From Gemmobacter caeni (lineage in GTDB: Bacteria; Pseudomonadota; Alphaproteobacteria; Rhodobacterales; Rhodobacteraceae): a stretch of 64,000 bases of DNA. This document shows, one piece after another, positions 1-64,000 of this stretch. Location of the stretch: contig NZ_QBKP01000003.1 of assembly GCF_003054195.1 (NCBI RefSeq), positions 248,001-312,000 on the forward strand. The letters are read 5' to 3'. Made by a program: the position numbers and the translations under genes. Within the stretch, counting starts at the first letter, position 1, and the number at the start of each line of letters is the position of its first letter. Below the pieces are notes generated by a model. The model did not search any database. It was not told the DNA's origin and saw only the letters and a program-made list of their open reading frames with translations.

Positions 1-606
1 TTCCTGCGCGGCTCGCCGCTGCTGCGGATGCTCGCGGTGGCGACCGGGTTCTGGAACATGTTCGACAGCATGGTGATGTTCGCACTTGTGCTGCTGGCGC
101 AGGAGAAGCTGGGTCTGCCTGCCGGGCAATACGGGCTTGTGCTGGCAGCGGCGGCGGTCGGGGGGATCGTTTCTGGCCTGATCGGGGACCGGGTGGTCCG
201 CGCCATGGGGGCGGTGCGGCTGATGCGGGTCGCGCTGTTTTCCGGCGCACCCTGCTTTGCCGCCATGGCGGTAGCCCCCGGCCCGGTGACCGTGGGGCTG
301 GCGCTGGGAATGGCGTGGTTCTGGGGCCTGACCTGGAACATCGTCTCGGTCTCGACCCGGCAGCGGTTGGTGCCGGATGCGATCCGGGGGAGGGTGAACA
401 GCCTTTATCGCCTGATGGCTTGGGGCATGATGCCGGTCGGCTCGGCGTTGGCCGGGCTTGTCATCGGCCTTGCCGAAGCACCGCTGGGCCGCATCGCCGC
501 GCTGGAGGCGTCGCTCTGGCTGGCCGCCGCCGGCACGCTGATCCTGACGCTGCTTGTCTGGCGGCCGCTTGGCACCTATCTCCCACAGGCATTGTTGCAA
601 AAGTGA
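1..606 (+). CDS. MFS transporter, C-terminal part (5' end outside window)
   Basis: The reading frame is open from base 1, so this is the 3' part of a longer gene. About 201 residues are present, with roughly six hydrophobic segments, which is the C-terminal half of a 12-helix major facilitator. An arginine-rich loop between helices (GDRVVRAMG) and the phrase RGRVNSLYR resemble the EntS/MFS_3 group of drug or siderophore exporters. The neighbouring irr-like iron regulator makes a siderophore-related role tempting, but that is inference only. The substrate cannot be read from the sequence. Confidence 0.75.
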   Translation, partial: FLRGSPLLRMLAVATGFWNMFDSMVMFALVLLAQEKLGLPAGQYGLVLAAAAVGGIVSGLIGDRVVRAMGAVRLMRVALFSGAPCFAAMAVAPGPVTVGLALGMAWFWGLTWNIVSVSTRQRLVPDAIRGRVNSLYRLMAWGMMPVGSALAGLVIGLAEAPLGRIAALEASLWLAAAGTLILTLLVWRPLGTYLPQALLQK

Positions 607-691
607 CGGTCGGGGGCGCAGGACGGGGAATGGGTTTGAAATCCCCGCCCGGCGGGCTTAGACTGCAAGGATCATTGGACCGGAAGGCAAG

Positions 692-1120
692 ATGACCGAG
701 ACCGCAGACGATATGGTGATGGCGCGCGCAACCGGCTGGCTTGCGCAGGGGGGCTTGCGGCCGACGCGGCAGCGGCTGGCGCTGGCCTCGCTTCTGGTGG
801 GGGATGGCGCGGATCGCCATGTCACCGCCGAAAGCCTGTTTGCCGCCTCGATGTCGGGCGAGGAGAAGGTCAGCCTCGCCACCGTCTATAACACCCTGCG
901 GGCCTTCTGCGAGGCCGGGATCATGCAGGAAGTCGTGGTCGATGGTTCGAAAAGCTATTTCGATACCCGCATGGACGATCACCCGCATTTCTATTGGGAA
1001 GACGACGGCCGGCTGACCGATGCGCCCGCCGATCAGCTTGAGATCACCCGACTGCCCGATGCACCGGAAGGGGCCGAGATCGCGCGTGTCGATGTGGTGA
1101 TCCGCCTGCGGCGGCGCTGA
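692..1120 (+). CDS. irr: Fur-family regulator, Irr type
   Basis: A 142-residue winged-helix protein of the Fur superfamily. The DNA-binding helix region is recognisable as RPTRQRLALASLL (about 23-35) and SLATVYNTLR (61-70), the Fur signature. The HPH motif at about 97-99 (DDHPHFYWEDDG) is the one used for haem binding in alphaproteobacterial Irr proteins, and the short, cysteine-poor C-terminus also fits Irr rather than Fur or Mur. Irr controls haem synthesis and iron uptake in response to haem status. The preceding gene may be an exporter. rpoH follows 195 bases later with its own likely promoter, so this is probably a single-gene unit. No iron-control element was recognised upstream. Confidence 0.8.
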   Translation: MTETADDMVMARATGWLAQGGLRPTRQRLALASLLVGDGADRHVTAESLFAASMSGEEKVSLATVYNTLRAFCEAGIMQEVVVDGSKSYFDTRMDDHPHFYWEDDGRLTDAPADQLEITRLPDAPEGAEIARVDVVIRLRRR

Positions 1121-1233
1121 TCGTTAGCGCAATCACGAAACCTGTCGCGCACGACACAGTTGTGTGAAGAGCTGACACAAAGCTCGAAATCACGACGGAA
1201 CATGAACATCTGACGTAAAAAGTATGGCATTGC

Positions 1234-1262
1234 CTTGCGACAGCACCGCATGCCGCCTAGAT
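1234..1262 (+). promoter_or_regulatory. Putative RpoH-type heat-shock promoter upstream of rpoH
   Basis: CTTG at 1234-1237 is followed after 18 bases by CCTAGAT at 1256-1262. The alphaproteobacterial sigma-32 consensus is roughly CTTG, 17-18 bases, then CYTATNT, so six of the seven -10 positions fit. Transcription would start about 45-50 bases before the rpoH start codon. This suggests autoregulation by RpoH or a paralogue. It is a pattern match only. Confidence 0.5.
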
Positions 1263-1315
1263 TTTGCTGCCCCGTGCGGGGGATGACATTCCGCAGGGGC
1301 CAAGGGGGTCAGACG

Positions 1316-2212
1316 ATGAGCACCTATACCAACCTTCCCGCACCCAGCCCCGAACAGGGGCTGAACCGCTATCTTCAGGAAATCCGCAAGTTTCCGCTGC
1401 TGGAACCCGAAGAGGAATACATGCTGGCGAAGGCCTGGGTCGACCGTCAGGATTCGACGGCGGCGCACAGGCTGGTGACCAGCCACCTGCGGCTCGCCGC
1501 CAAGATTGCCATGGGTTATCGCGGCTATGGCCTGCCGCAGGCAGAAGTGATTTCCGAGGCGAATGTGGGCCTGATGCAGGCGGTGAAGCGCTTCGATCCC
1601 GAAAAGGGCTTCCGCCTTGCCACCTATGCGATGTGGTGGATTCGCGCGGCCATCCAGGAATACATCCTGCGGTCGTGGAGCCTTGTGAAACTGGGCACCA
1701 CCTCGGCGCAGAAGAAGCTGTTCTTCAATCTGCGCAAGGCCAAGGCCAAGCTTGGTGCGCTGGAGGAGGGGGATCTGCGCCCCGAAAACGTGGCGCAGAT
1801 CGCCAAGGATCTGTCGGTGACCGAGGAAGAGGTCATCGCGATGAACCGCCGCCTTTCGGGCTCGGATGCCTCGCTCAATGCGACGGTCGGGTCGGACGGC
1901 GATGGAACGACGCAGTGGCAGGACTGGCTGGAGGATGAAGACAGCGATCAGGCCGGCGCCTATGAGGAACGTGACGAACTGGACGCCCGGCGCGAGCTGC
2001 TGGCGCAGGCCATGGCTGTGCTGAACGACCGTGAAAAGGACATCCTCGTGCAGCGCCGCCTGACCGACGAGCCGGTGACGCTGGAGGATCTGTCGGAAAG
2101 CTACGGCGTCAGCCGCGAGCGCATCCGTCAGATCGAGGTGCGCGCCTTCGAGAAGCTTCAGTCGCGCATGAAGGATCTGGCCCGTGGCAAGGGCATGCTG
2201 ATCGACGCGTGA
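1316..2212 (+). CDS. rpoH: RNA polymerase sigma-32 factor (RpoH-I type)
   Basis: 298 residues, the usual length for RpoH. Region 2 contains the canonical core-binding and -10 recognition stretch (FRLATYAMWWIRAAIQEY). The RpoH box QKKLFFNLRKAK, diagnostic for heat-shock sigma factors, lies near residue 132. Region 4 ends with SRERIRQIEVRAFEKL. It directs RNA polymerase to chaperone, protease and, in Rhodobacter relatives, singlet-oxygen stress genes. The start is placed at the ATG preceded by AAGGGGG, which gives the family N-terminus MSTYTNLPAPSPE; an upstream in-frame ATG would add a non-conserved tail. The promoter region carries a plausible sigma-32 site and a hairpin terminator follows at 2374. 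Confidence 0.95.
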   Translation: MSTYTNLPAPSPEQGLNRYLQEIRKFPLLEPEEEYMLAKAWVDRQDSTAAHRLVTSHLRLAAKIAMGYRGYGLPQAEVISEANVGLMQAVKRFDPEKGFRLATYAMWWIRAAIQEYILRSWSLVKLGTTSAQKKLFFNLRKAKAKLGALEEGDLRPENVAQIAKDLSVTEEEVIAMNRRLSGSDASLNATVGSDGDGTTQWQDWLEDEDSDQAGAYEERDELDARRELLAQAMAVLNDREKDILVQRRLTDEPVTLEDLSESYGVSRERIRQIEVRAFEKLQSRMKDLARGKGMLIDA

Positions 2213-2373
2213 ACTTCTGTCGGGCGACCCTCGGGCCGCCCCTTCAACCGCTGCGGTCCGATCCGCTGTGGCCTGGGCGCTACTCTGCTTCATTCCCGCT
2301 GATTTCGGGAATTTCCCGCATCCAGAATGCATTAAACCCGCTGGACCAAATCACGGGCTGATGGCACGATCCT

Positions 2374-2399
2374 GAAGGCGCTGGTGGGTGCGCCTTTTT
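2374..2399 (+). terminator. Rho-independent terminator
   Basis: A perfect 7-bp stem AAGGCGC (2375-2381) and GCGCCTT (2390-2396) encloses an 8-base loop and runs into TTTTT. It lies about 160 bases downstream of rpoH and just before a small membrane-protein gene, so it most likely ends the rpoH transcript. Confidence 0.75.
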
Positions 2400-2416
2400 C
2401 CAGGATTTTTATTATC

Positions 2417-2593
2417 ATGAACAATCCGAAACAGACGCTGGTGATCGGCATGGCAGCCGTGGCCATTTCCGGCGCGATGATCCTCTTCGGTTCCGACGGT
2501 GCGAGTCCCGCGTTGCGGACGCTGCAATATCTTTTCTGTGCTCTTGGCCTTGCCGGAGTGATCGGGGCCCTTGTGCAACTGTCCCGGCGGTAG
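2417..2593 (+). CDS. Small hydrophobic protein, two predicted membrane helices
   Basis: 58 residues starting MNNPKQTLVIG. Two hydrophobic stretches (about 8-23 and 36-53) are separated by a short polar loop (FGSDGASPALR), and the protein ends LSRR, so both termini probably lie in the cytoplasm. I do not recognise a family. An alternative GTG start at 2384 would lie inside the terminator stem, so the ATG at 2417 is preferred although its ribosome site (CCAGGA) is distant. The gene stands alone between rpoH and psd. It could be a real short membrane protein or a fortuitous frame; composition and hydrophobic pattern favour a real gene. Confidence 0.5.
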   Translation: MNNPKQTLVIGMAAVAISGAMILFGSDGASPALRTLQYLFCALGLAGVIGALVQLSRR

Positions 2594-2782
2594 CGTGATG
2601 CGGCGGTGCAGCGCCTAAGTCGGCAGGGCAGCGATGCGGGGGCTTTACATCGCGTCGCTTTTCCCGTTCAAAGCGTCGCAATACGACTCTGATGCCGCAG
2701 GACGCGGGGCCCGCTGCGGCTGGGCGTTGCGTGCGGGGGCGCGTGTCATTACCTAGGGCGCAAACGAACAAGGACCGGACCC

Positions 2783-3487
2783 ATGTCGATGCCCTCGGAA
2801 ATGCTCAAGACCTTCCTCAAGCCGATGCACCCGGAGGGCTACAAGTTCGTCGCGGCCTTCGCCGTGGTGACTCTGGTGCTGTTCTGGAACTGGGAACCGC
2901 TGGGCTGGATCGGCACGGGCCTGACTGTCTGGTGCTATTACTTCTTCCGCGATCCCAAACGCGCCGTGCCGCAGGGGGAGGGGCTGATGGTTTCGCCTGC
3001 CGACGGCATGGTCTCGCTGATTGAACACGCCGTTCCGCCGCCGGAACTGGGCATGGGGGATACGCCGATGCTGCGTGTCTCGGTCTTCATGTCGGTGTTC
3101 AACTGCCATGTGAACCGTGCGCCGGTTGCCGGACGGGTGGTGAAGATGGCCTACCGCCCCGGCAAATTCCTCAATGCCTCGCTCGACAAGGCCAGCGAGG
3201 ATAACGAGCGCAATTCGCTGTGCTTTGAACTGGCGGATGGCCGTCGCATCGCGGTGGTGCAGATCGCCGGGCTGGTCGCGCGCCGCATCGTGCCCTTCGT
3301 CAGCGAGGGGCAGGGCCTCAAGACCGGCGAGCGTTTCGGGCTGATCCGCTTCGGCAGCCGGGTTGATACCTACCTGCCGGAGGGCGTGGCGCCGCTGGTG
3401 GCGCTGGGCCAGACCTGCGTCGCGGGCGAGACGGTGATCGCGGAACTGGGCCGCGACCTGCCGCAGCGCCTGGCAAAGATGGTGTAA
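2783..3487 (+). CDS. psd: Phosphatidylserine decarboxylase proenzyme
   Basis: 234 residues, the short prokaryotic form. An N-terminal hydrophobic region (about 23-55) anchors it to the inner membrane. The self-cleavage site GS is at residues 191-192 in the context [13 protein letters not shown]; serinolysis there yields the pyruvoyl group. SPADG (71-75) and [10 protein letters not shown] (106-115) are conserved family motifs. It decarboxylates phosphatidylserine to phosphatidylethanolamine. pssA begins three bases after its stop codon, so the two successive enzymes of PE synthesis are co-transcribed, with a methyltransferase third. Confidence 0.95.
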
Positions 3488-3490
3488 GCC

Positions 3491-4249
3491 ATGGCCACAC
3501 CGCGCCGCCTGTCCATCGCCGGGCTTTTGCCCAACATGTTGACCGTCGGCGCGCTGTGTGCGGGCGTGACGGCGATCCGCTTCGCTATCGAAGGCTGGTA
3601 TCGCACTGCGTTGCTGCTGATCCTGCTGGCGGCGGTTCTGGATGGTCTGGACGGGCGCATTGCCCGACTGCTGCGCAGTGAAAGCCAGATCGGCGCCGAA
3701 CTGGACAGCCTGTGTGATTTCGTGAATTTCGGTGTGGCGCCGGGGCTGATCCTCTGGCTCTGGGCCTTGCAGGATGTGAAGGCGGCCGGCTGGATCGCGG
3801 TGCTGATCTATGTGGTTTCGTGTCTCCTGCGGCTGGCGCGCTTCAATCTGGGCAATCGCGCCATCGACAAGGTGGCCGAGAAATCGGGCTTTCAGGGCGT
3901 GCCTTCGCCCGCCGGAGCCATGCTGGCCTTCCTGCCGATGTTCGCGGCCTTTTCCTTCGGCGGCAGTGGCGAAAGCCTGCCCGGCGGGGTCGTCGCCTGC
4001 TACATGGCGCTGGTCGGCGCGGCGATGATCGGTCGCTTCCGCACGCCCTCGTTCAAGAAAGTCACCTTCGAGGCGCAATATGTGCGCTATGTCGTCGTTG
4101 GCTTCGCCGGTCTGCTGGCCGCCTTGCTGGCCTATCCCTGGGCCACGCTGGTGGCTCTGGATCTCGTTTATATCGGAGTGGTGGTGTTCAGCCTGTTCCG
4201 CCGCCCCTCTGACCCCGAACCGCTGGAGGAGCCCACGGATGGAGCTTGA
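3491..4249 (+). CDS. pssA: CDP-diacylglycerol--serine O-phosphatidyltransferase
   Basis: 252 residues with about seven membrane segments. The CDP-alcohol phosphotransferase signature D-G-x2-A-R-x8-G-x3-D-x3-D is complete at residues 54-76 (DGRIAR then G68, D72, D76). It condenses CDP-diacylglycerol with serine to give phosphatidylserine, the substrate of the upstream psd product. The gene is tightly spaced after psd and its last 11 bases overlap the start of the following methyltransferase, indicating translational coupling. Confidence 0.95.
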   Translation: MATPRRLSIAGLLPNMLTVGALCAGVTAIRFAIEGWYRTALLLILLAAVLDGLDGRIARLLRSESQIGAELDSLCDFVNFGVAPGLILWLWALQDVKAAGWIAVLIYVVSCLLRLARFNLGNRAIDKVAEKSGFQGVPSPAGAMLAFLPMFAAFSFGGSGESLPGGVVACYMALVGAAMIGRFRTPSFKKVTFEAQYVRYVVVGFAGLLAALLAYPWATLVALDLVYIGVVVFSLFRRPSDPEPLEEPTDGA

Positions 4250-4856
4250 GGCCATCGCAAAATCCTATGCCCGCTGGGCGCCGGTCTATGACCGGACTTT
4301 CGGTGCAGTGACCAATGCCGGGCGCCGCCGGGCCACCGGCTTTGCCAATGCCGTCGGTGGCGAGGTGCTGGAGGTGGGCGTGGGCACCGGCCTGGCCCTG
4401 CCGTTCTATGCGTCACATCTGGCGGTGACGGGGGTGGATTTCTCTGAGGCCATGCTGGCCAAGGCGCGGTCGAAAGTAGCCGAACAGCATCTGACCCAGG
4501 TGCGCAGCCTGCGGCAGATGGATGCGCGCGAACTGGATTTCCCGGATGCCAGTTTCGACACGGTCTGCGCCATGCATATCATGTCGGTGGTGCCGGAACC
4601 TGAACATGTCCTTTCGGAAATGGCGCGGGTCTGCCGTCCCGGTGGCCATGTGCTGATCACCAACCATTTCGCGGCCGAGGGCAAGGGCGCGATGGCACGG
4701 TTAGAGCGGCTGTTCGCGCCGCTGTCGGACCTGCTGGGCTGGCACAGCGATTTTGCGCGCGCCCGCGTGCTGGGCGATGCCCGGCTGGAACTGGTGGAAG
4801 AAGACGGCCTGCCGCCGCTGGGCCTGATGACCTATCTGCGTCTGCGCCGCCGCTGA
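4239..4856 (+). CDS. pmtA: Phosphatidylethanolamine N-methyltransferase (Rhodobacter-type PmtA)
   Basis: 205 residues, class I SAM-dependent methyltransferase fold. The SAM-binding loop is EVLEVGVGTGLALP (about 44-57), followed by an acidic motif VTGVDFSEAMLAKA and post-motifs LDFPDASFDTV and RVCRPGGHVLI, the UbiE-like pattern seen in R. sphaeroides PmtA, which has nearly the same length. It would methylate PE stepwise towards phosphatidylcholine at the inner membrane. The start ATG lies inside the 3' end of pssA (11-base overlap), and the context with PE synthesis supports the assignment over a quinone methyltransferase. The substrate is inferred from context. Confidence 0.82.
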   Translation: MELEAIAKSYARWAPVYDRTFGAVTNAGRRRATGFANAVGGEVLEVGVGTGLALPFYASHLAVTGVDFSEAMLAKARSKVAEQHLTQVRSLRQMDARELDFPDASFDTVCAMHIMSVVPEPEHVLSEMARVCRPGGHVLITNHFAAEGKGAMARLERLFAPLSDLLGWHSDFARARVLGDARLELVEEDGLPPLGLMTYLRLRRR

Positions 4857-4928
4857 CTCTGTCGCGGGCGTTGTCGCGCGGCGGCCCTGCCTTTATGATG
4901 TTAGCGAAAACATCGAAAGGGCAGGGCA

Positions 4929-5912
4929 ATGGCGATCACCCGCTGGGGCATTCTGGGTGCGGCTAAATTCGCGCGCGAACATATGGGGCCGGCGATCCAT
5001 GCTGCCCGCAATGCCGAACTGGTGGCGCTGGCCAGCAGCTCGGCTGACCGGGCCGCGCCCTTCGCGGCTTTTGCCCCCGGCCTGCGCCAGCATGACAGCT
5101 ATGAGGCGCTGCTGGCCGATCCGGGCATTGATGCGGTCTACATTCCGCTGCCCAATCACCTGCATCTGGAGTGGAGTTTGCGCGCCATCGCGGCGGGCAA
5201 GCATGTGCTGACCGAGAAGCCGATGGCGATGCGGGCGGGCGAGTTCGACCGGCTGATCGCGGCGCGCGATGCGTCGGGGCTTCTGGTGGCCGAGGCCTAT
5301 ATGATCGTCCATCACCCGCAATGGCAGAAGGTCCGCGCTCTGATCGCGAAAGGCGCCATCGGGCGGATCGAGCATGTCGATACCGCCTTCAGCTATGACA
5401 ACCGCGCCGATCCCGGCAATATCCGCAACCGCCCGGAAACCGGCGGTGGCGGCTTGCGTGACATCGGTGTCTATACCTTTGGCTGCACCCGCTTTGCCAC
5501 CGGGGCAGAGCCTCTTGCGCTGAGCGCACGGGTGAAGCTGGAAAACGGTGTTGATACATGGGCTCAGGTGGTGGGCGAAATGGAGGGGCCGACAGGCCGC
5601 TTCACCTGGTCCTCCATCACCTCGATGCGGTTGTTTCCGCGGCAGGAGGTGGTGTTTCAGGGCGAAACCGGCCTGATCCGGCTGAGCGCGCCTTTCAATG
5701 CCGGGCTGTTCGGTGAGGCACAGGTGGAACTCCACCGCGCGGGGAACATGCGCGAGTTGTGGCGATTTCCGGCGGTGAACCAGTATGTGCTTCAGGTTGA
5801 GGCCTTCGGTCGCAGCCTGCAAGAAGACGTACCCTACGCCTGTCCGCTGGAGTTCTCGCGCGGGACGCAGGCCATGATCGATCAGGTCTTTGCGGTGGCC
5901 ACAGAAATCTGA
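4929..5912 (+). CDS. Gfo/Idh/MocA-family oxidoreductase
   Basis: 327 residues. The N-terminal Rossmann domain starts WGILGAAKFAREH with the glycine-rich NAD(P) loop at about residues 8-13, and the conserved EKP motif is at 96-98 (HVLTEKPMA). The C-terminal alpha/beta domain carries GGGGLRDIGVY, where the catalytic aspartate/histidine region normally lies. Such enzymes oxidise or reduce sugars, inositols or related polyols; the substrate cannot be predicted. A strong AAAGGGCAGGG ribosome site precedes the ATG. It stands alone and is followed by a hairpin of a repeated intergenic element. Confidence 0.85.
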   Translation: MAITRWGILGAAKFAREHMGPAIHAARNAELVALASSSADRAAPFAAFAPGLRQHDSYEALLADPGIDAVYIPLPNHLHLEWSLRAIAAGKHVLTEKPMAMRAGEFDRLIAARDASGLLVAEAYMIVHHPQWQKVRALIAKGAIGRIEHVDTAFSYDNRADPGNIRNRPETGGGGLRDIGVYTFGCTRFATGAEPLALSARVKLENGVDTWAQVVGEMEGPTGRFTWSSITSMRLFPRQEVVFQGETGLIRLSAPFNAGLFGEAQVELHRAGNMRELWRFPAVNQYVLQVEAFGRSLQEDVPYACPLEFSRGTQAMIDQVFAVATEI

Positions 5913-5916
5913 CCGC

Positions 5917-5990
5917 GCAGGGGGCTTTCCGCCCCCTCTTGCCTGCGGCAATTCACCCCCCGGGGATATTTTTACCAAGATGAAAGCAGG
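5917..5990 (+). repeat. Intergenic repeat element, copy A (hairpin plus GATATTTTT..CCAAGATGAA)
   Basis: A perfect hairpin AGGGGGC (5919-5925) and GCCCCCT (5931-5937) follows the oxidoreductase stop codon. After about 25 bases comes CCCCGGGGATATTTTT and ACCAAGATGAAAGC (to about 5987). The same two-part arrangement recurs at 10462-10535. The hairpin is placed to act as a terminator between convergent genes. Similar GATATTTTYGCCAAGATGAAG elements are, to my knowledge, common between genes in Rhodobacterales. Confidence 0.7.
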
Positions 5991-6041
5991 CCCGTTTTCC
6001 CTTGGTCCCGCTATCCTCGGGGGGCAAAGGCCCCTGAGGCA

Positions 6042-7004
6042 TCAGCCCATGGTGACCACGATCTTGCCGGTGGACTTGCGCTCGCGCAGGCTGGCCAGCG
6101 CCTCGGGCAGTTGCTCCATCGGGAAACACTGGCTGACATGGGGGTGCAACTCGCCAGCGGCGATCCAGCCGGCCAGCGTGGCAAGGCTCGCCGTCAGCAC
6201 CTCGGGGCGGAAGCGCAGATAGCCGCCCCAGTACAGGCCCATCACGCTCAGGTTCTTCACCAGCAGCAGGTTGGCGGGCACCTGTGGCACCTCGCCCCCG
6301 GCAAAGCCGATGGCCAGCAGGCGGCCTTCGGGGCGGGTGGCGCGCAGGGCCTCCATGAAGGCGGGGCCGCCGACGCTGTCATAGACCACATCGACGCCGC
6401 CCAGTTCCTTCAGGCGGTCCCGCAGGCCCGGCGCTTCGCTGTCGATGACGACATCCGCCCCGGCCTGCGCCGCCGCCGCGCATTTCGCGGCGCCCCGCGC
6501 CGAGGCGATCACCCGCGCGCCCATCCGTTTGCCGATCTCGACCGCCGTCAGCCCGACGCCACCCGCCGCGCCGGTGACGAACAGGGTTTCACCGGGCTGA
6601 AGCCGAGCCTTGTGGTCCAGTGCCAGATGCGAGGTGCCATAGGCGATCTGGAACGCGGCGCCAGTAATGGCATCCATCGCGTCGGGCAGCTTCAGGCAGC
6701 GCCCGGCCGGGCAGAGTGTATAATCGGCCAGCCCGCCGATGCCGGGAAAGGCTGCCACACGGTCACCTGAGGCAAGGCCGGTCACATCGGCGCCGACCTC
6801 GGCCACTTCTCCTGCAATCTCCATCCCGAGCGTGCAGGGCAGGGCGGGCTTTTCCTGGTACTTGCCCTCTATTGTCAGCAGATCCGCGAAATTGAGCCCG
6901 CAGGCCGCAGTGCGGATCAGCACTTCGCCGGGACCGGGCACGGGGCGCGGAAGGGTTACAAGCCGGGGTGGGGTGCCGGTTTCGGCAAGGCGCCATGCAC
7001 GCAT
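6042..7004 (-). CDS. NADPH:quinone oxidoreductase family protein (zinc-independent MDR)
   Basis: 320 residues of the medium-chain dehydrogenase/reductase superfamily. The N-terminal GroES-like domain contains GLNFADLLTIEGKYQ and PCTLGMEIAGEVAEVG; the Rossmann domain has GAAGGVGLTAVEIGK. The catalytic and structural zinc ligands of alcohol dehydrogenases are absent, which points to the quinone oxidoreductase or crotonyl-CoA reductase-like branch. The start is the ATG preceded by AGGAG; upstream in-frame sequence is not conserved-looking. The gene is divergent from the XRE regulator at 7335 and shares a palindrome-rich 330-base upstream region with it. Confidence 0.85.
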   Translation of the reverse strand: MRAWRLAETGTPPRLVTLPRPVPGPGEVLIRTAACGLNFADLLTIEGKYQEKPALPCTLGMEIAGEVAEVGADVTGLASGDRVAAFPGIGGLADYTLCPAGRCLKLPDAMDAITGAAFQIAYGTSHLALDHKARLQPGETLFVTGAAGGVGLTAVEIGKRMGARVIASARGAAKCAAAAQAGADVVIDSEAPGLRDRLKELGGVDVVYDSVGGPAFMEALRATRPEGRLLAIGFAGGEVPQVPANLLLVKNLSVMGLYWGGYLRFRPEVLTASLATLAGWIAAGELHPHVSQCFPMEQLPEALASLRERKSTGKIVVTMG

Positions 7005-7334
7005 CGGTATGCTCCTGTCCTGTCCCGGTCCCGGCGGCGCGCCCCTGCGCGACCCTTGCCCGGATGATTCCCTTTTTCCGGTTGAGCGGTACAGGTCTGC
7101 CGCACGTTGCGCAATAATATTGCGCATTGGTGTCCTGGCCGTGATTTCCGCCCAACAAAAGCGAGGAAATTCACAATATACCTATCCATTCGTATAGCAA
7201 TCCATATACAAAAGGCACGATTTGTGATCATAAGCGTGGTAGAAAAAAATCAGGTCTTCGCGTATCGTGTTCAATCATACCGCGAAGGGTGGGCCCGAAA
7301 AACGCGGCTTTGTAATTGCTAGGGGAGTACGAAG
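7005..7334. promoter_or_regulatory. Divergent intergenic region rich in palindromes
   Basis: 330 bases with no gene separate the quinone oxidoreductase (minus) and the XRE regulator (plus). The part from about 7130 to 7260 is clearly more AT-rich than its surroundings. Visible structures are a 19-base inverted repeat at 7108-7126, a quasi-palindrome TTGTGATCATAA at 7222-7233, and an inverted repeat CTTCGCGTAT/ATACGCGAAG-like pair (one bulged base) at 7256-7287, inside what is probably the 5' leader of the XRE gene. Confidence 0.6.
7108..7126. promoter_or_regulatory. Operator-like 9-1-9 inverted repeat
   Basis: TGCGCAATA and TATTGCGCA are perfectly complementary arms around a single central A. 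It lies 104 bases upstream of the quinone oxidoreductase start. The length and symmetry suit a dimeric repressor. The cognate regulator is unknown; the adjacent XRE protein is one candidate. Confidence 0.5.
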
Positions 7335-7697
7335 ATGAAGCATCCCGTGGACGCGCATGTTGGCAAGCGCATCCGTCACCGCCGCTGGATGGTGGGAATG
7401 ACGCAACAGCAACTGGCGGAGCGGGTTGGCATCAAGTTCCAGCAAATCCAGAAGTATGAAACCGGCATGAACCGCGTCAGCGCGTCGCGCCTGTGGGACA
7501 TCGCGGAAACGCTGGGCGTGAACATCAGCTTCTTCTTCGAAGGGATCGACGAAGCGCGCGAGGTGCCCACTCCGGTCGAAGGCGACATCCTGGCCGACAA
7601 GGAAGCGCTGGAGCTGGTGCGGTCTTACTATGCGATCCCCGAGGCGCAGCGCCGTCGGCTGTTCGATCTGGCCCGCGTGCTGAGCGACGCTGCCTAG
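7335..7697 (+). CDS. XRE-family transcriptional regulator
   Basis: 120 residues. An N-terminal HTH_3 domain (about 10-65) shows GKRIRHRR, MTQQQLAERVG and the recognition segment KFQQIQKYETGMNRVSASRL. The C-terminal 50 residues are helical and acidic and probably dimerise. This single-domain form is widespread and highly conserved in alphaproteobacteria; its targets here are unknown. A strong AGGGGAG ribosome site precedes the ATG, and a good hairpin terminator lies just after the stop, so it is monocistronic. The leader contains an inverted repeat that could allow autoregulation. Confidence 0.88.
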   Translation: MKHPVDAHVGKRIRHRRWMVGMTQQQLAERVGIKFQQIQKYETGMNRVSASRLWDIAETLGVNISFFFEGIDEAREVPTPVEGDILADKEALELVRSYYAIPEAQRRRLFDLARVLSDAA

Positions 7698-7719
7698 CTG
7701 CCCCTTCCGCGCTGACGCG

Positions 7720-7742
7720 ACGCCCCGCTTGCGGGGCGTTTT
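7720..7742 (+). terminator. Rho-independent terminator after XRE gene
   Basis: CGCCCCGC (7721-7728) and GCGGGGCG (7731-7738) form a perfect GC-rich 8-bp stem with a two-base TT loop, extended by A/T pairing, and run into TTTT. It lies about 23 bases after the regulator stop codon. Confidence 0.85.
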
Positions 7743-7808
7743 GCTTTGGCGTGGCTTGACCGGAGCAGGGCCGCGGGGTAGCGCCTTGGCATCCGAGGCA
7801 GGAGAGCG

Positions 7809-8615
7809 ATGATGACCGTGATAGCCCCCGATCTTTCGGCCGACCTGGTTTCGGTTGCCCATGAGATGGCGGAGGCCGGGCGCAAGGCGATCCTGCCGCA
7901 TTTCCGCAGTGTCGGTTTGACAGCGGACAGCAAGGAAACCGTGCGATTTGATCCAGTTACGGTGGCTGACCGGGCGGCAGAGGTCGCGATGCGCGCGGTG
8001 CTGGCACAGCGGCGACCGCAGGATGCGATCCTCGGAGAGGAGATGGGGCAGCAGGCCGGCAGCAGCGGGCTGACCTGGGTGCTGGACCCCATTGATGGAA
8101 CCCGTGCCTTTCTGGCGGGGATGCCCACCTGGGGTGTTCTGATCGCGGTGGCGGGCGCGGAAATGCGGCCGCTTTATGGCCTGATCGACCAGCCCTATAT
8201 CGCGGAACGTTTCGAGGGCGGGCTTGGCCTGGCCCGGATGCAGGGGCCGGGCGGCAGCCGTGCGCTGGCCACGCGCCCGGCCCGGCCGCTGGACGAATGC
8301 ATCATCATGTCGACTTTCCCCGAAGTCGGCAGCGCGGAGGAGGGGGCCGCCTTCCATCGTCTTGCCTCACAGTGCCGCCTGACGCGCTATGGGGCGGATT
8401 GCTACGCCTATGCCCTGCTGGCGGCGGGGCATATCGACCTTGTGGTCGAGGCCGGGTTGCAAACCTATGATGTCCAGGCCCCGATCGCGGTGATCGAGGC
8501 CGCTGGCGGGGTCGTCACCGACTGGACGGGGGCACGCGCCGATATGGGCGGGCGGCTGCTGGCGGCCTCATCTCCCGAGGTCCATGCGGCGGCGCTCGCT
8601 GCACTCAGAGGTTGA
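7809..8615 (+). CDS. hisN: Inositol monophosphatase-family phosphatase, HisN (histidinol-phosphatase) type
   Basis: 268 residues. The metal-binding signatures are present: GEE at about 76-78, DPIDGT at 93-98 followed by RAFLAGMPTWGVLIA, and the C-terminal aspartate motif in YDVQAPIAVIEAAGG. The RAFL..P.WG variant after DGT is typical of HisN rather than of true inositol phosphatases or CysQ. It would remove phosphate from histidinol phosphate using Mg2+. Two adjacent ATGs exist; the second (7812) has the better spacing to AGGAGAG. No his genes are nearby, so the pathway assignment rests on family resemblance alone. Confidence 0.75.
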   Translation: MMTVIAPDLSADLVSVAHEMAEAGRKAILPHFRSVGLTADSKETVRFDPVTVADRAAEVAMRAVLAQRRPQDAILGEEMGQQAGSSGLTWVLDPIDGTRAFLAGMPTWGVLIAVAGAEMRPLYGLIDQPYIAERFEGGLGLARMQGPGGSRALATRPARPLDECIIMSTFPEVGSAEEGAAFHRLASQCRLTRYGADCYAYALLAAGHIDLVVEAGLQTYDVQAPIAVIEAAGGVVTDWTGARADMGGRLLAASSPEVHAAALAALRG

Positions 8616-8736
8616 AAAGCCGCTTGCTGCATCTGCACAATCTGCGCTAGGTTTCGGGCGACGTCGCGAGTCCTTCCCCCCTTCTGTCGCACGTCCTCGT
8701 CTGTACCGAAGGGGCGCCAGAGGGGGAGGCGCCATC

Positions 8737-10077
8737 ATGCCTGAAATTCTTGTTCGCAATGCCGATGTCCTTGTGACCATGGACGGCACCCGCCGCGAGA
8801 TCGCGGGCGGTGATCTGTTGATGCGGGACGGTGTGATCGTTGCCGTCGGGCAGGGGTTGACCACCTCAGGCATGATTGTCGAGGCGCGGGGCTGTGTGGT
8901 GACGCCCGGTCTGGTGAACACGCATCATCACCTTTATCAGACGCTGACGCGGGTGGTGCCGGGCGGGCAGGATGCGCTGCTGTTCGGCTGGCTGAAGACG
9001 CTGTACCCGATCTGGGCGCGTTTCGGGCCGGAGGAGATGTTCGTCTCTGCCCGGATCGGGCTTGCGGAACTGGCGCTTTCAGGTTGCACGCTGACCTCGG
9101 ATCACCTGTATCTGTACCCCAACGGCGCGCGGCTGGATGACACGATTGCCGCCGCCCAAGAGGTCGGGCTGCGTTTCCACCCCACGCGCGGCGCCATGAG
9201 CATTGGTGAAAGCGCAGGCGGCCTGCCGCCCGACAGTCTGGTGGAGCGTGAGGCCGCTATCCTGGAGGACAGCATCCGCGTCGTCGATGCTTTCCACGAT
9301 CCGCGCGAGGGCGCGATGGTGCGTGTGGGGCTGGCGCCCTGTTCTCCCTTCTCGGTCAGTCGTGATCTGATGCGCGAGGCGGCGGTTCTGGCGCGCGACA
9401 AGGGGGTGATGTTGCACACCCATCTGGCCGAGAATGACGAGGATATCGCCTATAGCCTCGCGCAGTTCGGCTGCCGCCCCGGCCAATATGCCGAGGATCT
9501 GGGCTGGACCGGCCCCGATGTCTGGCATGCGCATTGCGTGAAGCTGGATGGCGACGAGATCGGGCTGTTTGCGCGCAGCGCCACCGGGGTCGCGCATTGC
9601 CCTTGTTCCAACTGCCGACTGGGCAGCGGTATCGCGCCGGTGCGGGCGATGCGGGATGCGGGCGTGAAGGTTGGGCTGGGCGTCGATGGTTCCGCCTCGA
9701 ATGACGCGGGCAATCTGGTGGCCGAGGCGCGGCAGGCGCTTTTGTTGCAGCGGGTTGCGCGCGGGGCTGATGCGATGAGCGCGCGCGAGGCGCTGGAGAT
9801 TGCCACGCTGGGCGGCGCGAAGGTACTGGGGCGCGGCGATTGCGGCTCGCTGGAGCCGGGCAAGCGCGCGGATCTCGCGATCTGGGACATGCGCGGGATC
9901 GAGGCGGCGGGCGCCTGGGACCCGGTGGCGGCGCTGATGCTTTGTGGGCCGACGCGGGTGCGCGACCTGTTCGTCGAGGGGCGGCAGGTTGTGCGCGACG
10001 GTCAGATGGCAACGCTGGACCTGCCGCGGGCCATCGAGCAGCAGAACCGGCTGGCGCGGCGTCTGGCGGGGCTGTGA
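8737..10077 (+). CDS. 8-oxoguanine deaminase (amidohydrolase family)
   Basis: 446 residues, TrzN/AtzB branch of the amidohydrolase superfamily. Metal ligands are visible in NTHHHLYQ (HxH after strand 1), HTHLAEND, the histidine of WHAHCVKL and the aspartate of GLGVDGSASND. The stretch HCPCSNCRLGSGIAPVR matches the signature of bacterial 8-oxoguanine deaminases, which hydrolyse 8-oxoguanine to urate and ammonia. Hydroxydechloroatrazine hydrolase is the main alternative. The start is the ATG after AGGGGGAGG. A guanine deaminase lies 450 bases away in convergent orientation, consistent with purine-base salvage or degradation. Confidence 0.8.
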   Translation: MPEILVRNADVLVTMDGTRREIAGGDLLMRDGVIVAVGQGLTTSGMIVEARGCVVTPGLVNTHHHLYQTLTRVVPGGQDALLFGWLKTLYPIWARFGPEEMFVSARIGLAELALSGCTLTSDHLYLYPNGARLDDTIAAAQEVGLRFHPTRGAMSIGESAGGLPPDSLVEREAAILEDSIRVVDAFHDPREGAMVRVGLAPCSPFSVSRDLMREAAVLARDKGVMLHTHLAENDEDIAYSLAQFGCRPGQYAEDLGWTGPDVWHAHCVKLDGDEIGLFARSATGVAHCPCSNCRLGSGIAPVRAMRDAGVKVGLGVDGSASNDAGNLVAEARQALLLQRVARGADAMSAREALEIATLGGAKVLGRGDCGSLEPGKRADLAIWDMRGIEAAGAWDPVAALMLCGPTRVRDLFVEGRQVVRDGQMATLDLPRAIEQQNRLARRLAGL

Positions 10078-10136
10078 ACGAAGCCGCTTGCGGCCTGCCG
10101 CGGCCTGAGGCATCACCGGGAAAAGCGGAGGGTTCC

Positions 10137-10454
10137 ATGCGCCACGATTACAAATCCCAGCAGGCCGAGACCTTTGAAAGTTTCGAGGCTTTCTCGGCGG
10201 ATGCGCCGGCCGAGGCGGTCATCACCTATCAGTTCTATCCCGAGGATGTGGACGCGAACTGGGATGGGGTGCAGAAAGCCTTGCAGGCCAAGGGCTTCCG
10301 CACCAACCGGGATGACGAGGACGAGTTGCTGGATGCGCTGGTCGGTCCGGTGAAGATCGACGCCGAGACGATCTGGAAGTTCGAGAAGCTGGCCACCGAA
10401 ATCGCGCTGGAATTCAATTTCACCCCGGATGGCTGGGGCCTGCTGGAAGAGTGA
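10137..10454 (+). CDS. RraB-family protein (putative ribonuclease E inhibitor)
   Basis: 105 residues, acidic. The pattern ANWDGVQKALQAKGFRTNRDDED, then WKFEKLATEIALEFNFTPDGWG, follows the RraB/DUF1260 family, whose enterobacterial member binds RNase E and alters its substrate choice. The start ATG follows GGAGGG. It is 59 bases downstream of the 8-oxoguanine deaminase, possibly co-transcribed, and is followed by a hairpin that belongs to a repeated intergenic element. The genuine rne gene is elsewhere in this window (59459-62305). Whether alphaproteobacterial members act on RNase E is not established here. Confidence 0.7.
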   Translation: MRHDYKSQQAETFESFEAFSADAPAEAVITYQFYPEDVDANWDGVQKALQAKGFRTNRDDEDELLDALVGPVKIDAETIWKFEKLATEIALEFNFTPDGWGLLEE

Positions 10455-10461
10455 AGGCTGG

Positions 10462-10535
10462 GCAGGGGGCTGTATGCCCCCTCCGGGCCTGCAGCCCGTT
10501 CACCCCCGAGGATATTTTCGCCAAGATGAAGGCTC
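10462..10535 (+). repeat. Intergenic repeat element, copy B
   Basis: A perfect hairpin AGGGGGC (10464-10470) and GCCCCCT (10476-10482) is followed by CACCCCCGAGGATATTTT and CGCCAAGATGAAGGC. Order, spacing and sequence match copy A at 5917-5990 closely. It sits between two convergent genes (rraB-like and guanine deaminase) and slightly overlaps the latter's stop codon region, so it probably serves as a shared terminator. Confidence 0.7.
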
Positions 10536-11811
10536 AGCCGCGCGGCGTGCCATTGATCCAGACGGCACGGATGGCGCGGTCGTCACCCAGCATGATGGTG
10601 GGGAACAGTGCCTGCCAGATCGTTTCGGCGCGTGTGGTGGCCTGTGCGATGGCGGGTGTGGAGCCGAGGTCTATCACCACGAGATCCGCCTCCATCCCCG
10701 GCGCGATATTGCCGATGCGATCATCGGCCAGCAGGCTGCGGGCGGACCCTTGGGTGGCGAGCCACCAGAGTTCGGCCGGATGCAGGGCGCGGCCGCGCAA
10801 CTGCCCGATTTCGTAAGCTGCGGCCATGGTGCGCAGCATGGAAAACGACGAGCCACCGCCGGTATCGGTGGCAAGGCCGACCCGGTGACCTGCCGCCTTC
10901 AGCCCGCCTATGTCGAAGAGGCCCGAGCCGATGAACGTGTTCGAGGTCGGGCAATGGATCAGGCTCGCATCCACCTCGGCCAGCCGGGCTTTCTCGCGCG
11001 GCTCCAGATGGATGGCATGGCCGTAAAGCCCGCCCCGGCCCAGCAGGCCATGCGCCTCGTAGGTATCCAGATAATCGCGGGCATTGGGGTAAAGCCCCTT
11101 TACCCAGTCGATTTCGTCCAGTTGCTCGCTCAGATGCGTCTGCATCAGGCAGGACGGGTTGGCGGCCCAGAGCGCCCCAAGCGCCTCAAGCTGTTCGGGG
11201 GTCGAGGTGGGCGAAAAGCGCGGCGTGATGACATAGGACAGCCGGTCCACCCCATGCCATTTCGCCAAGAGGGCGGCGCTGTCGTCATGCGCCGATTGTG
11301 CGGTATCACGCAGGCCTTCGGGGGCGTTGCGATCCATGCAGGTCTTGCCTGCCCAGATCCGCTGCCCGCGCGCCTGTGCCTCTGACATCAGTGCATCGAC
11401 GGAAGCCGGATGGATGGTGCAATAGGAACAGACCGAGGTTGTGCCATTGGCCAGTGTCAGGTCAAGATACCGGCCTGCAACCTCGGCTGCATAGGCGGGA
11501 TCGGCAAAGCGCATTTCCTCGGGGAACGTATAGCTGTTCAGCCAGTCGATCAGCCGCTTGCCCCAGCTGGCGATGATGGCGGTCTGCGGGTAATGCGCGT
11601 GGGCGTCGATGAATCCGGCCGAAATCAGGTCGCGCCCGTAATCGGTGACGCGCGCTTGCGGCCAGGCCCGGCGCAGCCCATCCGCCGCGCCCACCGCCAC
11701 TATGCGGCCTGCCTCGATCACCAGTGCCGCGTCCAGTCGCGCGGCCTCTGGCCCCGCCTCGAACGGATCGGCGGCGAAGCTCAGCACCTGTCCCAGCAGC
11801 AGTTCGGTCAT
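10534..11811 (-). CDS. guaD: Guanine deaminase
   Basis: 425 residues, amidohydrolase superfamily. Zinc ligands appear in FIDAHAHYPQT (HxH), LMQTHLSEQ, YGHAIHL and ATDTGGGSSFSML; the HCPTSNTFIGSG segment and the early PQT are typical for guanine deaminase. It converts guanine to xanthine and ammonia in the cytoplasm. The start is the ATG preceded by AGGAGG; an upstream extension lacks conservation. It converges on the RraB-like gene and, with the nearby 8-oxoguanine deaminase, gives two guanine-type deaminases within 3 kb. Confidence 0.9.
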   Translation of the reverse strand: MTELLLGQVLSFAADPFEAGPEAARLDAALVIEAGRIVAVGAADGLRRAWPQARVTDYGRDLISAGFIDAHAHYPQTAIIASWGKRLIDWLNSYTFPEEMRFADPAYAAEVAGRYLDLTLANGTTSVCSYCTIHPASVDALMSEAQARGQRIWAGKTCMDRNAPEGLRDTAQSAHDDSAALLAKWHGVDRLSYVITPRFSPTSTPEQLEALGALWAANPSCLMQTHLSEQLDEIDWVKGLYPNARDYLDTYEAHGLLGRGGLYGHAIHLEPREKARLAEVDASLIHCPTSNTFIGSGLFDIGGLKAAGHRVGLATDTGGGSSFSMLRTMAAAYEIGQLRGRALHPAELWWLATQGSARSLLADDRIGNIAPGMEADLVVIDLGSTPAIAQATTRAETIWQALFPTIMLGDDRAIRAVWINGTPRG

Positions 11812-11930
11812 CTCGGGCCTCCTGTTCAGCCGGATCAGCCTAAAGTCTTTCCGCTCGCAGGTAAATTTCCGCCACCACCCTGTTTCTTTGAAACAGCTTA
11901 TCATAAGGTCGCGGCAATCGGCGCGGAGGC

Positions 11931-13310
11931 ATGATGGCGGAACACGAGGCGATCCCGGCAGAGGATGAGGAAGAGCTGGACACGCGGCGCGTGTCAGCGA
12001 TTCTGGATGCGGTGGAGGCCGGGGACAGTGCGCGATTGCGCGAACTGGTCGATCCGCTGCACGCTGCCGATATCGCCGACCTTCTGGAACAGATCGGCCC
12101 GTCCGCCCGCCGCGACTTCCTGCATCTCTACTCGCCCGAGATCGACGGCGACATCCTGTCGGAACTGGACGAATCGATCCGCGAAGAGGTGATCGAGGCG
12201 CTGCCGAAAGAGGTTCTGGCCGAGGCGGTCCGCGAGCTGGAAACCGACGATGTCGTTGACATCCTTGAGGATCTGGAGGAACCGCAACAGGCGATCATCC
12301 TCAGCGCACTGGCTGATTCCGATCGCGTGGCGGTCGAACAGGCGATGGCCTACCCGGAGTATTCCGCCGGACGCCTGATGCAGCGCGAGGTGGTGGTGGC
12401 GCCAGAACACTGGACGGTGGGCGAAACCATCGACCACTTGCGCAGTGCCGAATGGCTGCCCGACCAGTTCTATCATGTCATTCTGGTGAACCCGCGGATG
12501 AACCCGGTGGGGTATGTCACGCTGGGCCGGATGCTGGCCTCGCGGCGCGACGTGAAGCTGCGTGACATCGCCGAAGACAGTTTCCGGACCATCGAGGCGA
12601 CCGAGGAAGAGGCCGAAGTCGCCTATATCTTCAACCAGTATCACCTGATCTCCTGCCCGGTGGTGGACGAAAACGACCGCCTGGTCGGTGTCATCACCAT
12701 CGACGACGCGATGAATGTGCTAGATGAGGAACACGAGGAAGACATGCTGCGCCTTGCGGGCGTGGGCGATGAAAGTTCGATCTCGGACGGGGTGCTGGAT
12801 ACGGTGAAAAGCCGTATCCCATGGCTGCTGGTCAACCTTGTCACGGCCAATATCGCGGCCGGGGTGATCTCGCTGTTCGAGGGCACGATTTCGGCGCTGG
12901 TGGCGCTTGCGGCGCTGATGCCGATTGTCGCTTCGATGGGGGGGAACGCTGGGACGCAATCGCTGACCGTGGCGGTGCGGGCGCTGGCGACGCGCGACCT
13001 CACCGGCTCGAACGCGCTCCGGGTGGTGCGACGCGAGGCGGGCGTGGGCCTGATCAACGGTGCGGTCTTCGCGCTGATCATGGGCGGTGTGGCCTGGGCA
13101 TTGTTCGGGACGCCCCTGCTGGGCGCGGTGATCGGGGCGGCGCTGATCGTCAATCTGCTGGTCGCGGCGCTTGCAGGTGTCATCGTGCCGCTTTTGCTGC
13201 ACCGCATGGGGCTTGATCCGGCTCTATCATCGGGAACCTTTGTGACCACGATGACCGATGTGATCGGCTTCTTTGCCTTCCTCGGTCTCGCAACCCTGGT
13301 GCTGCTGTGA
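11931..13310 (+). CDS. mgtE: Magnesium transporter MgtE
   Basis: 459 residues with the full MgtE architecture: an N-terminal superhelical MgtE_N domain (about 15-130), two CBS domains (about 140-265), a connecting plug helix (DEEHEEDMLRLAG), and five membrane helices from about residue 290. The channel signature PIVASMGGNAGTQSLTVAVRAL and the C-terminal TMTDVIGFFAFLGLA are intact. It is a homodimeric, Mg2+-gated Mg2+ channel of the inner membrane. Two ATGs stand in tandem; the second (11934) has better spacing from GGAGG. The stop codon overlaps the GTG start of the next gene (GTGA). Confidence 0.95.
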   Translation: MMAEHEAIPAEDEEELDTRRVSAILDAVEAGDSARLRELVDPLHAADIADLLEQIGPSARRDFLHLYSPEIDGDILSELDESIREEVIEALPKEVLAEAVRELETDDVVDILEDLEEPQQAIILSALADSDRVAVEQAMAYPEYSAGRLMQREVVVAPEHWTVGETIDHLRSAEWLPDQFYHVILVNPRMNPVGYVTLGRMLASRRDVKLRDIAEDSFRTIEATEEEAEVAYIFNQYHLISCPVVDENDRLVGVITIDDAMNVLDEEHEEDMLRLAGVGDESSISDGVLDTVKSRIPWLLVNLVTANIAAGVISLFEGTISALVALAALMPIVASMGGNAGTQSLTVAVRALATRDLTGSNALRVVRREAGVGLINGAVFALIMGGVAWALFGTPLLGAVIGAALIVNLLVAALAGVIVPLLLHRMGLDPALSSGTFVTTMTDVIGFFAFLGLATLVLL

Positions 13311-13858
13311 CGATCACCGAAATCAAGACCGAGGCGCGGGCGGCGGCCTTTGCCGCGCGCAAACTGGCCCATGCCGCGGGGCAGGGCCGCGCGGCTGCGC
13401 TTCTGGCCGATGTGCTGGCGCCCCATGCCGGGAAGCCACTGGCGGGCTATATGGCGATGCGGACGGAAATCGACCCCGCGCCGGCAATGGCTGCGCATAC
13501 TGGCCCGGTCGGCGTTCCGGTGATCCTGGGCAAGGGGCTGCCGCTGCGCTTCCGCGCCTGGCATCCGGGCTGTGATCTGGTGCCGGGCGAGTTCGGTGCG
13601 ATGATCCCCGCCACGGGTGACTGGATCGAACCCGAGGTGCTGATCGTACCGCTGGTCGGCTGGGACCGGCGCGGCTATCGTCTGGGTTATGGTGGCGGCT
13701 TCTACGACCGCACGCTGGAGGGCCTGCGCGCCAAACGCCCGACACTGGCCATCGGCTTTGCCTTCGCCGCGCAGGAACTGCCCGAAGTGCCGATCGAGCC
13801 GACCGATCAGCGGCTTGATATCATCGTGACCGAAACCGGGGTGCTGCGGTTCACCTGA
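13307..13858 (+). CDS. 5-formyltetrahydrofolate cyclo-ligase
   Basis: 183 residues. Conserved motifs are the N-terminal ARAAAFAARK, the folate-binding region GYMAMRTEIDP, LIVPLVGWDRRGYRLGYGGGFYDRTL (the YGxGGGYYDR-like nucleotide-binding loop), and DQRLDIIVTE at the end. It converts 5-formyl-THF to 5,10-methenyl-THF with ATP. The GTG start overlaps the mgtE stop by four bases, so translation is probably coupled. A long inverted repeat follows and separates it from the convergent AAA+ gene. Confidence 0.92.
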   Translation: MTITEIKTEARAAAFAARKLAHAAGQGRAAALLADVLAPHAGKPLAGYMAMRTEIDPAPAMAAHTGPVGVPVILGKGLPLRFRAWHPGCDLVPGEFGAMIPATGDWIEPEVLIVPLVGWDRRGYRLGYGGGFYDRTLEGLRAKRPTLAIGFAFAAQELPEVPIEPTDQRLDIIVTETGVLRFT

Positions 13859-13888
13859 CCCAAGGCTGCACAGGCGGCCAGGCTGGAA

Positions 13889-13985
13889 CTTGAGTATTTT
13901 TGCAAGAAGCAAGCACAAGGGCAGAGAGCCGTTCTCCGCCCCCTTGCGCCTTTGCCTCTTGCTTCTTGTCCAAATACTCGAACAA
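13889..13985. repeat. Inverted-repeat element between convergent genes
   Basis: The left arm GAGTATTTTTGCAAGAAGC.. (13892-13913) and right arm (13958-13979) are complementary at 19-20 of 22 positions, enclosing about 44 bases. Both arms resemble the GATATTTTTGCCAAGATGAAG core of copies A and B, here present in both orientations. Its position between two convergent stop codons suits a bidirectional terminator. Confidence 0.65.
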
Positions 13986-14010
13986 GCCCACCACTGCGCA
14001 TCCGCCTGGG

Positions 14011-15324
14011 TTACTTGGCGATCTTTTCGTCACGCACGAACATGTTCGCCCAGGCGCGGTCGATCAGCTCCGGGGTCATCTGGTAGGGGATGCCCTCGAA
14101 TTCGCAGATCGCGATCATCTGGTCGATCAGGAACACCGGCTGGTAATTGGCGAAATTCATCTCGATGGTCGGGTATTTCACTTTCAACAGGTGAACCAGC
14201 GCCTTTTCGTCCAGCGGCATCTTCTTCTTGCGGGCGACCATGGCAAAGATCTTCAGGAAGTTTTCCTGGTTCGGCCCGTCGATCTTGATCTTGAAGAAGA
14301 TCCGGCGCAGCGCCGCGCCGTCGAAGATCTCGTTCGGGTGGAAGTTGGTGGAAAAGATCACCAGCGTGTCGAAAGGCACGGTGAACTTTTCGCCCGATTG
14401 CAGTTGCAGGATGTCGCGGCTTTCTTCCAGCGGCACGATCCAGCGGTTGACGAGCTTCTGCGGCGGTTCGGACTGGCGGCCAAGGTCGTCGACGATGAAG
14501 ATGCCGCCATTCGATTTCATCTGAAGCGGCGCCTGATAGGTGCGGGCGACCGGGTTATAGGTGAGGTCGAGCATGTCGAGCGTCAGTTCGCCGCCGGTGA
14601 TGACCGAGGGGCGCTGGCAATAGACATAGCGCTGGTCGAAGCGGTTCGAGGTGCGACGCAGGCTGTTCGGATCGTCCAGCGCCTCTTCGGCGGCGGAATG
14701 GACAATCGGATCATAGACGGTGATGACCTGACCCGAATATTCCACCGCGCGAGGGATATAGATCTTGTCCCCCAGCGCGTCGCGGATGCCGTTGGAGATC
14801 GAGGATTTGCCGTTGCCGGGCGGGCCATACATCAGGATCGACCGGCCCGAGCCGACGGCGGGACCAAGGTTGCCGATCAGGTTTTCCGGCAGGATCAGAT
14901 GGCCCATCCCGCTCATCAGCTGGTCGCGGGTCAGTTTCATGTTACGGACCGACTGGCGCTTGACCTGCTGGGAATAGGTCTCCAGCGGCACAGGCATGGC
15001 GCCATAATATTCCGACTGCGCCAGCGCATCCAGCGCGCGGGCCTTGCCGCCGTCGGTCAACTGATAACCCATCTCGTTGCCGCTGGTGGCATGCAGGGTG
15101 CCCGTCGCCTCCAGCAGACGCTGGCTGCGGGCGAGGTCGATCAGTTCCTGTGTGGCCGGGATCGGCAGGCAGACGAGGCGGGCCAGGTCCGATACCAGAT
15201 TGGTATTCGTGCGGAAGATCGTTTTCAGCAGGATATCCCGCATCATCACGATGGAAAGCCCGGTATCAGCCAGCGTGCGGGGGGCTGGTGGGGCGATCAC
15301 ATTGGGCGCGACCTGCACGTTCAT
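14011..15324 (-). CDS. AAA+ family ATPase downstream of the Tad locus
   Basis: 437 residues. About 150 N-terminal residues contain a winged-helix-like part (DLARLVCLPIPATQELIDLARSQ). Walker A is GPPGNGKSS at about 167-175 and Walker B GIFIVDDLGR at about 274-283. A sensor-1 asparagine follows in VIFSTNFHP and an arginine-finger candidate in GAALRRIFFKI. This is a MoxR/ATPase-like chaperone fold rather than a secretion ATPase. It lies 64 bases after the prepilin peptidase gene on the same strand, so it may belong to the Tad transcript. No function is established from sequence; the ATPase fold is certain. Confidence 0.75.
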   Translation of the reverse strand: MNVQVAPNVIAPPAPRTLADTGLSIVMMRDILLKTIFRTNTNLVSDLARLVCLPIPATQELIDLARSQRLLEATGTLHATSGNEMGYQLTDGGKARALDALAQSEYYGAMPVPLETYSQQVKRQSVRNMKLTRDQLMSGMGHLILPENLIGNLGPAVGSGRSILMYGPPGNGKSSISNGIRDALGDKIYIPRAVEYSGQVITVYDPIVHSAAEEALDDPNSLRRTSNRFDQRYVYCQRPSVITGGELTLDMLDLTYNPVARTYQAPLQMKSNGGIFIVDDLGRQSEPPQKLVNRWIVPLEESRDILQLQSGEKFTVPFDTLVIFSTNFHPNEIFDGAALRRIFFKIKIDGPNQENFLKIFAMVARKKKMPLDEKALVHLLKVKYPTIEMNFANYQPVFLIDQMIAICEFEGIPYQMTPELIDRAWANMFVRDEKIAK

Positions 15325-15387
15325 GGCGTTCCTCGGCTTGGCAAACGGGCGCCGGACACCGGCGCGGATGTCACCGAGGAAAGCTGA

Positions 15388-15876
15388 TCATTTGGCCAGA
15401 AATGGGGCGAGAAGGTAGAAAATCAGCGTTCCTGCAAGGGCAAGGCCCATGGGAAAATCCTTACGGTTCCAGCTTTCCCAATCGGGAAGCGCGCGACGCA
15501 GTGGCGGCACGGCACGCGCAAGGCGGTGGGTGGCGAAGGCGCCCAGCAGGCAGGCCGCGAACAGGGCGAAGATCAGGCGCGGATCGCCGGTGGCAAAAAC
15601 CGGGGCCATGGCGGCGGCAAATTTCGCATCCCCTGCGCCCACCAGACCGATGGCATTGGCAAGGAACCCCGCCACCAGCACGATGCCCAGTACCGCCCAG
15701 CCCCAAAGGTAGGCGTTCATCGGGAAGGCCAGAAACCCCACCACGGCCCAGAAAGCGGCCATCACCATCACCGCCTTGTTGGGGATCTTCATGAACTTCA
15801 TGTCGGACCAGGCCACCCAGACGGCGACGGGCAAGCAGAACGGCAGGAACCACAGCGCGGCGGTGGGAGCGATCAT
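15388..15876 (-). CDS. cpaA: Prepilin peptidase CpaA/TadV
   Basis: 162 residues, small form lacking the N-methylation domain, as is usual for Tad systems. The two catalytic aspartates of A24 peptidases are present: D25 in AWSDMKFMKIPN and D83 in GAGDAK. About five hydrophobic segments span the inner membrane. It cleaves the leader of Flp pilins and pseudopilins. The start ATG is chosen because it immediately precedes the first hydrophobic stretch; a GTG one codon upstream is possible. The gene starts 8 bases after the upstream TPR gene ends. Confidence 0.9.
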   Translation of the reverse strand: MIAPTAALWFLPFCLPVAVWVAWSDMKFMKIPNKAVMVMAAFWAVVGFLAFPMNAYLWGWAVLGIVLVAGFLANAIGLVGAGDAKFAAAMAPVFATGDPRLIFALFAACLLGAFATHRLARAVPPLRRALPDWESWNRKDFPMGLALAGTLIFYLLAPFLAK

Positions 15877-15883
15877 CACGGAG

Positions 15884-16732
15884 CTAGCCTTCCAGCGCGG
15901 CAAGGCTGCGGGCGGCGGCCTCGAAATACTGCGGATGGGTTTCGACGGCATCCTGCAAAAGGTTGCGGCCCGCTTTCACATCCCCCTGCTTCACGGCGGC
16001 AAGGCCAAGAGTATACAGCAGTTCCGCCCGTTCCTTCTGGGTCATCTGCACGACAGGCAGATCGTATTTGCGCTGCGCGCCGCGCGCCAGAACGAGGTTG
16101 TTCTTGGCGGTGAACATGGTCGGGTCGTGGGTCAGCGCCTCAAGAAACAGCTTCTCCGCCCCGGCATATTCGCCGCGCGTCAGCTTGGAAAAGCCCCAGT
16201 TGTTCAGCACGCTGGCGGGCTTCGTCGTCAGGCCGGCCGCGATTTCATAGAAACTGTCGGCTTTCTTCCATTGCTTCTTGCTGTCGGCGACCATCGCTTC
16301 CAGCCGGTAGCGCTCGTAGGTTTCGTGGGTTGGCGGGACGAGGTTCAACTGTGCCTCGGCCTGCGCCCAGTCATTCGCCCGGATCAGCGCATCGGCATAG
16401 CCCACACGGTCGTCATTGGTCCCCTGACCGGAGTTCACCAGCGTGGCCCAGACCTTCGCCGCCTCGGCCGGGCGATTGGCGCGCACCAGCGATTTCGCGA
16501 GGCCGCGTTTCAGATCGGGCCGGTCGGGGTTTTGTTGCAGCGTGTTGGTGAAATAGGTCACCGCCTCGTTCGGATCGCCCACCGTCAGCATGATATCGCT
16601 GAGGTTGCTTTCGTCGATGACGTTCACATCCTTCAGCGCCTTCTGGACCTCGGCATCCGAGGTGCCGCGTCCGCAGGCGGAAAGCAAGACCATGCCGCCA
16701 AGGCACAGCGCAACGGTGACAGGGTGGCGCAT
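15884..16732 (-). CDS. TPR lipoprotein, Tad locus (TadD-like)
   Basis: 282 residues. A signal peptide ends in the lipobox LLSAC (cysteine about 20), so the protein should be lipidated and exported. Several tetratricopeptide units follow, for example PNEAVTYFTNTLQQNPDRPDLKRGLA and GEYAGAEKLFLEALTHDPTMFTAKNNL. TadD-type lipoproteins assist secretin assembly or stability in Tad pili. Two consecutive TPR lipoprotein genes exist here; this one is the larger. It lies between the other TPR gene and cpaA with short gaps. Confidence 0.82.
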   Translation of the reverse strand: MRHPVTVALCLGGMVLLSACGRGTSDAEVQKALKDVNVIDESNLSDIMLTVGDPNEAVTYFTNTLQQNPDRPDLKRGLAKSLVRANRPAEAAKVWATLVNSGQGTNDDRVGYADALIRANDWAQAEAQLNLVPPTHETYERYRLEAMVADSKKQWKKADSFYEIAAGLTTKPASVLNNWGFSKLTRGEYAGAEKLFLEALTHDPTMFTAKNNLVLARGAQRKYDLPVVQMTQKERAELLYTLGLAAVKQGDVKAGRNLLQDAVETHPQYFEAAARSLAALEG

Positions 16733-16768
16733 TTCGCGTCCTTTTTACTGCTCGGTCCGGCCCGCAGC

Positions 16769-17335
16769 CTAGAGCGACGACAGCAGGACGAATTCGCCCT
16801 GACCCCGCCGCACCAGATTGAAGCGGTGCGGTTCTTCTTTCTCGTTCGGTTCAGAATAGATGGAATTCTCGGTCATGGCTATTGCGCGTTTCAGATTGTC
16901 GCGGATCGAGTCCGTCTTGCCACTGTCCTGCGCGAAGGCCTGCTGGAACACCACGCGGGCCTCGGGCACCTTGCCGCGCTCCATCAGCACGACACCAAGG
17001 TTGTTCTGAGCGGGCACGAAGGAAGGGTCGAGTTCCACCGCGCGGCGCAGAAGCTGTTCGGCCTGACCCAGCCGCCCGAGCGAGAGATTGGCTGACCCCA
17101 GCGCAGACAGGACATCGACGCTCATTCCATCCTCGGCTGCGGCACGAAGATAGGCCTTCAGCGCCAGTTCCGGTTCATTTGCGGCCATCAGGCGGTGGCC
17201 GACCAGCAGGCCGTCCACCCCCTTTTCACTGCCATCGGCGGCAGGGGGGGCGTTCAGCGCGGGGTTCAAAGCAGTCTGGCCGCCCGTTTGGCAGGCGGCC
17301 AGCATCAACAGACACATCACAAGTGCGGGTTTCAT
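16769..17335 (-). CDS. tadD: TPR lipoprotein, Tad locus (TadD)
   Basis: 188 residues with a short signal peptide and lipobox LMLAACQT. At least three TPR units are visible (ELALKAYLRAAAEDG, LGQAEQLLRRAVELDPSFVPAQNNLG, VPEARVVFQQAFAQDS). The order directly after tadC corresponds to tadD in other Tad operons, so the symbol is assigned to this gene, with the following TPR lipoprotein as a paralogue. Both would act in the periplasm at the outer-membrane side of the pilus machine. Confidence 0.82.
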   Translation of the reverse strand: MKPALVMCLLMLAACQTGGQTALNPALNAPPAADGSEKGVDGLLVGHRLMAANEPELALKAYLRAAAEDGMSVDVLSALGSANLSLGRLGQAEQLLRRAVELDPSFVPAQNNLGVVLMERGKVPEARVVFQQAFAQDSGKTDSIRDNLKRAIAMTENSIYSEPNEKEEPHRFNLVRRGQGEFVLLSSL

Positions 17336-17347
17336 TCGGGTCCGGTC

Positions 17348-18319
17348 TCAGCCCCCGCCAAGCTGGGTTGCGATGCCATAGATCGACGGGCCGATCAGAA
17401 TGATCATCAGGGGCGGCAGGGTGAACAGCATTGTGCCCAGTGTCAGCTTGGTCGGCAAGACGTTTGCCTTTTCTTCCGCCCGCATCACGCGCTTGTCACG
17501 CATTTCAGCGGAATAGACCCGCAGCGCCTCGGCGATCGAGGTGCCGAAAGTGGCCGATTGCACGAGCGTCGTGACGAAGGAGGCGACATCCGGCACGCCG
17601 ACCCGTTCGGCCATGTCTTTCAGCACCTGCACCCGTTCCTTGCCGGCCTTGACCTCCTGACTGACGATTTCGAACTCTTCCGACAGGGCGGGATAGCCCG
17701 CACGGGTTTCCTTGGCGACGCGGTTGATGCACTGGTCCAGCGACTGACCGGCCTCGACGCAGACCAGCATCAGGTCCAGCGCATCGGCAAAGCCCTGCAC
17801 GATTTCCTGCTGGCGGGTCTGCAACCGGCGCTGCACCCAGTATTGCGGCAGATAATAGCCCGCCGCTGCGGGCAGGATCGTGTAAAGGATCAGCGTCTGC
17901 GTAGACAGGTTGCCATGCTGCGTTTTCAGCATCATCGCATAGGCAAAGCCCAGCACCAGCATACCGATGCCCAGCGAGAACTGCGCGAAGTGGAACATCC
18001 GCACCGCATTCTTCTGCCGATAGCCCGCGCGCATCATCTTGAGCCGCGAGGCCGTCATCGTTTCGGCATCCTGTGGTTCCAGGAAGGCCGCGTATTTCTC
18101 CAGCTTGTCGGCAGCGTCGCGTTGCCGCAGCGCCTCGGCCTTGGTTTCGCTCGCGCGCTGCGTCCGCTGCTCTCGCAGCTTGTCCAGCGGATCGCTGCGC
18201 TTCTTCATCAGAGTGGGCAGCGTGGCGGCGGCCAGCAGGATACCCAGCGCCAGAAGCACGATCACCGGGCCCAGCGGCCCGAAAGCCTCGACCAGCATCG
18301 CATTGATATTGTCGAACAT
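17348..18319 (-). CDS. tadC: Tad pilus inner-membrane platform protein TadC
   Basis: 323 residues of the T2SSF (GspF) family. Hydrophobic segments lie near the N-terminus (VIVLLALGILLAAATLP), in the middle and at the C-terminus (LTLGTMLFTLPPLMIILIGP). The cytoplasmic T2SSF domain contains ADALDLMLVCVEAGQSLDQCI and SLxEALR-like IAEALRVYSAEMRDKR. With TadB it forms the inner-membrane platform that couples the CpaF ATPase to pilus assembly. Ten bases separate it from tadB. Confidence 0.92.
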   Translation of the reverse strand: MFDNINAMLVEAFGPLGPVIVLLALGILLAAATLPTLMKKRSDPLDKLREQRTQRASETKAEALRQRDAADKLEKYAAFLEPQDAETMTASRLKMMRAGYRQKNAVRMFHFAQFSLGIGMLVLGFAYAMMLKTQHGNLSTQTLILYTILPAAAGYYLPQYWVQRRLQTRQQEIVQGFADALDLMLVCVEAGQSLDQCINRVAKETRAGYPALSEEFEIVSQEVKAGKERVQVLKDMAERVGVPDVASFVTTLVQSATFGTSIAEALRVYSAEMRDKRVMRAEEKANVLPTKLTLGTMLFTLPPLMIILIGPSIYGIATQLGGG

Positions 18320-18328
18320 GACCGGGCC

Positions 18329-19297
18329 TCAGACTTTGATATTGACCATGATGCGCATGTAAATGATGTTCAGGATCAGGAAGACGCCGACCGCCAGCGC
18401 TGCGGGAATGAAGACCGAGGTTTCCTGAACTTCGTCAAAATAGTCGGGCTTCAGCATCAGGATCATCACCAGCGCCAGGATGGGGAAGGACGACAGGAAC
18501 ATCCCCGACCATTTCGCCTCGGCGGTGATGGCCTTGACCCGGCGGAACAGCTTGAACCGCGAGCGGATGACCTTTGACAGCCCTTCCAGGATCTCGGCCA
18601 GGTTGCCGCCGGATTGCTGCTGGATCGTCACCGCCACCGCAAGGAAGCGCAGATCCTGATTGTCCATCCGTTCGGCGAAGGCTTTCAGGCTTTCGGCCAC
18701 GTCGCGGCCATAGGCGGCCTCGTCACCGATCAGGCCGAATTCGGTGCCCAGCGGATCAGGGACTTCCTTGGCGACGATTCCCATGGCTGAGGCAAAGGGG
18801 TGCCCCACCCGGAGCGAGCGCACCATCAGCTCCACCGCGTCGGGAAGCTGTTCCTCCATCAGCGCCACGCGCTTCTTGGCCTTCTTGTTCACCCACATGT
18901 AGACGCCGCCGACGCCCATCACTACGGCAATCAGCGCCCGGACCGGGCCTTCGGCGGGTGTGCCGATAGCAAGGCCGAGATAGGCAAACACCGACAACCC
19001 GGCCATGATCCCGATGAGCTGGATCGGCGAGAAGGCGATATTTGCTTTCTGCGCCTTTGAGGCGAGGATCGAATAGACCGGGATTGACCGTGCCCGCATG
19101 TGCTGGCTCATCTCCTTGCGGAGTTGGGCCAGAACCTCTTCGCGGTTCTGGTTCTTTTCCATCAGCGCAAGCCGCCGCGACATGCGGCTGCTGAGGCTGA
19201 TCGACTTGCCGAAGACGGTCAGATACAGACCTTCGACCAGTGCCAGCACCGCGACGAAGATCAGGACATAGACGATAACGGCGGGATTGATCGTCAT
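18329..19297 (-). CDS. tadB: Tad pilus inner-membrane platform protein TadB
   Basis: 322 residues, the second T2SSF-family protein of the locus. An N-terminal membrane helix (VIVYVLIFVAVLALVEGLYL), two central helices and a C-terminal one flank the cytoplasmic domain with DAVELMVRSLRVGHPFASAM and QQQSGGNLAEILEGLSKVI. The close spacing to cpaF (10 bases) and tadC indicates one transcript. It presumably interacts with the CpaF hexamer. Confidence 0.92.
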   Translation of the reverse strand: MTINPAVIVYVLIFVAVLALVEGLYLTVFGKSISLSSRMSRRLALMEKNQNREEVLAQLRKEMSQHMRARSIPVYSILASKAQKANIAFSPIQLIGIMAGLSVFAYLGLAIGTPAEGPVRALIAVVMGVGGVYMWVNKKAKKRVALMEEQLPDAVELMVRSLRVGHPFASAMGIVAKEVPDPLGTEFGLIGDEAAYGRDVAESLKAFAERMDNQDLRFLAVAVTIQQQSGGNLAEILEGLSKVIRSRFKLFRRVKAITAEAKWSGMFLSSFPILALVMILMLKPDYFDEVQETSVFIPAALAVGVFLILNIIYMRIMVNIKV

Positions 19298-19306
19298 GGG
19301 CGCACC

Positions 19307-20764
19307 TCAGGCAATCGGTTCGTAGATCGACGGGGGCAGGTTGAAGCCCCATTGTTTGAATCGCTCGGAATAGTGCGAGCGCACGCCGGTCGCATTGAAG
19401 CGGCCGATGATCTTGCCGTCCGGGGCCATGCCCAGACGCTCGTAGCGAAAGATTTCCTGCATCGAGATGACTTCGCCTTCCATCCCGGTGATCTCGGTGA
19501 TCGAGATCATGCGGCGCGAACCGTCTTGCAGGCGGCTGGCCTGCACGATCAGATTGACGGCGCTGGCGATCTGGCTGCGCACGGCTTTCAGCGGCATTTC
19601 GATCCCGGCCATGGCCACCATGTTTTCCAGACGGCTGATACCGTCGCGCGGGTTGTTGGCGTGGATCGTGGTCATTGAGCCATCGTGGCCGGTGTTCATT
19701 GCCTGAAGCATGTCGATGACCTCCTCGCCGCGGGTTTCGCCCACGATGATGCGGTCGGGACGCATCCGCAGCGCGTTGCGCAAGCAATCGCGCTGGGTCA
19801 CCGCGCCCTTGCCCTCGACGTTGGCGGGGCGGCTTTCCATCCGGCCGACGTGGATCTGTTGCAGTTGGAGTTCTGCCGTATCCTCGATAGTCAGCACGCG
19901 CTCGGTATTGTCGATGAAGGAGGACAGCGCGTTCAGCGTCGTGGTTTTCCCCGAACCCGTCCCGCCCGAGACGATGACGTTCAGCCGGGTCGACACGGCG
20001 GCTTCCAGATAAAGCGCCATCTCTTCGGTGAAGGCGCCGAACTTCACCAGATCGTTGATGCCCAGCTTTTCCTTCTTGAACTTCCGGATCGACACCAGCG
20101 AGCCGTCGACCGCCACCGGCGGCACCATGCAGTTGAAACGCGAGCCGTCGGCAAGGCGCGCGTCGCAATAGGGGTTCGATTCATCGACGCGGCGGCCCAC
20201 TGCGCTCACGATCTTGTCGATGATGCGCAGCAGGTGGCGTTCGTCCTTGAAAGTGATGTCGGTCAGGGTCAGCTTGCCGCCGCGTTCCACGAAGATGCGC
20301 TGGGGTCCGTTTACGAGGATATCGCTGACCGTTTCGTCTTTCAGCAACGGCTCCAGCGGGCCAAGGCCCATCACCTCGTCATAAAGCTCCTGGTTCAGCG
20401 TGGCGCGGTCATGCGCGTTCAGCGCCACTGCCATCTCGTCCAGCGCTTCGGAGGAAATCGCAGCGATCTCGGCCTTGAGGTTGGATTCCGACGCCTTTTC
20501 CAGTGCCGCGAGATTGAGGTTTTCCAGAAGCCGCTTGTGCAGTTCGACCTTCAGTTCCTGAAGCCGGTCCTTGCGCTTGCGTTCCTTGTCGGCCGCAGCC
20601 GCCTCGGCCGGGGCACGCGGCGCGTTGCGCGCGGGGGCAAGCCCCGGAGCCGCCGGTTTCGCCGGCTGCCCAACGGCTTTGGGCGCGGCGGTTGCCGCGC
20701 CTACGGGCGCCAGAGGGGCGGGCTTCGGGCTTGTGCCCTCAGGCTTCTTGAACCTTGAAAACAT
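19307..20764 (-). CDS. cpaF: Tad pilus assembly ATPase CpaF/TadA
   Basis: 485 residues. A proline/alanine-rich N-terminal segment of about 60 residues precedes the conserved part. Walker A is [16 protein letters not shown], the Asp box and Walker B region read [30 protein letters not shown] as separate adjacent motifs, and the His box is [11 protein letters not shown]. It powers pilus extension, and in Caulobacter-type CpaF also retraction. The start ATG is followed by [10 protein letters not shown], the typical N-terminus. It is preceded by cpaE with a 24-base gap. Confidence 0.95.
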
Positions 20765-20788
20765 ATCGTTACTCCACTCGGCGACAGC

Positions 20789-22054
20789 TTAGCCGCGGCT
20801 GGTCTCGGCGGCCTTGTTCACCTCGAAAAGCTGCTTGGCCAGCTTGCCGATTTCCTTGCGCAGCGGGTTTTTCGCGGCGGTTTCCGACAACGGCAGGCCG
20901 TGATCGTTGGATTGTGTCACCTGTGCGCCCCCGTCAGGCAGTTGCACCTCGATGCTGATATCCAGACTTTCGGCCATCCGCTTCACCCGGCTTTTCGCGG
21001 TCAGATCGGTGAACTTGGGCGCGCGGTTCAGCACGAAGCGCAGCTTTTCATGCGGCAGCCCTTCGGCTTTCAGCGCGCGGGTCAGGCGCAGCACATTCTG
21101 CGCCGAGCGCAGGTCCAGCTCCATCAGACCGAAATAGACATGGGCGCGCGACAGCACCGTCTCGGTCCAGGCCACGATGGTCTTGGGCATGTCGACGATC
21201 ACGAAATCGAAATTCGCCATCGCCATGTCCAGCAGGCGCGACACATCCTCGGGGCCGATGATGTCCAGCGGCAGCATGTCGGAAGGCGCGGTGAAGACAT
21301 GCAGGCGATCATTGAAGGTGATCATCGCCTGCAGGAAGGAATCGCTGTCGGCATGTTCGGTATCCTGAAGGATTTCAAACACCGCCTCGCGGCGCGGCAG
21401 GTCCAGATAGGTGGCAATGGCGCCGAATTGCAGGTCGAGGTCCAGCAGGCAGACCCGGGGCGGGTTCTGCTTGTCGATGGTCGCGAGTTCCCAGGCAAGA
21501 TTCGCGGCAAAGGTCGAGGCGCCGGTGCCCCCGGCCAGGCCATGCACCGGCAACAGCACCGCGTCGCGGTCGCCCTTGGCCTTGAAGCTGGGCGTCTGGT
21601 GCGGCTCCTCAGGCTCGGCAGGCTGTTCGGCCGCCGGGGCAGGAGCGGGCTGGCGAATGCGTTCGATTGCTTCGTGCAGGGCACCTTCCGGCAGCGGATA
21701 GGGCACGAAGTCATCGGCCCCGAGGCGCAGCAGCTGATGCAGCGCGACCGGGCTGACCTGATCGGCAATCAGGACCACGCGGATCCCGCGCCCCTTGGCG
21801 GTGCGGATGATCTCGGTGATCCGGGTCAGATCGGCCTCGTCCTTGTCATCTACGGCGACTGCCACGAATTGCAGGCTGCCCGCATCCGGCTGTTCAAGGA
21901 AGATCGCGGCGTCCTCGAATGACAGATCGCCCCAGTTTTCACCCAGCTCCTGCTCCATGTCGTCGATGAGCAGTTCGAAATTCTGAACATCGCGCGAGAT
22001 CGTGCATGCCACAACGGGCGCAGGATCGGGCTGAAGATTTGCCACACTCGTCAT
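20789..22054 (-). CDS. cpaE: Pilus localisation ATPase CpaE/TadZ
   Basis: 421 residues. The N-terminal third is an atypical receiver-like domain (FVAVAVDDKDEADLTRI; VVLIADQVSPVALHQLLRLGADDFVPYPL). The C-terminal part is a MinD/ParA-like ATPase with the modified P-loop GLAGGTGASTFAANLA, which lacks the usual lysine, and a switch region LLDLDLQFGAIATYLD. CpaE/TadZ places the Tad machine at the pole. The start ATG follows a purine-rich site; the longer upstream frame has no conserved sequence. A proline/alanine linker (APAPAAEQPAEPEE) joins the domains. Confidence 0.92.
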   Translation of the reverse strand: MTSVANLQPDPAPVVACTISRDVQNFELLIDDMEQELGENWGDLSFEDAAIFLEQPDAGSLQFVAVAVDDKDEADLTRITEIIRTAKGRGIRVVLIADQVSPVALHQLLRLGADDFVPYPLPEGALHEAIERIRQPAPAPAAEQPAEPEEPHQTPSFKAKGDRDAVLLPVHGLAGGTGASTFAANLAWELATIDKQNPPRVCLLDLDLQFGAIATYLDLPRREAVFEILQDTEHADSDSFLQAMITFNDRLHVFTAPSDMLPLDIIGPEDVSRLLDMAMANFDFVIVDMPKTIVAWTETVLSRAHVYFGLMELDLRSAQNVLRLTRALKAEGLPHEKLRFVLNRAPKFTDLTAKSRVKRMAESLDISIEVQLPDGGAQVTQSNDHGLPLSETAAKNPLRKEIGKLAKQLFEVNKAAETSRG

Positions 22055-22254
22055 TGCCTCTGTCCTTCCTTGACCGGGCAGGCGGGGAACGGCGCCCCGC
22101 GCCGCGAATCCCGTAGCCGTCCCCGGGGCGCGTATGGACCGCGCCATTGGTTCGATTGCCCCGAAACTGGGGGTCAATATTGGCGACAATTGGGCCGAAA
22201 AGCCGTCAATCCGGGGCATTTGGACGGGCGAATCCGGCGCGGTGCCCAAAATGG

Positions 22255-22278
22255 AAACAGGCCCCGAAGGGCCTGTTC
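22255..22278 (-). terminator. Rho-independent terminator after the OmpA-like gene
   Basis: Perfect 9-bp stem AACAGGCCC (22256-22264) and GGGCCTGTT (22269-22277). On the minus strand the loop reads TTCG, the very stable tetraloop, and the stem is followed by TTTCCATTTT. It would end or attenuate the cpaB-cpaC-ompA part before cpaE, dividing the Tad cluster into two transcripts. Confidence 0.8.
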
Positions 22279-22296
22279 CGCATTCCGTTTCAAAGG

Positions 22297-22956
22297 TCAG
22301 CCGCCGGTGCCGACCGGCACCAGAACCGGCGTCATCTCGACGTTTGGCGGATGCTTGCGTTCCGCCAGCTTGACATATTCGCGCATGATCACGGCGGCAT
22401 ATTTGCCGTTCAGCGGCGCGGATTTGCCCTTCTGCACGAAGCCCGCGACCTCGGTCACAGTGCGGCGGTTCCGTTCTTCCGGGCTTTGGGTCATCACGAC
22501 CGGCCGCGTCTCGCCATAAGAGACAAGCGCATCAAGACGCGACCGCGAGATGCCGCGGCTGCCCAGATAGGCGACAACAGCCTGGGCCCGTTTCTTGCCA
22601 AGCGATTTGTTATAGCCCGGCGAGCCCACGAGATCGGTATGACCATAGACCGAGAAGCGCAGTTCGGGGAACTGGCGCATCCAGTTGGCCTGATGATCCA
22701 GCACGCTGCGCGCCTCTGGTGTCAGCGCGGCAGAGTTGAACGGGAAGGTGATGGTTGAGGGCACTTCGCTGGCAAAGCGTCGCCCAAGCTGAATCCGGTA
22801 GTCGACAGCGCCGGTCTGGATCAGCGAATTGTTCATCGTCGCTTCGCCGAAATGGCCGTTGTCGACCTCGGCGCCCAGTTCCTTGTTCATGTCGCCGCAG
22901 GCCGACAGTGCTAGCAGCACTGCCGCCGAAAGGATGATCCGCATATGCCCCCGCAT
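22297..22956 (-). CDS. OmpA-family lipoprotein in the Tad locus
   Basis: 219 residues. Signal peptide with lipobox ALSAC (cysteine 20) indicates an outer-membrane lipoprotein. An OmpA-C/Pal-type peptidoglycan-binding domain spans about 69-160 (ITFPFNSAALTPEA, FSVYGHTDLVGS, GKKRAQAVVAYL). It occupies the position after the secretin where other Tad loci have cpaD, so it may tether the secretin to peptidoglycan; that is inference. The ATG at 22956 follows GGAG located in the last codons of cpaC; a second ATG four codons later is possible. A strong terminator follows. Confidence 0.88.
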   Translation of the reverse strand: MRGHMRIILSAAVLLALSACGDMNKELGAEVDNGHFGEATMNNSLIQTGAVDYRIQLGRRFASEVPSTITFPFNSAALTPEARSVLDHQANWMRQFPELRFSVYGHTDLVGSPGYNKSLGKKRAQAVVAYLGSRGISRSRLDALVSYGETRPVVMTQSPEERNRRTVTEVAGFVQKGKSAPLNGKYAAVIMREYVKLAERKHPPNVEMTPVLVPVGTGG

Positions 22957-22959
22957 CGC

Positions 22960-24351
22960 TTACTCCATCACATAGCCGTAGGGGCTGGTGAAATCCTGCC
23001 GCGCGACCTCGCCAGCAGGACCTTTGGCCCCCGCGACCTTGCCGAACAGGAACAGCTCTTTCTCGGTCGGAATGCGCACGCGGTCGGTCGGCAACGCCAG
23101 TGCTTCGCCGCGGGTGGGCGTTACCAGATGCGGCGTCACGATGATCACCAGCTCCGATTGCTGGCGCTGGTATTCGGCGCTGCGGAACAGCGCGCCAATG
23201 ATCGGGATGTCGCCCAGCCACGGCACCTGGCCGTTCAGGTCGCGAAAGTCATCTTGCAGCAGACCTGCAATGGCAAAGCTTTCCCCGTCGCGCATCTCGA
23301 CCGTGGTTGAGGTTTCGCGGCGCCGGAAAGCATTGACGCTGAAGCCTTCGTTTTCCACCGTCACCGTGCTGTCGATGGAGGAAACGGCGGCGTTGATCGT
23401 CAGGTTGATGTTGTCCCCGTCGACCACCACGGGGGTGAAGTTCATCTCCACGCCGAAGGGCTTGTATTCGACCGAGATACCATCTTTCGACACCACCGGG
23501 ATCGGATATTCGCCACCCGCGAGGAACTTTGCTTCCTGTCCCGACAGGGCGGTCAGGTTCGGTTCCGCCAGAGTGCGGACCACCCCTTTGGATTCAAGGG
23601 CTTCCAGCAGCACCGCAAATTGCAGCGAACCTGCGGAAAACCCGAGGGCCAGCGCGGAATTCGCGTTTTCCCGCACCGCGATATTGCCGTTGGAGATCCC
23701 GTTGTCGCCATTGAGCCAGGTGCCCGTCTCACCCTTGACGCCCACCTTGTTGCCGCCGGAGATGGCCAGAGAGGAAGACAGGTTCTTGGCGACCGAGCGC
23801 TGCATCTCGGCGAAGCGGACCTTGAGCATCACCTGCTGCGCCCCGCCGACGGACATCAGGTTCGACACCCGCTCAGGCGCATAGCGTTCCGCGAGGTCCA
23901 GCGCGCGATCCAGTTTCGCGGTCGAAGAAACGGTGCCCGACAGCACGATGCCGTCATTGGCGGTGCGGACCTCGATATTCTCGCCCGGCAGGATCTGGCG
24001 CAGGCGTTCCTTGAACTCGGCCACATCGGGGGCCACCTGCACCTCGACGTTGGAGATCAGCTTGCCGTCGCCGGTCAGCAGCGTCAGCGTTGTGCGGCCG
24101 GGTGCCTTGCCCAGCACATAGATCGATTTGTCCGACAGGGTCGAGATATCGGCAATGCCGGGGTTGGCGATCGAGAGTTCCGCAAAAGGCGTATCACTTT
24201 CCACCACCACGGCGCGGTTCATCGGGACGTTCAGCGGCGCCGAGGCGCTGCCGGTCATGACGCGCAGGTTCTGGGCATCTGCCGTACTCGATCCGGCGGC
24301 GGCGAGGCACAAGCCTGCCAGAACCGCCGCGATAAACTTGTTCAACTGCAT
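22960..24351 (-). CDS. cpaC: Tad pilus secretin CpaC/RcpA
   Basis: 463 residues with a signal peptide (AAVLAGLCLAAAGSSTADA). The N-terminal pilus-and-flagellum N domain (VVVESDTPFAELSIANPGIADI), a BON-like segment (VSSTAKLDRALDLAERYAPE) and the C-terminal secretin domain (GKFLAGGEYPIPV-like FLAGGEYPIPVVSKDG, then VPWLGDIPIIGALFRS and ELVIIVTPHLV) are all present. It forms the outer-membrane channel for the Flp pilus. The start is the ATG right before the signal peptide. A 205-base leader with hairpins separates it from cpaB. Confidence 0.95.
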   Translation of the reverse strand: MQLNKFIAAVLAGLCLAAAGSSTADAQNLRVMTGSASAPLNVPMNRAVVVESDTPFAELSIANPGIADISTLSDKSIYVLGKAPGRTTLTLLTGDGKLISNVEVQVAPDVAEFKERLRQILPGENIEVRTANDGIVLSGTVSSTAKLDRALDLAERYAPERVSNLMSVGGAQQVMLKVRFAEMQRSVAKNLSSSLAISGGNKVGVKGETGTWLNGDNGISNGNIAVRENANSALALGFSAGSLQFAVLLEALESKGVVRTLAEPNLTALSGQEAKFLAGGEYPIPVVSKDGISVEYKPFGVEMNFTPVVVDGDNINLTINAAVSSIDSTVTVENEGFSVNAFRRRETSTTVEMRDGESFAIAGLLQDDFRDLNGQVPWLGDIPIIGALFRSAEYQRQQSELVIIVTPHLVTPTRGEALALPTDRVRIPTEKELFLFGKVAGAKGPAGEVARQDFTSPYGYVME

Positions 24352-24468
24352 GTGACCTGCCTTTCCGATCACGCCTCGGGAACCGGGTCTTTTCGCCCTT
24401 TATTCGCATTCAAGATGCCGCAAGCGACATTTTATTGCAAGAATCAAACGCTTGTGCGGCGTTTCTGC

Positions 24469-24477
24469 TGTGGATAA
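24469..24477 (-). promoter_or_regulatory. Single perfect DnaA box (TTATCCACA) upstream of cpaC
   Basis: The minus strand reads TTATCCACA, identical to the high-affinity DnaA box, about 118 bases upstream of the cpaC start codon. It is single, so not an origin. It could link pilus gene expression to replication, or be a chance match. Confidence 0.4.
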
Positions 24478-24500
24478 CCTGCAACAACCCACAAGCCGTA

Positions 24501-24541
24501 GCCGTAAACACTTACGGCAGCACCATTAATTGTGCTGCCGT
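24501..24541 (-). promoter_or_regulatory. Two overlapping, mutually exclusive hairpins between cpaB and cpaC
   Basis: Hairpin 1: ACGGCAGCAC (24514-24523) pairs with GTGCTGCCGT (24532-24541), a perfect 10-bp stem with an 8-base loop, starting 16 bases after the cpaB stop. Hairpin 2: GCCGTAA (24501-24507) pairs with TTACGGC (24512-24518). They share 24514-24518, so only one can form at a time. There is no clear T-run, so an attenuator, processing site or RNA stabiliser between cpaB and cpaC is more likely than a simple terminator. Confidence 0.5.
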
Positions 24542-24556
24542 CGAAGGTGTGGATGG

Positions 24557-25420
24557 TCAGTTGGTGCAGGGGATCGGGATTTCCAGCACATCTGCGCCCT
24601 TGCGGGTCTTGATGGTGCAGACCTTTTCCTCGACTTTTGGGGCCGCCGCCTCTTTCTGGATGCCCAGAAGCTGATCGTTATTGACCTCGATCGGGCCGGC
24701 CAGCGGTGTGTTGTCATCGCTTTTGGCGACCAGTGAGACCGAAAGCTGGCCGGTGGCCTGCCCCTGGGCCAGGCGCGCGACCTGCTGCGGGCTTGCGGCG
24801 ACCGTCATGGCCTTGGGGGCCGACACGTCGGTTGCACGGGCATCTTCCTTGCCGGATTTGGTCGGCGGGCGGTCCACGGCGATAATCGCCAGCGAAGTTT
24901 CGATCATCTGCGTGACCTCACCGCCCATGCTGCTGACGCCGGTCCAGTAGACATCGACGCGGTTGCCCGGTTGCAGATAGCGCGAGGCGCCCGAGGCGTC
25001 ATCGAATTTGATGGTAAAGGCGCGCTCTCCCGCAGCCAGCATGCCGGTCAGCCCCGCCACTTCGCCGGGTTCGGTGATTTTGACACCCAGAACCGGCTCG
25101 AATTTCTCCATCTGGCGCAGCACGAAGCGCGGCCGCGTTTCGCCTTCGGGGAATAGCGGATCGCCCGCCTTGAAGATGCCTTCGGGCAGGGCGCTTTGCG
25201 GCCAGTAGATCAGTTGCACGTCGTCGCGGGTCAGCGCGTCACCATAGTTGACCGCCCTGTTCACCACATAGACCTCGACCAGAGGTCCGGTTTTGGCCCG
25301 CATCTCGCGCTCTTTCGCAAGCTGGGCCTGGGTATGTCCGATGAAATTCTGGGCCATGTAAACCGCGAACCCGGCGAGAGCCAGCCCGAGCACCAGAACA
25401 CCGGCAAAAATCATGCGCAT
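24557..25420 (-). CDS. cpaB: Flp pilus assembly protein CpaB/RcpC
   Basis: 287 residues. One N-terminal membrane helix (FAGVLVLGLALAGFAVYMA) is followed by a SAF domain (VYVVNRAVNYGDALTRDDVQLIYWP, about 52-76) and the RcpC domain (AFTIKFDDASGASRYLQPGNRVDVYWTG). It is a periplasmic protein associated with the secretin and peptidoglycan in Tad systems. The C-terminus contains CTIKTRKGADVLEIPIPCTN-like sequence with two cysteines that may form a disulfide. Confidence 0.93.
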   Translation of the reverse strand: MRMIFAGVLVLGLALAGFAVYMAQNFIGHTQAQLAKEREMRAKTGPLVEVYVVNRAVNYGDALTRDDVQLIYWPQSALPEGIFKAGDPLFPEGETRPRFVLRQMEKFEPVLGVKITEPGEVAGLTGMLAAGERAFTIKFDDASGASRYLQPGNRVDVYWTGVSSMGGEVTQMIETSLAIIAVDRPPTKSGKEDARATDVSAPKAMTVAASPQQVARLAQGQATGQLSVSLVAKSDDNTPLAGPIEVNNDQLLGIQKEAAAPKVEEKVCTIKTRKGADVLEIPIPCTN

Positions 25421-25471
25421 TCTCGTTCCTCTCTCATTTTCTGCCTGTTCGGGCAGCAGATCGCCGCAAGA

Positions 25472-25648
25472 CTAGCTGCGCGCCTCCAGAACCTTGTCGC
25501 TGATGCTTTCGGCGGCGTTTTCGTAAAGCGCCTGCGTCACGATCATGAAAATACCCATCGTCATGACAATGACTGCCGTGACCAGGACGACCCAGTCGAC
25601 GGTGGCTGCGGCATCTTCGGCGCGCAGGAAGCCGGTGATCTTGTCCAT
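25472..25648 (-). CDS. Flp-like pilin with atypical leader
   Basis: 58 residues. The core TVDWVVLVTAVIVMTMGIFMIV is closely related to the major Flp at 25760-25945, but the residues before the hydrophobic core are EDAAATVDW instead of DESGAVTVDW, so the glycine expected at -1 of the prepilin cleavage site is missing. It could be a minor pilin, a cleavage variant or a membrane-retained regulator. Start ATG follows AGGA. It lies between flp and cpaB on the same strand. Confidence 0.7.
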   Translation of the reverse strand: MDKITGFLRAEDAAATVDWVVLVTAVIVMTMGIFMIVTQALYENAAESISDKVLEARS

Positions 25649-25759
25649 GTCGGTCCTCGCGGTCCCTGAAGCGTCACGTTGAGCCTTGCAACGAAACAGG
25701 CTGCGGCTTGTGACCAAGCCGCAGCCCATGAAGTCTCGAAGTGTCCGAAGACGCCCGGA

Positions 25760-25945
25760 TCAGTACGAGGCTGCGGTGTCCAGCTTGTCCGCGATGTTCG
25801 CGGCGGTCGCGTCGAGCGACGGCGAGATGGTTTGCATCACGACGAGGCCCAGGCCCACGATGGCGGCGGTCAGCACGACCCAGTCAACGGTCACGGCGCC
25901 CGATTCGTCGTTTTTGAAGGATTTGAAGATGTTCAGCAGTTTCAT
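25760..25945 (-). CDS. flp: Flp major pilin
   Basis: 61 residues. Basic leader MKLLNIFKSFKNDESG, then AVTVDWVVLTAAIVGLGLVV: cleavage by CpaA after glycine 16 would give a mature pilin of about 45 residues, with aspartate at mature position 5 where other families have glutamate. The start ATG follows AAGGGA. As the first gene of the locus with a long upstream region it is probably transcribed at the highest level. An upstream in-frame extension is not protein-like. Confidence 0.88.
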   Translation of the reverse strand: MKLLNIFKSFKNDESGAVTVDWVVLTAAIVGLGLVVMQTISPSLDATAANIADKLDTAASY

Positions 25946-26317
25946 GGTCTTGGTCCCTTGGTTCAGGTGTTGCTCACTACTCGCCGCCGTTGCGTCTGAC
26001 CGGCCTCTGTTCCGATCCGCTTCGTTGCGGCATGGGTGTATATAGCCCCCCGAAGGTGGCGGGAGTTGGGAGGCAATTTGACCGCTCGGGAAATCTGTGT
26101 AAAACCGAAAATAAAATCGTAATGCATTGAAATTAGAGGATATGTTTTTGAATTTTTCATGCCGAACGAAGGGCCCCACAGCCGCGCCCTGCCAAGTTGG
26201 GCAGGATTGCGGCAAAACTGCCACGATCTGACCGGGGGATTCGTCCCTTGCTGGAGCGATTCACGGGTTTCTGCGACAGTAGGGGGGCTAGAAACCGGGA
26301 AACGGGCAGGCATCCGC
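25946..26317. promoter_or_regulatory. Divergent intergenic region flp / lytic transglycosylase
   Basis: 372 bases without a convincing gene. Bases 26090-26160 are strongly AT-rich compared with the surroundings and are the likely location of the flp promoter on the minus strand, which implies a leader of more than 150 bases. Frames running through the region on both strands are non-conserved extensions of the flanking genes. No operator was recognised. Confidence 0.5.
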
Positions 26318-27196
26318 ATGAGGCGGGCAGTATTGGTCACGATTCTGACGGGGGCGATTCTGCCCTTTCACTGGCATCCGGCGGGTGCCCAGACGCCTCC
26401 GGCGTTCGAGGATTTCACATTCCGGCGAATCAAGGTGCCCGGCTCGGGGGCTGGCAAGCGCATCACCGTGCAGATCGACCCCGAGGAACAGGCGCGCCGC
26501 CTCGCCGCCTCGCCCAAGGTCGACCGCGAGAAAGAGGCGCAGTCGGTGGCCGATGCGCCGCCGCCCGCACCGCTGGCTGATCCGGTGGCGAAACCCGCGT
26601 CTTCCTATGCATGGTTCTGGGAACAGGTGCCTGCGGACAGGGCGGCCGTGCAGGGGCGTTTCCCGCAGGCTCTGGCGGCGTTGTCGCAGGGGCCGGGCGG
26701 CAAGGCTGTCGCCGCGCCGCGTCTGCAAGCGATGCAGAATATCGCCTCGGCCTATGGCACTGACATCCTGAAAGCCACCATCGGCACCGAGGTTTCGCCC
26801 GCGCTCGCGCTGGCCGTCATCGGGATCGAAAGCGCGGGCCGCCCGGATGCGGTCAGTTCAGCGGGCGCGCAGGGGCTGATGCAGTTGATCCCCGCAACAG
26901 CCGAGCGGTTCGGTGTGACGGATTCCAAGGTGCCCGCGCAGAACATCAAGGGCGGGGTCGCCTATCTCGACTGGCTGATGAAGCGGTTCGACCGCGACCC
27001 GTTGATGGTGCTGGCCGCCTATAACGCGGGCGAGGGGGCGGTGGAGGCCAATGGCGGCATCCCGCCCTATGCGGAAACGCGGGATTATGTGCCCAAGGTG
27101 CTGGCAGCCTGGCAGGTGGCACAGGGCCTGTGCCTGACCCCGCCAGAGCTGTTTTCGGACCCCTGCGTCTTCAAGGTGATCGCGGCGGGGGGTTAG
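26318..27196 (+). CDS. Lytic transglycosylase (SLT domain)
   Basis: 292 residues. Signal peptide RRAVLVTILTGAILPFHWHPAGAQ, a proline-rich middle, and a C-terminal SLT/goose-lysozyme-like domain from about residue 150: the catalytic glutamate in VIGIESAGRPDAVSSAGAQG, then LMQLIPATAERFGV, NIKGGVAYLDWLM and LAAYNAGEGAV. It cleaves peptidoglycan in the periplasm with formation of 1,6-anhydromuramyl ends. Its position divergent from flp suggests it may open the wall for the pilus machine, but it may equally be a housekeeping enzyme. Confidence 0.9.
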   Translation: MRRAVLVTILTGAILPFHWHPAGAQTPPAFEDFTFRRIKVPGSGAGKRITVQIDPEEQARRLAASPKVDREKEAQSVADAPPPAPLADPVAKPASSYAWFWEQVPADRAAVQGRFPQALAALSQGPGGKAVAAPRLQAMQNIASAYGTDILKATIGTEVSPALALAVIGIESAGRPDAVSSAGAQGLMQLIPATAERFGVTDSKVPAQNIKGGVAYLDWLMKRFDRDPLMVLAAYNAGEGAVEANGGIPPYAETRDYVPKVLAAWQVAQGLCLTPPELFSDPCVFKVIAAGG

Positions 27197-27483
27197 ACCG
27201 CGAAGACATCCGCCCATTCGGGGTGGCGCTTGCGCTGTGCATTGACGAAGGGGCAAAGCGGCATGACCTTGAACCCCTCGGCCCGGGCATCCGCGACCAG
27301 ACGCAGGACCAGCGCCAACCCGGCGCCGGTGCCGCGAAAGCTGTCGGGCACGCCGGTGTGATCGGCGATGACAAGCTGGGGCGAGGTGATGGAATAGGTC
27401 AGTTCGGCCTCCTCGCCGCCCTGACGAATGACATAGCGGCCCTTCGAGCCCGTGGTTTCGCGTGTGATCTCGAAGTCGCTCAT
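27193..27483 (-). CDS. GNAT family N-acetyltransferase (YidJ/YjdJ type)
   Basis: 96 residues, the short single-domain Gcn5-related type. LTYSITSPQLVIADHTGVPDSFRGTGAGLALVLRLVADARAEG is the acetyl-CoA-binding core in pieces, with RGTGAG as the pyrophosphate loop, and CPFVNAQRKRHPEWADV closes it. The substrate is unknown. The stop codon overlaps the convergent transglycosylase stop by four bases. The start is the ATG preceded by GGAGGATT. Confidence 0.82.
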   Translation of the reverse strand: MSDFEITRETTGSKGRYVIRQGGEEAELTYSITSPQLVIADHTGVPDSFRGTGAGLALVLRLVADARAEGFKVMPLCPFVNAQRKRHPEWADVFAV

Positions 27484-27544
27484 GCAATCCTCCTGATGGT
27501 CGCAGGCGCCCCGCACAGGGCGGGGCAGCCAGATTCTTGCAAGG

Positions 27545-28174
27545 TCAGCCGACCAGCGTCGCCTCGGTGGCGGCGCGCAGATCGGCCTCGGTCACGCCAT
27601 CGGCCAGTTCGACGATCTTCAGGCCGCCCGGCACCACGTCCAGCACGCCCAGATTTGTGATGATACGATCCACCACCGCCTTGCCGGTCAGCGGCAGGGT
27701 GCAGGCTTTCAGCACCTTCGACTCACCATGCTTCGAGGTGTGGTCCATCACCACCACCACGCGGCCCACGCCCGCCACAAGATCCATTGCGCCGCCCATG
27801 CCCTTCACGAGCTTGCCGGGGATCATCCAGTTCGCCAGATCGCCGTTTTCCGCCACTTCCATCGCGCCGAGGATCGCCATGGCGATCTTGCCACCACGGA
27901 TCATGGCGAAGGAGGTCGCGCTGTCGAAATAGGCGGTCTGCGGCAGTTCGGTGATGGTCTGCTTGCCGGCGTTGATGAGGTCCGCGTCCTCTTCGCCCTC
28001 ATAGGGGAAGGGGCCCATGCCCAGCATGCCGTTTTCCGATTGCAGCGTGACGTTGACGCCTTCGGGGATGTAGTTCGACACCAGCGTCGGAATGCCGATA
28101 CCGAGGTTCACATACCAGCCGTCCTGAAGCTCCTGCGCGGCGCGTGCCGCCATCTGATTGCGATCCCAGGGCAT
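27545..28174 (-). CDS. scoB: 3-oxoacid CoA-transferase subunit B
   Basis: 209 residues, the beta-type subunit of family I CoA-transferases. [15 protein letters not shown] is near the N-terminus and the catalytic glutamate stands in [31 protein letters not shown] and TDLGVLDV-like [12 protein letters not shown] are typical for succinyl-CoA:3-ketoacid transferases. With ScoA it activates acetoacetate using succinyl-CoA. The ATG overlaps the scoA stop (TGATG). Confidence 0.92.
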
Positions 28175-28878
28175 CAGGCTTGCTCCTTCTTGCGGGTAGT
28201 GCGCTGTTCGATGCGCTTCTCGTGCTGGCCCTGCACGATGCGGTGGACATAGATGCCCGGCAGGTGGATGTGATCGGGGTCAAGGCTGCCCAGCGGCACG
28301 ATTTCCTCGACCTCGGCCACGCAGACCTTGCCGCAGGTGGCGGCGGGTACGTTGAAGTTGCGCGCGGTCTTGCGGAACACCAAGTTGCCCGAGGGATCGG
28401 CCTTCCATGCCTTCACGATGGACACATCCGCCACGATGCCGGTTTCAAGGATGTATTCGCGGCCGTTGAAGACCTTCACATCCTTGCCTTCCGCGATCAC
28501 GGTGCCGACGCCGGTGGCGGTGTAGAAGCCGGGAATGCCCGCGCCGCCCGCCCGCATCCGTTCGGCCAGCGTGCCTTGCGGGTTGAATTCCAGCTCCAGT
28601 TCGCCCGACAGATACTGGCGCATGAATTCGGCATTCTCGCCGACATAGGACGAGATCATCTTCCTGATCTGCCGGGTCTTGAGCAGTACGCCCAGACCGA
28701 AATCATCCACGCCACAGTTGTTCGAGGCGATGGTGATGTCCTTCGTTCCCGCTGCCTTGATCGCGTCGATCAGCAGTTCGGGGATGCCGCAAAGGCCGAA
28801 GCCTCCCGCCGCCATCGTCATGCCGTCGAACAGCAACCCCTCCAGCGCCGCCCCGGCGCTCGCATATGTCTTGTCCAT
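28174..28878 (-). CDS. scoA: 3-oxoacid CoA-transferase subunit A
   Basis: 234 residues, alpha subunit. The CoA-binding motif [10 protein letters not shown] lies at about 25-34, and [22 protein letters not shown] and [16 protein letters not shown] are the conserved family blocks. It forms the complete enzyme with scoB directly downstream. The 28879-29039 upstream stretch separates it from a divergent tRNA gene. Confidence 0.92.
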
Positions 28879-29039
28879 GCGTCTCTCCCCGCAAACTCTC
28901 CGGGGTCAAGTTGTGGCGATTGCAACGGCCCAAGTCAATCGAACCCGTGCCGCATTGCAGCAGGGCCGCACGGAAAGCATGGGGCCGTGCGGGATGTGCC
29001 CTTTACCACGCCGCGCCGCCATGTAAGTTGCAGGCCAGT

Positions 29040-29123
29040 GCGGGTGTGGTGGAATGGTAGACACAGGCGACTTAAAATCGCCAGGGGTATCCCGTGCGGG
29101 TTCGAGCCCCGCCACCCGCACCA
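29040..29123 (+). tRNA. tRNA-Leu (anticodon UAA)
   Basis: The acceptor stem GCGGGTG (29040-29046) pairs with CACCCGC (29113-29119), with discriminator A and an encoded CCA at 29121-29123. The anticodon arm GGCGACTTAAAATCGCC has TAA in the loop, reading UUA/UUG codons. A long variable arm and the T-arm GCGGGTTCGAGCCCCGC complete a class II tRNA. No duplicated 3' end or integrase is near. Confidence 0.95.
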
Positions 29124-29225
29124 GACGCGCGCTGGCCTGGCAGTCCGGCCTTTGCGCAAGAACCGGGTCGGTCGGCACATCCCGTTTTCCTAGACAGTTC
29201 CGAGCTTCAGGAAAGGAAGACGGAA

Positions 29226-29978
29226 ATGCTACTGGATCGAAAGATCATCATTGTCACCGGCGCAAGCAGCGGGATCGGGGCGGCTGCGGCGCGGATTTTC
29301 GCTGCCGAAGGGGCAAGGCTGGTGCTGGGCGCGCGGCGTGGCGATCTGCTGGCCGATCTTGTGGCCGAGATCGCGGAGAAGGGGGGCGAGGCTGCCTTTC
29401 TGGCCGGGGATGTCGAAAACGGTGCCTATGCCGCTGATCTGGTGGCGCTGGCGGAAACCCGGTTTGGCGGGCTTGACGGTGCATTCAACAATGCCGGCAT
29501 GACCGGAGAGCTGGGGCCGGTGCCCGACATGACCGAGGAAAACTGGCACAAGGTCATCGCCGTCAATCTGACCAGCGGCTTTCATGCGGCCAGGGCCCAG
29601 ATCCCGGCGCTGCGCCGACGTGGCGCTGGCTCCATCGTCTTTACCTCGACCTTTGTCGGGCACACGGTCGGATTGCCGGGTATGGCGGCCTATGCGGCAG
29701 CGAAAGCCGGGCTGATCGGCATGACGCAGGTTCTGGCGGCAGAGCACGGAGCCGAGAACATCCGTGTCAACGCGCTGCTGCCCGGCGGGACGATGACGCC
29801 CATGGCCGGAGAGGATGCCGGATTCCATGACTTCGTGCGCGGCCTGCACGCGCTGAAGCGGATGGCGGAGCCTGCGGAAATCGCCAATGCGGCGCTGTTC
29901 CTGCTGTCTGACAAGGCGTCTTTCGTGACCGGCACGGCGATGCTGGCGGATGGGGGCAATTCGATCAGCAAGCTTTGA
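29226..29978 (+). CDS. SDR family oxidoreductase
   Basis: 250 residues, classical short-chain dehydrogenase. Cofactor loop TGASSGIGAAAA at about 11-22, NNAG in GAFNNAGMTG, catalytic serine in IVFTSTFVGHT, and YxxxK as AYAAAKAGLIG. DGG-containing C-terminus. The lack of an acidic residue after strand 2 (VLGARR) favours NADP. The substrate is unknown. A strong GGAAAGGAAG site precedes the ATG. It stands alone, 102 bases after tRNA-Leu. Confidence 0.88.
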   Translation: MLLDRKIIIVTGASSGIGAAAARIFAAEGARLVLGARRGDLLADLVAEIAEKGGEAAFLAGDVENGAYAADLVALAETRFGGLDGAFNNAGMTGELGPVPDMTEENWHKVIAVNLTSGFHAARAQIPALRRRGAGSIVFTSTFVGHTVGLPGMAAYAAAKAGLIGMTQVLAAEHGAENIRVNALLPGGTMTPMAGEDAGFHDFVRGLHALKRMAEPAEIANAALFLLSDKASFVTGTAMLADGGNSISKL

Positions 29979-30010
29979 GCCTTGCGCGCTGTCCCGATGC
30001 GGGGCAGCGC

Positions 30011-30571
30011 TCAGCCCCGGTCGCGCCACTCGCGCCCCAGCAGGGCATAGATGAACTCGTCGCCCCAGACGCCTTCGAAGAAGTCGTTCTCCACCAGATG
30101 CGCCTCCCGGCGCAGGCCAAGACGGTCGGCAAGGCGCCAGGAAGCCTCGTTGCGGCTGGCGATGCGGGCGAAGATGCGATGCAGGCCGCAGGGACCGAAG
30201 CCAAGCGCCAGCATGGCCCCGGCGGCCTCGGTCGCGTAGCCCTGTCCGGCGTAATCGGGGTGGAAGATATATCCAAGCTCGCCCTGACGCGCGATGCGGT
30301 TGGCATATTTCAGCACCACCTCACCCAGCAGAGCCCCGTCCGTCTGGCGGCAGACCGCCAGCCGGAAGGCATCGCCCTCGTCCTCGAACCGCGGATCGCA
30401 GGCGCGGGCGAATTGCTGGGCCAGCGCCTCGCCCTCGGGCGGGGCGGTGTAAAGATGGCGATAAACCTCGGCCCGTCGGTGACAATCGGCATAGGCCGCG
30501 AAATCCTCAGGGACAAAACGGCGCAGCGAAAGCCGCGCCGTCTGGTGGGGCAGGGGCGGCAGCCCGCTCAT
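30011..30571 (-). CDS. GNAT family N-acetyltransferase (RimJ/RimL type)
   Basis: 186 residues. TARLSLRRFVPEDFAAY, LGYIFHPDYAGQGYATEAAGAMLALGF (in pieces the acetyl-CoA site) and IFARIASRNEASWRLADRLGLRREAHL are the hallmarks of the Acetyltransf_3 family acting on protein N-termini or small amines. It is the last gene of the TRAP transporter operon and its ATG overlaps the dctM stop by four bases, so it may modify the transported compound or simply be appended to the operon. Confidence 0.85.
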   Translation of the reverse strand: MSGLPPLPHQTARLSLRRFVPEDFAAYADCHRRAEVYRHLYTAPPEGEALAQQFARACDPRFEDEGDAFRLAVCRQTDGALLGEVVLKYANRIARQGELGYIFHPDYAGQGYATEAAGAMLALGFGPCGLHRIFARIASRNEASWRLADRLGLRREAHLVENDFFEGVWGDEFIYALLGREWRDRG

Positions 30572-31887
30572 GGCAGCATCTGCGAGGGCAGGAACAGCGT
30601 CAGCCCCGGGATCAGCAGCAGAAGCAGCAGGCGCAGGATGTCCATCATCCAGAAGGGCGTCACCCCGCGGAAGATCGTCGCGGTGGACACATTGCCGACC
30701 ACACCTTTCAGGATGAACACGTTCAGCCCGACCGGCGGGGTGATCAGGCTGATTTCCGTCACCACCACCACGATGATGCCGAACCATACCGGGTTGAAGC
30801 CCATGCCGGTGACCAGCGGAAAGAAGATCGGCACCGTCAGCAGCAGCATCGACAGGCTTTCGAACACGCAGCCAAGCGCCACATAGATCAGCACGATCAG
30901 CGCCATGACCATCCAGGGGGCGAGGCCCATCTCCATCACGCCATTGGCCAGCGCCTCGGGCAGGCCCGCGATATTGACGAAGTTCGAGAAGATCCACGCC
31001 CCGATCAGTACCGCGAACAGCGAAGCGGTGGTCAGCGCGGTTTCCTCCAGCACCTCGCGGATGTCGGCGAGCGTCAGACCGCCGCGCGCCAGCGCGATCA
31101 GGAAGGCGCCCATCGCCCCCATGCCCGCCGCTTCGGTCGGCGAGAAGGTCAGATGGATCGGCCAGACATCCAGCGCGCCGTAGAGCCCGCCAATCACCAG
31201 CCCGAACAAGAGCAGCACCGACCAGACACCGCGCAGCGCCGCCAGACGTTGCCCCCAGGTCGCGCGCGGTCCCGCCGGACCGGCAGCAGGATTGCGCAGG
31301 ACCGAGATATAGACGGCAGCCAGGTAAAACAGGATACCCAGTGCGCCGGGGATGATCCCGGCGATGAACAACTGCCCGATAGAGGTTTCGGTCAGCAGCC
31401 CGTAGATCACGAGGATGACCGAGGGCGGGATCAGGATGCCCAGCGTGCCGCCGGCCGCGATGGAGGCGGTGGAAAGGCTGTCGGCATAGCCGTATTTCCG
31501 CATCTCGGGCATGGCGACCTTCGACATGGTGGCGGCGGTCGCCAGAGACGAGCCGCAGATTGCGGCGAACCCGCCGCAGGCCACGATGGTCGCCATGGCA
31601 AGGCCACCCCGGAAATGGCCCAGGAAGGCGTTCGAGACCTGATAAAGCTCGCGGCTGATGCCGCCCTTGTTGACGAACAGCCCCATCAGGATGAACAGTG
31701 GCACCACCGACAGGCCATAATCCTGGCTGGTGTCGATCACCAGCCGGGCCGCCATGGAGATGGCGCCGCGAAAGTTGGTTTCCAGCGCATAGCCCACAAG
31801 ACCGACCAGACCCATGGCAAAGGCGATGGGCATGCGCAGCAACACAAGCACCAGAACGGCAGCGAAGCCGATGAGCGAGTCAGTCAT
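30568..31887 (-). CDS. dctM: TRAP transporter large permease (DctM)
   Basis: 439 residues with about 12 membrane segments. Typical blocks are VLVLLRMPIAFAMGLVGLVGY, PLFILMGLFVNKGGISRELY, ICGSSLATAATMSKVAMPEMRKYGYA and LIPPSVILVIYG. It is the ion-coupled transport subunit, working with DctQ and the periplasmic DctP. It overlaps dctQ by 8 bases at its start and the acetyltransferase by 4 at its end. Confidence 0.93.
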   Translation of the reverse strand: MTDSLIGFAAVLVLVLLRMPIAFAMGLVGLVGYALETNFRGAISMAARLVIDTSQDYGLSVVPLFILMGLFVNKGGISRELYQVSNAFLGHFRGGLAMATIVACGGFAAICGSSLATAATMSKVAMPEMRKYGYADSLSTASIAAGGTLGILIPPSVILVIYGLLTETSIGQLFIAGIIPGALGILFYLAAVYISVLRNPAAGPAGPRATWGQRLAALRGVWSVLLLFGLVIGGLYGALDVWPIHLTFSPTEAAGMGAMGAFLIALARGGLTLADIREVLEETALTTASLFAVLIGAWIFSNFVNIAGLPEALANGVMEMGLAPWMVMALIVLIYVALGCVFESLSMLLLTVPIFFPLVTGMGFNPVWFGIIVVVVTEISLITPPVGLNVFILKGVVGNVSTATIFRGVTPFWMMDILRLLLLLLIPGLTLFLPSQMLP

Positions 31888-32389
31888 GCCCGGCCTCCCA
31901 CAGCAGGCGCGGGGCCAGCCAGATCATCAGGCCGCGTACAATCAGCACGGCAGCGGTGAGAAAGGTCATAATTGCGATGAACCATGTGACGGTGGAAACG
32001 GGGATGGCGAGGTACTCGGTCACGTCGCCATAGCTGCGGGCGCGTTCGGCCAGATCGACGATGCGCCAGGCAGGCCACAGCAGCATGACCCCCGAAAGGG
32101 TGGTGACGATGCCGTCGCGCAGACGTTCAAGATGCAGCCGGGCGAAGATCGGGTCCAGCAGGTCCACCGCGATATGGCCGCCGCGCCCCGAAAGAACGGG
32201 CAGCGAGGCGAAGACGATGATGGCGATGGCGATGCGGGTCAGTTCGGTGGCGGCCTCGATGGGCGCGCTGAAGGCCGACCGCAGCACCACATCGCAGAAG
32301 GTCAGCACCATGAGCGCGAACAGGGTGACAGAAGCAAGAAGGACAGGCAGCACCGAAAGGCGCCGCATGAGGCGGATCAAGGGTATCAT
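31880..32389 (-). CDS. dctQ: TRAP transporter small permease (DctQ)
   Basis: 169 residues with four predicted helices (SVTLFALMVLTFCDVVLR, ELTRIAIAIIVFASLPVL, TLSGVMLLWPAWRIV, VTWFIAIMTFLTAAVLIV). GGHIAVDLL is the conserved DctQ motif. It lies between dctP and dctM in the standard order. Confidence 0.9.
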   Translation of the reverse strand: MIPLIRLMRRLSVLPVLLASVTLFALMVLTFCDVVLRSAFSAPIEAATELTRIAIAIIVFASLPVLSGRGGHIAVDLLDPIFARLHLERLRDGIVTTLSGVMLLWPAWRIVDLAERARSYGDVTEYLAIPVSTVTWFIAIMTFLTAAVLIVRGLMIWLAPRLLWEAGHD

Positions 32390-32442
32390 CAGGGGCTCCC
32401 GCAGGCGTGGGGCGCGCCGGTCCGGCGCGCCCTTGGGTCGCG

Positions 32443-33465
32443 TCAGTTGCCGGCGGCGGCGGTCATCTCTGTCATGACCATATCATAGGCTGCCTGTGCG
32501 TCGATGCCTGCGGCAGAAATCTGCGCCAGAACCTTTTCGCGCACCCGCGCGGCCATTTCGGCGAAGGCAGCCTGATCTTCCGCGCTGGCCGTGACGATCT
32601 TGTTGTCGGCCGCCGCCTCGGTCGCGGCGCGGGCGTCATTGTCGCTCTGGTCCCAGACGGCACCCATCATGCGGCTGGCCGGTTCGCCGAACACCTTTTC
32701 GTCCAGCGCCTTCTGCACATCCTCGGGCAGGCTGTCGAAACGTTCCTGGCTCATCAGCACCGCGAAGGAGCCGCGATAGAAGCCGCCGGGCATTTCATAG
32801 ACGTTCTTCGCCACTTCGTTCAGCTTGAAGCTGACACGTTCGCCCATGTTCATTGCCACCGCGTCCGCGGCGCCGGAGGCCAGCGTCTCATAGACCTTGG
32901 GCGCGGGCACCTGAATGCCGACGAGGCCAAGTTCGGCGCCCACTTCGGCCGAAACGCCGCCGCCGAGGCGGGTTTTCAGACCCTTCAGATCGGCCAGCGT
33001 ATTGATTTCCTTGCTGGAGTGGATCTGGCCCGGACCATGGGTGGTCAGCGCGATCAGCTTGACGCCACGATGTTCGTCCAACTTGTCAAGGAAAGCCTTC
33101 TGCACATGCCAGTAGGCAACCGAGGCGGCCTCCGCATTGCCCGGATAGCCCGGCAGTTCAATGAGCTGAGTGCCGATGAACCGGCCCGGCTGGTAGCCGT
33201 GGAAGATCACCGTCATGTCGGCAGCACCATCCATCACCAGATCCATCTGGGCGGGCGGCGGGGCGAGGCCAAGCTTGATCTCGCCGGTGACCTGGCCGTC
33301 GGTGGCCTCTTCCATCATCTTCACCAGCCCTTCCAGCATGCCGGTGTTGATCGGGTGGGTCGGCGGCAGCCAGCTCGAGATGGTCAGCGTCTCGGTGGCA
33401 TGGGCGGCGGCGGCGGTGCAGACGGCAACGGCGGCGCTGGCAAGAAGGCGTGCAATCCTGGTCAC
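32443..33465 (-). CDS. dctP: TRAP transporter substrate-binding protein (DctP)
   Basis: 340 residues starting at a GTG with AGGGAG in front. Signal peptide RLLASAAVAVCTAAAAHA. The DctP fold is shown by SSWLPPTHPINTGMLEGLVKMMEEATDGQV, LADLKGLKTRLGGGVSAEVGAELG (the arginine that binds substrate carboxylates is expected in this region) and SGAADAVAMNMG. The substrate is probably an organic acid; the adjacent Rieske oxygenase block suggests an aromatic or cyclic one. A MarR-type operator lies 52 bases upstream. Confidence 0.9.
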   Translation of the reverse strand: MTRIARLLASAAVAVCTAAAAHATETLTISSWLPPTHPINTGMLEGLVKMMEEATDGQVTGEIKLGLAPPPAQMDLVMDGAADMTVIFHGYQPGRFIGTQLIELPGYPGNAEAASVAYWHVQKAFLDKLDEHRGVKLIALTTHGPGQIHSSKEINTLADLKGLKTRLGGGVSAEVGAELGLVGIQVPAPKVYETLASGAADAVAMNMGERVSFKLNEVAKNVYEMPGGFYRGSFAVLMSQERFDSLPEDVQKALDEKVFGEPASRMMGAVWDQSDNDARAATEAAADNKIVTASAEDQAAFAEMAARVREKVLAQISAAGIDAQAAYDMVMTEMTAAAGN

Positions 33466-33516
33466 GGTGGTCTCCCTGTTGTGCGGCCCGACAGCTCCTC
33501 TTCCGGCGGGCTCATT

Positions 33517-33532
33517 ATATGCAATTTCATGT
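33517..33532. promoter_or_regulatory. Putative MarR operator upstream of dctP
   Basis: ATATGCAATTTCATGT matches 14 of 16 positions of the perfect palindrome found at 34227-34242 in front of the oxygenase operon. It lies between marR and dctP, in the promoter region of the TRAP operon. A further half-like TTTTTCATGT occurs at about 33562-33571. Confidence 0.6.
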
Positions 33533-33633
33533 ATCCACAGAATCAGCCAGTTGTGAACTGATTTTTCATGTGAGGATGCGATGCGCCGCAATTTCTTGTG
33601 GCACAGGGATTTTCGGGGGATCTTCGGGGCGGG

Positions 33634-34122
33634 TCAGGCGTCCAGCGTCTCGGCCGGGGCCAGCCGGTCGATCAGCGCGCGCAGGGCTTGTTTGATTCGG
33701 GCGCCGTCGCTGCCTGCGAGGATATTCAGCAGATCAGCTTCGTGCCGACGGGCCTCGATCACCAGCGCCTCGGCCAGCGCGCGGCCTTCGGACGACAGGT
33801 AAACCCGCGTGCGGCGGCGATCCTCGGGGTCGCCGCGCCGGGTGACGAGGCCGCGATCCTCCATCTGCGCGATGATCTTGGTCAGGCGCGACTGTTCGAT
33901 AAGCGCGAATTGCGCCAGTCGGGTCACCATGGCGCCGTCACGGTCATGCAGACACGCCAGCACCCGCCATTCGGGCACGCGAAGACCTTCTTCGCGCACC
34001 CGCGCGTGAAACTGCGCGCTGGCGGCCTCGCTCGCGGCGGCCAGCAAATACAGCAGATAGCCCGAAACGAAAGTGTCTTTCAGTCCGGTCTCTGTCTCGG
34101 GCGCGGGGGTGGTGTCGGTCAT
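33634..34122 (-). CDS. MarR family transcriptional regulator
   Basis: 162 residues. The winged-helix domain is seen in RVPEWRVLACLHDRDG, TRLAQFALIEQSRLTKIIAQMEDRGLVTR and the wing RRGDPEDRRRTRVYLSSEG. Regulators of this type usually repress catabolic genes until an aromatic ligand binds. It is divergent from the oxygenase operon and lies just upstream of the TRAP operon; both have matching palindromic sites, which makes it the obvious candidate regulator of both. Confidence 0.88.
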   Translation of the reverse strand: MTDTTPAPETETGLKDTFVSGYLLYLLAAASEAASAQFHARVREEGLRVPEWRVLACLHDRDGAMVTRLAQFALIEQSRLTKIIAQMEDRGLVTRRGDPEDRRRTRVYLSSEGRALAEALVIEARRHEADLLNILAGSDGARIKQALRALIDRLAPAETLDA

Positions 34123-34214
34123 GCAGTCCTCCGGTCTGGCAGAAGAACGCCGGGGCGGGGCGGGTTGTCAATGCGAAGGGCGGTCAGCGTCGCGCCGGGC
34201 GGTGAAAAAAACGC

Positions 34215-34243
34215 TTGACGAAATTTACATGAAATTTCATGTT
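34215..34243 (+). promoter_or_regulatory. Oxygenase operon promoter with overlapping palindromic operator
   Basis: TTGACG at 34215-34220 is a good -35, with a weak -10 (CATGTT, 34238-34243) 17 bases on. The perfect 16-base palindrome ACATGAAATTTCATGT occupies 34227-34242, covering the spacer and -10. A bound MarR dimer would block polymerase. It is 22 bases upstream of the GTG start of the reductase gene. Confidence 0.65.
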
Positions 34244-34264
34244 TTGTGGAGGGGAGGACGAAAC

Positions 34265-35215
34265 GTGCACAGCATCAAAGCCAGAATCACGGCCATCCAG
34301 CCACTGACCAACCGTATTCGCGAGTTCCGCCTGACCGGCGTGGCCGAGCGCCCGTTGCCGGGATGGGAGCCGGGCGCCCATGTCCGCGTCTCGCTGCCCG
34401 ATGGCGACAGCCGGGCCTATTCGCTGATCGCGCTGGCCCCCGTGCCGGAGGCACCGGCGGAGTATCGCATCGCGGTGCAACTGGAACCCGAGGGCAAAGG
34501 TGGCTCGCGCTTCATGCACGGGCTGGCGGAAGGGGCGGAGGTCACGCTCAGCCTGCCAAAATGCGATTTTCCGCTGGTGGCCGGGGCGCCTGCTGCTCTG
34601 CTGGCGGGTGGCATCGGCGTGACGCCGATGATTTCCATGGCCACCGCGCTGAAGGCGGCGGGCACACCCTTTGAATTCCATTACGCCGGGCGCAGTGCCG
34701 GGCTGATGGCCTATGCGTCCGCTCTGGCGGAAACCTTCGGCCCGGCCTTCACCGCGCATTGCGACGACGATCCGGCCACCGCGCTGAATCTGGACGCGCT
34801 GCTTGCCGCACTGGGCGACCGGCACATCTATGCCTGCGGACCGCGCGGCATGCTCGACGCGCTGCGCCAGAAGGCCGAGGCGGCGGGCATCCCGGCCAGC
34901 CGTGTACATTTCGAACTGTTCGACGCCCCGCAGGCCGAGGCGGGCGACACCGCCTTCGAGGTGGAGCTTGCCTCCACCGGCCAGACCTTCACCATCCCGC
35001 CCGACCGCAGCATCATCGAGGTGCTGGAGGAAGGCGGCGTCGATCTGGTCTACGACTGCCAGCGCGGCGATTGCGGCATCTGTCAGTGCGGCGTGATCTC
35101 GGGCGAACCCGATCACCGCGACGTGGTGCTGTCCGAGGCCGAGCGCGCGGCCGGGAAGCTCATGCAAATCTGCGTCAGCCGGGCGAAATCGCTGCGGCTG
35201 GTGCTTGATCTCTGA
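34265..35215 (+). CDS. PDR/VanB-family oxygenase reductase
   Basis: 316 residues starting at GTG after AGGGGAGGAC. Order of domains: ferredoxin-reductase-type flavin-binding barrel (SRAYSLIALAPVPE, FMN/FAD site), NAD domain (LLAGGIGVTPMISMATAL, IYACGPRGMLDALR), and a C-terminal plant-type 2Fe-2S ferredoxin domain with C-x4-C-x2-C in YDCQRGDCGICQCG and the last cysteine in MQICVSRA. This is the phthalate dioxygenase reductase / vanillate demethylase reductase layout. It passes electrons from NAD(P)H to the Rieske oxygenase encoded immediately downstream. Confidence 0.9.
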   Translation: MHSIKARITAIQPLTNRIREFRLTGVAERPLPGWEPGAHVRVSLPDGDSRAYSLIALAPVPEAPAEYRIAVQLEPEGKGGSRFMHGLAEGAEVTLSLPKCDFPLVAGAPAALLAGGIGVTPMISMATALKAAGTPFEFHYAGRSAGLMAYASALAETFGPAFTAHCDDDPATALNLDALLAALGDRHIYACGPRGMLDALRQKAEAAGIPASRVHFELFDAPQAEAGDTAFEVELASTGQTFTIPPDRSIIEVLEEGGVDLVYDCQRGDCGICQCGVISGEPDHRDVVLSEAERAAGKLMQICVSRAKSLRLVLDL

Positions 35216-35226
35216 GGGAGGAAGCC

Positions 35227-36567
35227 ATGACACGTTATACCGGCGACAAGGCGGCGGTCGCGGCTCTGGTGCAGGGGCATCAGGTGCATCGCGACGTCTA
35301 TATCGACCCCGAAGTCTACCGGCTGGAGATGAAGCATCTCTTTGCCAATGCCTGGATCTTCGTGGGCCATGACAGCCAGACCCCGAACAAGGGCGATTAC
35401 TTCACCACCATGGTCGGCGATCAGCCGGTCATCCAGGTGCGGCATACGGATGGCGAGATCTACGTTCTTTACAACCGCTGTCCGCACAAGGGCACCAAGC
35501 TGGTGATCGACCGCACCGGCAACACCGGCAAATTCTTCCGCTGCCCCTATCACGCCTGGTCGTTCAAGACCGATGGCTGCCTTCTGGCGATCCCGCTGAA
35601 GAAGGGTTACGAAAATACGGGGTTCGAGCAGACCGATGCGGGCCATGGCATGAAATCCGTGGGCGCGGTGATGAACTACCGGGGTTTCATCTTCTGCCGT
35701 CTGGCGGAAGAGGGGATTTCCTTCGAGGATTTCTTCGGCGGCTCGTTGTCTTCCATCGACAATATGGTGGACCGCTCGCCCGCACAGCGGCTGGAGGTGG
35801 CGGGGCCGCCGCTCCGCTACATGCACAAGTGCAACTGGAAGATGCTGGTCGAGAACCAGACCGACACCTGTCACCCGATGGTCGCGCATGAAAGCTCGGC
35901 CGGGACGGCGGTGCGGCTGTGGAAGGAACTCGACATGCCCGAGGGCACGCCGCTGCCCCCGGCGATGGAGATCATCGCCCCCTTCACGTCGCCCTATGAA
36001 TTCTTTGAGAATATGGGCATCCGTACCTGGCCCAATGGCCATGGCCATACCGGCGTGCATCATTCGATTCATTCGAACTACACCGAGATTCCGGGCTATC
36101 TGGACAAGCTGTCGGCCACCCATGGCGAGGAAAAGGCCCGCGCCATTCTGGGCGAGAACCGGCACAACACGGTCTATTTCCCGAACATCATGATCAAGGG
36201 CCCGATCCAGCAACTGCGCGTGTTCATTCCGCTCGCCGCTGACAAGACGCTGGTGGAAAGCTATATCTACCGGCTGGTCGATGCACCCGAGGAGCTGACC
36301 GCGCGCACCGCCATGTATAACCGCATGATCAACGCCCCCACCTCGATCGTCGGCCATGACGATCTGGAGATGTATGAGCGTGCGCAGGAAGGCTTGCAGG
36401 CCGATGGAATGGAATGGGTGAACATCCAGCGCCTTTACGACCCGGACGAGGATTTCGAACAGGAAAGCGTGCTGAACGGCACCACGGAAAAACAGATGCG
36501 CAACCAGTTCCATGCCTGGGTGAAGTTCATGACCCATGACATGCCGGCACGGGAGGCCGCGGAATGA
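35227..36567 (+). CDS. Aromatic ring-hydroxylating dioxygenase, alpha subunit
   Basis: 446 residues. Rieske centre CPHKG (C85, H87) and CPYHAW (C106, H109). The mononuclear iron site shows D213, H216 and H221 in ENQTDTCHPMVAH, the D-x2-H-x4-H arrangement, preceded by the bridging-type glutamate/asparagine context. A second carboxylate ligand is expected in the C-terminal third. The length and the presence of a beta subunit gene overlapping by four bases indicate an alpha3beta3 oxygenase. The substrate is not evident; the two-subunit form with a PDR-type reductase is unusual compared with the single-subunit phthalate group. Confidence 0.92.
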   Translation: MTRYTGDKAAVAALVQGHQVHRDVYIDPEVYRLEMKHLFANAWIFVGHDSQTPNKGDYFTTMVGDQPVIQVRHTDGEIYVLYNRCPHKGTKLVIDRTGNTGKFFRCPYHAWSFKTDGCLLAIPLKKGYENTGFEQTDAGHGMKSVGAVMNYRGFIFCRLAEEGISFEDFFGGSLSSIDNMVDRSPAQRLEVAGPPLRYMHKCNWKMLVENQTDTCHPMVAHESSAGTAVRLWKELDMPEGTPLPPAMEIIAPFTSPYEFFENMGIRTWPNGHGHTGVHHSIHSNYTEIPGYLDKLSATHGEEKARAILGENRHNTVYFPNIMIKGPIQQLRVFIPLAADKTLVESYIYRLVDAPEELTARTAMYNRMINAPTSIVGHDDLEMYERAQEGLQADGMEWVNIQRLYDPDEDFEQESVLNGTTEKQMRNQFHAWVKFMTHDMPAREAAE

Positions 36568-37043
36568 GCGTGACGAAGGACGACATCATCGACTTCCTCT
36601 ATGACGAGGCGCGGATGCTGGACGAGGGGCGCTATGACGACTGGCTGGCGCTCTGGCTGAAGGACGGGCACTACTGGATGCCGCTCGACTACAAGCAGAC
36701 TGATCCGCTGAACGTGACCTCGCTGATGTATGAGGATATCTTTATGCTCAAGGTCCGGGTGGAGCGTCTGAACGGCGCGCGCACCTTCAGCCAGAAACCG
36801 AAAAGCCGCTGTCATCATGTGTTGCAACGCCCCTGGGTGGACGAGATCGATCTTGAGAGCGGGCGCATCCGCACCACGACGCAGATGCACTATATCGAGA
36901 CGCGGCTGGATGAGCAGATGCTGCTGGCGCTGACCGCGCAGCATGATCTGGCGCTGATTGACGGGCGGTTGCGCATCGCCAACAAACGGGTCGACATCCT
37001 CAATTGCGATGCCGCCTTCGGCAATATCCAGTTGCTGCCATGA
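36564..37043 (+). CDS. Aromatic ring-hydroxylating dioxygenase, beta subunit
   Basis: 159 residues of the Ring_hydroxyl_B (SnoaL/NTF2-like) family. The N-terminal DDIIDFLYDEARMLDEGRYDDWLALW and the DYKQTDPLN/ MLKVRVERL segments match small subunits of ring-hydroxylating dioxygenases, which have a structural role. ATGA overlaps at both ends show strict coupling with the alpha subunit and the following SDR. Confidence 0.9.
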   Translation: MSVTKDDIIDFLYDEARMLDEGRYDDWLALWLKDGHYWMPLDYKQTDPLNVTSLMYEDIFMLKVRVERLNGARTFSQKPKSRCHHVLQRPWVDEIDLESGRIRTTTQMHYIETRLDEQMLLALTAQHDLALIDGRLRIANKRVDILNCDAAFGNIQLLP

Positions 37044-37768
37044 GCGCGGATTTCACCGCCGTCATCACCGGCGCGAGCAAGGGCATCGGCGCCGATCTGG
37101 CCGGGCGTCTGCTGGCGCGCGGCTACCGGGTGATCAACCTGTCGCGCGGCCCGGCCGAATTCAGCCATGACCGGCTGGAGAATATGTCGGTTGATCTGCT
37201 GGACAGCGCGGCTGTGACCGAGGCCGCCGCCGCCATCGCCGCCCGGCATGAGGTGACACATGTCATCCACAACGCCGGGCTGGTCTGGCCGAAGCTGGTG
37301 GAGGAGGCGCAACCCGCCGACATCACCGGCCTTGCGCAGTTGCACCTTGGCGCGGCGCTGTCGCTGGTGCAGGCCGCCTTGCCCGCGATGAAGGCGCGGC
37401 GCTTCGGGCGTATCCTGTTCAATGGCTCGCGCGCGGCGCTGGGCGTGCCGACGCGCACCGCCTATTCCGCCAGCAAGGCGGGGATGATCGGCATGGCGCG
37501 AACCTGGGCGCTGGAACTGGCGCCGCATGGCATCACCGTCAATGTGGTGGCGCCCGGACCGATCCAGACCGACAATTTCTGGGGCATCGTGCCCAAGGGC
37601 AGCGCACGCGAGGCGGAACTGGCGAAACGCATTCCGGTCGGGCGGCTGGGCACGGTCGAGGATGTCAGCAACGCCTTCCTGTTCTTCTGTGATCCGGCCT
37701 CTGGCTTCGTCACCGGCCAGACGCTTTATGTCTGCGGTGGCGCGAGCGTGGGAAGCATGAGCCTGTAG
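37040..37768 (+). CDS. SDR family oxidoreductase (putative dihydrodiol dehydrogenase)
   Basis: 242 residues. Cofactor loop TGASKGIGADLAG at about 10-22, NAG in HNAGLVWP, catalytic serine in LFNGSRAALG and YSASKAGMIGMART with the YxxxK motif. In the last position of an oxygenase operon and translationally coupled to the beta subunit, it most probably re-aromatises the cis-dihydrodiol produced by the oxygenase. No ring-cleavage enzyme follows. murB begins 42 bases downstream. Confidence 0.85.
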   Translation: MSADFTAVITGASKGIGADLAGRLLARGYRVINLSRGPAEFSHDRLENMSVDLLDSAAVTEAAAAIAARHEVTHVIHNAGLVWPKLVEEAQPADITGLAQLHLGAALSLVQAALPAMKARRFGRILFNGSRAALGVPTRTAYSASKAGMIGMARTWALELAPHGITVNVVAPGPIQTDNFWGIVPKGSAREAELAKRIPVGRLGTVEDVSNAFLFFCDPASGFVTGQTLYVCGGASVGSMSL

Positions 37769-37810
37769 CCATGGCTTGCGCGGGGCAGGGCAGGCGGCTA
37801 CCAGAGAGCT

Positions 37811-38737
37811 ATGACCACGCTTCCCACCCCGCGCGGCGCGCTGACGCCGGACCGTCCGCTTTCCGATCTGACCTGGCTGCGCGTCGGCGGCCCGGCCGAC
37901 TGGCTGTTCCAGCCCGCCGACGAGGCCGATCTGGCCGAATTTCTGGCGGTGTTGCCGCCCGGGGTGCCGGTGTTCCCGATGGGGGTCGGGTCGAACCTCA
38001 TCGTCCGTGATGGCGGTATCCGGGCAGTGGTGATCCGCCTCGGGCGCGGTTTCAACGGTATCACGGTAGAGGGCGGACGCGTCACGGCGGGGGCCGCCGC
38101 GCTGGACGCCCATGTTGCGCGGAAAGCCGCCGAGGCCGGGCGCGACCTGACCTTCCTGCGCACTATCCCCGGTTCTATCGGCGGGGCGGTGCGGATGAAC
38201 GCGGGCTGCTACGGCCACTACGTCGCGGATTTTCTGGAGGAAATCCGCATTGTCACGCGGTCGGGGCAGATTGAAACCCTGCCCGCCGCTGCGCTGAACC
38301 TGCGCTATCGCCAATCCGACCTGCCGGATGGCGCCGTGGTGATCGGTGCCACCTTTAACGCGCCTGCGGGCGATCCTGCCGCGCTGGCGGCGCGGATGGA
38401 GGATCAGTTGGCCAAACGCGACGCGAGCCAGCCCACCAAGGACCGCAGCGCCGGTTCCACCTTTCGCAACCCGCTGGGGCGCAGCTCCACCGGCGCGGCG
38501 GATGACACGCATGAGCTGAAAGCCTGGAAGGTGATTGATGAGGCTGGCATGCGCGGCGCCCGCATCGGCGGCGCGCAAATGAGCGAGATGCATTCCAACT
38601 TCCTGATCAACGCCGGAGGGGCGACAGCCGCCGATCTGGAAAATCTGGGTGAGGAAGTACGAAAAAGGGTTTTCCAACACAGCGGGATCACGCTAGAGTG
38701 GGAAATCATGCGCGTCGGCGAACCGGCGACAAAATAA
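37811..38737 (+). CDS. murB: UDP-N-acetylenolpyruvoylglucosamine reductase
   Basis: 308 residues, type II-like MurB. The FAD-binding part has [31 protein letters not shown] and [20 protein letters not shown]; the C-terminal domain has STFRNPLG with the catalytic serine and [30 protein letters not shown]. It reduces UDP-GlcNAc-enolpyruvate to UDP-MurNAc, the second committed step of wall synthesis. It opens the division and cell-wall cluster, which continues with ddl. Confidence 0.95.
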
Positions 38738-38775
38738 CGAAGAATATCGGGGCAAAGACCCTGAAGAGGCAGTAA

Positions 38776-39699
38776 ATGGCGGGCAAGTCGGGCAGGACGT
38801 GCTCCCGTGTAGCGGTATTGATGGGCGGCCGTTCCGCAGAGCGGGAGGTGTCGCTGTCGTCCGGGCGTGAATGCGCCAACGCTTTGCGGGTAGCCGGGTT
38901 TGAGGTGGTCGAGGTCGAGGCTGGCCCCGATCTGGCCGTGCGCCTGCATGAAATCTCTCCTGACGTCGTGTTCAACGCCCTGCATGGCCGCTGGGGCGAG
39001 GATGGTTGCGTTCAGGGTCTGCTGGAATGGCTGCGTATCCCCTATACGCATTCGGGTGTGCTGGCCTCGGCGCTGGCCATGGATAAAGAGCGCTCGAAGC
39101 AGACCTTCCGGGCCGCCGGGCTGCCGGTGGCGGAAAGCCTGATCGCCCCCCGCGACGAGGTGCGCACGCGCCATGTGATGCAGCCGCCTTATGTGGTGAA
39201 ACCCTATAACGAAGGCTCTTCGGTCGGGGTCTATCTGGTGCATGAGGCCGCCAACGGCCCGCCGCAGCTTTCCGACAACATGCCCGAGCGGGTTATGGTC
39301 GAAACCTATGTGCCTGGGCGCGAATTTACCTGCGCCGTGATGGGCGACCGCGCGCTGGCGGTCACTGATATCATCACCTCTGGCTGGTATGACTATGACG
39401 CCAAATACAAGGCGGGCGGGTCGCGGCACGAGGTTCCGGCCAATATCCCGGCCGAAATCGAGGCGGCCTGTCTGGATTACGCGCTTCGCGCACACCGGGC
39501 GCTCGGTTGCCGGGGGCTCAGCCGGTCGGATTTCCGCTGGGATGAAAGTCGCGGGATGGCCGGGCTGATCCTGCTGGAAACCAATACCCAGCCGGGGATG
39601 ACGCCCACGTCGCTCGCGCCCGAGCAGGCAGCCTTCCACGGCATCAGCTTCCCGGATCTCTGCCGCTGGATCGTGGAGGATGCGTCATGCGACCGCTGA
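38776..39699 (+). CDS. ddl: D-alanine--D-alanine ligase
   Basis: 307 residues, ATP-grasp fold. [20 protein letters not shown] near the N-terminus, [36 protein letters not shown] (ATP-binding) and [20 protein letters not shown] (metal and ATP ligands) are the family blocks. It makes the D-Ala-D-Ala dipeptide for peptidoglycan precursors. Its last 13 bases overlap ftsQ. Confidence 0.95.
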
Positions 39700-40643
39700 C
39701 TGCTGACCGCCGCTACCCCGATGCGCCGCGCGCCCGCGCGCCGCAGCAGGGCTATGTTCCGCAGGCGGCCTATACGCCCGCGCCGCGCCGGGACCCTGCG
39801 CCGACGCGCATGGCCTACCGGATGCAGCGGCTGTGGCTGACGCCCGCGTTCCGGGTGCTTATGCGGGTCGGGGTGCCGGTCCTGTGCGTGGCGGCCGTTG
39901 GCGCGATTGCCTTCGGTCCCGAAGCACGGCGCAATGCGATTTTCGCCCAGGTGGGCGAGTGGCGTCAGGCCATCGAGAACCGTCCGGAATTTCGCGTCTC
40001 GGTCCTGCAGGTCACCGGCGCCTCGCCTTCGCTGGATGCCGCGATCCGCGAGATGCTGGATGTGAAGCTGCCGGTTTCGCGCTTCGCCATCGACCTTGAG
40101 GCCGCGGCGACCCGCATCCGTACTCTGGATGCCGTGGCGCAGGCCGAGGTCAAGGTGGGGTCGGGGGGCGTGCTGTCGGTGCAGATCACCGAACGCAAGC
40201 CCGCGCTGATCTGGCGCAAGGAAGCCGAGCTTGACCTGCTCGATGCTTCGGGCCGCCGCGTGGCGCAGGTGCTGGAACGGGCCGACCGTCCCGATCTGCC
40301 AGTGGTGACCGGCCTTGGCGCCGACAAGGCCGCCGCAGAGGCGCTGGCCATCGTTGCCGCCGCCAAACCCGTACTGCCGCGTCTGCGCGGTCTTGTTCGG
40401 ATTGGCGAACGTCGCTGGGATCTGGTGCTGGACCGTGATCAGCGCATCCTGCTGCCCGCCGACAATCCGGTGCGGGCGCTGGAACGCCTTCTGGCGCTCG
40501 ACAAGGCCGAGGATCTGCTTGGCCGTGACATCATCGCCGTGGACCTGCGCAATCAGGCCCGCCCCACCATTCGCCTTTCAGCCGATGCCCTGCGGAGCCT
40601 GCGCCGCGCCAAGGGGCTTGAGACCTTGGAGAACGCCCTGTGA
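39687..40643 (+). CDS. ftsQ: Cell division protein FtsQ
   Basis: 318 residues. About 50 basic, proline-rich cytoplasmic residues, one membrane helix ([20 protein letters not shown]), then the POTRA domain ([23 protein letters not shown]) and the FtsQ/DivIB domain with VSQITERKP-like [15 protein letters not shown] and [12 protein letters not shown]. It connects early and late divisome components in the periplasm. It overlaps ddl and ftsA. Confidence 0.93.
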
Positions 40644-41974
40644 CCGATCTCTATCATTCGCAACGTGCCATGCGGAACATGCGCCGCGCCGCCATGCAGC
40701 GGGGCGTCGTCGCCATTCTCGACATCGGGTCGAGCAAGATCGCCTGTCTGGTCCTGCGCTTCGACGGGCCGGAGCGGCGGCGCGAAACCGATGGCGTGGG
40801 GTCCATGGCCGGTCAGTCGCAGTTCCGCATCATCGGCGCGGCGACAACCCGGTCACGCGGGGTGCGCTTTGGCGAGATCCACGCGATGAACGAAACCGAG
40901 CGCGCCATCCGCACCGCCGTTCAGGCGGCACAGAAAATGGCCAATGTTCGGGTCGATCACGTCATCGCCTGTTTTTCGGGCGCAGAGCCGCGCAGCTATG
41001 GCCTGGCGGGCGAGATCGAACTGGCGGACAGTGTTGTCACCGAACATGATGTGGCGCGCGCGCTGGCCGCCTGCGACATGCCCGACATCGGGCAGGGGCG
41101 CGAGGTGCTGCATGCCCAGCCTGTGAACTTCGCGCTGGATCATCGCACTGGCATGGGCGACCCGCGCGGACAGATCGGCAACCGTCTGGCCTGCGACATG
41201 CACCTGCTGTCGGTCGAGGCGAGCGTGGTGCAGAACCTGTTCTATTGCATCAACCGCTGCGATCTGGAGGTCGCGGGCATCGCATCCTCGGCCTATGTCT
41301 CGGGCATTTCCAGCCTCGTCGAGGACGAACAGGAGCTGGGTGCCGCCTGCATCGACATGGGGGGCGGGTCGACCGGCATCTCCATCTTCATCAAGAAGCA
41401 TATGATCTATGCGGATTCGGTCCGCATGGGCGGCGATCACATCACCTCCGACATTGCCAAAGGCCTTCAGGTGCCGATGACGGTGGCCGAGCGGATCAAG
41501 ACCAAACACGGCGGTGTGCATGCCACCAGCATGGATGACCGCGAGATGATCGAGATCGGCGGCGACAGCGGCGACTGGGAAAAGGATCGCCGTCAGGTCA
41601 GCCGGACCGAGCTGATCGGCATTATCCGCCCGCGCGTCGAGGAAATCCTCGAAGAGGCGCGCGTGCGGCTGGATGCGGCCGGGTTCGAGCATCTGCCAAG
41701 CCAGCAGATCGTGCTGACCGGCGGCGCGAGCCAGATCCCCGGTCTGGACGGTCTGGCGGCGCGCATCCTGGGGCAGCGGGTCCGTCTGGGACGGCCCCTG
41801 CGCATCCAGGGCCTGCCGCAGGCCGTTACCGGACCTGCATTTTCCTCGTCGGTCGGGCTTTGCCTGTTTGCCACCCATCCGCAGGACGAATGGTGGGACT
41901 TCGACATTCCGGCCGAACGCTATCCGGCGCGGTCGCTCAAGAGGGCCATCAAATGGTTCCGGGACAACTGGTAA
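40640..41974 (+). CDS. ftsA: Cell division protein FtsA
   Basis: 444 residues, actin-like ATPase. VVAILDIGSSKIACLV (phosphate 1), the 1C subdomain around HAMNETERAIRTAVQAAQKMANVRVDHV, GAACIDMGGGSTGISIFIKKH (phosphate 2) and VLTGGASQIPGLDGLAARILGQ (adenosine motif) are all seen. The C-terminal LKRAIKWFRDNW is an amphipathic membrane-targeting helix. It anchors FtsZ to the membrane. The four-base overlap with ftsQ shows coupling; a 213-base gap precedes ftsZ. Confidence 0.95.
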   Translation: MTDLYHSQRAMRNMRRAAMQRGVVAILDIGSSKIACLVLRFDGPERRRETDGVGSMAGQSQFRIIGAATTRSRGVRFGEIHAMNETERAIRTAVQAAQKMANVRVDHVIACFSGAEPRSYGLAGEIELADSVVTEHDVARALAACDMPDIGQGREVLHAQPVNFALDHRTGMGDPRGQIGNRLACDMHLLSVEASVVQNLFYCINRCDLEVAGIASSAYVSGISSLVEDEQELGAACIDMGGGSTGISIFIKKHMIYADSVRMGGDHITSDIAKGLQVPMTVAERIKTKHGGVHATSMDDREMIEIGGDSGDWEKDRRQVSRTELIGIIRPRVEEILEEARVRLDAAGFEHLPSQQIVLTGGASQIPGLDGLAARILGQRVRLGRPLRIQGLPQAVTGPAFSSSVGLCLFATHPQDEWWDFDIPAERYPARSLKRAIKWFRDNW

Positions 41975-42076
41975 CCCGCAACAAATTGCGGTCATGGCGA
42001 AATCCCGCTGAAATGGCGGCGTTATCCCCCATATTTTGTGGGTTTTGTGTGTTTTTTAGGTGACGGCGCAAGCCAC

Positions 42077-42097
42077 TGTGGATAGAATTGCGGATAA
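42077..42097 (-). promoter_or_regulatory. Two tandem near-consensus DnaA boxes upstream of ftsZ
   Basis: On the minus strand TTATCCGCA (42089-42097) and CTATCCACA (42077-42085) each differ from TTATCCACA at one position and are spaced 12 bases start to start. They lie about 90-110 bases before the ftsZ start codon, in the ftsA-ftsZ gap. DnaA is known to activate ftsZ in Caulobacter, so control of this promoter by DnaA is plausible. Confidence 0.5.
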
Positions 42098-42187
42098 CTC
42101 AGGATCAAGGCGTGCGGGACAGGCACGGGCAAAATCCTGATAAAGAACGAGAAAACGGCGGCCCCAAGAAAAGCAGGCGGATTTGCA

Positions 42188-43837
42188 ATGGCACTGAATC
42201 TGATGATGACCTCCCAGAGTGAAGAGTTGAAGCCGCGCATCACCGTGTTCGGTGTGGGCGGGGCAGGCGGCAATGCCGTTGACAACATGATCGAGAAGAA
42301 CCTCGAGGGTGTGGAGTTCGTCGTCGCCAATACCGATGCGCAGGCGCTGCAACAGTCGCGCGCCGGGGCCCGCATCCAGATGGGGCCGCGGGTGACCGAA
42401 GGTCTGGGCGCAGGTGCGCGCCCCTCGGTCGGCGCCGCCGCCGCCGAGGAAACGATCGAGGCGATCGTGGATCATCTGGCCGGGGTCCACATGTGCTTCA
42501 TCACCGCCGGCATGGGTGGCGGCACCGGCACCGGCGCCGCGCCGATCATCGCGCAGGCCGCGCGTGAACTGGGTGTGCTGACGGTCGGCGTTGTGACCAA
42601 GCCCTTCCAGTTCGAGGGCAACAAGCGGATGAAGCAGGCCGAGGACGGAATCGAGGCGCTTCAGAAGGTGGTCGACACGCTGATCATCATTCCGAACCAG
42701 AACCTGTTCCGCCTGGCCAACGAACGCACCACCTTTACCGAAGCCTTCGCCATGGCCGATGACGTCCTGTATCAGGGCGTCAAGGGCGTGACCGATCTGA
42801 TGGTGCGGCCCGGCCTGATCAACCTCGACTTTGCGGATGTGCGTGCCGTGATGGACGAGATGGGCAAGGCGATGATGGGCACCGGCGAGGCGACCGGCGA
42901 AGACCGCGCCGTGCAGGCCGCCGAGAAAGCGATTGCCAACCCGCTGCTGGACGAGATCAGCCTGAACGGCGCCAAAGGCGTGCTGATCAATATCACGGGC
43001 GGCTATGATCTGACCCTGTTCGAACTGGATGAGGCCGCGAACATCATCCGCGAAAAGGTGGACCCCGACGCCAATATCATCGTCGGCTCCACGCTCGACC
43101 CGGAAATGGAAGGCGCGATCCGCGTATCGGTCGTGGCGACCGGCATCGACGCTTCGGCTTCGAACCGCGCCGAAACCCCGACCCGTCGCCCGATGGGCAG
43201 CGCTGCGCCCAGCTTCGCCCCGGCGCCCGAGCAGAAGCCGGAGCCGCGCGTCGAAGTCCGTGCCGCCGAGGCTCGCCCGGCTGTGACGGTGCAGGTAGTG
43301 CCCGCCCAGCAGGCCGCTGCGCCGGTCGCTCCGGCCCCGCAGCCGCAACAGGCCGCGCTGTTCGACACGCCCGCCGCCGGGTTCGAGCCGATGCACGAGG
43401 ACGAGGCAGTGGACGACATGCCGCCCCCGGCCTACCGTCCGCAGCCTGCTGCGCCGCAACCGGCCCCGCAGTCCCGCAGCTTTGCCGCCCATGATGCCGA
43501 TGCGGGCAATTTTGTTGCTCCGCGTCCGCGTGCCGCTGGTCAGCCTTCGCCCGAGGCGCTGGCCCGTCTGCAAGCCGCTGTCAGCAAGGCACCGCCCGCT
43601 GCACAGCGCCCGGCTGCGCCGCAAGCCCCGGCCGCCCCGGCGCGTGCGCAGGAAAAACCGCGCTTCGGCATCGGCTCGCTGATCAATCGCATGGCAGGCC
43701 ATGCGGCGGAACCGGCAGCCGAACGTCCGGCGCCGCGTCAGCAGCCGCAGGTGCAGGCCTATGACGACGAGCCCGAGCTTTCGGCCGATCAGGAGCGGAT
43801 CGAGATCCCGGCTTTCCTGCGCCGTCAGGCAAACTGA
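42188..43837 (+). CDS. ftsZ: Cell division GTPase FtsZ
   Basis: 549 residues. The tubulin-like GTPase domain is intact: [15 protein letters not shown], the signature GGGTGTG at 110-116, and [11 protein letters not shown]. The T7 loop region is in place for polymerisation. After about residue 325 comes an unusually long, proline/alanine/glutamine-rich linker of about 200 residues, ending in [11 protein letters not shown], which contains the conserved C-terminal peptide that binds FtsA. Long linkers are common in alphaproteobacteria. A strong terminator follows. Confidence 0.97.
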
Positions 43838-43865
43838 CCCAGGGGAAGCAGGTCACATTTTTTAC

Positions 43866-43900
43866 ACAAAAGGCCCGCGCAAGTGGGCCTTTTGTCTATT
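43866..43900 (+). terminator. Rho-independent terminator after ftsZ
   Basis: Perfect 11-bp stem ACAAAAGGCCC (43866-43876) and GGGCCTTTTGT (43885-43895) with an 8-base loop. The T-run lies inside the descending arm. It lies 29 bases after the ftsZ stop and separates ftsZ from lpxC. Confidence 0.9.
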
Positions 43901-44074
43901 TAAAGCATGAGCTTAGTGCCGTGTCGGCGGAATGTCCCGCTGTGTTACGGCCAGTGTTACAACTCGTCACAATGTGTGAGTTGAGGTCTGATCCCATCGG
44001 AACTACCTAAACTGAGCGGTTTTGTGCCAGCCTTGGTGCAGTGCCGCGAGTGGAATAATCAAGGGTCACCTGAC

Positions 44075-44995
44075 GTGCAGAACACGTTGAAATCCGCCGC
44101 TGTCTTTGATGGTCTTGGCCTGCATTCGGGCCAGCCGGTGCGCATGATCGTGCACCCGGCGGCCGAGGATTCGGGGATTCTGTTCCGCCGGACCGACCTG
44201 CCTGCCGCCGAGGCCGACATTCCTGCGCGCTGGGATGCCGTTGTCCCGTCGAAATTGTGCACACTCGTGGCCAATGCGGCCGGGTCCAGCGTTTCGACCA
44301 TCGAACATATCATGGCCGCTCTTGCGGGATGTGCCATCCACAACGCCGTGATCGAGATTGACGGGCCGGAAGTGCCGATCCTCGACGGTTCGGCCGTGCC
44401 CTTTGTTGAAAAATTCCTTGAGGTCGGTCTGGTCGAACAGGCCGCCCGTGTGCGTGCGATCCGCGTCCTGAAGCCGGTCGAAGTGCGCGAGGGGGATGCG
44501 GTTGCACGGCTTGAACCCTCGGACATGCTGGAAATCGATTTCCGCATCGACTTTGCTGAAGCCGCGATCGGCAAGCAGACCAAGATGCTGAACATGGCGA
44601 ACGGGGCCTTCGTGCGCGAATTGTGCGACAGCCGCACCTTCTGCCTTCAGGCCGATGTCGACCGGATGCGCGCCAACGGGCTGGCCCTGGGTGGCACGCT
44701 GGAAAATGCCGTGGTGTTTGAAAACGGCCAGGTGCTGAGCCCCGGTGGCCTGCGCCATGCGGATGAACCCGTGCGCCACAAGATGCTGGATGCGCTGGGG
44801 GATCTGGCGCTGGCCGGGGGGCCGATTCTTGGCCGCTACACCGGCATCCGGGCCGGTCACGCCATGACGAACCGCCTGCTGCGCGCCCTGTTCGCCGATC
44901 CATCGGCCTGGATGCCGGTGGATTGCGGCACGGTAACGGGTTGCAAGCTGCCGGGCATGGGTGTGCATCCGGGCGATCTGCCCGTGCATCACTGA
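44075..44995 (+). CDS. lpxC: UDP-3-O-acyl-N-acetylglucosamine deacetylase
   Basis: 306 residues from a GTG start preceded by AAGGGTCACC; this gives the usual N-terminus and length. The zinc ligands are H78 (STIEHIMAAL), and the H and D of RHKMLDALGDL near the C-terminus; the catalytic histidine is in IRAGHAMTNRLL. FDGLGLHSGQPV is the conserved start. It performs the committed step of lipid A synthesis. The ftsZ-lpxC order is conserved, but a terminator and 237-base gap suggest separate transcription. Confidence 0.95.
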   Translation: MQNTLKSAAVFDGLGLHSGQPVRMIVHPAAEDSGILFRRTDLPAAEADIPARWDAVVPSKLCTLVANAAGSSVSTIEHIMAALAGCAIHNAVIEIDGPEVPILDGSAVPFVEKFLEVGLVEQAARVRAIRVLKPVEVREGDAVARLEPSDMLEIDFRIDFAEAAIGKQTKMLNMANGAFVRELCDSRTFCLQADVDRMRANGLALGGTLENAVVFENGQVLSPGGLRHADEPVRHKMLDALGDLALAGGPILGRYTGIRAGHAMTNRLLRALFADPSAWMPVDCGTVTGCKLPGMGVHPGDLPVHH

Positions 44996-45157
44996 CGCTA
45001 GGCGGATGCCGCGGGCTGGTGGCAAGAAAGGCGTTTTGCCTCTCCCGTTTTTCATGCTAGGACAAGCCGAACAGCCTTGGCGGGCCGCCGTCAGGGACCA
45101 AGCCGCGCGGGACTTTTGCCCGCAAGGGCCGGAAGTGACGAGGCAGATGTGCAAGAG

Positions 45158-46009
45158 ATGACGGGCGGAAAATCGGGCGCGGCTGTTCTGGGCTGCCTGC
45201 TTCTGGTAGGTATGCTTGCCGGTTGCGGCGGGGGCGGCGGGGCTGCCAGCAAGGAAGTGCCGCTTGATACGCTCAGCGCGGAGCAGATTTACAAGAAGGG
45301 CGAGCTGACGCTGGAAGGCGAACGCAATCCCAAGAATGCCATCCACTATTTCACCGAGGTGGAGCGGCTCTATCCCTATTCCGACTGGGCCCGCCGTGCG
45401 CTGATCATGCAGGCCTTCACCTATCACAAGAACCGCGACTACGAAGAGGCGCGGCAGGCGGCACAGCGGTTCCTTGATTTCTATCCGGGTGACGAGGATG
45501 CGGCCTATGCCAAATACCTCATGGCGCTCAGCTATTATGACCAGATCGACGAGGTCGGCCGCGATCAGGGCCTGACCTTCCAGGCGCTTCAGGCGCTGCG
45601 CGAAGTGATCGAGCAGTATCCCGACAGCGAATATGCCCGTTCGGCGATGCTGAAATTCGATCTGGCCTTCGACCATCTGGCGGCGAAGGAAATGGAAATC
45701 GGCCGCTACTATCTGAAGCAGCGCCATTACACTGCTGCCATCAACCGCTTCCGCGTGGTGGTGCAGGATTTCCAGACCACCACCCATACCGCCGAGGCGC
45801 TGCATCGTCTGGTTGAAGCCTATCTGGGCCTTGGCCTGACGGACGAGGCGCAGACGGCAGGCGCGATTCTGGGCCATAACTACCAGTCCAGCCCGTTCTA
45901 TGACGACAGCTACAAGCTGCTGACCAAGCGGGGGCTGGAGCCGAAGGCCAAGGGCAACAGCTGGCTGGCCAAGGTCTATCGCCAGATGATCAAGGGCGAG
46001 TGGCTGTAA
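45158..46009 (+). CDS. bamD: Outer membrane assembly lipoprotein BamD
   Basis: 283 residues. Signal peptide and lipobox VGMLAGC, followed by a glycine run and five TPR-like units (NAIHYFTEVERLYPYSDWARRAL; YEEARQAAQRFLDFYPGDEDAAYAKYLMALSYYDQI and onwards), matching ComL/BamD. It is the essential partner of BamA in inserting outer-membrane proteins. The ATG at 45158 has only a weak CAAGAG site; it is chosen because it immediately precedes the signal peptide. Confidence 0.93.
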   Translation: MTGGKSGAAVLGCLLLVGMLAGCGGGGGAASKEVPLDTLSAEQIYKKGELTLEGERNPKNAIHYFTEVERLYPYSDWARRALIMQAFTYHKNRDYEEARQAAQRFLDFYPGDEDAAYAKYLMALSYYDQIDEVGRDQGLTFQALQALREVIEQYPDSEYARSAMLKFDLAFDHLAAKEMEIGRYYLKQRHYTAAINRFRVVVQDFQTTTHTAEALHRLVEAYLGLGLTDEAQTAGAILGHNYQSSPFYDDSYKLLTKRGLEPKAKGNSWLAKVYRQMIKGEWL

Positions 46010-46061
46010 GGGGGAGGGGGCCCACCCCTCTTCCGGTTCGGGCCTTTCTTTGGAACTGACG

Positions 46062-47705
46062 ATGCTCCGCTCGCTCGACATCCGCGACATGCTTATCATC
46101 GACAGGCTCGCGCTGGCGTTCCAGCCGGGCCTGAACGTGCTGACCGGCGAAACCGGCGCGGGCAAGTCGATCCTGCTGGACAGTCTGGGATTCGTGCTTG
46201 GCTGGCGAGGCCGGGCCGAACTGGTGCGCGCTGGGGCCGAAAAGGGCGAGGTGACGGCGGTTTTCAATCTGGCGCCGGGCCATCCCGCCCATGCAGTGCT
46301 GGAGGAATATGGCATCGAGGCCGAGGACGAGCTGATCTTCCGCCGTGTGAACCATGCGGATGGCCGTAAGACCGCCTGGGTCAATGACCGCCGTGTGTCG
46401 GGCGAGGTGCTGCGGGCGCTGTCAGATACGCTGGTGGAACTGCATGGCCAGCATGACGACCGGGGTTTGCTGAACCCGCGGGGGCACCGACAGATGCTGG
46501 ACGCTTTCGCCGGGCTGGATCTGGCGTCCGCGCGCGCTGCCTGGGGCGCTCTGGGGCGGGCGCGGAAGCGGCTGGACGAGGCGCAGGCGGCGCTTGCCGC
46601 CGTGCAGGCGGAAGAGGATTTCCTGCGGCACGCGGTTGCCGAACTTGACAAGCTTGATCCCGAGCCGGGCGAAGAGGCGACGCTGGACGTCCGTCGCCGC
46701 ACCATGCAGGCGGCCGAGAAAATCCGCTCCGATGTCGCGCGGGCGCATGAAGCACTGTCCGATCAGGGGGCCGAGGGTCTGCTGTTCGATGCGCTGCGCC
46801 GTCTGGAAGGGGCCGCCGATCAGGCCGAGGGCGCGCTGGAGGCTCCCTTGGCGGCGCTGAACCGGGCGCTGCATGAGTTGGCCGAAGCGCAGCAGGGTGT
46901 GGAACGCTGCCTGTCAGGGCTAGACGTCAACCCTGCCGAGCTTGAGGCGATCGAGGAGCGGCTGTTCGCCATTCGTGCGCTGGCGCGCAAGCATGGCGTG
47001 TTGCCCGACGATCTGGGCACCCACGCGATCACCCTGCGCAATCGTCTGGCGGCGCTGGATGGTGGGGCTGAAATCGTGGCGCGGCTGACGCGCGAGGTGA
47101 CGCTGGCAGAAGATGCCTACGGGGCCGAGGCCGCGCGGCTGACCGAAGCGCGCAAGGCGGCGGCGGGGCGGCTGGATGCCGCCATGGCGGCGGAACTCGC
47201 ACCGCTGAAGATGGAACGCGCGGTCTTTGCGACTGAGGTCGGACCGGGCGAGGCCGGGCCGGAGGGGCAGGATGCGGTGGCTTTCACCGTCGCCACCAAT
47301 CCCGGTGCGCCCGCCGGGCCGCTGAACCGCATCGCCAGTGGCGGGGAACTCAGTCGCTTTTTGCTGGCGCTGAAAGTTTGCCTGACCGGCGACGCTCCCG
47401 GCATGACGCTGATTTTTGATGAGATCGACAGGGGTGTCGGTGGCGCGACCGCCGACGCGGTAGGGCGGCGCCTGAAGGCGCTGGCCGAGGGGGCTCAGGT
47501 TCTGGTCGTCACCCACAGTCCACAGGTGGCGGCTTTGGGGGCGCATCACTGGCGGGTGGAAAAGCGGGTCGAGGGGGACATGACGCTTTCGACCGTCACT
47601 CCGCTGGGCGCCGAAGCGCGGGTCGAGGAAATTGGCCGCATGCTCGCGGGCGATACCGTGTCGGATGCCGCGCGGGCTGCGGCGATGGCACTGCTCGACG
47701 GGTGA
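46062..47705 (+). CDS. recN: DNA repair protein RecN
   Basis: 547 residues, SMC-like ATPase. Walker A GETGAGKS at about 29-36, LVELHGQHDDRGLLNP (the Q-loop region), a central coiled coil rich in alanine, glutamate and arginine (about 150-370), the ABC signature ASGGELSRFLLALK and Walker B MTLIFDEIDRGVGG. It acts in recombinational repair of double-strand breaks. The ATG was preferred over a TTG four codons upstream. It follows bamD with a 52-base gap, as in related genomes. Confidence 0.95.
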   Translation: MLRSLDIRDMLIIDRLALAFQPGLNVLTGETGAGKSILLDSLGFVLGWRGRAELVRAGAEKGEVTAVFNLAPGHPAHAVLEEYGIEAEDELIFRRVNHADGRKTAWVNDRRVSGEVLRALSDTLVELHGQHDDRGLLNPRGHRQMLDAFAGLDLASARAAWGALGRARKRLDEAQAALAAVQAEEDFLRHAVAELDKLDPEPGEEATLDVRRRTMQAAEKIRSDVARAHEALSDQGAEGLLFDALRRLEGAADQAEGALEAPLAALNRALHELAEAQQGVERCLSGLDVNPAELEAIEERLFAIRALARKHGVLPDDLGTHAITLRNRLAALDGGAEIVARLTREVTLAEDAYGAEAARLTEARKAAAGRLDAAMAAELAPLKMERAVFATEVGPGEAGPEGQDAVAFTVATNPGAPAGPLNRIASGGELSRFLLALKVCLTGDAPGMTLIFDEIDRGVGGATADAVGRRLKALAEGAQVLVVTHSPQVAALGAHHWRVEKRVEGDMTLSTVTPLGAEARVEEIGRMLAGDTVSDAARAAAMALLDG

Positions 47706-47815
47706 TGCTGCGTTGCAGCAAGCGCAGGGCGGCAGGGCGCCGTTTGCAATTGTTCTGTCAGGTGTGCTGACCTATCTTGGGATCAGGGAGGCTGAACCAT
47801 CAAAAGGGTTTTGCC

Positions 47816-47980
47816 ATGATGAACAAGATGTCCCGCTTCCTGCGGTCTTTCCGTATCCCCAGCACCGAGGAGCTGGAGATGGCCTATCTGGAAGGCGCGC
47901 GCGATCGCTACGATCTGGAATACCGGCAGCACGAGATCGACGCCGGTAAGTTCCGCCGCAATTTCGCTTACTATTACTGA
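47816..47980 (+). CDS. Small DUF3563-like protein
   Basis: 54 residues. After a basic N-terminus (MMNKMSRFLRSFRIPS) comes TEELEMAYLEGARDRYDLEYRQHEIDAGKF, which resembles the short DUF3563 pattern of a tyrosine-leucine segment followed by DLE-R-I-G. The C-terminus is FAYYY. AAAAGGG provides a ribosome site. No function is known for such proteins. Its stop codon abuts the convergent SnoaL-like gene (TGATCA). Confidence 0.65.
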   Translation: MMNKMSRFLRSFRIPSTEELEMAYLEGARDRYDLEYRQHEIDAGKFRRNFAYYY

Positions 47981-48382
47981 TCAACCCTCCGCCGCGCAGA
48001 ATTGCAGCGCGGCGGCCCGCCAGCCTTGCGGGGTGATGATCAGCGTCGCCACCAGAACCACGCCGACGCGGCCCAGATCCGCGCCCTGCGGGTCGATCAG
48101 GCCGGACAGCACGAAGCGTTGATGCAGCACGGCAATCTGCGGCCCCAGTTGCCGTAGCTTGGCCCGCCCCGTCACCAGACGGGCGCGGGCCAGCGTTCCG
48201 GCAAATTCGGCGGCGAAGGTCGCGGCGATATCCTTGCGGCCCTCCGCCCAGCGGCCGGTCAGGCTGACCAGATCGCCGTCCTCGGCCATCAGATCGGCCA
48301 GCGCCTTGGCGTCCTGGGCCGTCCAGGCGCGGGCAAAGGCGCGGGCGAAATCATCGGCAGTGGTCGTTTCAGCCTTGGTCAT
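47981..48382 (-). CDS. SnoaL-like / SgcJ-type NTF2-fold protein
   Basis: 133 residues. DDFARAFARAWTAQDAKALADLMAEDGDLVSLTGRWAEGRKDIAATFAAEF in pieces is the typical start of the SgcJ/EcaC or SnoaL-like family, and the C-terminus (VATLIITPQGWRAAALQF) closes the NTF2 barrel. Members are small isomerases, hydrolases or orphan proteins with unknown ligands. It overlaps the upstream FAD-linked dehydrogenase gene by 14 bases, so it is co-transcribed with it. Confidence 0.75.
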   Translation of the reverse strand: MTKAETTTADDFARAFARAWTAQDAKALADLMAEDGDLVSLTGRWAEGRKDIAATFAAEFAGTLARARLVTGRAKLRQLGPQIAVLHQRFVLSGLIDPQGADLGRVGVVLVATLIITPQGWRAAALQFCAAEG

Positions 48383-49745
48383 GCGGCGGCACCAGCTTTC
48401 CGGGGTTCATCAGGTTCAGCGGATCGAGCGCGCGTTTCACCGCGCCCATGGCCGCCCAGGCAGGTCCGTGTTCGGCGGGCATGTAATCAAGCTTGCCCAT
48501 CCCGATCCCGTGTTCGCCGGTGATCGTGCCTCCCAGTCGTAACGCACGATCTGCCATGCGCGCGGCCAGCGCCTTGGCGGTGGCGCGTTCGTCGGCCGAA
48601 GCCGGGTCGATCAGGAGGATGGCATGGAAATTACCGTCGCCGACATGGCCCAGAATCGGGCCGGGCAGGCCGCTGGCTTTGATGTCGGCGCGGGTTTCCT
48701 CCACGGCCTCGGCCAGACGCGAGATCGGCACGCAGACATCGGTGACGATGGCCGTGGCGCCGGAGCGGGCGGCAAGGCAGGCCGGATAGGCATTGTGCCG
48801 CATCTTCCACAGCGCATTGCGATCTTCGGTCTTTTCCGCCCAGCGGAAACCGGCAGAGCCGTGGCTGGCCGCAATCTCGCCAAAGCGCTGCGCCTGTTCG
48901 GCAACGCCTGCGGCAGAGCCGTGAAACTCCACCATCAGATGCGGCATCGCAGGCAGATCCTGCCTGGCATGGGCATTGCAGGCGGCAACGGCTGCGGTAT
49001 CGAGAAACTCGATCCGCGCCATCGGAATGCCACTCTGGATCGTTTCGATCACGCAATCGACAGCGCCGGACATATCGGCAAAGCCGCAGACCGCAGCCGA
49101 GACGGCCTCGGGCTGGCCGTGCAGGCGCAGGGTCAGTTCGGTGATCAGCGCCAGCGTGCCTTCTGACCCGACCAGCAGGGCGGTCAGGTCATAGCCCGCG
49201 CTGGATTTCGGCGCGGCGCTGCCGGTGCGAATGACAGTGCCATCGGCCAGCACCGCCTCCAGCCCCAGCACGGCTTGTCGCATCGTGCCATAGCGCACCG
49301 CAGTGGTGCCCGAGGCACGGGTGGCCGCCATCCCGCCCAGCGTTGCATTGGCGCCGGGATCGACCGGAAAGAACAGCCCCGTCGCGCGGAGTTCGCGGTT
49401 CAGATCCTCGCGGGTGATGCCGGGCTGCACGCGCACCAGCATATCCTCGGGGCGCAACTCGACGATGCGGGTCATGCGGGTGAAATCGACGCAGATGCCG
49501 CCATGAAGGGCCAGCGCATGCCCCTCCAGCGAGGTGCCAGCACCCCAGCCCACCACGGGCAGGCGGTGGGCGTGGCAGATCCGCAGGATCGCCGCGACCT
49601 CCCCGGTGGTTTCCGGCCAGGCCACGCCCTCGGGCGGGCCGGCGCAGACATGGGTTTCGCTGTGCGCATGGGCGTCGCACTCGGCGGCGCTGCGGCTGTA
49701 GCGGGGGCCCAGCAGGGCGGACAGTTCGGAATGCGCGTCATTCAT
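48369..49745 (-). CDS. FAD-binding oxidoreductase, D-lactate dehydrogenase (GlcD/LDHD) type
   Basis: 458 residues. PCMH-type FAD domain with VVGWGAGTSLEGHALALHGGICVDFTRM (in pieces) and PGANATLGGMAATRASGTTAVRYGTM; C-terminal cap domain with GHVGDGNFHAILLI and GEHGIGMGKLDYM, whose histidines bind the active-site metal or substrate. The family oxidises D-lactate or other D-2-hydroxyacids, passing electrons to cytochrome c or quinone. No iron-sulfur subunit gene is adjacent, so D-lactate dehydrogenase (cytochrome type) is more likely than the glycolate oxidase complex. Confidence 0.85.
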   Translation of the reverse strand: MNDAHSELSALLGPRYSRSAAECDAHAHSETHVCAGPPEGVAWPETTGEVAAILRICHAHRLPVVGWGAGTSLEGHALALHGGICVDFTRMTRIVELRPEDMLVRVQPGITREDLNRELRATGLFFPVDPGANATLGGMAATRASGTTAVRYGTMRQAVLGLEAVLADGTVIRTGSAAPKSSAGYDLTALLVGSEGTLALITELTLRLHGQPEAVSAAVCGFADMSGAVDCVIETIQSGIPMARIEFLDTAAVAACNAHARQDLPAMPHLMVEFHGSAAGVAEQAQRFGEIAASHGSAGFRWAEKTEDRNALWKMRHNAYPACLAARSGATAIVTDVCVPISRLAEAVEETRADIKASGLPGPILGHVGDGNFHAILLIDPASADERATAKALAARMADRALRLGGTITGEHGIGMGKLDYMPAEHGPAWAAMGAVKRALDPLNLMNPGKLVPPHDQG

Positions 49746-49792
49746 GCCGCGACATTAGGCCTGGGCCTCCGCGAGGGGAAGGGGGCGCCACC

Positions 49793-50446
49793 TCAGCGCG
49801 CGGCAATCCGCTCGATTTCCACGGCCAGATCGCCGTATCCGGTGAAGCGCCGTTCATAGGCCAGCCCCAGCCGCTCCGCCGCCTCTTGCGCCCTGGCATC
49901 CAGAACCGGGTCGTCTGTCTGCGCCTGATAGACCAGCTTGTCGTAATTGCCGAACATCATCTGGATCAGTTCGGGGTGTTTGTCGAAGCCCATGGGCCGC
50001 CAGACGAAGGCATCGAACTGCCGGACAAGGAAATCGGTCAGGTAAAAGGCGGTGATCTCGGTCTCGGCGATTTCGGCGAACCGCGCGTTGCCTTCAAAAA
50101 ACGAATAACAATGCGGGCCTGCCAGCATCTCAACACCCAGTTGCTTGCACTTTTCCTGCAAGAGACCGCCTGTACCGCAATCGGCGTACAGGATGAAGAC
50201 CTGCTGGTAGGCGCCCTTTGCTTCGGTGACTGCGCGCTCCACAGCGGCGGGAATGCGGTCGGGCCAGAGATGCAGGTTGGCGGGCAGGCATTGCAGATCC
50301 AGATGATCCCAGCCTCCCGCACGTTTCACCGCCAGCACCTCATGCGCCAGTGCGCCACAGGCGATCAGCAGCACGCGGCCCGCGCGCGCCTCGGGCGCAA
50401 GCCCGGCCTCGGTCAGGGTGATATCGTCGGGCAGCGTGTCGGTCAT
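49793..50446 (-). CDS. DUF1638 domain protein
   Basis: 217 residues. VLLIACGALAHEVLAVKR, CLPANLHLWPDRIP, LYADCGTGGLLQEKC and GPHCYSFFEG are the characteristic DUF1638 motifs; the conserved cysteines (in ACGAL, DCGTGG, PHCYSF) suggest a metal or corrinoid-related function. The gene lies 99 bases downstream of a corrinoid protein on the same strand, as it often does in corrinoid methyltransferase clusters. A strong hairpin terminator separates the two. The biochemical role is unknown. Confidence 0.85.
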   Translation of the reverse strand: MTDTLPDDITLTEAGLAPEARAGRVLLIACGALAHEVLAVKRAGGWDHLDLQCLPANLHLWPDRIPAAVERAVTEAKGAYQQVFILYADCGTGGLLQEKCKQLGVEMLAGPHCYSFFEGNARFAEIAETEITAFYLTDFLVRQFDAFVWRPMGFDKHPELIQMMFGNYDKLVYQAQTDDPVLDARAQEAAERLGLAYERRFTGYGDLAVEIERIAAR

Positions 50447-50492
50447 CGCGGGCTCCGTATCTGACAGAGATATGGGGACTGGCCCCGAAACG

Positions 50493-50525
50493 AAAAGGCC
50501 CCGGACGTTCGCACGCCGGGGCCTT
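50493..50525 (-). terminator. Rho-independent terminator after the corrinoid protein gene
   Basis: Perfect 10-bp stem AAGGCCCCGG (50495-50504) and CCGGGGCCTT (50516-50525) with an 11-base loop. On the minus strand it is followed by TTTTCGTTTCG. It lies 21 bases after the corrinoid gene stop, so the DUF1638 gene probably depends on readthrough or its own promoter. Confidence 0.85.
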
Positions 50526-50545
50526 GATCCGCAGTGACTGCGGGA

Positions 50546-51238
50546 TCAGAGCGTGTTGTGCTTGCGCGCAACCATGGTCTTTGCGGTTTCCACCGCCACG
50601 GCCGCGTCGCGGCAATAGGCGTCGGCACCGATCGCCTTGCCGAATTCCTCGTTCAGCGGTGCGCCACCGACCAGAACGATGTAATCCTCGCGCATGCCCT
50701 TTTCCTTCATCGTGTCGATCACGACTTTCATGTAGGGCATGGTGGTGGTCAGCAGGGCCGACATGCCGAGGATGTCGGGCTGTTCGGCTTCCAGCGCCTC
50801 GAGGTATTTCTCGACCGAGTTGTTGATGCCCAGATCCAGCACCTCGAACCCGGCGCCTTCCATCATCATGCCGACAAGGTTCTTGCCGATGTCGTGGATA
50901 TCGCCCTTCACGGTGCCGATGACCATCTTGCCCATGCGCGGCGCGCCGGTTTCGGCCAGGAGCGGCTTGAGGATCGCCATGCCCGCTTTCATGGCGTTGG
51001 CTGCCAGAAGCACTTCGGGAACGAACAGGATACCGTCGCGGAAGTCGGCGCCGACAATGGTCATGCCAGCGACCAGCGCCTTGGTCAGCACGTCATAGGG
51101 GGCCCAGCCGCGTTCCAGCAGGATGTTCACGCCCTCTTCGATCTCTTCCTTCAGACCGTCATAGAGGTCGTCATGCATCTGAAGGACAAGCTCTTCGTCA
51201 TTCAGTTCGGACAGGATGATATCGTCTTCGTCGGCCAT
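50546..51238 (-). CDS. Standalone corrinoid (B12-binding) methyltransferase protein
   Basis: 230 residues. An N-terminal four-helix cap domain (LVLQMHDDLYDGLKEEIEEGVNILLERG) precedes the Rossmann-like B12-binding domain with the base-off signature DIHDIGKN (ligand histidine 115), then GINNSVEKYLEALEAEQPDILGMSALLTTT and VLVGGAPLNEEFG. It shuttles methyl groups on cobalamin between methyltransferase partners, as the B12 module of methionine synthase or the MtbC/MttC proteins. A homocysteine-methyltransferase-like gene 1.6 kb away suggests a split methionine synthase. Confidence 0.9.
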   Translation of the reverse strand: MADEDDIILSELNDEELVLQMHDDLYDGLKEEIEEGVNILLERGWAPYDVLTKALVAGMTIVGADFRDGILFVPEVLLAANAMKAGMAILKPLLAETGAPRMGKMVIGTVKGDIHDIGKNLVGMMMEGAGFEVLDLGINNSVEKYLEALEAEQPDILGMSALLTTTMPYMKVVIDTMKEKGMREDYIVLVGGAPLNEEFGKAIGADAYCRDAAVAVETAKTMVARKHNTL

Positions 51239-51391
51239 CGGCGCGCTCCTGCGGAAAGTGTTATCGCTTCAATGCGACGGAAGCGACGCGGGGACTTTTC
51301 GCTTTGCGACATCGGGCTGAACAAAGACGACAGCGGCCCGAATCGTCGGACGGGGGGTTGCGATTTGTTCGCTTTATGTTCTAATTCGGAA

Positions 51392-52480
51392 ATGACCGGA
51401 AAAGACACCACCCTCAGGCCGGAACTGCGTCTGCGTGCGCGTGGCGCCTTGGCGAATGAAAGCGGCCGGTTTGAACCCGGACGCCGCGTGGCGGAAGATG
51501 ATGGCTGGGATCTGGTCGAGGAGGAGCGGCTGCTGGAAACCGAGGTGCAGGTGGAACGGCCACGTTCGGCGCTGAACTGGAACAAGTCGCCCGATCTGCC
51601 CTTTGACCGCAGCGTAAACCCCTATCGTGGCTGCGAGCATGGCTGCATCTATTGTTTCGCCCGTCCGACCCACGCCTATCTGAACCTTTCGCCGGGGCTG
51701 GATTTCGAGACCCGGCTGATCGCGCGTCCCGGTATTGGCGCGGTGCTGGAACGCGAGATCGGCCGCAAGGGCTATGTCGTGGCGCCGCTGGCGCTTGGCA
51801 CCAATACCGACCCTTATCAGCCCGTGGAAAAGACCTATCGCGTCACGCGCGAGGTGGTGCAGGTGATGCATGACTGGCAGCACCCTCTGGCGATCACCAC
51901 GCGCGGCGCGCTGATCGAACGTGACCTGGACCTGCTGGCGCCCATGGCGGCGCTGGGGCTGGCGCGGGTGGGGATCACCGTCACCACGCTGGATGCAGGC
52001 CTGGCCCGCGCGATGGAGCCGCGCGCACCCACACCTGCCCGGCGGCTGGAGGCGATCCGCCGTCTCAGCGTAGCGGGGGTGCCGGTGCGCGTCATGGTGG
52101 CGCCGGTTATCCCTGGCCTGACCGACCCGGAGCTTGAGGCGATCCTGTCCGCCGCCCGCGATGCCGGGGCCGTGGCGGCGAGCTGGATCATGCTGCGCCT
52201 GCCGCTGGAGGTGGCCCCTCTGGTCGAGGAATGGTTGCGTGCGCGGGTGCCGGGCCGGGCCGAAAAGGTGCTGGCGCGCATCCGCGAATTGCACGGCGGC
52301 AAGCTTTACGATGCGCAATGGGGGCGCCGCATGCGGGGCGAGGGGATCTGGTCCGACCTTGTGGCGCAGCGTTTTGACAAGGCGGTGGCGCGGCTGGGGC
52401 TGACCGTGCCGCAACCGCCGCTGCGCCGCGACCTGTTTCGCCCGCCACCGCGTGCGGGTGATCAGTTGTCGCTGTTCTGA
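51392..52480 (+). CDS. Radical SAM protein, PA0069 family
   Basis: 362 residues. The 4Fe-4S cluster motif is C-x3-C-x2-C in GCEHGCIYCFARP, preceded by NKSPDLPFDRSVNPYRG; LALGTNTDPYQPVEK and APVIPGLTD follow. This family resembles spore photoproduct lyase-like (SplB) radical SAM enzymes; the substrate is unknown. The ATG is chosen as the first in frame after the promoter region, although its ribosome site (CGGAA) is weak. It ends in a 19-base overlap with the convergent DUF4260 gene. Confidence 0.85.
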   Translation: MTGKDTTLRPELRLRARGALANESGRFEPGRRVAEDDGWDLVEEERLLETEVQVERPRSALNWNKSPDLPFDRSVNPYRGCEHGCIYCFARPTHAYLNLSPGLDFETRLIARPGIGAVLEREIGRKGYVVAPLALGTNTDPYQPVEKTYRVTREVVQVMHDWQHPLAITTRGALIERDLDLLAPMAALGLARVGITVTTLDAGLARAMEPRAPTPARRLEAIRRLSVAGVPVRVMVAPVIPGLTDPELEAILSAARDAGAVAASWIMLRLPLEVAPLVEEWLRARVPGRAEKVLARIRELHGGKLYDAQWGRRMRGEGIWSDLVAQRFDKAVARLGLTVPQPPLRRDLFRPPPRAGDQLSLF

Positions 52481-52875
52481 ACGGGACGGGCTTTGCCGAT
52501 ACGCCCCAGATGAGTGAAGCCAAAGCCCCGCGTCTCTTTCAGCCCGTAACCCAGCATCCGGTCGAAGCCGACATGCGCGAGCCAGAGCAGCCTAAGACTT
52601 GCCATCAGGTCAGTCTGGAACCAGTTGCCCAGAGCCAGCAGCAGTGCCCCTAACCCATAATTGTGAACGCAGTTATAGCCGAAGGCCCCGATGCGCGGCC
52701 CGGCCAGATAGGCAAAAAAGCTCAGGTCCGGGGCAAGGAACAGCGGCAGCAGCGTGACCATGGGCAGCGGCTGTGGCCCTGTGAAATATAACAGAAGGGC
52801 GCAGAGGAATACCCCCGCGCCCTCGGCTTTCTGCCAAAGGATCGTGCCCCGGTCGCAGATGCGCCGGTCAGCCAC
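52462..52875 (-). CDS. DUF4260 family membrane protein
   Basis: 137 residues starting at a GTG that overlaps the last 8 bases of the homocysteine methyltransferase gene. Three or four hydrophobic segments (FLCALLLYFTGPQPL, LLPLFLAPDLSFFAYLAG, NYGLGALLLALGNWF) and the conserved DLSFFAYLAGPRIGAFGYN, WLAHVGFDRMLGYGLK motifs identify DUF4260. The histidines in CVHNYG and WLAHVGFDR could bind metal. The function is unknown. Translational coupling to the upstream gene is likely. Confidence 0.8.
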   Translation of the reverse strand: MADRRICDRGTILWQKAEGAGVFLCALLLYFTGPQPLPMVTLLPLFLAPDLSFFAYLAGPRIGAFGYNCVHNYGLGALLLALGNWFQTDLMASLRLLWLAHVGFDRMLGYGLKETRGFGFTHLGRIGKARPVQNSDN

Positions 52876-53881
52876 GCCGCCCGCGCCGCTCTCGCCGCGC
52901 GCTGCCCGCATCCTCGCCCGTGCCGTCCGACGCGGAGGAGAAGCCGCCCAGATGCGCAGAGATATCCTCCAGCGTCGGGCGCGGGCCCTTGGGGCGGCTT
53001 TCCAGCGCGGCACGCATGGCGCGCAGATGCTCGGGCATGGTGCCGCAGCAGCCGCCGATGATGCGCACACCGGCATCGCGCGCCAGCACGGCATATTCGG
53101 CCATCAACTCGGGCGTGCCGTCATAGACGATGGCGCCATCCTTGTATTTCGGGATGCCGGCATTGCCTTTGGCGATCACCGGACGCTCGGTGCCCTGGGC
53201 GAAGAAACCCAGAACGGTGCGCATGAGGTCGGAGGCCCCCACGCCGCAATTGGCACCGAAGGCCAGCGGCGGGTTCGGCAGCTTTTCCACCAGCGTCGCC
53301 AGATCGGCCGAAGTCACGCCCATCATGGTGCGGCCCGCGGTGTCAAAGCTCATGGTGCCGCACCAGGGCATATCGGCACGCGCTGCTGCCTCTGCGGCGG
53401 CCTTGAATTCTTCGGGGGCCGAAATGGTTTCCACCCACAGAACATCGGCGCCGCCTTCCTTCAGGCCTTCGGCCTGTTCGTGGAAGATCTCCACCGCCAG
53501 CTCATGCGTCAGGCTGCCCATCGGTGCCATGATCTCGCCGGTCGGACCGACCGAACCCGCGACGACAACGGTGCGGCCCGAGGCATCGGCGATCTCGCGG
53601 CCAAGGGCGGCACCCACGCGGTTCAGCTCGCGCACGCGGCCCTGCGCCCCGTGCAGCTTCAGACGGCTGGCATTGCCGCCGAACGTATTGGTCAGAAAAA
53701 TATCGGACCCGGCTTCGACCGCGCCACGATACAGCGCGCGGATGTTCTCGGGCTGATCGGTGTTCCACAATTCGGGGGCATCACCCGAGGACAGCCCCAT
53801 GTTGAACAGGTTGGTGCCGGTTGCGCCATCGGCCATCAGCCAGTCGCGCGACGCCAGAAGGCGGGAAAGTGCGTCGGTCAT
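52868..53881 (-). CDS. Betaine--homocysteine S-methyltransferase-like protein (MetH homocysteine module)
   Basis: 337 residues of the Pfam S-methyl_trans family. DGATGTNLFNMGL at the N-terminus and ANTFGGN-like LTNTFGGNASRL lead the barrel; the zinc ligands are the cysteine in FGANCGVGAS and the pair in GGCCGTMPEH. It transfers a methyl group to homocysteine. The methyl donor could be betaine, or methyl-cobalamin on the standalone corrinoid protein encoded at 50546. A low-complexity basic tail (GSARRERRGRRG) is present. The start follows GAGGCG. Confidence 0.88.
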   Translation of the reverse strand: MTDALSRLLASRDWLMADGATGTNLFNMGLSSGDAPELWNTDQPENIRALYRGAVEAGSDIFLTNTFGGNASRLKLHGAQGRVRELNRVGAALGREIADASGRTVVVAGSVGPTGEIMAPMGSLTHELAVEIFHEQAEGLKEGGADVLWVETISAPEEFKAAAEAAARADMPWCGTMSFDTAGRTMMGVTSADLATLVEKLPNPPLAFGANCGVGASDLMRTVLGFFAQGTERPVIAKGNAGIPKYKDGAIVYDGTPELMAEYAVLARDAGVRIIGGCCGTMPEHLRAMRAALESRPKGPRPTLEDISAHLGGFSSASDGTGEDAGSARRERRGRRG

Positions 53882-53941
53882 ATCGCCTCGCAAGGGTAGG
53901 CTGCCCGAACGCCGGGCAGCCGGGAAATCGGAGATAGGGAA

Positions 53942-54256
53942 TTACTGTTCCGACATCAGCTGCGCCTTGGCGACCGGCAGCAGCTCGGCGAGCTTGGCGC
54001 GGATCGCATCGGCGCTGGCGCGGTCGCCCAGATCTGCGGACAGCTTGCGCACCACATCTTCGGAGCCCGCTTCCTCGAAATCGGCGGCGACGATGGTCAT
54101 CGCATATTCGGCGGCCTCGTCACCCGATTTGCCCAGCAGCCCGGCAGCCCAGAGGCCGGCCAGCTTGTTGCGGCGGGCTTCGGCCCTGAACTGCATGTCG
54201 GCGTCATGGGCGAATTTGGCTTCGAATGCCTGTTCGCGGTCGTCGAAGGTGGTCAT
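53942..54256 (-). CDS. F1F0-ATPase inhibitor zeta subunit (DUF1476)
   Basis: 104 residues. The N-terminus TTFDDREQAFEAKFAHDA, followed by EARRNKLAGLWAAGLLGK and YAMTIVAADFEE, matches the zeta subunit first found in Paracoccus denitrificans F1-ATPase, whose N-terminal inhibitory segment blocks ATP hydrolysis. It is a four-helix bundle protein acting on the membrane ATP synthase. It is far from any atp operon here, which is normal for this gene. It lies between bmt-like and purC. Confidence 0.9.
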   Translation of the reverse strand: MTTFDDREQAFEAKFAHDADMQFRAEARRNKLAGLWAAGLLGKSGDEAAEYAMTIVAADFEEAGSEDVVRKLSADLGDRASADAIRAKLAELLPVAKAQLMSEQ

Positions 54257-54449
54257 GGCAAGGCCCCCTGAATGAATTGGTTCCGGTTTCCTTCCATATG
54301 CCCGCCCGTGGCCCCTGCCGCAAGGGCCGAGAGGAGGGACCGGGCGGGCGATGGCGCTAAACCTTGCGGCGGCGCGGCGCTTCCACTATGACGCGCGCAG
54401 ACGGGCGGGGGTGCAATACCTTCCGCCCCAGCGCGATTCGGGAAAGTTC

Positions 54450-55226
54450 ATGGCACGTCGGAAGAAGGTCTACGAAGGCAAGGCGAAGATCCTTTACGAA
54501 GGGCCGGAGCCGGGCACCCTGATCCAGTATTTCAAGGATGATGCCGCCCAGTCCGAACAGGCACCTGCTCAGGGGGCCGAAGGGAAGGGGCTGGAAGGCA
54601 AGGGGGTGCTGAACAACCGCCTGTCCGAATTCTTCATGGCCGGGCTCAATGCCATCGGCGTGCCGACGCATTTCATGCGGCGGCTGAACATGCGCGAACA
54701 GCTTGTCCGCATGGCGGAAATCCTGCCGGTGGATGTGGTGGTGCGCAACTTCGCCGCAGGCGATATCTCGCAACGCCTTGGCATTCCCGAAGGCACCGCC
54801 CTGCCGCGGCCGATCGTGGAATATTACTACAAGGACGAAAAGCTCGGCTCTCCCATGGTCGCCGAAGAACATATCGTCGCCTTCGGCTGGGCCAACCAGC
54901 AGGATCTGGACGATATGGTTGCGCTGGCACTGCGGGTGAACGATTTCCTGTCGGGCGTGATGCTGGGTGTCGGCGTTCGGCTGATGGATTTCCGCATCGA
55001 AGTCGGCCGGATCTGGGAAGGCGATTACATGCGCCTGATCGTCGCCGATGAGATCAGCCCCGACAATTGCCGCCTGTGGGATCTGCGCGGGCTGGAAACC
55101 CCGGACCGCGAAGGGCAGGTGCGCGAGCCCGGTCCGCTGAATGATGTCTATACAGAACTCGCACGGCGGCTGGGCGTTCTGCCCTCCAACGTGACCCATA
55201 CCACCAAGCCGACCCTCATCAACTGA
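54450..55226 (+). CDS. purC: Phosphoribosylaminoimidazole-succinocarboxamide synthase
   Basis: 258 residues. VYEGKAKILYEGPEPGTLIQYFKDDA in pieces is the ATP-binding N-terminus; VRNFAAGDISQRLG, EYYYKDEKLGSPMV and IVADEISPDNCRLWD are conserved family blocks. It joins aspartate to CAIR in purine synthesis. The start is placed at MARRKKVYEGK after GGGAAAG; the upstream in-frame sequence is not conserved. purS follows 12 bases later. Confidence 0.95.
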   Translation: MARRKKVYEGKAKILYEGPEPGTLIQYFKDDAAQSEQAPAQGAEGKGLEGKGVLNNRLSEFFMAGLNAIGVPTHFMRRLNMREQLVRMAEILPVDVVVRNFAAGDISQRLGIPEGTALPRPIVEYYYKDEKLGSPMVAEEHIVAFGWANQQDLDDMVALALRVNDFLSGVMLGVGVRLMDFRIEVGRIWEGDYMRLIVADEISPDNCRLWDLRGLETPDREGQVREPGPLNDVYTELARRLGVLPSNVTHTTKPTLIN

Positions 55227-55238
55227 AAGGCCCTGACG

Positions 55239-55478
55239 ATGAAAGCGCGTGTGACCGTGATGCTGAAAACCGGCGTTCTGGATGTGCAGGGCGAGGCCGT
55301 GCGCCGCGCGTTGGGTACGCTCGGCTTCGAAGGGGTCGAGGCGGTGCGTCAGGGCAAGGTGATCGAACTGGACCTGACCGCGACGGATCGCGCCAGGGCC
55401 GAGGAAGAGGTGAAGGCCATGTGTGAGAAGCTGCTGGCCAATACCGTGATCGAGAAATATTCGGTCGAATTGATCTGA
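55239..55478 (+). CDS. purS: Phosphoribosylformylglycinamidine synthase subunit PurS
   Basis: 79 residues, the full length of PurS. KARVTVMLKTGVLDVQGEAVRRALGTLGFEGVEAVRQGK in pieces and the C-terminal CEKLLANTVIEKYSVEL are diagnostic. PurS is the small dimeric subunit that channels ammonia between PurQ and PurL. purQ and purL are not in this window: a very strong palindromic terminator begins right at the purS stop codon. Confidence 0.95.
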   Translation: MKARVTVMLKTGVLDVQGEAVRRALGTLGFEGVEAVRQGKVIELDLTATDRARAEEEVKAMCEKLLANTVIEKYSVELI

Positions 55479-55528
55479 CGCCCGCGCGCCGCAAATCTTT
55501 TCGGGAAAAGATTTGCGGCGCGCGGGCG
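55479..55528. terminator. 50-base perfect inverted repeat, bidirectional terminator
   Basis: Two 24-base arms (55479-55502 and 55505-55528) are perfectly complementary around GG. The centre includes ATCTTTTC/GAAAAGAT, giving a T-rich segment on both strands. It starts directly after the purS stop and ends one base before the stop of the convergent P450 gene. It should act on both transcripts. Confidence 0.85.
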
Positions 55529-55529
55529 G

Positions 55530-56909
55530 TCAGCTCGTGCGCCGTTCCAGTTTCAGCCAGATTCCATTGGCAGACCGTACCGTCAGATGCGCGGCGGGCA
55601 CCGGCACGCGGTCGGGTAGGGCGGTCAGGCGGAAATCGCGCAGCACCATTGCCAGCAGGAGCGGCCCTTCCACCATGGCAAAGCCCGCGCCGGGACAGAC
55701 GCGCGGCCCGGCTGAGAAGGGGATATAGGCATGGCGCAGCCCCTCGCGCCCGTTTTCCGTCTCAAACCGTGCGGGGTCGAAACCGTCGGGATTGTCCCAC
55801 AGCCGTTCATGGCGGTGCAGGTGCCATGGTGACAGCACGATCTGCGCGCCAGCCGGGGCCTCGCGGTCACGCAGGCGCACCGGGCAGCGGGTTTGCCGCA
55901 CCATCATCGGCACCGGCGGGTAAAGTCGCATCGCCTCGCGGAAGACGGCGCGGGCGAGTTTCAGTCGCCCCATCACGGTGAAATCCGCGGTTTCGCCCAG
56001 TTGCTCCTGTGCTTCGGCTGCCAGTCTTTCCTGCCAGTCGGGGTGTGTCGCCAGCAGATAAAGAGCCCAGGCGAGGGCAGAGGCCGAGGTCTCATGCCCC
56101 GCCAGAAAGAAGATCGCCACCTGATCCACCATTTCGGCGGTATCAAAGCGTGAGCCGGTCTGCGGGTCTGGGAAGGTCATGATCTTGGTTGCCAGATCAT
56201 CCGGCGCGGTGCCCGTGGCGATTTCGGCGGCGCGGGCCGCGGTGAGGCTTTCGATGAGCTGGCGGATACGGGCGGCCGTTTGGCGGGTGGTACGGCTGTG
56301 AAAACGCGGCATCCAGCGCGGCAGCGGCAGGAAGGCCGCGAGGTTCAGGATCGGCTGCTCCTGCTGGTGGCGGCGGAACTCGTGGAACACTGCACTGGCG
56401 GTCGCATCCTCGATGGGAATGGAAAACAGCGTGCGGAAAATGACGTCGGCGGCGGCGTGGCTGGCCTCGAACTCCATCTCTACCGGCTTGCCATCGGCGC
56501 GGGGGGCGAGCCGGGCCAGCATCGCCTCGGCCGCGGCGCGCATGGCGGGGAAGGTATCGCGCAGGCGGCCGCCTTCGAAGGCGGGGTCGATGATGCGGCG
56601 CTGGCGTTCCCATGTCTCGCCATTGGTAACGAAGACAGAATTGCCCAGAAGCGGGGTCAACCCCTCGCGGATGCGGTTGGATTTCGGGAAATCGCGGGGA
56701 CGCTCTTTCAGCACCAGATCGACCAGTGCCGGGTCGTTGCACATGTAGCTGCGAAAGAACGGGGTGCGGAATTCGGCCATCCATGCCCGGTAAAGCCGGG
56801 CGGGCTGGGCCGAGAGGATGTCACGCCGGAACAGCCGCAGATAGCGCCACAGCGACACCCGGTCGGGGCGGGCGGGCGGCTTCGGGGGCAGGGGCGGCGC
56901 TGCGGTCAT
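55530..56909 (-). CDS. Cytochrome P450
   Basis: 459 residues, soluble bacterial type. I-helix oxygen-binding motif AGHETSA, K-helix ExxR in REAMRLYPP, and the haem loop FSAGPRVCPGAG with the cysteine ligand at 405. The N-terminus is proline-rich without a clear membrane anchor. It resembles CYP families of Rhodobacterales near to fatty-acid or alkane hydroxylases, but the substrate cannot be assigned. Its ATG overlaps the stop of the upstream membrane hydrolase gene by four bases. No ferredoxin or reductase gene is adjacent. Confidence 0.93.
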   Translation of the reverse strand: MTAAPPLPPKPPARPDRVSLWRYLRLFRRDILSAQPARLYRAWMAEFRTPFFRSYMCNDPALVDLVLKERPRDFPKSNRIREGLTPLLGNSVFVTNGETWERQRRIIDPAFEGGRLRDTFPAMRAAAEAMLARLAPRADGKPVEMEFEASHAAADVIFRTLFSIPIEDATASAVFHEFRRHQQEQPILNLAAFLPLPRWMPRFHSRTTRQTAARIRQLIESLTAARAAEIATGTAPDDLATKIMTFPDPQTGSRFDTAEMVDQVAIFFLAGHETSASALAWALYLLATHPDWQERLAAEAQEQLGETADFTVMGRLKLARAVFREAMRLYPPVPMMVRQTRCPVRLRDREAPAGAQIVLSPWHLHRHERLWDNPDGFDPARFETENGREGLRHAYIPFSAGPRVCPGAGFAMVEGPLLLAMVLRDFRLTALPDRVPVPAAHLTVRSANGIWLKLERRTS

Positions 56910-58162
56910 GCCACCGTGGTAAAGCGGTTGGCGGCACGGTCAATGCGGCTTTTCGACTCGGGCCGTCCGGCAAACCTGTCCGCCAGCGTCAGTGGCCCGG
57001 CGGTAACGCGGAAATAGTCGTAATCCCATGGGGCGCCGGGCAGGTTGTCGAAGGCGCAGAGGTACTGGAAGTGCAGCCGGAAATAGCGCCGCTTCAACGC
57101 CGCCCAGGTTTCGGGCTTCAGGGTCTGCGTGAAAGCCGCGGAATAGATGCGTGGCCAGATCTGTTCTTCGGGTGCCACGCCCGACACCGCCACCGGATCG
57201 CAGAGCGCGAAGGCGCAACCGTCGCCGGGGGCCGTCACGTCGATCCATGTGAGTTCGGGGCGCGTGGAAAGAAAGGCAAGATCGCCGCGCAGGCGCTTCG
57301 CCTCGGGCAGGTAGCTGACCATGGGCACCACCTGGCCCAGTGACAGGAAAGACAGCACAGGGCGCTGCTCCGGCATCCCCTCGCGGATCAGGTCGGCAAG
57401 GATCGACACCGCCAGATGCGCGCCCGAGGAATGGCCGACCACCAGCACCTCGTCATAGGGGCCGGTCAGGGCCTCGGCAATGGTGTGGCGAAAGGCCGTC
57501 ATACGGGCCTCAAGCTCCGGCGGGTTGGCGCCTTTCGACTGGGCCGAAAAAGCATAGTCGTGCATCAGGTAATAGGCATAGAACTTGCCGTCCTTGCGCT
57601 TGAACCAGCGCAGGATCAGCCCGGCCACGGCGAGGCCCAGGGCAAAACCGCCGATCCGCCCCGGCCAGCCGGGCAGCACGCTACGGGTGATCCACCACAG
57701 AGCGCCCCCGACGGCCAGCGCCAGCACCAGTTGCAGCAGCAGCGCAACGATGGGGTAAAGTGCCGCGATGATCGGCCCCTTGCGCAGCCGCATCAGCCGG
57801 AACAGCGCGCCGGAACCGATATAGGCCCACGCGGTGCGTACAAGCTGCACATAGGTCGCCGGGATCGAATTGCGCATCGAATGCCGCACGATGTCCGACC
57901 AGACCAGCACCTCGATATCGGCTTCGACCGGCTGCCCCTCGACCGTGGCCCGCACCTGCCAGCCATAGGGGCCGCGCACGCGTTTGGGCTTCAGTTCCAG
58001 CGTATTGCCGGAGAGGGTGGCCTGTGCCGCGCCTTCCTTGCGGTATAATTCGCGGTAGCGGCGCGGGTGGATGGGATCGTAGCCGGGAATATAGAAAACC
58101 CGACGGCGGAATGTGCCACCATCCTTCGGGTCGTTCGGCTGATCATCCTGCATATCGCGCAT
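56906..58162 (-). CDS. Membrane-associated alpha/beta hydrolase-like protein
   Basis: 418 residues. Start chosen at MRDMQDDQ with GGAGG six bases upstream. Between about 120 and 190 there are two or three hydrophobic segments (PIIAALYPIVALLLQLVLALAVGGALWWI in pieces; RIGGFALGLAVAGLILRWF). The C-terminal half has a serine hydrolase nucleophile elbow in VVGHSSGAH and an apparent acid/histidine region later, but the catalytic histidine is not certain. FYIPGYDPIHPRRYR near the N-terminus resembles alpha/beta-hydrolase strand sequences. Translational coupling with the P450 suggests a joint pathway. Confidence 0.75.
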   Translation of the reverse strand: MRDMQDDQPNDPKDGGTFRRRVFYIPGYDPIHPRRYRELYRKEGAAQATLSGNTLELKPKRVRGPYGWQVRATVEGQPVEADIEVLVWSDIVRHSMRNSIPATYVQLVRTAWAYIGSGALFRLMRLRKGPIIAALYPIVALLLQLVLALAVGGALWWITRSVLPGWPGRIGGFALGLAVAGLILRWFKRKDGKFYAYYLMHDYAFSAQSKGANPPELEARMTAFRHTIAEALTGPYDEVLVVGHSSGAHLAVSILADLIREGMPEQRPVLSFLSLGQVVPMVSYLPEAKRLRGDLAFLSTRPELTWIDVTAPGDGCAFALCDPVAVSGVAPEEQIWPRIYSAAFTQTLKPETWAALKRRYFRLHFQYLCAFDNLPGAPWDYDYFRVTAGPLTLADRFAGRPESKSRIDRAANRFTTVA

Positions 58163-58240
58163 CCGCATCCTCCGGCGGGCAGCCTGCCGGGCCAATCTGG
58201 CGAAAATAGGGTAGCGGCTGGGAGAGCAAAGGCCAAGCCC

Positions 58241-58276
58241 GGCGGGGCAGGCGGGGCAGGCGGAGCAGGCGGGTCA
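58241..58276. repeat. Four tandem copies of a 9-bp unit at the ccdA 3' end
   Basis: The unit GGCGGGGCA occurs at 58241, 58250, 58259 (GGCGGAGCA) and 58268 (GGCGGGTCA). The last copy contains the ccdA stop codon (TCA on the plus strand at 58274-58276). Copy number could vary by slippage with little effect on the protein. Confidence 0.8.
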
Positions 58277-59029
58277 GCCCAGCGTGGCGAGGAAGGGGAA
58301 AGTATCCAGCAGCCAGAACGAGAAATCTGACAGCGCGCCTGTCACCAGTGCCAGCCCCACGAGGACCAGCAGCAGGCCCATCATCCGCTCGATGGTCTTC
58401 ATGTAGGGTTTCAGGCGGGTCATCACGCCCATCGCCCGCTCGATGAAAATGGCGGCCAGCAGGAAGGGCAGGCCCAGACCCAGCGCATAGACCGCCAGCA
58501 GCGCAGTGCCGCGCGCCAGATTGGCCTCGTTCGCGGCCAGAGAGAGGATGGCGCCCAGTTGCGGGCCGATGCAGGGGGTCCAGCCGAAGGCGAAGGCAAG
58601 ACCCAGAAGATAGGCCCCGGCGGCCGAGCCGCCCCGGTCGCCCGCATCCAGCCGTGCCTCGCGGTCAAGGATCGGAATGCGGAACAGGCCAAGGAAATGC
58701 AGGCCCAGCACGATGACCACCGCGCCCGAGATGCGGGCGAAGATTTCCTGATTTTTCAGGAAGAAAGCACCGAAGGCCGAGGCGGTGAAGCCCAGAAACA
58801 GGAACACGGTCGACAGGCCCAGCACGAAGAACAGCGCGGGCAGGATGATGCGGCGGCGTGCGGCGGCCTGGCCGTCGCGCAGCTCGGGCATGGAAATCCC
58901 ACCCATATAAGCAAGGTAGGGCGGCACGATAGGCAACACGCAGGGGCTGAGGAAGGACAGAATGCCCCCGGCCAGCGCCACGATCATGGCGGGCAACAGG
59001 CCCGCGTCAAATATGTCGATGCCGAACAT
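58274..59029 (-). CDS. ccdA: Cytochrome c biogenesis protein CcdA
   Basis: 251 residues with six or seven helices. GGILSFLSPCVLPIVPPYLAYMGG holds the first redox cysteine, and FAFGWTPCIGPQLGAILSLA the second, the conserved pair that transfers electrons across the membrane. LGLGLPFLLAAIFIERAMG follows. It delivers reducing power from cytoplasmic thioredoxin to periplasmic thiol proteins for cytochrome c maturation. The gene is divergent from a TusA-like gene. Confidence 0.94.
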   Translation of the reverse strand: MFGIDIFDAGLLPAMIVALAGGILSFLSPCVLPIVPPYLAYMGGISMPELRDGQAAARRRIILPALFFVLGLSTVFLFLGFTASAFGAFFLKNQEIFARISGAVVIVLGLHFLGLFRIPILDREARLDAGDRGGSAAGAYLLGLAFAFGWTPCIGPQLGAILSLAANEANLARGTALLAVYALGLGLPFLLAAIFIERAMGVMTRLKPYMKTIERMMGLLLVLVGLALVTGALSDFSFWLLDTFPFLATLG

Positions 59030-59165
59030 GAGGTCTCCGTCCTGTCGGGATGGTGATAGACCAAAGCCGCCCGGTCGTCACCGGGGCGACTCGTCGCGGT
59101 GCATCACTAAGCCGTCAGATGCGTTTCATCTGGTGCGGATGCGCGCGCGGGTCTATGCCGGGCGC

Positions 59166-59414
59166 ATGGAATATGATGTCGATCTGGATTGCGAAGGGCT
59201 GTTGTGCCCGCTGCCGGTCTTGCGGGCGCGCAAGCGGCTGATGGCGCTGCGGCCCGGACAGGTGCTGCGCGTGCGGGCGACCGATGGCATGGCCGCCGTA
59301 GACCTGCCGCATTTCTGCACCGGCGCGGGGCATGCCTATCTTGGCGCGGTGCCCGAGGGGGCCGCCACCGCCCATTTCATCCGCCGAGGAGAGAACCGGC
59401 CCGAACCGGAATGA
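59166..59414 (+). CDS. TusA/SirA-family sulfurtransferase
   Basis: 82 residues. The catalytic cysteine stands in DCEGLLCPLPVLRARKRL, the CPxP motif of TusA/YeeD/SirA proteins. LRPGQVLRVRATDGMAAVDLPHFC follows with a second cysteine. Such proteins carry persulfide sulfur for tRNA thiolation or molybdenum-enzyme maturation. The ATG at 59166 gives the usual N-terminus; an in-frame ATG ten codons upstream is possible. The neighbouring ccdA hints at redox or sulfur handling only by position. Confidence 0.88.
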   Translation: MEYDVDLDCEGLLCPLPVLRARKRLMALRPGQVLRVRATDGMAAVDLPHFCTGAGHAYLGAVPEGAATAHFIRRGENRPEPE

Positions 59415-59416
59415 AA

Positions 59417-59440
59417 AACGCCGGGCAGATGCCCGGCGTT
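59417..59440. terminator. Bidirectional terminator between tusA-like gene and rne
   Basis: Perfect 11-bp stem AACGCCGGGCA (59417-59427) and TGCCCGGCGTT (59430-59440) with a GA loop, followed on the plus strand by CTGGTCTTTTC and on the minus strand by TTTTCAT. It serves both convergent genes. Confidence 0.85.
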
Positions 59441-59458
59441 CTGGTCTTTTCGGCCGTG

Positions 59459-62305
59459 TCAGCGGTTCACCGACCACCAGCCGCTGCGCTTGGGCCGGTC
59501 GTCGTCGGCTTCGGGCGCCTCTGCCTCGGCCGGGTCCGCCTGAACGGCGGCAGCGGTTTCCAGCGCGCCGGGATCGGCTTGCAGCGCGGGGTGCTCTGGT
59601 GCGGCGACCGGCGCCGGTTCGGTTTGAGCCGGTTCGCTCGTCACCGCCACGGCGGCGACGGGGATTGCGGCAGCGGCGGCTTCTGCGACAACCGGAGCTT
59701 CGGTCTGCGGCGCTTCGGCAACCACGGGCTCTTCCGCGGTTGCGGCCTTGGCCTTTGCCTTGGCGCTGCTGCTGCGCGAGCCAGTGCTGCGGGGCTTGGC
59801 GGCGGGTTTGGTCTTGACGGGTTCGTCCGCCTCGGCCGGTGCCGCAGCCTCGCCCTCTGAGGGCACTTCCGCTTCGGCAGCCTTGGCCTTGGACTTGCTG
59901 CGCGAGGTGGTGGTCTTCTTCGCAGCAGGCTTCGCCTCGCCGTCCTTCGCTGGGGCCTTGCGGCTCCGCGTGGTCTTGGGCTTCTGCGGTGCAGCCTCGG
60001 CCGGGGTCTCTGCGGCAACGGTTTCGGCAGCTTCGGTTGCCTCTGCGGCCACGGGGGCAGGAGCTTCAGCCGGAGCTTCCGGCGTCTCGGTCAGCGGCTC
60101 GGGTTGCGAAGCGGCAGCTTCGTCCTCAGCACCTTCCTCGTCTGCGCCTTCATCGGCGGCGTCGTCCCCGGCTTCTGCCTCGGACCCGCCTTCCTTGTAC
60201 TTGGAGCCACCCCGACGGCGCGAACGGCGGCGGCGCTTCTTCTTCGAGCCACCCTCGCCATTCCCTGCGCCTTCTTCCCGCGCCTCGGTCTCGGCTTCGG
60301 CTTCCGCCTCGTCCAGATCCTCGTCCAGCGGCAGTTCCGGATCGTCCTCGTCCTCATCCACCGGGGCGCCCATCAGTGCGGCATTACCCGAGATCACCGA
60401 AGACGGTTCGGGCACCATGCGGGTGGCGGTTTTGAACTTTTCGATGCTGTAATCGGGCGAGATCAGATGCGGGTCGGCCTCCAGCCGGACCGCCATGCCA
60501 TAGCGCGCCTCGATCAGCGCGATATGTTCGCGCTTGTGGTTGATCAGATAGTTGATCACCGCGACCGGCGCCTTCAGCAGCACCTCGCGGCTGCGCTTGC
60601 GGGTGCCTTCTTCCTCCAGCGCGCGCAGGATGGTCAGCGCGAGGCTGTCGTCAGACCGGATCAGGCCGGTGCCGTGGCAATGAGCGCAGGGCTGGGTCGT
60701 CGATTCCAGCATGCCGGGGCGCAGGCGCTGGCGGCTCATCTCCATCAGGCCGAAGCCCGAGATGCGACCGACCTGAATGCGCGCGCGGTCGGTTTTCAGC
60801 TTGTCTTTCAGGCGCTTCTCGACCGCGACATTGTTGCGCCGCTCTTCCATGTCGATGAAGTCGATCACGATGAGGCCCGCAAGGTCGCGCAGCCGGAGCT
60901 GGCGCGCCACTTCGTCCGCCGCCTCAAGGTTGGTCTTGAGCGCCGTATCCTCGATCGAGCCTTCCTTGGTGGCCCGGCCCGAGTTCACGTCGATCGCCAC
61001 CAGCGCCTCGGTGACGCCAATCACGATATAGCCGCCGGATTTCAGCTGTACGACCGGGTTGAACATGCCCGAAAGGTAGCTTTCCACCTGAAAGCGCGCG
61101 AACAGCGGCATCTGATCGGTATAGCGCTGCACCACCCGCGCATGGGCAGGCATGATCATGCGCATGAAATCCTTGGCGGTGCGGTAGCCGGTTTCGCCCT
61201 CGACCAGGATTTCCTCGATCTCGCGGTTATAGAGGTCGCGGATCGAGCGTTTGATCAGATCGCCTTCCTCGTAGATCGGGGCGGGGGCGATGGATTTCAG
61301 CGTCAACTCGCGGACCTGTTCCCACAGGCGCATGAGATATTCGTAATCGCGGCGGATTTCCGGCTTGGTGCGCTTGGCCCCCGCCGTGCGGATGATCAGG
61401 CCGGCGCCTTCCGGCACCTCCATCTCGCCTGCGATTTCCTTCAGCTTCTTGCGGTCGGCGGCATTGGTGATCTTGCGGCTGATGCCACCGCCACGCGCGG
61501 TATTGGGCATGAGCACGCAATAGCGGCCCGCGAGGCTGAGGTAGGTGGTCAGCGCGGCGCCCTTGTTGCCGCGTTCTTCCTTCACCACCTGCACCAGCAT
61601 GATCTGGCGCACCTTGATGACTTCCTGGATCTTGTAGCGGCGCTGGCGCGGTTTACGCGGCGCGCGGATTTCTTCGGTCACGTCTTCTTCGGCAACCGAT
61701 TCAATCTCGTCATCGACGGGGGCTTCGGCCTCGTCCTCGGCGGCGGTCTCGGTCTCCGCGCTGTCGGTTTCGGGGGCGGTGTCAAAGGTGGGTTGGTCAT
61801 CCGCTTCGCGGCTTTCAGCGGCAACGGGTTCCGCTGCGCTGAACAGTGCATCCGCGCCGGTTTCCTCGCCCAGATCGACGACATCCATGCCCGTGATCTG
61901 CGGGGCCTCGGCATGCACAACGGCATCAGCCACAGCGGCTTCGGCTTTCGGGGCAGGGCGTTTGTGCGAGGACGGCCGCTTGCGGCTGCGGTTCTCTTCC
62001 TCTTCCTCGGCGCGGGCGAGGGCGCGCTCTTCCTCGATCAGCGCCTTCCGGTCTGCGACGGGGATCTGATAGTAATCGGGGTGAATTTCGGCGAAAGCCA
62101 GAAATCCGTGGCGGTTGCCGCCGTAATCGACGAAAGCCGCCTGAAGCGAGGGTTCCACCCGCGTGACTTTCGCGAGGTAGATGTTTCCCTGAAGCTGACG
62201 CTTGTTTACCGTCTCAAAGTCGAATTCCTCGACCTTGTTTCCGTCCACCACGACAACCCGGGTCTCCTCCGGGTGCGTGGCGTCGATGAGCATTTTCTTG
62301 GCCAT
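59459..62305 (-). CDS. rne: Ribonuclease E
   Basis: 948 residues. S1 domain from about 36 (GNIYLAKVTRVEPSLQAAFVDYG) is interrupted by an acidic, low-complexity insert of about 125 residues (92-218), as in other alphaproteobacteria. Catalytic aspartates are in AIDVNSGR (D439) and VIDFIDM (D482), and the zinc link is C540-x2-C543 in CAHCHGTG. After about residue 650 comes an alanine/glutamate/lysine-rich disordered C-terminal scaffold. It degrades and processes RNA and organises the degradosome. Start: MAKKMLIDATHPEE; an ATG six codons upstream with GGAGGGG is an alternative. A 434-base gap lies upstream. Confidence 0.95.
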   Translation of the reverse strand: MAKKMLIDATHPEETRVVVVDGNKVEEFDFETVNKRQLQGNIYLAKVTRVEPSLQAAFVDYGGNRHGFLAFAEIHPDYYQIPVADRKALIEEERALARAEEEEENRSRKRPSSHKRPAPKAEAAVADAVVHAEAPQITGMDVVDLGEETGADALFSAAEPVAAESREADDQPTFDTAPETDSAETETAAEDEAEAPVDDEIESVAEEDVTEEIRAPRKPRQRRYKIQEVIKVRQIMLVQVVKEERGNKGAALTTYLSLAGRYCVLMPNTARGGGISRKITNAADRKKLKEIAGEMEVPEGAGLIIRTAGAKRTKPEIRRDYEYLMRLWEQVRELTLKSIAPAPIYEEGDLIKRSIRDLYNREIEEILVEGETGYRTAKDFMRMIMPAHARVVQRYTDQMPLFARFQVESYLSGMFNPVVQLKSGGYIVIGVTEALVAIDVNSGRATKEGSIEDTALKTNLEAADEVARQLRLRDLAGLIVIDFIDMEERRNNVAVEKRLKDKLKTDRARIQVGRISGFGLMEMSRQRLRPGMLESTTQPCAHCHGTGLIRSDDSLALTILRALEEEGTRKRSREVLLKAPVAVINYLINHKREHIALIEARYGMAVRLEADPHLISPDYSIEKFKTATRMVPEPSSVISGNAALMGAPVDEDEDDPELPLDEDLDEAEAEAETEAREEGAGNGEGGSKKKRRRRSRRRGGSKYKEGGSEAEAGDDAADEGADEEGAEDEAAASQPEPLTETPEAPAEAPAPVAAEATEAAETVAAETPAEAAPQKPKTTRSRKAPAKDGEAKPAAKKTTTSRSKSKAKAAEAEVPSEGEAAAPAEADEPVKTKPAAKPRSTGSRSSSAKAKAKAATAEEPVVAEAPQTEAPVVAEAAAAAIPVAAVAVTSEPAQTEPAPVAAPEHPALQADPGALETAAAVQADPAEAEAPEADDDRPKRSGWWSVNR

Positions 62306-62739
62306 GGTGTTCCATTGCGCCATGGCCCGTCCACCCCTCCGTCGGGGGTACCGTGGAAGATGCGGGCGGGCAGATGGCGGCTTGTAAGGGCGTGGCTGCG
62401 GCATGCGCAGGCCGCAGGCAGGCGCGAAAGCCCCCCGTCGGTCATCAGTGCATCAGGCGCGCGGCTCATCGCGGTTCGTAGTCCCGGGTGACGAAGCACC
62501 CAAATGATGCGCCGGGCACCAGGGCGACCGGCGAATTGGCGGCCTTTCGGCCAGTGATTTCTGCGGGGATCAGCGCTGTCGGACCCTTGGCCCCACCCGC
62601 GCTTCCGGCAGCGAAACTGGTTTGCGGGGCTTCGCATGTAACGAAATGGCACCCGTCGCGTGACAATAAGGGGAGGTGCCCTCAAAATACAATGGCAAAA
62701 TTGCCGGGGATTCGATCCGGGCGACAGCGGGGGTGGACG
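62306..62739. promoter_or_regulatory. Divergent intergenic region rne / RTX protein
   Basis: 434 bases with no convincing gene. The frames that cross it are extensions of the two flanking genes without protein-like features. A long rne leader is expected because rne mRNAs of other bacteria regulate their own decay through the 5' region; I could not define a specific structure. GGGGAGG at about 62670-62676 is too far from either RTX start candidate to be decisive. Confidence 0.4.
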
Positions 62740-63711
62740 ATGGTGCAACTGTTCGTGGCGGGGGATCAGGTGGTCGCCAACAATGGCCATTTGCAGATCC
62801 TGCGCCGTCTGGCGGGGGAATGGGTGGAAATCGAGGTGCAGCCGCAGGGGTTTCTGGCCTGGGGCAACTGGGATTTCCGGCCGGCAGGACAGCCGCACAA
62901 CCTGCCGGAAGAGGGCGAGCTTTATGGGCGTTTGCCCTTGCCGTTGCGCCCCGCGCAGGATGGCGCGCATGTCTGGGAACTGCTGGTCAGGCTGCGCGAT
63001 GCGCTGGCTGAAAGTGGCGCGGGGACCGATTTCATCCTGACCGAACAGAACAGCAATTCCTACATTCGGACGCTGCTATACATCATCGGGGACGGGCGCG
63101 ACTGGTCGGCGAAGTTCGGGGACGTGGGGCTGACCGCCTTTCCGGGCTTTGCCCGTAACGTGCTGTTCGGGGTGGAGGTTGACGGCGAGTGGCAGCGTGG
63201 CCTGTCGCTGGATGTGACCGGGACTGTCGGGAATGATGTGATTCGTGCCGGATTGGCGCGGGACCGGCTGTCAGGCGCGGCGGGGAACGATACGCTGGTC
63301 GGCTCGGGCGGGGCCGATACGCTGTCGGGCGGGGCTGGGGCGGATGTGCTGCGTGCCGGGCGCGGAGCGGATGTGGTGACGGGGGGCGCCGGGGCGGATC
63401 TGATCGGCCTTGGCCGCGACGTTGCGCGCGATACCGTGGTGCTGCGTGCGGTGTCGGACAGTGCGACAGGGGCGGCGGACAGTCTGAGCGGCTTCGACCC
63501 TTCCCGCGACGTCATCGACCTGCGCCGGATCGACGCTGACGCCGACCTGCCAGGCAATCAGCCTTTGCATTTCGGGCCCGGCGCCGTCTGGTTCGATACC
63601 GATGGCGCCGATACCCTGCTGCGGGCCGATGTCACTGGCGACGGAGCGGCGGATCTGGAAATCCGCCTGCTTGCCGTCACCGGGCTGAGTGCTGACAATC
63701 TTCTGCTGTAA
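62740..63711 (+). CDS. Small RTX-repeat (calcium-binding) protein
   Basis: 323 residues. The first 150 residues contain an unknown domain with DFILTEQNSNSYIRTLLYIIGDGRDW in pieces. RTX nonapeptides GGxGxDxLx occupy about 163-225 (GTVGNDVIRAG, GAAGNDTLVGSG, GGAGADVLRAG, GRGADVVTGG, GGAGADLIGLG). A C-terminal aspartate-rich domain (DSLSGFDPSRDVIDLRRI) is typical for type I secretion substrates. No signal peptide is seen, as expected for such proteins. The ATG with GGGGGTGG in front is chosen; an ATG 16 codons upstream is possible. No type I secretion genes are nearby. Confidence 0.8.
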   Translation: MVQLFVAGDQVVANNGHLQILRRLAGEWVEIEVQPQGFLAWGNWDFRPAGQPHNLPEEGELYGRLPLPLRPAQDGAHVWELLVRLRDALAESGAGTDFILTEQNSNSYIRTLLYIIGDGRDWSAKFGDVGLTAFPGFARNVLFGVEVDGEWQRGLSLDVTGTVGNDVIRAGLARDRLSGAAGNDTLVGSGGADTLSGGAGADVLRAGRGADVVTGGAGADLIGLGRDVARDTVVLRAVSDSATGAADSLSGFDPSRDVIDLRRIDADADLPGNQPLHFGPGAVWFDTDGADTLLRADVTGDGAADLEIRLLAVTGLSADNLLL

Positions 63712-63714
63712 CGC

Positions 63715-64000
63715 TCAGGTATAATCCGAGCGCTGAAGCCCGTATTTCGCCATTTTCTCGTTCAGGGTGCGGCGCGGCAGGCAGAGTTCCTCCATCACCG
63801 CGACAATGCTGCCCTTGTGGCGACGCATGGTGTTGTCGATCAGCATCCGCTCGAAAGCATCCACATATTCCTTCAGCGGCTTGCCCTCTGTGGTCATCGC
63901 CGGGCCTGCCGCCTCGTTATCCGCCATCAGAAGCGAGGCGATGGAGCCGGAGCCGCGCCGGTTTTGCAGCACCGCCCGTTCTGCGATGTTCACCAGTTGG
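63715..64000 (-). CDS. DctD-like sigma-54 dependent response regulator, C-terminal part
   Basis: The frame stays open to the window edge, so the 5' part lies beyond base 64000. The visible 94 residues begin QLVNIAERAVL, the end of a sigma-54 AAA+ domain (usually NVRELxNxAERAVL), followed by a linker and a Fis-type helix-turn-helix (RHKGSIVAVMEELCLPRRTLNEKMAKYGL). This layout and the C-terminus match C4-dicarboxylate regulator DctD. It converges on the RTX gene with a 3-base gap. The sensor DctB gene would be expected just outside. Confidence 0.8.
   Translation of the reverse strand, partial: QLVNIAERAVLQNRRGSGSIASLLMADNEAAGPAMTTEGKPLKEYVDAFERMLIDNTMRRHKGSIVAVMEELCLPRRTLNEKMAKYGLQRSDYT

Follow-up and report, generated by a model that had tools for sequence, protein, structure and literature searches.

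What does the four-gene block at positions 34265-37768 of this window oxidise, and does it belong to a system already known? The window is the whole stretch of Gemmobacter caeni DNA analysed, 64,000 nucleotides long. A sequence-only reading had found here a hybrid Rieske oxygenase of unknown substrate and the window's best candidate for an undescribed catabolic system. We believe, judging from sequence and with a probability of roughly 0.9, that the locus is of a known kind, the upper-pathway operon of iad (auxin degradation). The argument starts from the identity of the oxygenase, reductase and regulator, the conservation of the oxygenase pocket and of the operator, and the presence of iadF-I homologues elsewhere in the genome.

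Gene layout

The reductase, alpha, beta and SDR genes are all open frames on the plus strand. They are closely packed and flanked by a divergent MarR gene and TRAP transporter genes.

30568-31887, minus strand: TRAP transporter large permease (DctM); ORF and homologues at iad loci
31880-32389, minus strand: TRAP small permease (DctQ); ORF, named by its position between dctM and dctP alone
32443-33465, minus strand: TRAP solute-binding protein (DctP), candidate IAA importer; Pfam DctP, 1.4e-30
33519-33530, no strand: candidate second IadR operator ATGCAATTTCAT, upstream of dctP; one mismatch to the palindrome
33634-34122, minus strand: MarR-family regulator, IadR-like
34229-34240, no strand: candidate IadR operator, perfect palindrome ATGAAATTTCAT, before iadC; conserved across loci
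34265-35215, plus strand: IadC-like PDR-type reductase (flavin, NAD, C-terminal 2Fe-2S); ORF, Pfam and PDB matches
35227-36567, plus strand: IadD-like Rieske oxygenase alpha subunit; PDB matches and pocket residues
36564-37043, plus strand: IadE-like oxygenase beta subunit; PDB match, 4-base overlap with alpha
37040-37768, plus strand: SDR dehydrogenase, proposed IadJ; adh_short and gene order, 4-base overlap with beta

The reductase starts with the GTG at 34265, behind GGAGGGGAGG; an alternative in-frame ATG at 34229 falls within the palindrome and is less likely. Pfam gives Rieske and Ring_hydroxyl_A for alpha, Ring_hydroxyl_B for beta, a NAD-binding domain followed by a C-terminal Fer2 (residues 235-308) for the reductase, and adh_short for the SDR. 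Much of the sequence-only reading therefore holds: the ORFs and Pfam bear out its alpha/beta oxygenase, its PDR/VanB-type domain order and its SDR, no ring-cleavage gene is found among the four genes, and the pathway it expected to continue elsewhere has homologues of iadF-I on another contig. The presence of a beta subunit sets the enzyme apart from the single-subunit phthalate type, which has none.

The oxygenase and its reductase

Among solved structures, the top matches of alpha, beta and reductase are IadD, IadE and IadC. Alpha is 56.1% identical to Variovorax IadD (PDB 9o71/7yls, 1e-169), with the next family of solved proteins far behind at 1e-37. Beta is 47.4% identical to IadE (PDB 7yls_A, 8.5e-43), and the reductase is 51.6% identical to IadC (7ylr, 7.5e-87), ahead of the phthalate dioxygenase reductase 2pia at 6.3e-55. 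Reductase cysteines C265, C270, C273 and C303 align with cysteines 279, 284, 287 and 317 of 7ylr, and two of the reported IadC flavin contacts that were checked are changed (His59 to Ala, Arg89 to Lys). Alpha keeps 13 of the 14 published metal and pocket residues of IadD, including F251, H311, K322, R329 and Y362; the sole change, Leu211 to Gln, is shared by 91 of 94 alignment rows.

Variovorax IadCDE is described as a structurally solved oxygenase of the auxin IAA, and its IadC as PDR-like and similar to phthalate dioxygenase reductase (PMC10374108, PMC9613470, PMC12633357). The pairing of alpha and beta with a PDR-type reductase, which had seemed an unusual hybrid, is therefore already established. 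Nor does the substrate look as obscure as it first did, with alpha by far closest to an IAA enzyme among solved proteins. Alpha and IadD also share a clade, and the same reductase pairing, apart from two other PDR-linked oxygenases; the tree is a quick one without bootstrap and with long-branch warnings, as is the iadG tree below.

Could the enzyme be an undescribed ring hydroxylase whose substrate is not IAA but another aromatic or heterocyclic acid? We consider this improbable. An identity of 56% does allow a substrate shift, and pocket position 211 differs from Variovorax IadD. However, the other 13 pocket and metal residues are kept, whereas the PDR-linked oxygenases of pCAR1 (L012) and a Variovorax plasmid (L011), which have the same reductase-alpha-beta order and 43% alpha identity, carry N251 and H322 instead of F251 and K322. 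The neighbours on pCAR1 differ too, being an isochorismatase and a dienelactone hydrolase. The regulator here is closest to an IAA-binding MarR, and the gene set matches intact iad loci. A novel substrate class was rejected in view of the PDB matches to IadD, IadE and IadC.

The regulator and its candidate operators

The MarR protein is 65% identical (91/140) to MarR_3CDH of Ruegeria pomeroyi, which is described as binding IAA at 0.24 uM. All three carboxylate contacts of MarR_73 are kept (S35, H39 and R53 in ungapped coordinates). Two indole-ring contacts are changed: A18 is Tyr, as in 3CDH, and V65 is Phe, where 3CDH has Leu. The top matches of this MarR are what we take to be iad-type MarRs.

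That bears on a further alternative, an iac-type locus taking IAA to catechol, which we regard as the least probable of all. Such loci also carry homologues of iacC, D, E and F and usually a MarR. Against it, the top solved matches are IadC, D and E, the MarR matches the iad type, and most relatives have iadF-I in the operon.

The palindrome is perfect before iadC and has one mismatch before the TRAP genes. At one mismatch or fewer it occurs at only three places in the 5.14 Mb genome; two are at this locus and the third (C17:103455) lies among ORFs. All 53 of the divergent intergenic regions between MarR and iadC carry a like site (0.4 expected), or 51 regions once two duplicate pairs are removed. 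In 49 of 72 loci a site within two mismatches also lies in the 220 nt that precede the dctP match, again with 0.4 expected. In the R. pomeroyi locus fetched (L004), neither a site within two mismatches nor a MarR match was found. The MarR would bind the palindromes before iadC and dctP.

Homologues of dctM, 78-87% identical, adjoin iad genes at several loci, among them L005, L006, L013, L038 and L044, and homologues of dctP, 63-83% identical, adjoin MarR/iadC or iadJ in many relatives. IAA would be the substrate of the transporter. Our literature search found no papers on IAA-binding TRAP proteins.

The dehydrogenase

The SDR, with motifs GASKGIG and YSASK, is 51.7-80.8% identical (median 74.5%) to the SDR found at the operon's end in 62 intact loci. 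It is probably IadJ, the tie to Variovorax IadJ being gene order and annotation only, and the window genes would therefore convert IAA to dioxindole-3-acetate. A 2025 preprint describes IadCDE as a monooxygenase whose product hydrates, the hydrate then being oxidised to dioxindole-3-acetate by the dehydrogenase IadJ (PMC12633357). The cis-dihydrodiol product first suggested for this locus is close in form only. In split loci without F-I, J stays directly behind C-D-E, in line with a role for IadJ right after IadCDE, as the preprint proposes.

The split arrangement

The unusual feature of this locus is that the later steps of the pathway lie elsewhere in the genome, and this split arrangement is recurrent. 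In 62 of 93 loci scored, iadF-I sit in the operon between E and J (C-D-E-F-G-H-I-J, J being the homologue of our SDR). The window has no match to iadF-I, and its beta and SDR genes overlap. Divergent homologues of iadF, G, H and I are found together on another contig (C12:40644-49477), with 47-63% identity to the Sulfitobacter proteins.

Do these unlinked genes complete IAA degradation? An alternative, which we regard as possible though unlikely, is that the operon oxidises IAA and the C12 genes form a separate pathway for some other indole or oxindole compound; the upper operon would then serve detoxification or signal quenching, ending at dioxindole-3-acetate. A LysR gene and TRAP genes of its own accompany the C12 cluster, along with an Asp/Glu-racemase-like gene, a flavin monooxygenase and two acyl-CoA ligases; the region scanned shows no convincing IadR site. 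In the tree its iadG forms a long branch that does not join the main clade of the iad G proteins and lies close to a second G of Sulfitobacter THAF37; we are unsure of its orthology with iad G, and because of this divergence the cluster could serve another substrate. In Variovorax, moreover, iadCDE alone is described as enough to clear IAA and undo the inhibition of root growth (PMC10374108, PMC9613470, PMC12633357).

Against this alternative, iadG lies outside the operon in all 14 non-intact genomes tested (on another contig in 10, nearby in 4), whereas the operon's iadG is the only copy in 27 of 29 intact genomes, with a second in just two. This contrast suggests that the unlinked genes stand in for those absent from the operon. 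Clusters of G-H-I with a ligase and a LysR gene at their head turned up in 6 of the 12 regions fetched, including one from Gemmobacter lutimaris, a close relative. In the genus, the same 2 of 11 genomes hold both alpha and the C12-type iadG; the two are close kin, so this counts once. Over 252 residues, the IadI of Roseibium aggregatum (L080) has the same sequence as the isatin hydrolase LaIHA (PDB 5NNB), which gives iadI an assayed function, and the IadI of our genome is 61.5% identical to LaIHA. We infer that the C12 cluster completes IAA degradation.

That the same operator also controls the C12 cluster was considered and is unsupported. Within two mismatches L028 has two sites, of which one lies 20 bases before an aldolase-like gene, and L029 has none; 6 of 200 shuffles had as many as L028.

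A proposed pathway

With the upper-pathway iad reading, and with substrate and chemistry carried over by analogy from Variovorax, events would run as follows. The TRAP transporter probably takes up IAA, which would release the IadR-like MarR from the palindromes before iadC and dctP. IadC would hand electrons from NADH to IadDE, which would oxygenate the indole ring of IAA; hydration of the product and oxidation by the SDR (IadJ) would give dioxindole-3-acetic acid. The F-G-H-I homologues on the other contig would then carry out CoA activation, side-chain removal and isatin hydrolysis, the lower route passing from dioxindole to isatin and on to isatinate and an anthranilate-level product.

More tentatively, auxin catabolism may come in two modules. 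An IAA-sensing MarR would run uptake and the oxidation as far as dioxindole-3-acetate. A separate, interchangeable lower module under LysR control (ligase, thiolase, SDR and isatin hydrolase), with its own importer, would take oxindole-level compounds from several sources. The split would have arisen on more than one occasion among the alphaproteobacteria, and in some lineages the chief use of the upper module may be to erase a signal from algae or plants.

Relation to described systems

The Variovorax iad locus, as described, shares the PDR-like reductase, the alpha/beta Rieske oxygenase, the dehydrogenase, the MarR and the active-site residues with ours, and has the ABC binding protein IadK2 where the window has TRAP transporter genes (PMC10374108, PMC9613470, PMC12633357). 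The window operon differs further in its lack of iadF-I and in the Gln at pocket position 211. The same C-D-E...J order is found on the R. pomeroyi DSS-3 megaplasmid (L004) and in other alphaproteobacteria (L005, L006, L013, L036), but these loci keep F-G-H-I between E and J and the window does not. In Sulfitobacter and Hoeflea loci, as here, dctM...dctP and MarR lie upstream of C-D-E and point the other way. A comparison with plasmid DNA gave 22 records, all at 60-80% identity.

Fragmented iad-like operons are described for Sphingopyxis and Sphingomonas, the Sphingopyxis strain being a degrader of IAA (PMC11630574); in that description they resemble our locus. Conway et al. (PMC9613470) report counts of iad-like loci in many genera. 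Our search, with most subscription journals outside it, found no roseobacter, marine or split iad loci in print beyond the Variovorax and plant-isolate work. What was an unknown oxygenase becomes an auxin degrader that can be tested, in a Gemmobacter-like alphaproteobacterium and not in the root bacteria on which the iad work was done. The remaining two Rieske alpha genes of the genome score best against the glycine betaine monooxygenase model, with scores under its cut-off.

Identity of the oxygenase

The four genes on the + strand at 34265-37768, overlapping or closely spaced, encode a PDR-type reductase, a Rieske alpha subunit, a Rieske beta subunit and an SDR; directly upstream, in the opposite orientation, lie genes for a MarR regulator and a TRAP transporter. 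We recover the same genes as the sequence-only reading, whose description of the locus (reductase, alpha, beta, SDR) was accurate. Among solved structures the alpha subunit has 9o71 and 7yls/8h2t as top matches at 1e-169; the family that follows scores 1e-37. The top match of the beta subunit is 7yls_A, partner chain of the alpha's match, and that of the reductase is 7ylr, above 2pia (phthalate dioxygenase reductase). Identities to those structures are 56.1% for alpha, 47.4% for beta and 51.6% for the reductase. Judging by near-identity, we take 7yls, 8h2t and 7ylr to be structures of IadD/E and IadC.

PMC12633357 gives 9O71 as Variovorax IadDE and also mentions an earlier near-identical structure. 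PMC10374108 describes structures of IadD/E and IadC; it reports that IadC is similar to PDR and that IadD/E together with IadC converts auxin (IAA). The pairing that the sequence-only reading held to be odd is therefore the documented one. The locus most likely encodes this known oxygenase system for auxin degradation, split in its arrangement here and probably served by the TRAP genes as importer.

PMC10374108 names 14 IadD residues, seven metal ligands and seven further pocket residues. Thirteen are identical in the window's alpha subunit; the exception is Leu211, replaced by Gln, and Gln stands at 211 in 91 of 94 aligned rows (the reference is among these rows, and the window and its kin appear in a few duplicates). 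Positions F251 and K322 discriminate, since both are changed in two more distant PDR-linked oxygenases. These alpha/beta enzymes (L011 10001-11257, a Variovorax plasmid; L012 8001-9296, pCAR1) carry N251 and H322 in the pocket, and they are better candidates than the window's enzyme for another, perhaps undescribed substrate. In the reductase R58, S92, F233 and the four cluster cysteines are conserved, and H59 and R89 are replaced.

Proposed pathway

In the preprint PMC12633357, IadCDE is proposed to act as a monooxygenase converting IAA to an epoxide-derived C10H9NO3, followed by hydration and oxidation by IadJ to dioxindole-3-acetate; the earlier PMC10374108 names the product oxIAA. The window's C, D and E with J would cover exactly the steps from IAA to dioxindole-3-acetate.

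Across 252 compared residues, the Roseibium aggregatum IadI shows no difference from LaIHA, whose isatin hydrolase activity has been assayed. This ties iadI to an assayed enzyme, and as a sequence match it fits the isatin step. That IadI (L080, 14813 onwards, strain IAM 12614) lies in an iad operon; LaIHA is PDB 5NNB. Of 90 loci scanned, 14 have an IorA-like gene close to alpha. Contig C12 of the window's own genome has an IorA gene too, along with a gene of the salicylyl-CoA 5-hydroxylase type that scores above its NCBIfam cut-off. In PMC9613470, ior genes are already indicated at known loci. We infer that isatinate could be carried on to a CoA ester. L029 4379-10016 and C12:20197-22431, which share a contig with iadF-I, encode an indolepyruvate oxidoreductase resembling IorA, another isatin-hydrolase-like protein, an FAD oxidoreductase of the CrtO kind and the hydroxylase-type protein. 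In Azospirillum thermophilum (L009), ior and hydroxylase genes of that kind flank iadCDE.

Regulator and candidate operators

The window's MarR is identical at 91 of 140 positions to 3CDH of Ruegeria pomeroyi, which is reported in PMC9613470 to bind IAA with a KD of 0.237 uM. The carboxylate contacts S28, H32 and R46 of Variovorax MarR_73 correspond to S35, H39 and R53, as mapped from ungapped match coordinates. The sequence ATGAAATTTCAT is exact at 34229-34240 and differs by a single mismatch at 33519-33530. Elsewhere in the genome just one more place matches it at one mismatch or fewer. Restricted to loci with MarR and iadC as divergent neighbours, the site is present at two mismatches or fewer in 53 of 53 (51 different, as L033 duplicates the window and L034 and L035 come from one genome), where 0.4 were expected from mononucleotide shuffles. 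Upstream of the dctP match, 49 of 72 loci have it at two mismatches or fewer within 220 nt, against 0.4 expected. In the fetched R. pomeroyi locus (L004) no site within two mismatches was found. We regard the two palindromes, on sequence grounds, as candidate operators.

Operon architecture

We scored 93 loci: the best 80 of 247 relatives from a scan of genome contigs, together with the window, two copies from its own genus and ten loci on plasmids. With letters F-J assigned by gene order and annotation, not by the Variovorax sequences, the order C-DE-FGHIJ occurs in 62 of the 93, and in one more cut at its end. J is the sole member of F-J found behind C-D-E in 13 rows; among them the window and L033 are identical, as are L034 and L035, while L079 and L082 have F-I just upstream. 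The other 17 are different forms, contig-end cuts or distant relatives. Mapped on the alpha tree, where many forks are weak, the 63 intact and 20 non-intact rows call for no fewer than 14 changes, a sign that such events recurred.

A Pantoea agglomerans plasmid (L010 9069-14843) has iadCDE-like genes; behind them come genes for an FAD oxidoreductase, an amidase and a transporter of aromatic amino acids, and F-J gave no match there. Two Sulfitobacter loci (L046, L049, about 8234-10338) have MarR, TRAP and iadD/E, with no iadC or iadJ match there; each of these genomes has another iad locus that is complete (L166, L165).

Location of candidate later genes

C12:40644-49477 (L028 6578-15504): cluster holding two F homologues besides those of G, H and I

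A LysR gene heads this cluster, which has genes for two IadF-like ligases, homologues of iadG, iadH and iadI, and genes for a protein resembling Asp/Glu racemases and for an LLM flavin monooxygenase. It may serve as a lower module, or else belong to an indole pathway of its own. All 14 genomes with non-intact loci searched have iadG at E<=1e-60, in a test leaving out L079, L082, L009 and L108. By the lengths of the contigs, ten of these iadG are on another contig, two of them in the second complete locus of the L046 and L049 genomes. The remaining four are from Paracoccus and follow iadJ at a distance of about 5 to 12 kb: those of L093 and L113 fall within the fetched locus, and those of L095 and L109, by record coordinates, shortly past its end. 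All 29 intact genomes searched gave a match to the iadG of the operon itself, and 2 of them also to a second, weaker iadG. A LysR-headed G-H-I cluster with a ligase is found in 6 of 12 fetched regions (L164 from G. lutimaris; L167-L171), while in L163 homologues of F, G, H and I occur with no LysR match. Within the genus the alpha gene occurs in 2 of 11 genomes and C12-type iadG in the same 2, the window's own genome and that of its close kin G. lutimaris. What counts against C12 replacing the missing genes is that its iadG does not group with the main clade of iad G proteins.

Genomic setting

29040-29123: tRNA-Leu (TAA), left of the locus
37769-37810: genus-variable boundary, right before murB

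The nearest named record to the window is Gemmobacter lutimaris (L035). Within about 11-13 kb upstream of murB, six fetched relatives have no match to the segment with the cpaB-type pilus gene, scoAB, TRAP and iad. Nine genus members lack iad; in the six of these that were fetched, the DNA begins to resemble the window at 37799-37831, just before murB; the iad locus is therefore on a genus-variable segment, ending between the SDR and murB.
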